In this document: positions 1-11,143 of the stretch, in pieces
How positions within the stretch are numbered: position 1 is the first letter of the stretch
Layout of the letters: each line of letters opens with the position of its first letter
Assembly (NCBI GenBank): GCA_945876155.1
Contig: CAMCMW010000026.1
Span: 1-11,143 of the forward strand
Reading direction: 5' to 3'
DNA: 11,143 nucleotides
From: an uncultured Ruminococcus sp.
GTDB lineage: Bacteria; Bacillota; Clostridia; Oscillospirales; Ruminococcaceae
Position numbers and translations under genes: made by a program
Notes under the pieces: model-generated
Told to the model about the DNA's origin: nothing
The model's input: only the letters and a program-made list of their open reading frames with translations
The model's database searches: none

Positions 1-47
1 CGGCGGTTCATTTAAATCGCTGCGCTCTTAAATGAATAAAGCCGCCG
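1..47. repeat. Interrupted inverted repeat at window edge
   Basis: The outer arms CGGCGG (1-6) and CCGCCG (42-47) flank a 9-bp perfect inner stem, TTCATTTAA (7-15) with TTAAATGAA (28-36). There is a 12-nt loop and five unpaired bases (37-41) on one side. Neither strand has a U-tract that would make it a convincing intrinsic terminator. It lies downstream of the minus-strand flippase gene. It could be a dispersed palindromic repeat cut by the window edge, or part of a 3' structure. Confidence 0.5.
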
Positions 48-128
48 TGAGTAATTTGGGTTTTGGTCAGTTGACTTGTATCGTTAGTATGAATGGTTTT
101 TCATTCTTTGAGCGGCAGCTTTTTGGGG

Positions 129-209
129 AGTTTCGCCCTCTGCGGAGGGCGACAAGGGGACCGCCGTCCCCTTTGAACCCCTGCAGCCTTTGAAAAGGCT
201 GGCGAAACT
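129..209. repeat. 81-bp cloverleaf-like palindromic element
   Basis: The ends are a 9-bp inverted repeat, AGTTTCGCC (129-137) and GGCGAAACT (201-209). Inside are three hairpins with 4-nt loops: CGCCCTC/GAGGGCG (134-140/145-151), AAGGGGAC/GTCCCCTT (154-161/166-173) and CAGCCTT/AAGGCTG (184-190/195-201). With a 5-bp outer stem (129-133/205-209) the whole element can fold as a four-way cloverleaf on either strand. There is no ORF in it. From memory, similar multi-hairpin sequences are common between genes in ruminococci, so I infer a dispersed, non-autonomous repeat. A role as a 3' structure for the flippase mRNA is possible. Confidence 0.65.
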
Positions 210-284
210 TTTATATTAGTAACTGCTACTAAACGAGTTTTTGACAGTTGAGGGAATTTTACAGTAGTCTGCTTTTTTGTGTTG

Positions 285-1703
285 CTACCTCTTGAGAATC
301 TTCCTTACAGTCGCCATAAGCTCGGGGAAGTTGGCGGCTGTTATAAACACGGTAATTCCAAGCTGAATCAGCACATAGTAAGGGGGCTGTTTAATGGCGA
401 GGAGTGACATTCCCATGAGAATCGACAGGTTCATGACCGTTTTTGTGTGGTCAACCTTAAAGTAAATATACCTTCTCGCATCAAATACTCGTATCAGATA
501 GCACGCAAGATAACTTATAAAGCTTGCCGCAACTGCACCGTGTACACCAAATTTCTTAATCAGTATAACGTTCAGCAAAATATTCAGCACCATTGAAACA
601 AGGCTTGTCCAGAAGGAATTTTTGGTGTGCTTTGAAGCGGTGTAGATACTGCTGAAAAACAGGTTAAAGCACATCATCAGCACAGACAGTACCAGCACCG
701 GCGTGTATACATAAGCCTGTGAATACTCCGGGTGGTTGTTGTAGTTCAGGAGTATTCTCGAAACCGGCTGTACAAGCAGTATCAGTCCCGCTGAGGCAAT
801 ATACATTATTGACTGGTACGCCGAGTAAACCGTGGCATAAAATTTGCCCTCTCCCTCGTTGCCGTGTTCGGTTATTGCGGACATATTCCACGCCTGGAAG
901 AAAATCGTCGAAACCATTGAAATAAGGTTGGGTATCTTTGAGGCGGCTGTGTAAAGTCCCACTGCCGTATCGCCCGTTTCTCCGGCTGGTCCGTTAACGT
1001 ATTTGATGAGAATACGGTCGGAAAATCCGGTTATAGTCCACATTACAGCCGTCGGGATAAGAGGCAGTGAAAATCTCACCATGGAGTGAATCATGTCCTT
1101 ATCCGCCCAAGCAAGACTGAAATATTTACCCAGTCCTGCCAGTTTCCAGAGGAATAGTCCGGAGCAGAAGTCGGACAGTATCATTGCTATCATAAAGCCT
1201 TTAATTCCCAGGTCAAGCTTTGATATGAAAATTATATTGAATATGAAAAGTGAAAGAGTCGCAAGCAAGCCGTCAAAGGCGAAAAGCTTTACATAGCCCT
1301 TTGCTCGTATGAAATTTGCACAGGTCAGGCGGAAAACTGATGTACACACGTAGAGCATGAGCCAGGGCGTATAGCCTTTGATGAACGGTATCAGAGAGAA
1401 CAGCGGTGACAGCAGCAGCATCACTAACAACCCGAAAGCCTGTACCACAATTGAATTTGAAAACACCTGCCGCTTATCGTACTCCTTGTCAAGTCCGAAC
1501 CTCAGGATTGCGTCCGACATGGAAAAGGAAAAAACCGGTATCATAAACGCTGCCGACGCCTCAATAAGTTCCTTACTGCCCAGGATATCCGCACCCATGT
1601 ATGTGGTGTAAAGACGGGTGAGGAAAAGAGTCAGTATCTTCGAGCCGAAAGTCCCTATGGCAAATACTAATGTATTAAACACGAGATTTTTATATTTATT
1701 CAT
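285..1703 (-). CDS. Wzx-like polysaccharide/oligosaccharide flippase (MOP superfamily)
   Basis: This 472-residue protein is almost entirely hydrophobic helices. It starts with a short cytoplasmic stretch (MNKYKNLVFNT) and a first helix containing GTFGSKIL, followed by regularly spaced membrane segments, probably 12-14. It ends in a short basic tail (KILKR). Length and pattern match lipid-linked oligosaccharide flippases of the polysaccharide-synthesis branch of the MOP superfamily, which move undecaprenyl-linked repeat units across the membrane for capsule, wall polysaccharide or glycan export. The ATG at 1703 is preceded by GGAG (1712-1715) at 8-nt spacing and by a strong promoter, so it is transcribed separately from the secreted-protein operon upstream. 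No glycosyltransferases or polymerase are visible in the window, so the glycan carried is unknown. The superfamily call is solid; the precise substrate is not. Confidence 0.85.
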   Translation of the reverse strand: MNKYKNLVFNTLVFAIGTFGSKILTLFLTRLYTTYMGADILGSKELIEASAAFMIPVFSFSMSDAILRFGLDKEYDKRQVFSNSIVVQAFGLLVMLLLSPLFSLIPFIKGYTPWLMLYVCTSVFRLTCANFIRAKGYVKLFAFDGLLATLSLFIFNIIFISKLDLGIKGFMIAMILSDFCSGLFLWKLAGLGKYFSLAWADKDMIHSMVRFSLPLIPTAVMWTITGFSDRILIKYVNGPAGETGDTAVGLYTAASKIPNLISMVSTIFFQAWNMSAITEHGNEGEGKFYATVYSAYQSIMYIASAGLILLVQPVSRILLNYNNHPEYSQAYVYTPVLVLSVLMMCFNLFFSSIYTASKHTKNSFWTSLVSMVLNILLNVILIKKFGVHGAVAASFISYLACYLIRVFDARRYIYFKVDHTKTVMNLSILMGMSLLAIKQPPYYVLIQLGITVFITAANFPELMATVRKILKR

Positions 1704-1711
1704 GTTTTAAG

Positions 1712-1771
1712 CTCCAATTTTAAGTTTTAAGCATATACTTTATATTATAACAGATTTCCGGCAAAATTCAA
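1712..1771 (-). promoter_or_regulatory. Promoter and ribosome binding site of the flippase gene
   Basis: On the minus strand a -35 box TTGAAT (1771-1766) and a consensus -10 box TATAAT (1749-1744) are separated by 16 bp. A TG one base before the -10 makes it an extended -10 promoter. The ribosome binding site GGAG is at 1715-1712. The predicted leader is about 35 nt. The promoter sits just beyond the terminator of the neighbouring operon, so the flippase is an independent transcription unit. Confidence 0.75.
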
Positions 1772-1795
1772 ATAGATTTCTGACATTTTCTTTGC

Positions 1796-1828
1796 AAAAT
1801 AAAAAAAGCCTCCCGAATGGAAGGCTTT
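1796..1828 (-). terminator. Rho-independent terminator of the secreted-paralogue operon
   Basis: On the minus strand, 12 bp after the last stop codon, the arms AAAGCCT (1828-1822) and AGGCTTT (1811-1805) form a stem. One C/A mismatch and two further C-G pairs extend it to a 4-nt loop. A U-rich tract follows (complement of the A-run 1796-1807). Geometry and position are those of an intrinsic terminator. Confidence 0.9.
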
Positions 1829-1840
1829 ATTCAGTCAGAA

Positions 1841-2701
1841 TTATTTCTTTCTTGATCTCATTGCAACTGCTGCTGCGCCGATACCTGCTGTTATAACAAG
1901 TCCTGCAACTGCTGCTGCAACACCAGCGTCGCCAGTTGTTGCTGAGTTTGTCTGTGTTGAGTTGCCCAGTACTGCACCGCCGCTTGTTGAACCGCTTGTG
2001 TTGTTGTTAGCTGCCTGTGTTGGTGTCTGGTTGTTATTGGCATCAGTTGGTGCCTGTGTTGGTGTCTGGTTGTTATTGGCATCAGTTGGTGCCTGTGTTG
2101 GTGTCTCGCCGAGGTCATCAGTAACTACCGGCGCACCACCTGTTGTTACCTTGTCAACCTTGATTGTAATACCTGTGTTTGCAGGCTTACCGTCTGAAGC
2201 GTAGTTAAAAGCATTGATATTTGTTGTAAGAATCAGGCAGAGGATAGTATCAGCCGGCTTTGAAAGCTTGAATGATGCTGTATACTGACCGTTTCCTGTA
2301 ATTGCAACCTGGTCGTTTGTTACACTATTCTTTGAAGGGTCAGATGTACCCCAGTAATTTTCTTCACCAATAGTACCTACCAGTTCTGCATAGTAAGGGT
2401 CGCCGTTGGAGCCGTCCTCTTTAACATTACAGCCGCCGTTCAGACCGGAAATTGTAAATGTTACATTAATTGATTCAGTAAATGAACCTGTTTTTGCAAT
2501 GTCAGCTGTTTCCTGTCCCTTTGACCATTCGTTGAGAAGGTTCAGACGAAGTGTAGAACCGTCATCGTTAATTGCAAATGCCTTTTCGGAGGGACCTGTG
2601 TAAGTGAGTTCTGTTTCAGCCGCACTTACAGTCATTGCAACTGTTGAGAATGCTGCTACTGCGCAAGCTGCTGCAGCAGCGAAAAACTTCTTGAAATTCA
2701 T
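1841..2701 (-). CDS. Secreted paralogue 3: shared A-B-C domain, Asn/Thr/Gln/Pro repeat linker, C-terminal anchor tail
   Basis: This 286-residue protein has a signal peptide (cleavage expected after VSA, residue 27). It carries the operon's shared domain at about residues 30-187, with Trp59, Trp117 and the DTILCLIL core segment. A low-complexity linker (about 198-245) contains the 13-residue unit TPTQAPTDANNNQ in tandem. The tail TTGDAG plus a hydrophobic segment (about 260-280) ends in RSRKK. The tail resembles a sortase-type wall anchor or a simple membrane anchor, but no clean LPxTG or NPxTG is present. I chose the ATG at 2701: GAGGTG (2708-2713) lies 6 nt upstream, and the in-frame GTG at 2710 is inside that site. 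It follows paralogue 2 by 18 nt and is the last gene before the terminator. I do not recognise the shared domain as a named family; a carbohydrate- or protein-binding surface role is inference. Confidence 0.85.
   Translation of the reverse strand: MNFKKFFAAAAACAVAAFSTVAMTVSAAETELTYTGPSEKAFAINDDGSTLRLNLLNEWSKGQETADIAKTGSFTESINVTFTISGLNGGCNVKEDGSNGDPYYAELVGTIGEENYWGTSDPSKNSVTNDQVAITGNGQYTASFKLSKPADTILCLILTTNINAFNYASDGKPANTGITIKVDKVTTGGAPVVTDDLGETPTQAPTDANNNQTPTQAPTDANNNQTPTQAANNNTSGSTSGGAVLGNSTQTNSATTGDAGVAAAVAGLVITAGIGAAAVAMRSRKK
2013..2106 (-). repeat. 39-bp perfect tandem repeat (2.4 copies) within paralogue 3
   Basis: Units 2013-2051 and 2052-2090 are identical over all 39 bases, and a third partial copy runs to 2106. 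In the minus-strand reading frame each unit encodes 13 residues, TPTQAPTDANNNQ. The repeat length is a multiple of three, so gain or loss of units changes linker length without breaking the frame. Confidence 0.95.
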
Positions 2702-2707
2702 ATATAA

Positions 2708-2713
2708 CACCTC
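2708..2713 (-). promoter_or_regulatory. Ribosome binding site deciding the start of paralogue 3
   Basis: GAGGTG on the minus strand is separated by 6 nt from the ATG at 2701. The alternative upstream GTG start at 2710 lies inside this site, so it is very unlikely to be used. Confidence 0.85.
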
Positions 2714-2719
2714 TATAAA

Positions 2720-3613
2720 TTATTTTTTCCTGAGCTGTGTGAGTACCCCGATTGCCGCTGTTACTGCAAGTCCGGCAAATGCAGCCGCTATACCTGCGTC
2801 CTTTGTTCCCGGAGCATTGGATGTACTGCCTGAAACCTGATTTCCGGAAGTATTGCCGCCGGAAGTGTTGTTTGCAGTAGTCTGTGCTGCTGTTGTCTGA
2901 ACCGTTGTCGTTACAGTCTCTTCAGTTGTCGGAGCCTCTGTTGCCTCAGGTTCGTCAGTCGGAGTCGGCTCAACGCCGCCTGTTGCAGGTTCTGTAGTCT
3001 CTTCCTCATTTGTCGGGTCTGTTGTTTCCGACGTATCTGTTGTATCTTCTCCCACAGTACCGGTTGTTATTTTATTTATTTTAAATGTGATTCCGGTATC
3101 TGCCGGTTTGCCGCTTGAAGTGTACTGATATGCGTTGATATTAGTTGAAAGAATCAGGCAGAGGATTGTATCAGCCGGTGTACTGAGCATAAAATCAACC
3201 GTATAAGTACCGTCGCCCTCAATTGCTACTGCCTTGTTGTTTTCAGTCGGCTCCCAGGAGGAATCAACCCCTACAGAACCGGAAAGAAACGCCTGAAACG
3301 GAGTCTTTGTACCATCATCAGCCACATTGGCAGAATCAGTACCCAGACCGCTTACTGTGAAGTTTACAGAAATTTTTTCAGCAAACTCGCCTTTATCCAC
3401 TATATCAGCAGTTTCCTGTCCCTTTGACCACTGGTTGTAAATATTCAGACGAAGTGAAACGCCGTCATTTTCCAGAGCGTAAGCATTGGCTGAAGGACCT
3501 ATATAAGTCAGTTCTTTTTCAGCAGCGCTTACAGTGGACATCATCATACTCATTGCAACTGCGGCAGCTACAGCAAATGCAGCTGCTGCAGACAATATTT
3601 GTTTAAATTTCAT
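2720..3613 (-). CDS. Secreted paralogue 2: shared A-B-C domain, Thr/Glu/Pro linker, C-terminal anchor tail
   Basis: This 297-residue protein has a signal peptide rich in Ala and Met (cleavage expected after TVSA, residue 30). The shared domain covers about residues 33-184 and is very close to the first domain of the dockerin protein, including SANAYALENDGVSLRLN, Trp62, Trp120, AIEGDGTYT and DTILCLILSTNIN. An acidic Thr/Glu/Pro linker (about 188-245) passes into a Ser/Asn/Gly stretch. The tail reads GTKDAG, then a hydrophobic helix (about 272-292), then LRKK. The tail aligns with that of paralogue 3 but lacks a canonical sortase motif, so membrane anchoring is as likely as wall attachment. The start is supported by AAGG overlapping the upstream stop codon (TAAGG), 9 nt before the ATG. 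The 11-nt gap implies translational coupling to the dockerin gene. Function unknown; surface exposure is well supported. Confidence 0.87.
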   Translation of the reverse strand: MKFKQILSAAAAFAVAAAVAMSMMMSTVSAAEKELTYIGPSANAYALENDGVSLRLNIYNQWSKGQETADIVDKGEFAEKISVNFTVSGLGTDSANVADDGTKTPFQAFLSGSVGVDSSWEPTENNKAVAIEGDGTYTVDFMLSTPADTILCLILSTNINAYQYTSSGKPADTGITFKINKITTGTVGEDTTDTSETTDPTNEEETTEPATGGVEPTPTDEPEATEAPTTEETVTTTVQTTAAQTTANNTSGGNTSGNQVSGSTSNAPGTKDAGIAAAFAGLAVTAAIGVLTQLRKK

Positions 3614-3624
3614 TAGAGTTTACC

Positions 3625-4875
3625 TTAGCCCATAATGATGTTGCATACTGCAATTGCATCATAAAGGTTAACCTTGCCGTCGCCGTTCATATCGCCGAGG
3701 TCAAGCTGTTCTTCGTCAAGTTTAATCATATTCATCATGTATTTTGCAATCTCAATTGCGTCATAGAGGTTAACCTTGCCGTCTCTTGTGAGATCGCCTT
3801 TTTCATACTTGGAAACGTTTGATGTGCCTTCAATGCCTGTACCTGAAACTGTGAATACAACCTTGAGGCTGCTTGTGATTGCTGTATCAGCTGCGAGGTC
3901 AGCAATGCCTGTGCCGATCCATCTGTCGATAAGGTAAATTCTTGTACCTGCAGGACCGCCCTCTGTGTATGCGAGGTTGATTGCGTCTGCGCTTGTTGTA
4001 TAACCAGCAACTTCCTTGCCGTCAACATAAACGCCGTCTACCTTAACTGCGAGGTCTGCGTACTTATCGCTTGAAAGTCCAGGAATCTGAACTGCGAGGA
4101 ATTCGATTGCATCTGTTCCGCCGTCTGTTACGTTCCATACAACTTCATACTGAGCGTCACCATTTACATAAGCTGTCTTTGAACCTTCTGTCAGAGGATT
4201 TTCTTCATTATTCCATACCTGAGTTGCACCGATAGCACCAACAAGTGCAGCAGTACCGATTGTTCCCTCCGGAACGTCAGGATCTGTTATATCTGCTTCA
4301 GCCATTGTTGTAACGCTGTCAATGGAGAATGTGATGCCTGAATCAGCCGGCTTGCCTGTTTCTGTGTACTGGTATACGTTGATATTTGTTGAAAGAATCA
4401 GGCAGAGGATTGTATCAGCAGGGTCGTTGAGGAGAAATTCTGCTGTGTATGTACCGTCGCCCTCGATTGCAACTGCCTTGTTGTCAACTGTGTTGTCATC
4501 TGCTGCATCAGGTCCCCAGTAAGAATCAGTACCTACAGAACCTGAAAGGTAAGCCTCATAAGGTGTTTCTGTACCGTCTTCTGCGATATTTGCTGAATTG
4601 TCACCCAGGCCGTCAACTGTAAATGTAACAGAAATCTTTTCCTGGAAAGCACCTGTATTTGCAAGGTCAGTAGTTTCCTGTCCCCATGTGTTATAAAGGT
4701 TCATACGCAGTGATACGCCGTCATTTTCAAGGTTAAAAGCGTTTGCGGAAGGACCTGTGTATTTGATTTCCTTTTCTACCATGTCAGCAGCAGATACGCT
4801 TACTGCTGAAAACATTGCTGTTGCTGCAAGAGCTGCAGCTGAAACAGCAGCGATTATTTTCTTAAAACTCTTCAT
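3625..4875 (-). CDS. Secreted dockerin protein with two copies of the shared domain (paralogue 1)
   Basis: This 416-residue protein has a signal peptide (MKSFKKII, cleavage after SVSA near residue 29). Domain 1 (about 36-190) contains Trp64, Trp120 and DTILCLILSTNIN. Domain 2 (about 206-347) is a divergent, apparently circularly permuted relative. A C-terminal type I dockerin (about 359-416) follows. The dockerin has two F-hand repeats, GDLTRDGKVNLYDAIEIAKY and GDMNGDGKVNLYDAIAVCN. The calcium ligands are Asp361/Thr363/Asp365/Asp372 and Asp395/Asn397/Asp399/Asp406. Dockerins bind cohesins on scaffoldins, so this protein should join an extracellular complex. There is no glycoside hydrolase domain. 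I chose the ATG at 4875 because GAGGTG (4883-4888) lies 7 nt upstream; the ATG at 4890 overlaps that site. It is the first gene of the operon. A binding or structural role for the shared domain is inferred from the lack of catalytic motifs. Confidence 0.9.
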   Translation of the reverse strand: MKSFKKIIAAVSAAALAATAMFSAVSVSAADMVEKEIKYTGPSANAFNLENDGVSLRMNLYNTWGQETTDLANTGAFQEKISVTFTVDGLGDNSANIAEDGTETPYEAYLSGSVGTDSYWGPDAADDNTVDNKAVAIEGDGTYTAEFLLNDPADTILCLILSTNINVYQYTETGKPADSGITFSIDSVTTMAEADITDPDVPEGTIGTAALVGAIGATQVWNNEENPLTEGSKTAYVNGDAQYEVVWNVTDGGTDAIEFLAVQIPGLSSDKYADLAVKVDGVYVDGKEVAGYTTSADAINLAYTEGGPAGTRIYLIDRWIGTGIADLAADTAITSSLKVVFTVSGTGIEGTSNVSKYEKGDLTRDGKVNLYDAIEIAKYMMNMIKLDEEQLDLGDMNGDGKVNLYDAIAVCNIIMG

Positions 4876-4882
4876 TTTTAAG

Positions 4883-4888
4883 CACCTC
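4883..4888 (-). promoter_or_regulatory. Ribosome binding site deciding the start of the dockerin gene
   Basis: GAGGTG on the minus strand lies 7 nt before the ATG at 4875. The in-frame ATG at 4890 partly overlaps it and would add five residues (MRCLK) ahead of an already complete signal peptide, so the shorter form is preferred. Confidence 0.85.
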
Positions 4889-4903
4889 ATCCATTTTATT
4901 TTT

Positions 4904-4936
4904 AAATTTTGCTGTCAAATCTCAAAAGCAAATTTT
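4904..4936 (-). promoter_or_regulatory. 5'-terminal stem-loop in the operon leader
   Basis: AAATTTTGCT (4904-4913) and AGCAAATTTT (4927-4936) form a 10-position stem with one T/T mismatch and a 13-nt loop. The predicted transcription start is near 4939, so the hairpin would begin within a few nucleotides of the mRNA 5' end and leave the ribosome binding site free. This placement is typical of stabilising 5' stem-loops, but that role is inferred. Confidence 0.5.
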
Positions 4937-4945
4937 CACGTCTTA

Positions 4946-4975
4946 ATTATAACATTCTGAGAGCCGATATGTCTA
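4946..4975 (-). promoter_or_regulatory. Promoter of the three-gene secreted-paralogue operon
   Basis: The minus strand has a -35 box TAGACA (4975-4970) and a consensus -10 box TATAAT (4951-4946), 18 bp apart, with TG one base before the -10. The predicted leader is about 64 nt. No other good promoter appears between mfd and the dockerin gene or inside the operon. Confidence 0.75.
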
Positions 4976-5072
4976 TGTTAATGCTGACCAAAGATTAGAT
5001 AATTTATTTGTGGGTTATGCTCAAATTGCACAATTTCATACAAAACAGGTATTTTTTATCTTTGGATATTTT

Positions 5073-8000
5073 TTATCCGGCATTCTTCATTGTAGTCAGC
5101 ACTTCCTCCATCAGCTTTTCCGGCGGTTGTCCGGCAGCAAGCTTTACGCTGATATACGGTTTTGCAAGGCTGTTGAAGAGTATTCTTCCCTTGAAACCGC
5201 TGGAAAGTGCGCTTATCTGTTCCGGTTTCGGACTGTTTACATAGAAAAACAGGTTTTCTTTCCTCTGCTGTATTTCCGTTATGCCTAAACCTGCGGCGGT
5301 GTTTCGCAGAAGTGCGGCGTCAAGGAGTCCGGTGACTGCTTTAGGAGGGTCACCGTAGCGGTCTATCAGCTCGTCAAGCATTTCCATTCTGTCCTCCGGG
5401 GTTTCAATTGCCGCAATTTTCTTGTACACGTCAATTCTCTGGGCGGTACTTTCAATGTACTTCTCCGGAATGTGTGCGTCAATGCGGATATCAACGGAAC
5501 AGTCGGCGGCTTTCTGTATCGGCTCGCCCTTTTCCTCTGCAATAGCCTCTGTCAGCAGTCTTAAATACATATCGTATCCTACCGCCTCCATGTGACCGTG
5601 CTGACGACCGCCTAAAATACTTCCCGCACCCCTTATTTCAAGGTCACGCAGAGCAAGTCTGAATCCGCTGCCGAACTGGGTAAACTCCCTCATTGCGTTA
5701 AGTCTTTTTGAGGCAACCTCCGTCAGCACCTTTTCACGACGGAATGTGAAGTACGCATAGGCTCTTCTGTTGGAGCGTCCCACACGCCCTCTTAACTGGT
5801 AAAGCTGGGAAAGACCGAATCTGTCGGCATCCTCTATAATAAGTGTGTTGACATTGGGTACGTCAACTCCGGTTTCTATAATAGTAGTACACACGAGAAT
5901 ATCAATCTCATGCTCCACAAGACTGTTCCATATCTCCGACATTTTTTCCTCTGTCATCTGACCGTGGGCGTAGGCTATTCTTGCGTCCGGCAGCAGTTCC
6001 TGAAGTCTTGCTGCACATCCGGAAATGCTGTCCACTCTGTTGTGGATATAGTACACCTGACCGCCTCTTTTAAGCTCCCTTGTGATTGCCTGCAAAAGCA
6101 TAGCCATGTTGTACTCCACAACATAGGTCTGGACTGGGTGTCTGTCCTGGGGCGGTTCTTCAATGACCGACATATCACGGATACCGCTCATTGCCATATT
6201 AAGGGTTCTCGGAATAGGTGTGGCAGAAAGTGTCAGCACGTCAACCCCGGAAAAGTACTCCTTGAACTTCTCCTTGTGCGCCACTCCGAAACGCTGTTCC
6301 TCATCTATAATAGCAAGTCCCAGTGCTTTGAACTCGATATCCTTCTGCACCAGTCTGTGAGTACCTATTATAATGTCGATAAGACCTTTTTTCAGCCGCT
6401 TTATGATATCCTGCTGCTGTTTCGGGGTGCGGAATCGTGAGATAAGCTCGATGTTTACCGGAAACTGCTCAAATCTGCGCAAGGCAGTCTGATAGTGCTG
6501 CATGGCAAGGACTGTGGTGGGGACAAGTATTGCGCACTGCTTTCCGCTCATAACGCATTTCATTGCCGCCCTCAGTGCAACCTCAGTCTTGCCGAAACCA
6601 ACGTCGCCGCAAAGCAGTCTGTCCATAGGACGGCTTTTTTCCATGTCTTCCTTAATCTCGCTTATGGACTGCAATTGGTCGTCAGTTTCCGCATAGGGGA
6701 AACGTGCCTCGAAGTCCTTCTGCATTTCGTCGTCCGGCAGAAAGGCAATGCCCTTGCTCTGCTCCCTTTTTGCGTAAAGCTTAATCAGTTCCTCCGCCAT
6801 GTCCTTGACGGCTCTCTTTACGTTGTTTCTGGTTTTCTGCCACTCCGCAGAGGACAGTTTGTTAAGCTTTACTCCTGTATCGTCCCTCGGTCCGATATAC
6901 TTTGAAACCATGTCAAGCTGTGTGACCGGAACATATAAGACGTCCTTTCCGGCGTACTGAATGGTAATATAATCCTTTGTGATTCCCTCCAGCTCCAGTT
7001 TTCTGATACCCACAAAACGCCCGATACCGTGGAGAGAGTGTACCACTAAATCTCCGGCTGTGATGTCCGACAGACTGCGTATCTCCTCGCCCTTCTTGTG
7101 CTTTTTCTTCTTTTTCTTTGAGGACGCCGCCTTCGCCTGGGTTATGACCGCCGTTTTGTTTTCAAGGTACTCAAATCCCCCCGAAAGACTTCCTGTCATA
7201 AGAAGAACTCTTCCCGGCTGACAGGTACTGTCCGGCTTTGCAATATCACAGCCTATTCCGGCTTCTTCAAGGTCCTGCTTTATAATAGGAAGGGTTTTCT
7301 CACTTCCGGCAATGAGCATCGTCCGGAATCCTCTTTCACAGTAGCTGTGCAGATCCTCGTTAAGCTGGCGCATTTCTCCGCCCCATGGTGCATTCTGGAC
7401 TCCCTCGAAGTTAACTATTTTCTTATAGCCTACCCTGTCCAGTCCGGAAACAAAATTGCTCATAAACAGGCACTTGTTCTGCTGTGCCATTTCCACTATC
7501 TGAGAAAACTCGAAATAATGTCCTTCAAGTCCACGGCAGAGTACGCCCTCTTCAAGGAGGATTTTGCAGTCCTCGTTATACTGTGCGGTAACGCCCTTTG
7601 CTGTTTCCACGGCGTTTGTGTACTCCGCAAACACCACAAGTCCCTTTGCATATTCAAAAAGGGACGGTATTTCCTCATAAATAAGCGGAATGTACTTGTC
7701 AATACAGTCAAGCTCGTTTCCCTCTCTCAGCTTTTCCACATCACAGGAGAGATTCTCCCTTATGATATCCGCCTTTTTACTGCGGATTGATTTGGCAAGC
7801 TTTTCTATTTTGTCCGCAAGAGCGATTCTGTCGGTGATTGTTTCAACGGCTGGTGCAATTTTAAACTCGTCAATGCTGTCGGTACGGCGCTGTGTTTCCG
7901 TATCGAAATAGGACATACTGTCAATATCGTCCCCCCACAGTTCAATTCTCACCGGCTGTTCCGACTGTACCGGAAAAATATCCGCAATTGCTCCTCTTAC

Positions 8001-8522
8001 CGAAAACTGCGACGGGCCTTCAACCTTGTCACTGCGCACATAGCCCATATCCACAAGCTTTGATTTCAGCGTTTCAAGGTCAAGCTGAGAGCCGCTTTTT
8101 ATTGTAACGGTGTACTCCGAAAGCACCTCCGGCGGAATCACCGGCTGCATTGCCGCTTCAGCAGACGCCGCAAGAACACGGCACTCACCGTCAAGGACAG
8201 CAGAAAGTGCCTCAATTCGCTGGTGTTCGTAATCTCTTGACATTCCCTCGGCTGAGGTCAGAAATATTTCTCTTGCCGGAAAAAGCATTGCCATGCGATT
8301 AGTCTGCGACATCATATTTATGTCATCACACAGTTTTTTCGCCTCCGCCTCGGTATCGGTTATAACGAGAACAAAACCATTTTCGCTGAGTGTGTAAAGC
8401 ATCTGTGACTTGTGAATATGTGACAGTCCGGCGGCGCACACCGGTGATATGCCGGATTTTATGCAGTTTTCAACAGTTTTCCAGCCGTCGAGTTCTCTGA
8501 ACGTTTGTTTAAAAAATTCCAT
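5073..8522 (-). CDS. mfd: Transcription-repair coupling factor Mfd
   Basis: This 1149-residue protein matches the usual Mfd length of about 1150. Mfd displaces RNA polymerase stalled at DNA damage and recruits UvrA. The N-terminal UvrB-like region has a degenerate nucleotide loop (GLSHIHKS, 32-39) and the RGAIADIFP segment (176-184). The RNA-polymerase-interacting domain is at about 487-545 (DLVVHSLHGIGRFVGI). The SF2 translocase has Walker A GDVGFGKT (639-646), DEEQ (740-743), LSATPIPR (765-772) and the motif VI region LRGRVGRSNRR (910-920). The C-terminal regulatory domain contains RIDVYKKIA (1029-1037). A lysine-rich tract (469-478) links the N-terminal part to the polymerase-interacting domain. 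The start at 8522 is chosen because GGGAGGT (8527-8533) lies just upstream. A 31-residue upstream extension would read through palindromic repeat DNA and lacks family similarity. It is the last gene of the glmU-pth-mfd run; no clear terminator follows. Confidence 0.97.
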   Translation of the reverse strand: MEFFKQTFRELDGWKTVENCIKSGISPVCAAGLSHIHKSQMLYTLSENGFVLVITDTEAEAKKLCDDINMMSQTNRMAMLFPAREIFLTSAEGMSRDYEHQRIEALSAVLDGECRVLAASAEAAMQPVIPPEVLSEYTVTIKSGSQLDLETLKSKLVDMGYVRSDKVEGPSQFSVRGAIADIFPVQSEQPVRIELWGDDIDSMSYFDTETQRRTDSIDEFKIAPAVETITDRIALADKIEKLAKSIRSKKADIIRENLSCDVEKLREGNELDCIDKYIPLIYEEIPSLFEYAKGLVVFAEYTNAVETAKGVTAQYNEDCKILLEEGVLCRGLEGHYFEFSQIVEMAQQNKCLFMSNFVSGLDRVGYKKIVNFEGVQNAPWGGEMRQLNEDLHSYCERGFRTMLIAGSEKTLPIIKQDLEEAGIGCDIAKPDSTCQPGRVLLMTGSLSGGFEYLENKTAVITQAKAASSKKKKKKHKKGEEIRSLSDITAGDLVVHSLHGIGRFVGIRKLELEGITKDYITIQYAGKDVLYVPVTQLDMVSKYIGPRDDTGVKLNKLSSAEWQKTRNNVKRAVKDMAEELIKLYAKREQSKGIAFLPDDEMQKDFEARFPYAETDDQLQSISEIKEDMEKSRPMDRLLCGDVGFGKTEVALRAAMKCVMSGKQCAILVPTTVLAMQHYQTALRRFEQFPVNIELISRFRTPKQQQDIIKRLKKGLIDIIIGTHRLVQKDIEFKALGLAIIDEEQRFGVAHKEKFKEYFSGVDVLTLSATPIPRTLNMAMSGIRDMSVIEEPPQDRHPVQTYVVEYNMAMLLQAITRELKRGGQVYYIHNRVDSISGCAARLQELLPDARIAYAHGQMTEEKMSEIWNSLVEHEIDILVCTTIIETGVDVPNVNTLIIEDADRFGLSQLYQLRGRVGRSNRRAYAYFTFRREKVLTEVASKRLNAMREFTQFGSGFRLALRDLEIRGAGSILGGRQHGHMEAVGYDMYLRLLTEAIAEEKGEPIQKAADCSVDIRIDAHIPEKYIESTAQRIDVYKKIAAIETPEDRMEMLDELIDRYGDPPKAVTGLLDAALLRNTAAGLGITEIQQRKENLFFYVNSPKPEQISALSSGFKGRILFNSLAKPYISVKLAAGQPPEKLMEEVLTTMKNAG

Positions 8523-8526
8523 TCTG

Positions 8527-8533
8527 ACCTCCC
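8527..8533 (-). promoter_or_regulatory. Ribosome binding site deciding the mfd start
   Basis: GGGAGGT on the minus strand is 4 nt from the ATG at 8522. This is a near-perfect anti-16S match and argues against the longer reading frame that opens at 8615 inside a repeat element. Confidence 0.9.
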
Positions 8534-8551
8534 TTTTTAAAGCACAAAACA

Positions 8552-8578
8552 GCATACCCCCATTAAAGGGGGGAATGC
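8552..8578. repeat. G/C-block hairpin in the mfd leader
   Basis: GCAT-A-CCCCC (8552-8561) pairs with GGGGG-A-ATGC (8569-8578), with one A/A mismatch and a 7-nt loop (8562-8568). It ends about 19 nt upstream of the mfd ribosome binding site. No U-tract follows on the minus strand, so it is not an intrinsic terminator. It may be a dispersed palindrome or a processing or stability structure between pth and mfd. Confidence 0.55.
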
Positions 8579-8601
8579 CGTGATAATAGTATTTTTTGTA
8601 T

Positions 8602-8675
8602 GTAGGGGCGACCAATGGTCGCCCGTTAGTTTAATGCGGATATTTTGTTTTCGGGCGAGCAATGCTCGAGCCTAC
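8602..8675. repeat. 74-bp MITE-like element with paired hairpin termini
   Basis: The two 24-nt ends (8602-8625 and 8652-8675) are inverted copies pairing at 19 of 24 positions around a 26-nt AT-rich spacer. Each end is itself a palindrome around AAT: GGGCGACC/GGTCGCCC in the left end is perfect, and GGGCGAGC with GCTCGAGC in the right end has two mismatches. The element ends 2 bp from the pth stop codon. I recall similar GTAGGGGCGACC-type palindromes between genes in many gut Firmicutes, but could not check. It encodes nothing. No target-site duplication is evident. Confidence 0.65.
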
Positions 8676-8677
8676 GG

Positions 8678-9304
8678 TTATGAATTGAACTTATTCATCG
8701 CCTCGTCAGTCTTTCCACTGACCATAAGCTCCAGTGCCTCACAGGCGTTTTCAGCCGCCTTGTCCATCTTTTCCTTGTCCTCGTCACTGAAATGCCCCAG
8801 CACCCAGTCTGCAAGGTCATATTTTGGGTGCGGTTTCTTGCCTACTCCCATTTTTATCCTCGGAAAAGTGTCCTCACCGGTCAGATGAATAATGCTCTTG
8901 ATACCGTTGTGACCGCCGTCACTGCCCTTTCGTCTTATGCGCAGTCTGCCCGGTTCAAGGGATATATCGTCGTATACTATTATAACGTGGTCAATGTCCA
9001 GCTTGTAAAAGTTCATTGCCTCCTCTATTGCCTGACCGCTGTTATTCATGTATGTTGTGGGTTTCAGCACAACGCAGTGCTTACCGCCGATTGAAACATC
9101 TCCGCAGAGAGACTTGAACTTCATTCTCTTTATATCAAAACCCAGCTTTTCCCCAAGCTTATCCACAACCATGTATCCGGCGTTATGCCTTGTACCCTCA
9201 TACTGCAAACCGGGATTTCCCAGTCCGGCGATGAGATACTCAACCTTTCCGGACGGCAGGTTTTCTTCCTTTGATATCTGCCTGAATTTGTCAAATATAC
9301 TCAT
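8678..9304 (-). CDS. pth: Peptidyl-tRNA hydrolase
   Basis: This 208-residue enzyme cleaves the ester bond of peptidyl-tRNAs that drop off ribosomes, freeing tRNA for reuse in the cytoplasm. The family signatures are all present: GLGNPG (Asn30), TRHNAGY with the catalytic His40, KPTTYMNNSG (Asn87), YDDISLEPG (Asp112) and GSDGGHNGIKSI (Asn133). These correspond to His20, Asn10, Asn68, Asp93 and Asn114 in the E. coli enzyme. An N-terminal extension of about 20 residues (MSIFDKFRQISKEENLPSGK) precedes the usual start of the fold. No better internal start is available. The ATG lies 5 nt after the glmU stop and has only a weak purine-rich site (GGAAA) further upstream, so translational coupling to glmU is likely. 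The pairing with glmU and mfd matches the Bacillus spoVC region. Confidence 0.97.
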   Translation of the reverse strand: MSIFDKFRQISKEENLPSGKVEYLIAGLGNPGLQYEGTRHNAGYMVVDKLGEKLGFDIKRMKFKSLCGDVSIGGKHCVVLKPTTYMNNSGQAIEEAMNFYKLDIDHVIIVYDDISLEPGRLRIRRKGSDGGHNGIKSIIHLTGEDTFPRIKMGVGKKPHPKYDLADWVLGHFSDEDKEKMDKAAENACEALELMVSGKTDEAMNKFNS

Positions 9305-9309
9305 TTATA

Positions 9310-10689
9310 TCACGCTTTTTCCAGTCTTTTTTTCAGTTTCCTCAGGCTGTAGCCTTCTTTAATCTGGACTGTTCCCCTGTCAATTGCAAGAGCGTAGTCC
9401 GGAACATCTTTGGTAACGGTAGTACCAGCGGCGGTGTAAACGCCCTTTCCAAGCTTTACAGGAGCAATAAGGTTGGTGTTGCAGCCGATAAAGCAGTTGT
9501 CACCGATTTCACAGCGGCTCTTTACTATACCGTCGTAGTTTACGGTAACTGTTCCACAGCCGAAGTTTACCTTCTTGCCGACGTCGGAATCGCCCACATA
9601 GGTGAGGTGAGCAACAGCAGTACCCTCGCCGATTGTGGAATTCTTGATTTCAACAAAGTCGCCGATTTTAACGCCGCTTTTGATATGACTGCCCGGTCTG
9701 ATGTGTACCCACGGACCGATTTTAACACCGGCATCAATGGTAGACTTGAACGCCTGAACGTAGTTTAAGCTTACACCGTCCTTGATATCGCAGTCGTCTA
9801 TAATACAGTTAGGACCAATAAGGCAGTTTTTGCCTATAACTGTCTTTCCTCTCAGGTGTGTACCAGCCATAATCTCAGTACCTGCGCCGATTTCAACGTC
9901 ACGTCCGATAACAACACCGTCAATGCAGTTGAACTCAACGCCGTTTTCAAGGTGCTTTTCGATAACAGCCATTCTTGCAACCGTGTTAAGCTCCAGCAGT
10001 CCTTTTCTGTCGTTTGCGCCCAGAACAACGTCCGGATTTTCGGAGATATATGCGTTTACTCGTCTTCCCTTGTTAAGGGCAATGAAAACGCTGTCTGTCA
10101 GGTAGTATTCACCCTGGGAATTATTGGTTGTAAGCTCTCCCAAGTACTCCATAAGGTCGGCTGTCTTAAACCAGTATGCGCCGGAATTGATTTCCTTTAT
10201 CTCCTTCTGCGCAATTGTAGCGTCCTTTTCCTCAACAATTGAAGTGATACCGTTTTCGCCTCTTATAATCCTGCCGTAGCCCTTTGGATTCTCCGAAACG
10301 GCTGTTATAACTGTGATTGAGTTGCCCTCGCTTTCGTGCATTTCAAGGGACTTCTTTATTGTTTCGGAGTCAATAAACGGTGCGTCACCGCAGAGTACCA
10401 GCGTATTTCCTCCGCCGTTTTCTTTCATAAAGGGTACTGCCTGCATAACCGCATGACCAGTACCCAGTCTTTCGCTCTGGAGGACTGTTTCATAGCGACC
10501 GTTTAAGTACTCGTCTATCATCTCGGACATAAAGCCTTTTACTATACAGAGTTTATTGATTCCGGCACCCTCGCAAGCCTTTATTACCCATTCAAGCATA
10601 GGCTCACCCAGTACTTTAAACATAGGCTTTGGTATGTCAGCTTTCATTCTCTTTCCCTGACCGCCAGCCAGTATTACAGCATTATTCAT
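9310..10689 (-). CDS. glmU: Bifunctional UDP-GlcNAc pyrophosphorylase / glucosamine-1-phosphate acetyltransferase GlmU
   Basis: This 459-residue cytoplasmic enzyme makes UDP-N-acetylglucosamine, the entry sugar nucleotide for peptidoglycan and teichoic acid. It acetylates GlcN-1-P and then uridylates the product. The N-terminal uridyltransferase domain has LAGGQGKRMK (7-16), GTGHA (76-80), GDAPFI (101-106, metal ligand Asp102), EEKDA (153-157) and NNSQGEYYLTD (189-199). The C-terminal left-handed beta-helix (from about 250) has hexapeptide repeats and the acetyltransferase signature AHLTYVGDS with catalytic His361, equivalent to His363 in E. coli, plus NYDG (384-387). Full length agrees with the family (about 456). 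The ATG at 10689 is preceded by GAGG at 10-nt spacing. It is the first gene of the run that continues into pth and mfd. No strong promoter consensus was found upstream on this strand. Confidence 0.97.
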   Translation of the reverse strand: MNNAVILAGGQGKRMKADIPKPMFKVLGEPMLEWVIKACEGAGINKLCIVKGFMSEMIDEYLNGRYETVLQSERLGTGHAVMQAVPFMKENGGGNTLVLCGDAPFIDSETIKKSLEMHESEGNSITVITAVSENPKGYGRIIRGENGITSIVEEKDATIAQKEIKEINSGAYWFKTADLMEYLGELTTNNSQGEYYLTDSVFIALNKGRRVNAYISENPDVVLGANDRKGLLELNTVARMAVIEKHLENGVEFNCIDGVVIGRDVEIGAGTEIMAGTHLRGKTVIGKNCLIGPNCIIDDCDIKDGVSLNYVQAFKSTIDAGVKIGPWVHIRPGSHIKSGVKIGDFVEIKNSTIGEGTAVAHLTYVGDSDVGKKVNFGCGTVTVNYDGIVKSRCEIGDNCFIGCNTNLIAPVKLGKGVYTAAGTTVTKDVPDYALAIDRGTVQIKEGYSLRKLKKRLEKA

Positions 10690-10748
10690 TCTGAAAATTC
10701 CTCTTTTCCTTTATACTAAAGATTTTTTAATCTGTTTTTGTGTTATGT

Positions 10749-10774
10749 ACTTTCTTTGAATGCACAAAGAAAGT
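10749..10774. repeat. 10-bp perfect inverted repeat in the glmU leader
   Basis: ACTTTCTTTG (10749-10758) and CAAAGAAAGT (10765-10774) are perfectly complementary around a 6-nt loop. Neither strand continues into a U-tract, so it is not a terminator. It could be a regulator binding site, an RNA hairpin in the glmU leader, or one copy of a dispersed palindrome. Confidence 0.65.
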
Positions 10775-10965
10775 TAATCCACCCCAGGACTTGCAAAAAA
10801 ATCACATATCGCAAACTTATCCACTATAATATATTATGACAATAAAATGAAGATTTTTCAAGTGATTTTTCAAAAAAATTCTGAAACTTAAAATTTTTGT
10901 GAATATTGCTACAAAATTAACATCAAGATTTTTTTCAAAAACATATGGAATTTTGCTTTGATATA

Positions 10966-10974
10966 TGATATAAT
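10966..10974 (+). promoter_or_regulatory. Extended -10 promoter of ppdK
   Basis: TATAAT (10969-10974) is preceded by TG one base upstream (10966-10967). The -35 position at 17-bp spacing (10946-10951, TGGAAT) matches poorly, so recognition probably leans on the extended -10. Transcription would start near 10981, giving a leader of about 70 nt. Confidence 0.65.
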
Positions 10975-10986
10975 ATTAAGTAACCG

Positions 10987-11020
10987 GACCGAAAGGGCGT
11001 ATTCTGTCTTTTTTCCGGTC
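10987..11020 (+). promoter_or_regulatory. Stem-loop in the ppdK leader
   Basis: GACCG-AAA (10987-10994) pairs with TTT-C-CGGTC (11012-11020) with one bulged C, leaving a loop of about 17 nt. An alternative 6-bp stem, ACCGGA/TCCGGT (10983-10988/11014-11019), is mutually exclusive with it. The hairpin begins just after the predicted start site and ends about 16 nt before the GGAGG site. I do not recognise it as a known riboswitch. Confidence 0.45.
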
Positions 11021-11051
11021 TTTAGTAAAAAAATCTGGAGGTATAAAACCA

Positions 11052-11143
11052 ATGGCAAAGAAATATTGCTACCTTTTCTCTGAAGGTAATGCTAACATGA
11101 GAGAACTCCTCGGCGGTAAGGGCGCTAACCTGGCTGAAATGAC
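11052..11143 (+). CDS. ppdK: Pyruvate, phosphate dikinase, N-terminal fragment (cut by window end)
   Basis: The first 30 codons read MAKKYCYLFSEGNANMRELL followed by GGKGANLAEM. This is the characteristic N-terminus of bacterial pyruvate phosphate dikinase, where the GGKGANL segment belongs to the nucleotide-binding domain. The full enzyme (about 870-880 residues) interconverts pyruvate, ATP and phosphate with phosphoenolpyruvate, AMP and pyrophosphate. In many anaerobic Clostridia it serves glycolysis or gluconeogenesis. The start is supported by GGAGG (11037-11041) 10 nt upstream and by a nearby extended -10 promoter. It is transcribed divergently from glmU. PEP synthase shares a similar early motif, but the opening residues favour PPDK. 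Confidence 0.93.
   Translation, partial: MAKKYCYLFSEGNANMRELLGGKGANLAEM

Follow-up and report, generated by a model that had tools for sequence, protein, structure and literature searches.

A putative surface-display gene set in an uncultured Ruminococcus, built on one module predicted to occur in two circularly permuted orders

CttA of Ruminococcus flavefaciens has the architecture CBM-CBM-X-Doc. For the same species, PMC5301203 describes an X module-dockerin dyad, as well as ScaE-binding group-4 dockerins with Gly-Arg recognition residues in both repeats, and PMC4081043 places cttA between scaB and scaE in the sca cluster. In Ruminococcus bromii, a binding domain that Sas20 combines with a dockerin recurs in a Sas20d1-like, cell-wall-anchored relative with a sortase motif (PMC9112005); because the anchored gene sits between tRNA ligase and endonuclease genes, its setting implies no operon. 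CBM3-type cellulose-binding beta-sandwiches also count among the closest known systems.

The locus analysed here, from a gut bacterium that has a cellulosome, encodes three proteins, P1, P2 and P3, within an 11,143-nucleotide stretch of DNA (hereafter, the window). P1 resembles CttA in architecture, rather than in any compared module sequence, as two modules followed by a dockerin with no enzyme domain, and its dockerin belongs to the class of the genome's own ScaB-like scaffoldin. It differs from CttA in that Pfam detects no X module in P1, where only a few residues part the second module from the dockerin, and in that P1 lies behind mfd on contig C26, outside the sca cluster; on contig C1, no open reading frame of at least 120 aa was found between the ScaB-like and ScaE-like genes. 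Moreover, the P1 modules appear to be one family in two circular permutations, with two tail-bearing paralogues alongside. The likeness to Sas20 is that one domain occurs in a dockerin-bearing protein and, separately, in an anchored or tailed one (PMC9112005); Sas20d1, however, has helices after its sandwich. Kinship of the module with Sas20d1 is unsupported by sequence: our two profiles match no non-dockerin domain among solved structures below E 0.6.

Three secreted paralogues encoded together

The three genes lie on the minus strand, at the coordinates given in an earlier note on this DNA, and are separated by 11 bp (P1-P2) and 18 bp (P2-P3).

4946..4975, minus strand: promoter-like site upstream of P1, TAGACA-18-TATAAT with TG before the -10 (an 11/12 consensus match only)
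3625..4875, minus strand: P1 (416 aa), with signal peptide, domain A-B, domain B'-A' and type I dockerin
4300..4779, minus strand: first domain of P1, order A-B (residues 33-192), a beta-sandwich by prediction, with block means of pLDDT between 74 and 97 across residues 31-190
3820..4254, minus strand: second domain of P1, a divergent copy in the order B'-A' (approximate residues 208-352), with block means of pLDDT between 42 and 76
3640..3801, minus strand: type I dockerin of P1 (residues 359-412), with symmetrical NLYDAI repeats
2720..3613, minus strand: P2 (297 aa), with signal peptide, domain A-B, Thr-rich linker and hydrophobic-basic tail
3056..3520, minus strand: domain A-B of P2 (residues 32-186), from half-profiles
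2723..2821, minus strand: tail of P2, SNAPGTKDAG, hydrophobic stretch and LRKK, in which Lys replaces the LPXTG-type Gly
1841..2701, minus strand: P3 (286 aa), with signal peptide, domain A-B, Gln/Asn-rich linker and TTGD-type tail
2135..2620, minus strand: domain A-B of P3 (residues 28-189), from half-profiles
2012..2106, minus strand: 2.4 tandem copies of a 39-bp repeat that encodes a portion of the P3 linker
1844..1951, minus strand: tail of P3, NSATTGDAG, hydrophobic stretch and RSRKK, sorting-signal-like by eye
1805..1828, minus strand: terminator-like hairpin and T tail 3' of P3 (a pattern match only)

GAGGTG is found 5' of the P1 and P3 starts. Promoter-like and terminator-like sites are only slightly in excess over shuffles across the whole window (22 vs 16.3 and 14 vs 10.6, respectively), and Rfam returned no match there at gathering scores. 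P1, P2 and P3 are presumably expressed as one transcription unit.

The module common to the three proteins spans ~155 residues and comprises two halves, A and B. The first domains share pairwise identities of 70, 54 and 59%, and with P2 as the query P1 was retrieved at E 1.8e-69 and P3 at E 7.6e-63, far beyond chance. As judged by these comparisons, and by N-termini read by eye as Sec-type signal peptides, P1, P2 and P3 are secreted paralogues. Two conserved tryptophans (W64 and W120 in P1) and the motif DTILCLIL are present in each. The earlier note had reported such a domain of about 150 residues, with its two Trp positions and DTILCLIL core, together with signal peptides on all three proteins, a type I dockerin at the P1 C-terminus and linkers with hydrophobic-plus-basic tails on P2 and P3, and all of these are borne out. 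It was also right that none has a recognisable enzyme domain, since Pfam and NCBIfam scans of the three proteins detected none, and that the domain is uncharacterised: neither database holds a model that matches it, and no well-described family emerged. Sequence searches of solved structures yielded no family for it either, and weak hits other than dockerins (e.g. Tox-GHH, Phyto-Amp, RAP1, DamX and gelation factor) were discarded, lying below cut-off or at E >0.002. Two features had gone unnoticed, namely a second, permuted copy of the module in P1, placed after the first and ahead of the dockerin, and the missing LPXTG-type Gly in the P2 tail (TKD...RKK).

The earlier note had called for a survey of related genomes and had allowed that the genes might prove unlinked elsewhere. 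Linkage was instead kept, with the locus found behind mfd in four of 11 same-genus genomes, but the full triplet was not present in all four. Two of these loci encode P1 and P3 and, between the two, what look like remnants of a P2-like gene (its tail), and one shows no dockerin within the 4 kb searched. The P1-P2-P3 triplet is not universal among same-genus loci.

Anchoring tails and the role of the module

The C-termini of P2 and P3 comprise Thr/Asn/Gln-rich linkers followed by hydrophobic-basic tails, by which both proteins may be anchored covalently. The host genome has five sortase matches above cut-off, the P3 tail combines TTGD with a hydrophobic stretch and RSRKK, TGD recurs in the tails of 14 of 16 lone A-B proteins (L092-L107), and the A-B relative of G007 satisfies the NPXTG model. 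Each of these observations argues against the alternative that sortase does not act on P2 and P3 (their tails being membrane anchors, or the proteins being shed). That alternative nonetheless retains considerable weight, though short of even, because neither tail matched the NCBIfam anchor models, which do catch the ScaE-like control (25.3 bits, cut-off 23.5), and because the P2-type tails aligned in A2 carry Lys at the LPXTG-type Gly position.

Relatives of the module were found at 35 loci, 33 of them with A or B hits, and 14 loci were scanned with Pfam. GH5 was detected at six of the 14 scanned and in none of the window's own proteins. Since B-A in relatives stands behind GH5 cellulases and ahead of dockerins, a carbohydrate-binding module is the likeliest reading, and on this architecture the module probably is one. 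Architectures were read from the loci instead of from a family-wide genome count; the figure of 51 of 197 genomes was not taken as a number of module carriers, as alignment A6 includes dockerin columns and many of its rows are dockerin-only.

It is rather doubtful that the module is structural or protein-binding instead of glycan-binding, whether as a stalk, an X-module-like stabiliser or a receptor or adhesin for other proteins. Among the carriers are many small surface proteins that end in a tail and have neither dockerin nor enzyme on the same chain, present at some loci as adjacent pairs, and the fold matches also take in pilins and other beta-sandwiches, all of which would suit such a role. 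However, Thr/Glu-rich linkers part the module from the dockerin in GH5 relatives (>100 residues in L108 and L115), unlike the R. flavefaciens X module-dockerin dyad, many carriers have no dockerin at all, and the class consensus retains most R-x-N-x-x-N-x-W and TNIN positions across the permutation. The long linkers and dockerin-free carriers are also why B-A was set aside as an 'X module'. As carbohydrate-binding modules, the A-B and B-A forms may act as a pair needing both, because they occupy two neighbouring tailed proteins in G007 and a single chain in P1.

The P1 dockerin and the host cellulosome

Residues 359-412 of P1 match Dockerin_1 (PF00404) at 37.8 bits (cut-off 22.9), and two calcium-loop repeats can be read within them. 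The host genome encodes six cohesin matches, a sca-like gene cluster and a ScaE-like surface protein with a single cohesin. Dockerins were clustered from 66 of the 67 non-window matches (one fragment was dropped) together with those of P1 and the ScaB-like scaffoldin, the latter not being among the listed matches. The P1 dockerin fell with the ScaB-like one in a cluster of 26 of the 68, held-out profiles agreeing, and the ScaC-like dockerin fell in another; the P1 cluster has 24 further members, of which 20 were scanned, all but C227, C200, the C211:3917 fragment and C120. The ScaB-like C-terminus, used as a query, found no dockerin among solved structures. In its symmetry the P1 dockerin resembles those of group 4, whereas by eye the Gly-Arg recognition residues are absent and Leu-Tyr stands in their place (NLYDAI in both repeats). 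A B-A relative, P0055, has a dockerin resembling that of R. flavefaciens ScaH (8ajy; Foldseek E 2.1e-5 at 45% identity; profile A4, E 4.3e-7).

Because the P1 dockerin shares its class with that of the organism's own large ScaB-like scaffoldin, the sequence suggests that P1 docks at the surface in the manner of CttA on ScaE. Alternatively, P1 could reside inside the cellulosome, its dockerin binding the enzyme-carrying ScaB-like or ScaC-like cohesins and lending a targeting module, while P2 and P3 alone serve the surface. This arrangement is the nearest to the picture drawn in the earlier note. It would accommodate the 68 dockerin matches of the genome sharing few known cohesins, the GH5 cellulase L152 as a member of the P1 dockerin cluster and an assembly that is 77% complete, from which further cohesins may be missing. 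We regard it as improbable, given that the P1 dockerin groups with the ScaB-like one, which should not bind ScaB-like cohesins, and lies apart from the cluster holding the ScaC-like one.

Circular permutation and the proposed display set

Half-profiles A and B were built from A-B proteins only, using 28 of the 31 chosen (three failed the pattern cut) and including the first domain of P1, and yet numerous relatives that they detect have the order B-A. When the two halves of such B-A sequences are exchanged, the match score approximately doubles, and the rotation restores one full-length collinear match. The predicted models of both orders, compared without superposing coordinates, are a single beta-sandwich with matching main strands and differing small extra elements, and the new termini of each permuted form sit in a loop of the other. 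When the whole P1 model was searched with Foldseek, most alignments were long and of high rmsd, to chains such as capsids, and they were not used. Judged by profiles and predicted structures, A-B and B-A are natural circular permutants of one fold, both present in P1. Both halves are complete in 200 of the 220 entries with hits (129 BA, 45 AB, 25 ABBA and 1 BABA), counts that include near-identical metagenome clusters and genes repeated by overlapping loci and are not independent events. That A and B represent a pair of independent small domains joined in either order, rather than one permuted fold, is very improbable, for against the 20 entries with an incomplete set (e.g. L110, L114, L116), explained in part by weak hits, frame breaks or the ends of contigs, stand the 200 complete pairs, the continuous, confident strand sets predicted in both orders and the placement of each form's termini in the other's loop.

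The best explanation as a whole, to which we give about an even chance, is a surface-display set of a glycan-binding permuted module, with P1 on the ScaE-like protein and P2 and P3 held by their tails. It starts from what can be read in the sequence (paralogy, permutation, the dockerin and its class, the tails and a conserved locus) and would add to these glycan binding, the cohesin partner, anchoring and co-expression. According to this model, one transcription unit would yield three surface-display proteins based on a single ~155-residue beta-sandwich module, most likely binding plant polysaccharide and representing a CBM-like family unnamed in Pfam and NCBIfam, with one permutant of each kind in P1 and A-B in P2 and P3. 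The symmetrical type I dockerin would plug P1 non-covalently into the single-cohesin ScaE-like surface protein, where P1 would work like CttA of R. flavefaciens, as a docked two-module adhesin, and P2 and P3 would be retained through the tails at their C-termini. The three proteins would jointly keep the cell against its substrate, and with it the cellulosome that hangs from that ScaE-like socket. If the P1 dockerin binds a surface cohesin, as its class suggests, all three proteins would reach the cell surface, by two routes. The earlier note had linked docked and anchored versions into one system; that the two kinds adjoin stands, but its division into one protein for the complex and two for the cell would then change. 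Tentatively, and with somewhat less than even confidence in both parts jointly, we propose that this is a new carbohydrate-binding module family kept in two permuted forms, both fused in one dockerin protein, and that one operon displays the module on the cell through a cohesin-dockerin plug and the proteins' own anchoring tails.

If true, an unnamed binding module would be added to the cellulosome field, and P1 would be a natural protein in which one domain occurs in both of its circularly permuted forms. The genome would have a CttA-like adhesin although its ScaB-like/ScaE-like interval shows none. Finally, a gene set that displays one module by a docked and by a tail-anchored route would allow a direct test of fibre attachment in Ruminococcus relatives.

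Three secreted paralogues sharing one module

The earlier note described a set of three genes for secreted proteins with a common domain, and this observation was borne out. The genes are adjacent on the minus strand, their products carry signal peptides (by eye) and share a domain of ~155 residues, P1 ends in a Pfam dockerin, and P2 and P3 each end in a low-complexity linker followed by a hydrophobic stretch and basic residues.

4875-3625, minus strand: P1, first gene of three
3613-2720, minus strand: P2, second gene, 11-bp gap after P1
2701-1841, minus strand: P3, third gene, 18-bp gap after P2

The P1 stop codon overlaps the likely P2 ribosome-binding site (by eye). Promoter-like and terminator-like sites flank the set, such pattern matches being barely more frequent in the window than in shuffled sequence. 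Upstream lie mfd (TRCF domains), a peptidyl-tRNA hydrolase and a GlmU-like transferase, and downstream a MatE/MurJ-like protein. The P3 linker contains a perfect 39-bp tandem repeat (window 2012-2106) whose copy number is likely variable.

The shared domain divides into half A (YTGPS..DG..LRxN..NxW..VTFTVSGL) and half B (A.L.G..G..YW..I.GDGxYT..DTILCLILSTNIN). Half-profiles built from 28 domains, all in A-B order, detected in P1 a second domain copy arranged as B'-A', a divergent B-A form (E 5.7e-5 and 1.1e-4), and showed that B precedes A in the relative P0055 (B, E 1.7e-14; A, E 1.4e-21) and in similar Ruminococcus proteins. Against 15 B-A targets, a half-swapped profile aligned along its full length or the greater part of it and scored 83-126 bits, whereas the unswapped profile scored 47-70. 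The same preference was seen for the second domain of P1 (39.5 versus 21.1 bits) and for four B'-A' proteins (35-47 versus 21-26 bits); shuffled controls (n = 3) remained below 3 bits. Among 220 proteins or frames with matches, the half order was BA in 129, AB in 45, ABBA in 25, BABA in 1 and incomplete in 20.

AlphaFold2 gave block-mean pLDDT values of 74-97 for the first domain of P1 and 83-98 for the B-A domain of P0055; the second domain of P1 was poorly predicted (42-76). In the predicted models the main strands of the first P1 domain and P0055 match up once rotated, as does a short helix following the CLIL strand, while smaller elements are unlike (strands 95-97 and 103-105 in P1, helix 56-62 in P0055). 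Judged from profiles and predicted folds, this is a single module existing as two circular permutants. It is nameless in Pfam and NCBIfam, the family libraries compared.

Related loci and other carriers

A search with P2 found matches in 8 of 81 related genomes and in 4 of 11 within the same genus, the window's own included, and mfd precedes the locus at 4/4 same-genus loci. G001 and G008 retain P1 and P3 and have probably lost the middle gene, since apparent pieces of a P2-type tail lie beside stop codons between the two genes: in G008 (L133, C100:85181-85330) the gap matches P2 residues 247-296 (E 3.5e-4), and in G001 (L126) a few residues resemble the end of such a tail, by eye only. The G007 locus holds one B'-A' and one A-B tailed gene, with no dockerin within the 4 kb searched. 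The P2 slot also occurs with an exchanged module: P0046 joins B'-A' to a tail that shares 78% identity with the P2 tail, and the P0052 tail shares 92% with the tail of P0007, an A-B protein. P0017 (source name Porcipelethomonas) is a P1-like relative (91% identical).

Ruminococcus and its relatives have lone A-B tailed proteins at 16 loci (the title of one record reads Alistipes), and in 14 of these the tail contains TGD. B-A tailed proteins extend to further genera; at L170, L172, L184 and L186, in other genera of the family, they are small and form adjacent pairs, with an additional small secreted-looking neighbour at L170 and L184. A TGA interrupts the B-A and dockerin match at L164 (G036:C108:20319-21251), indicating a broken gene or an assembly error. 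The cellulases at L108, L111, L112, L113 and L115 contain a second unannotated module (about residues 385-545) between GH5 and B-A, which has no Pfam name. In Bacteroidota, A-half matches at L116 (two; Marinilabiliaceae) and L122 (Bacteroides), followed by B-like sequence recognised by eye, suggest either module transfer or deep ancestry. The window's own genome encodes a fourth copy (contig C71, L194:229-1794), with an N-terminal dockerin, a Thr-rich linker and a C-terminal B'-A'; the next gene encodes a dockerin and a zinc-protease-like stretch (the latter by eye).

Two candidate routes to the cell surface

The own-genome assembly, 77% complete, contains 68 dockerin and 6 cohesin matches. 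Contig C1 encodes a ScaC-like protein (cohesin and dockerin), a ScaE-like protein (one cohesin and an NPXTG tail above the NCBIfam cut-off) and a ScaB-like protein of 920 aa that has two cohesins and, at its C-terminus, a pair of dockerin-like repeats (17.4 bits, under the Pfam cut-off). A whole-protein scan of the latter listed no domain, its cohesins being detected by genome search and as pieces. The P1 and ScaB-like dockerins fall in the same cluster (26 of the 68 dockerins); when both were held out of the profiles, they scored 89.0 and 50.7 bits, respectively, against this cluster and 15.7-43.6 against the other two large clusters. In R. flavefaciens the surface cohesin ScaE is described as binding the dockerins of ScaB and CttA and those of several proteins that are not enzymes (PMC5301203); by analogy, P1 may be docked on the surface. 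Two points count against surface docking: the Gly-Arg recognition residues are absent from the P1 dockerin (by eye), and in the same R. flavefaciens study (PMC5301203) most LRR-dockerin proteins bound none of the cohesins tested. Among 20 other members of the P1 cluster scanned, six carry LRR_5 and one each a phosphoesterase, GH5, RCC1 with other repeats, and Big_2; in 10 the dockerin is the sole named domain above cut-off. At L153 (contig C22, own genome), three consecutive, clearly related proteins of unassigned function carry dockerins of the P1 class.

For the tailed proteins, the P3 tail resembles a sorting signal. In the P2 tail (window 2723-2821) and the further P2-type tails of its alignment (consensus about [AS]P[TG]TK[DG]AG), Lys takes the place of the Gly of LPXTG-type signals; such a tail would be either a sorting signal of variant form or simply a membrane anchor. 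Neither the P2 nor the P3 tail matched the NCBIfam anchor models; the A-B relative in G007 did match one, and the own genome has five sortase matches above cut-off.

The earlier proposal of docked and anchored display stands in part, and is refined to one module in two circular permutants with two proposed routes to the surface. P1 would work like CttA, the R. flavefaciens adhesin, by its proposed role, yet it is not classed as CttA because its gene position differs and no X module was seen. The arrangement is new as a variation on systems already known for surface display and cellulosome adhesion.
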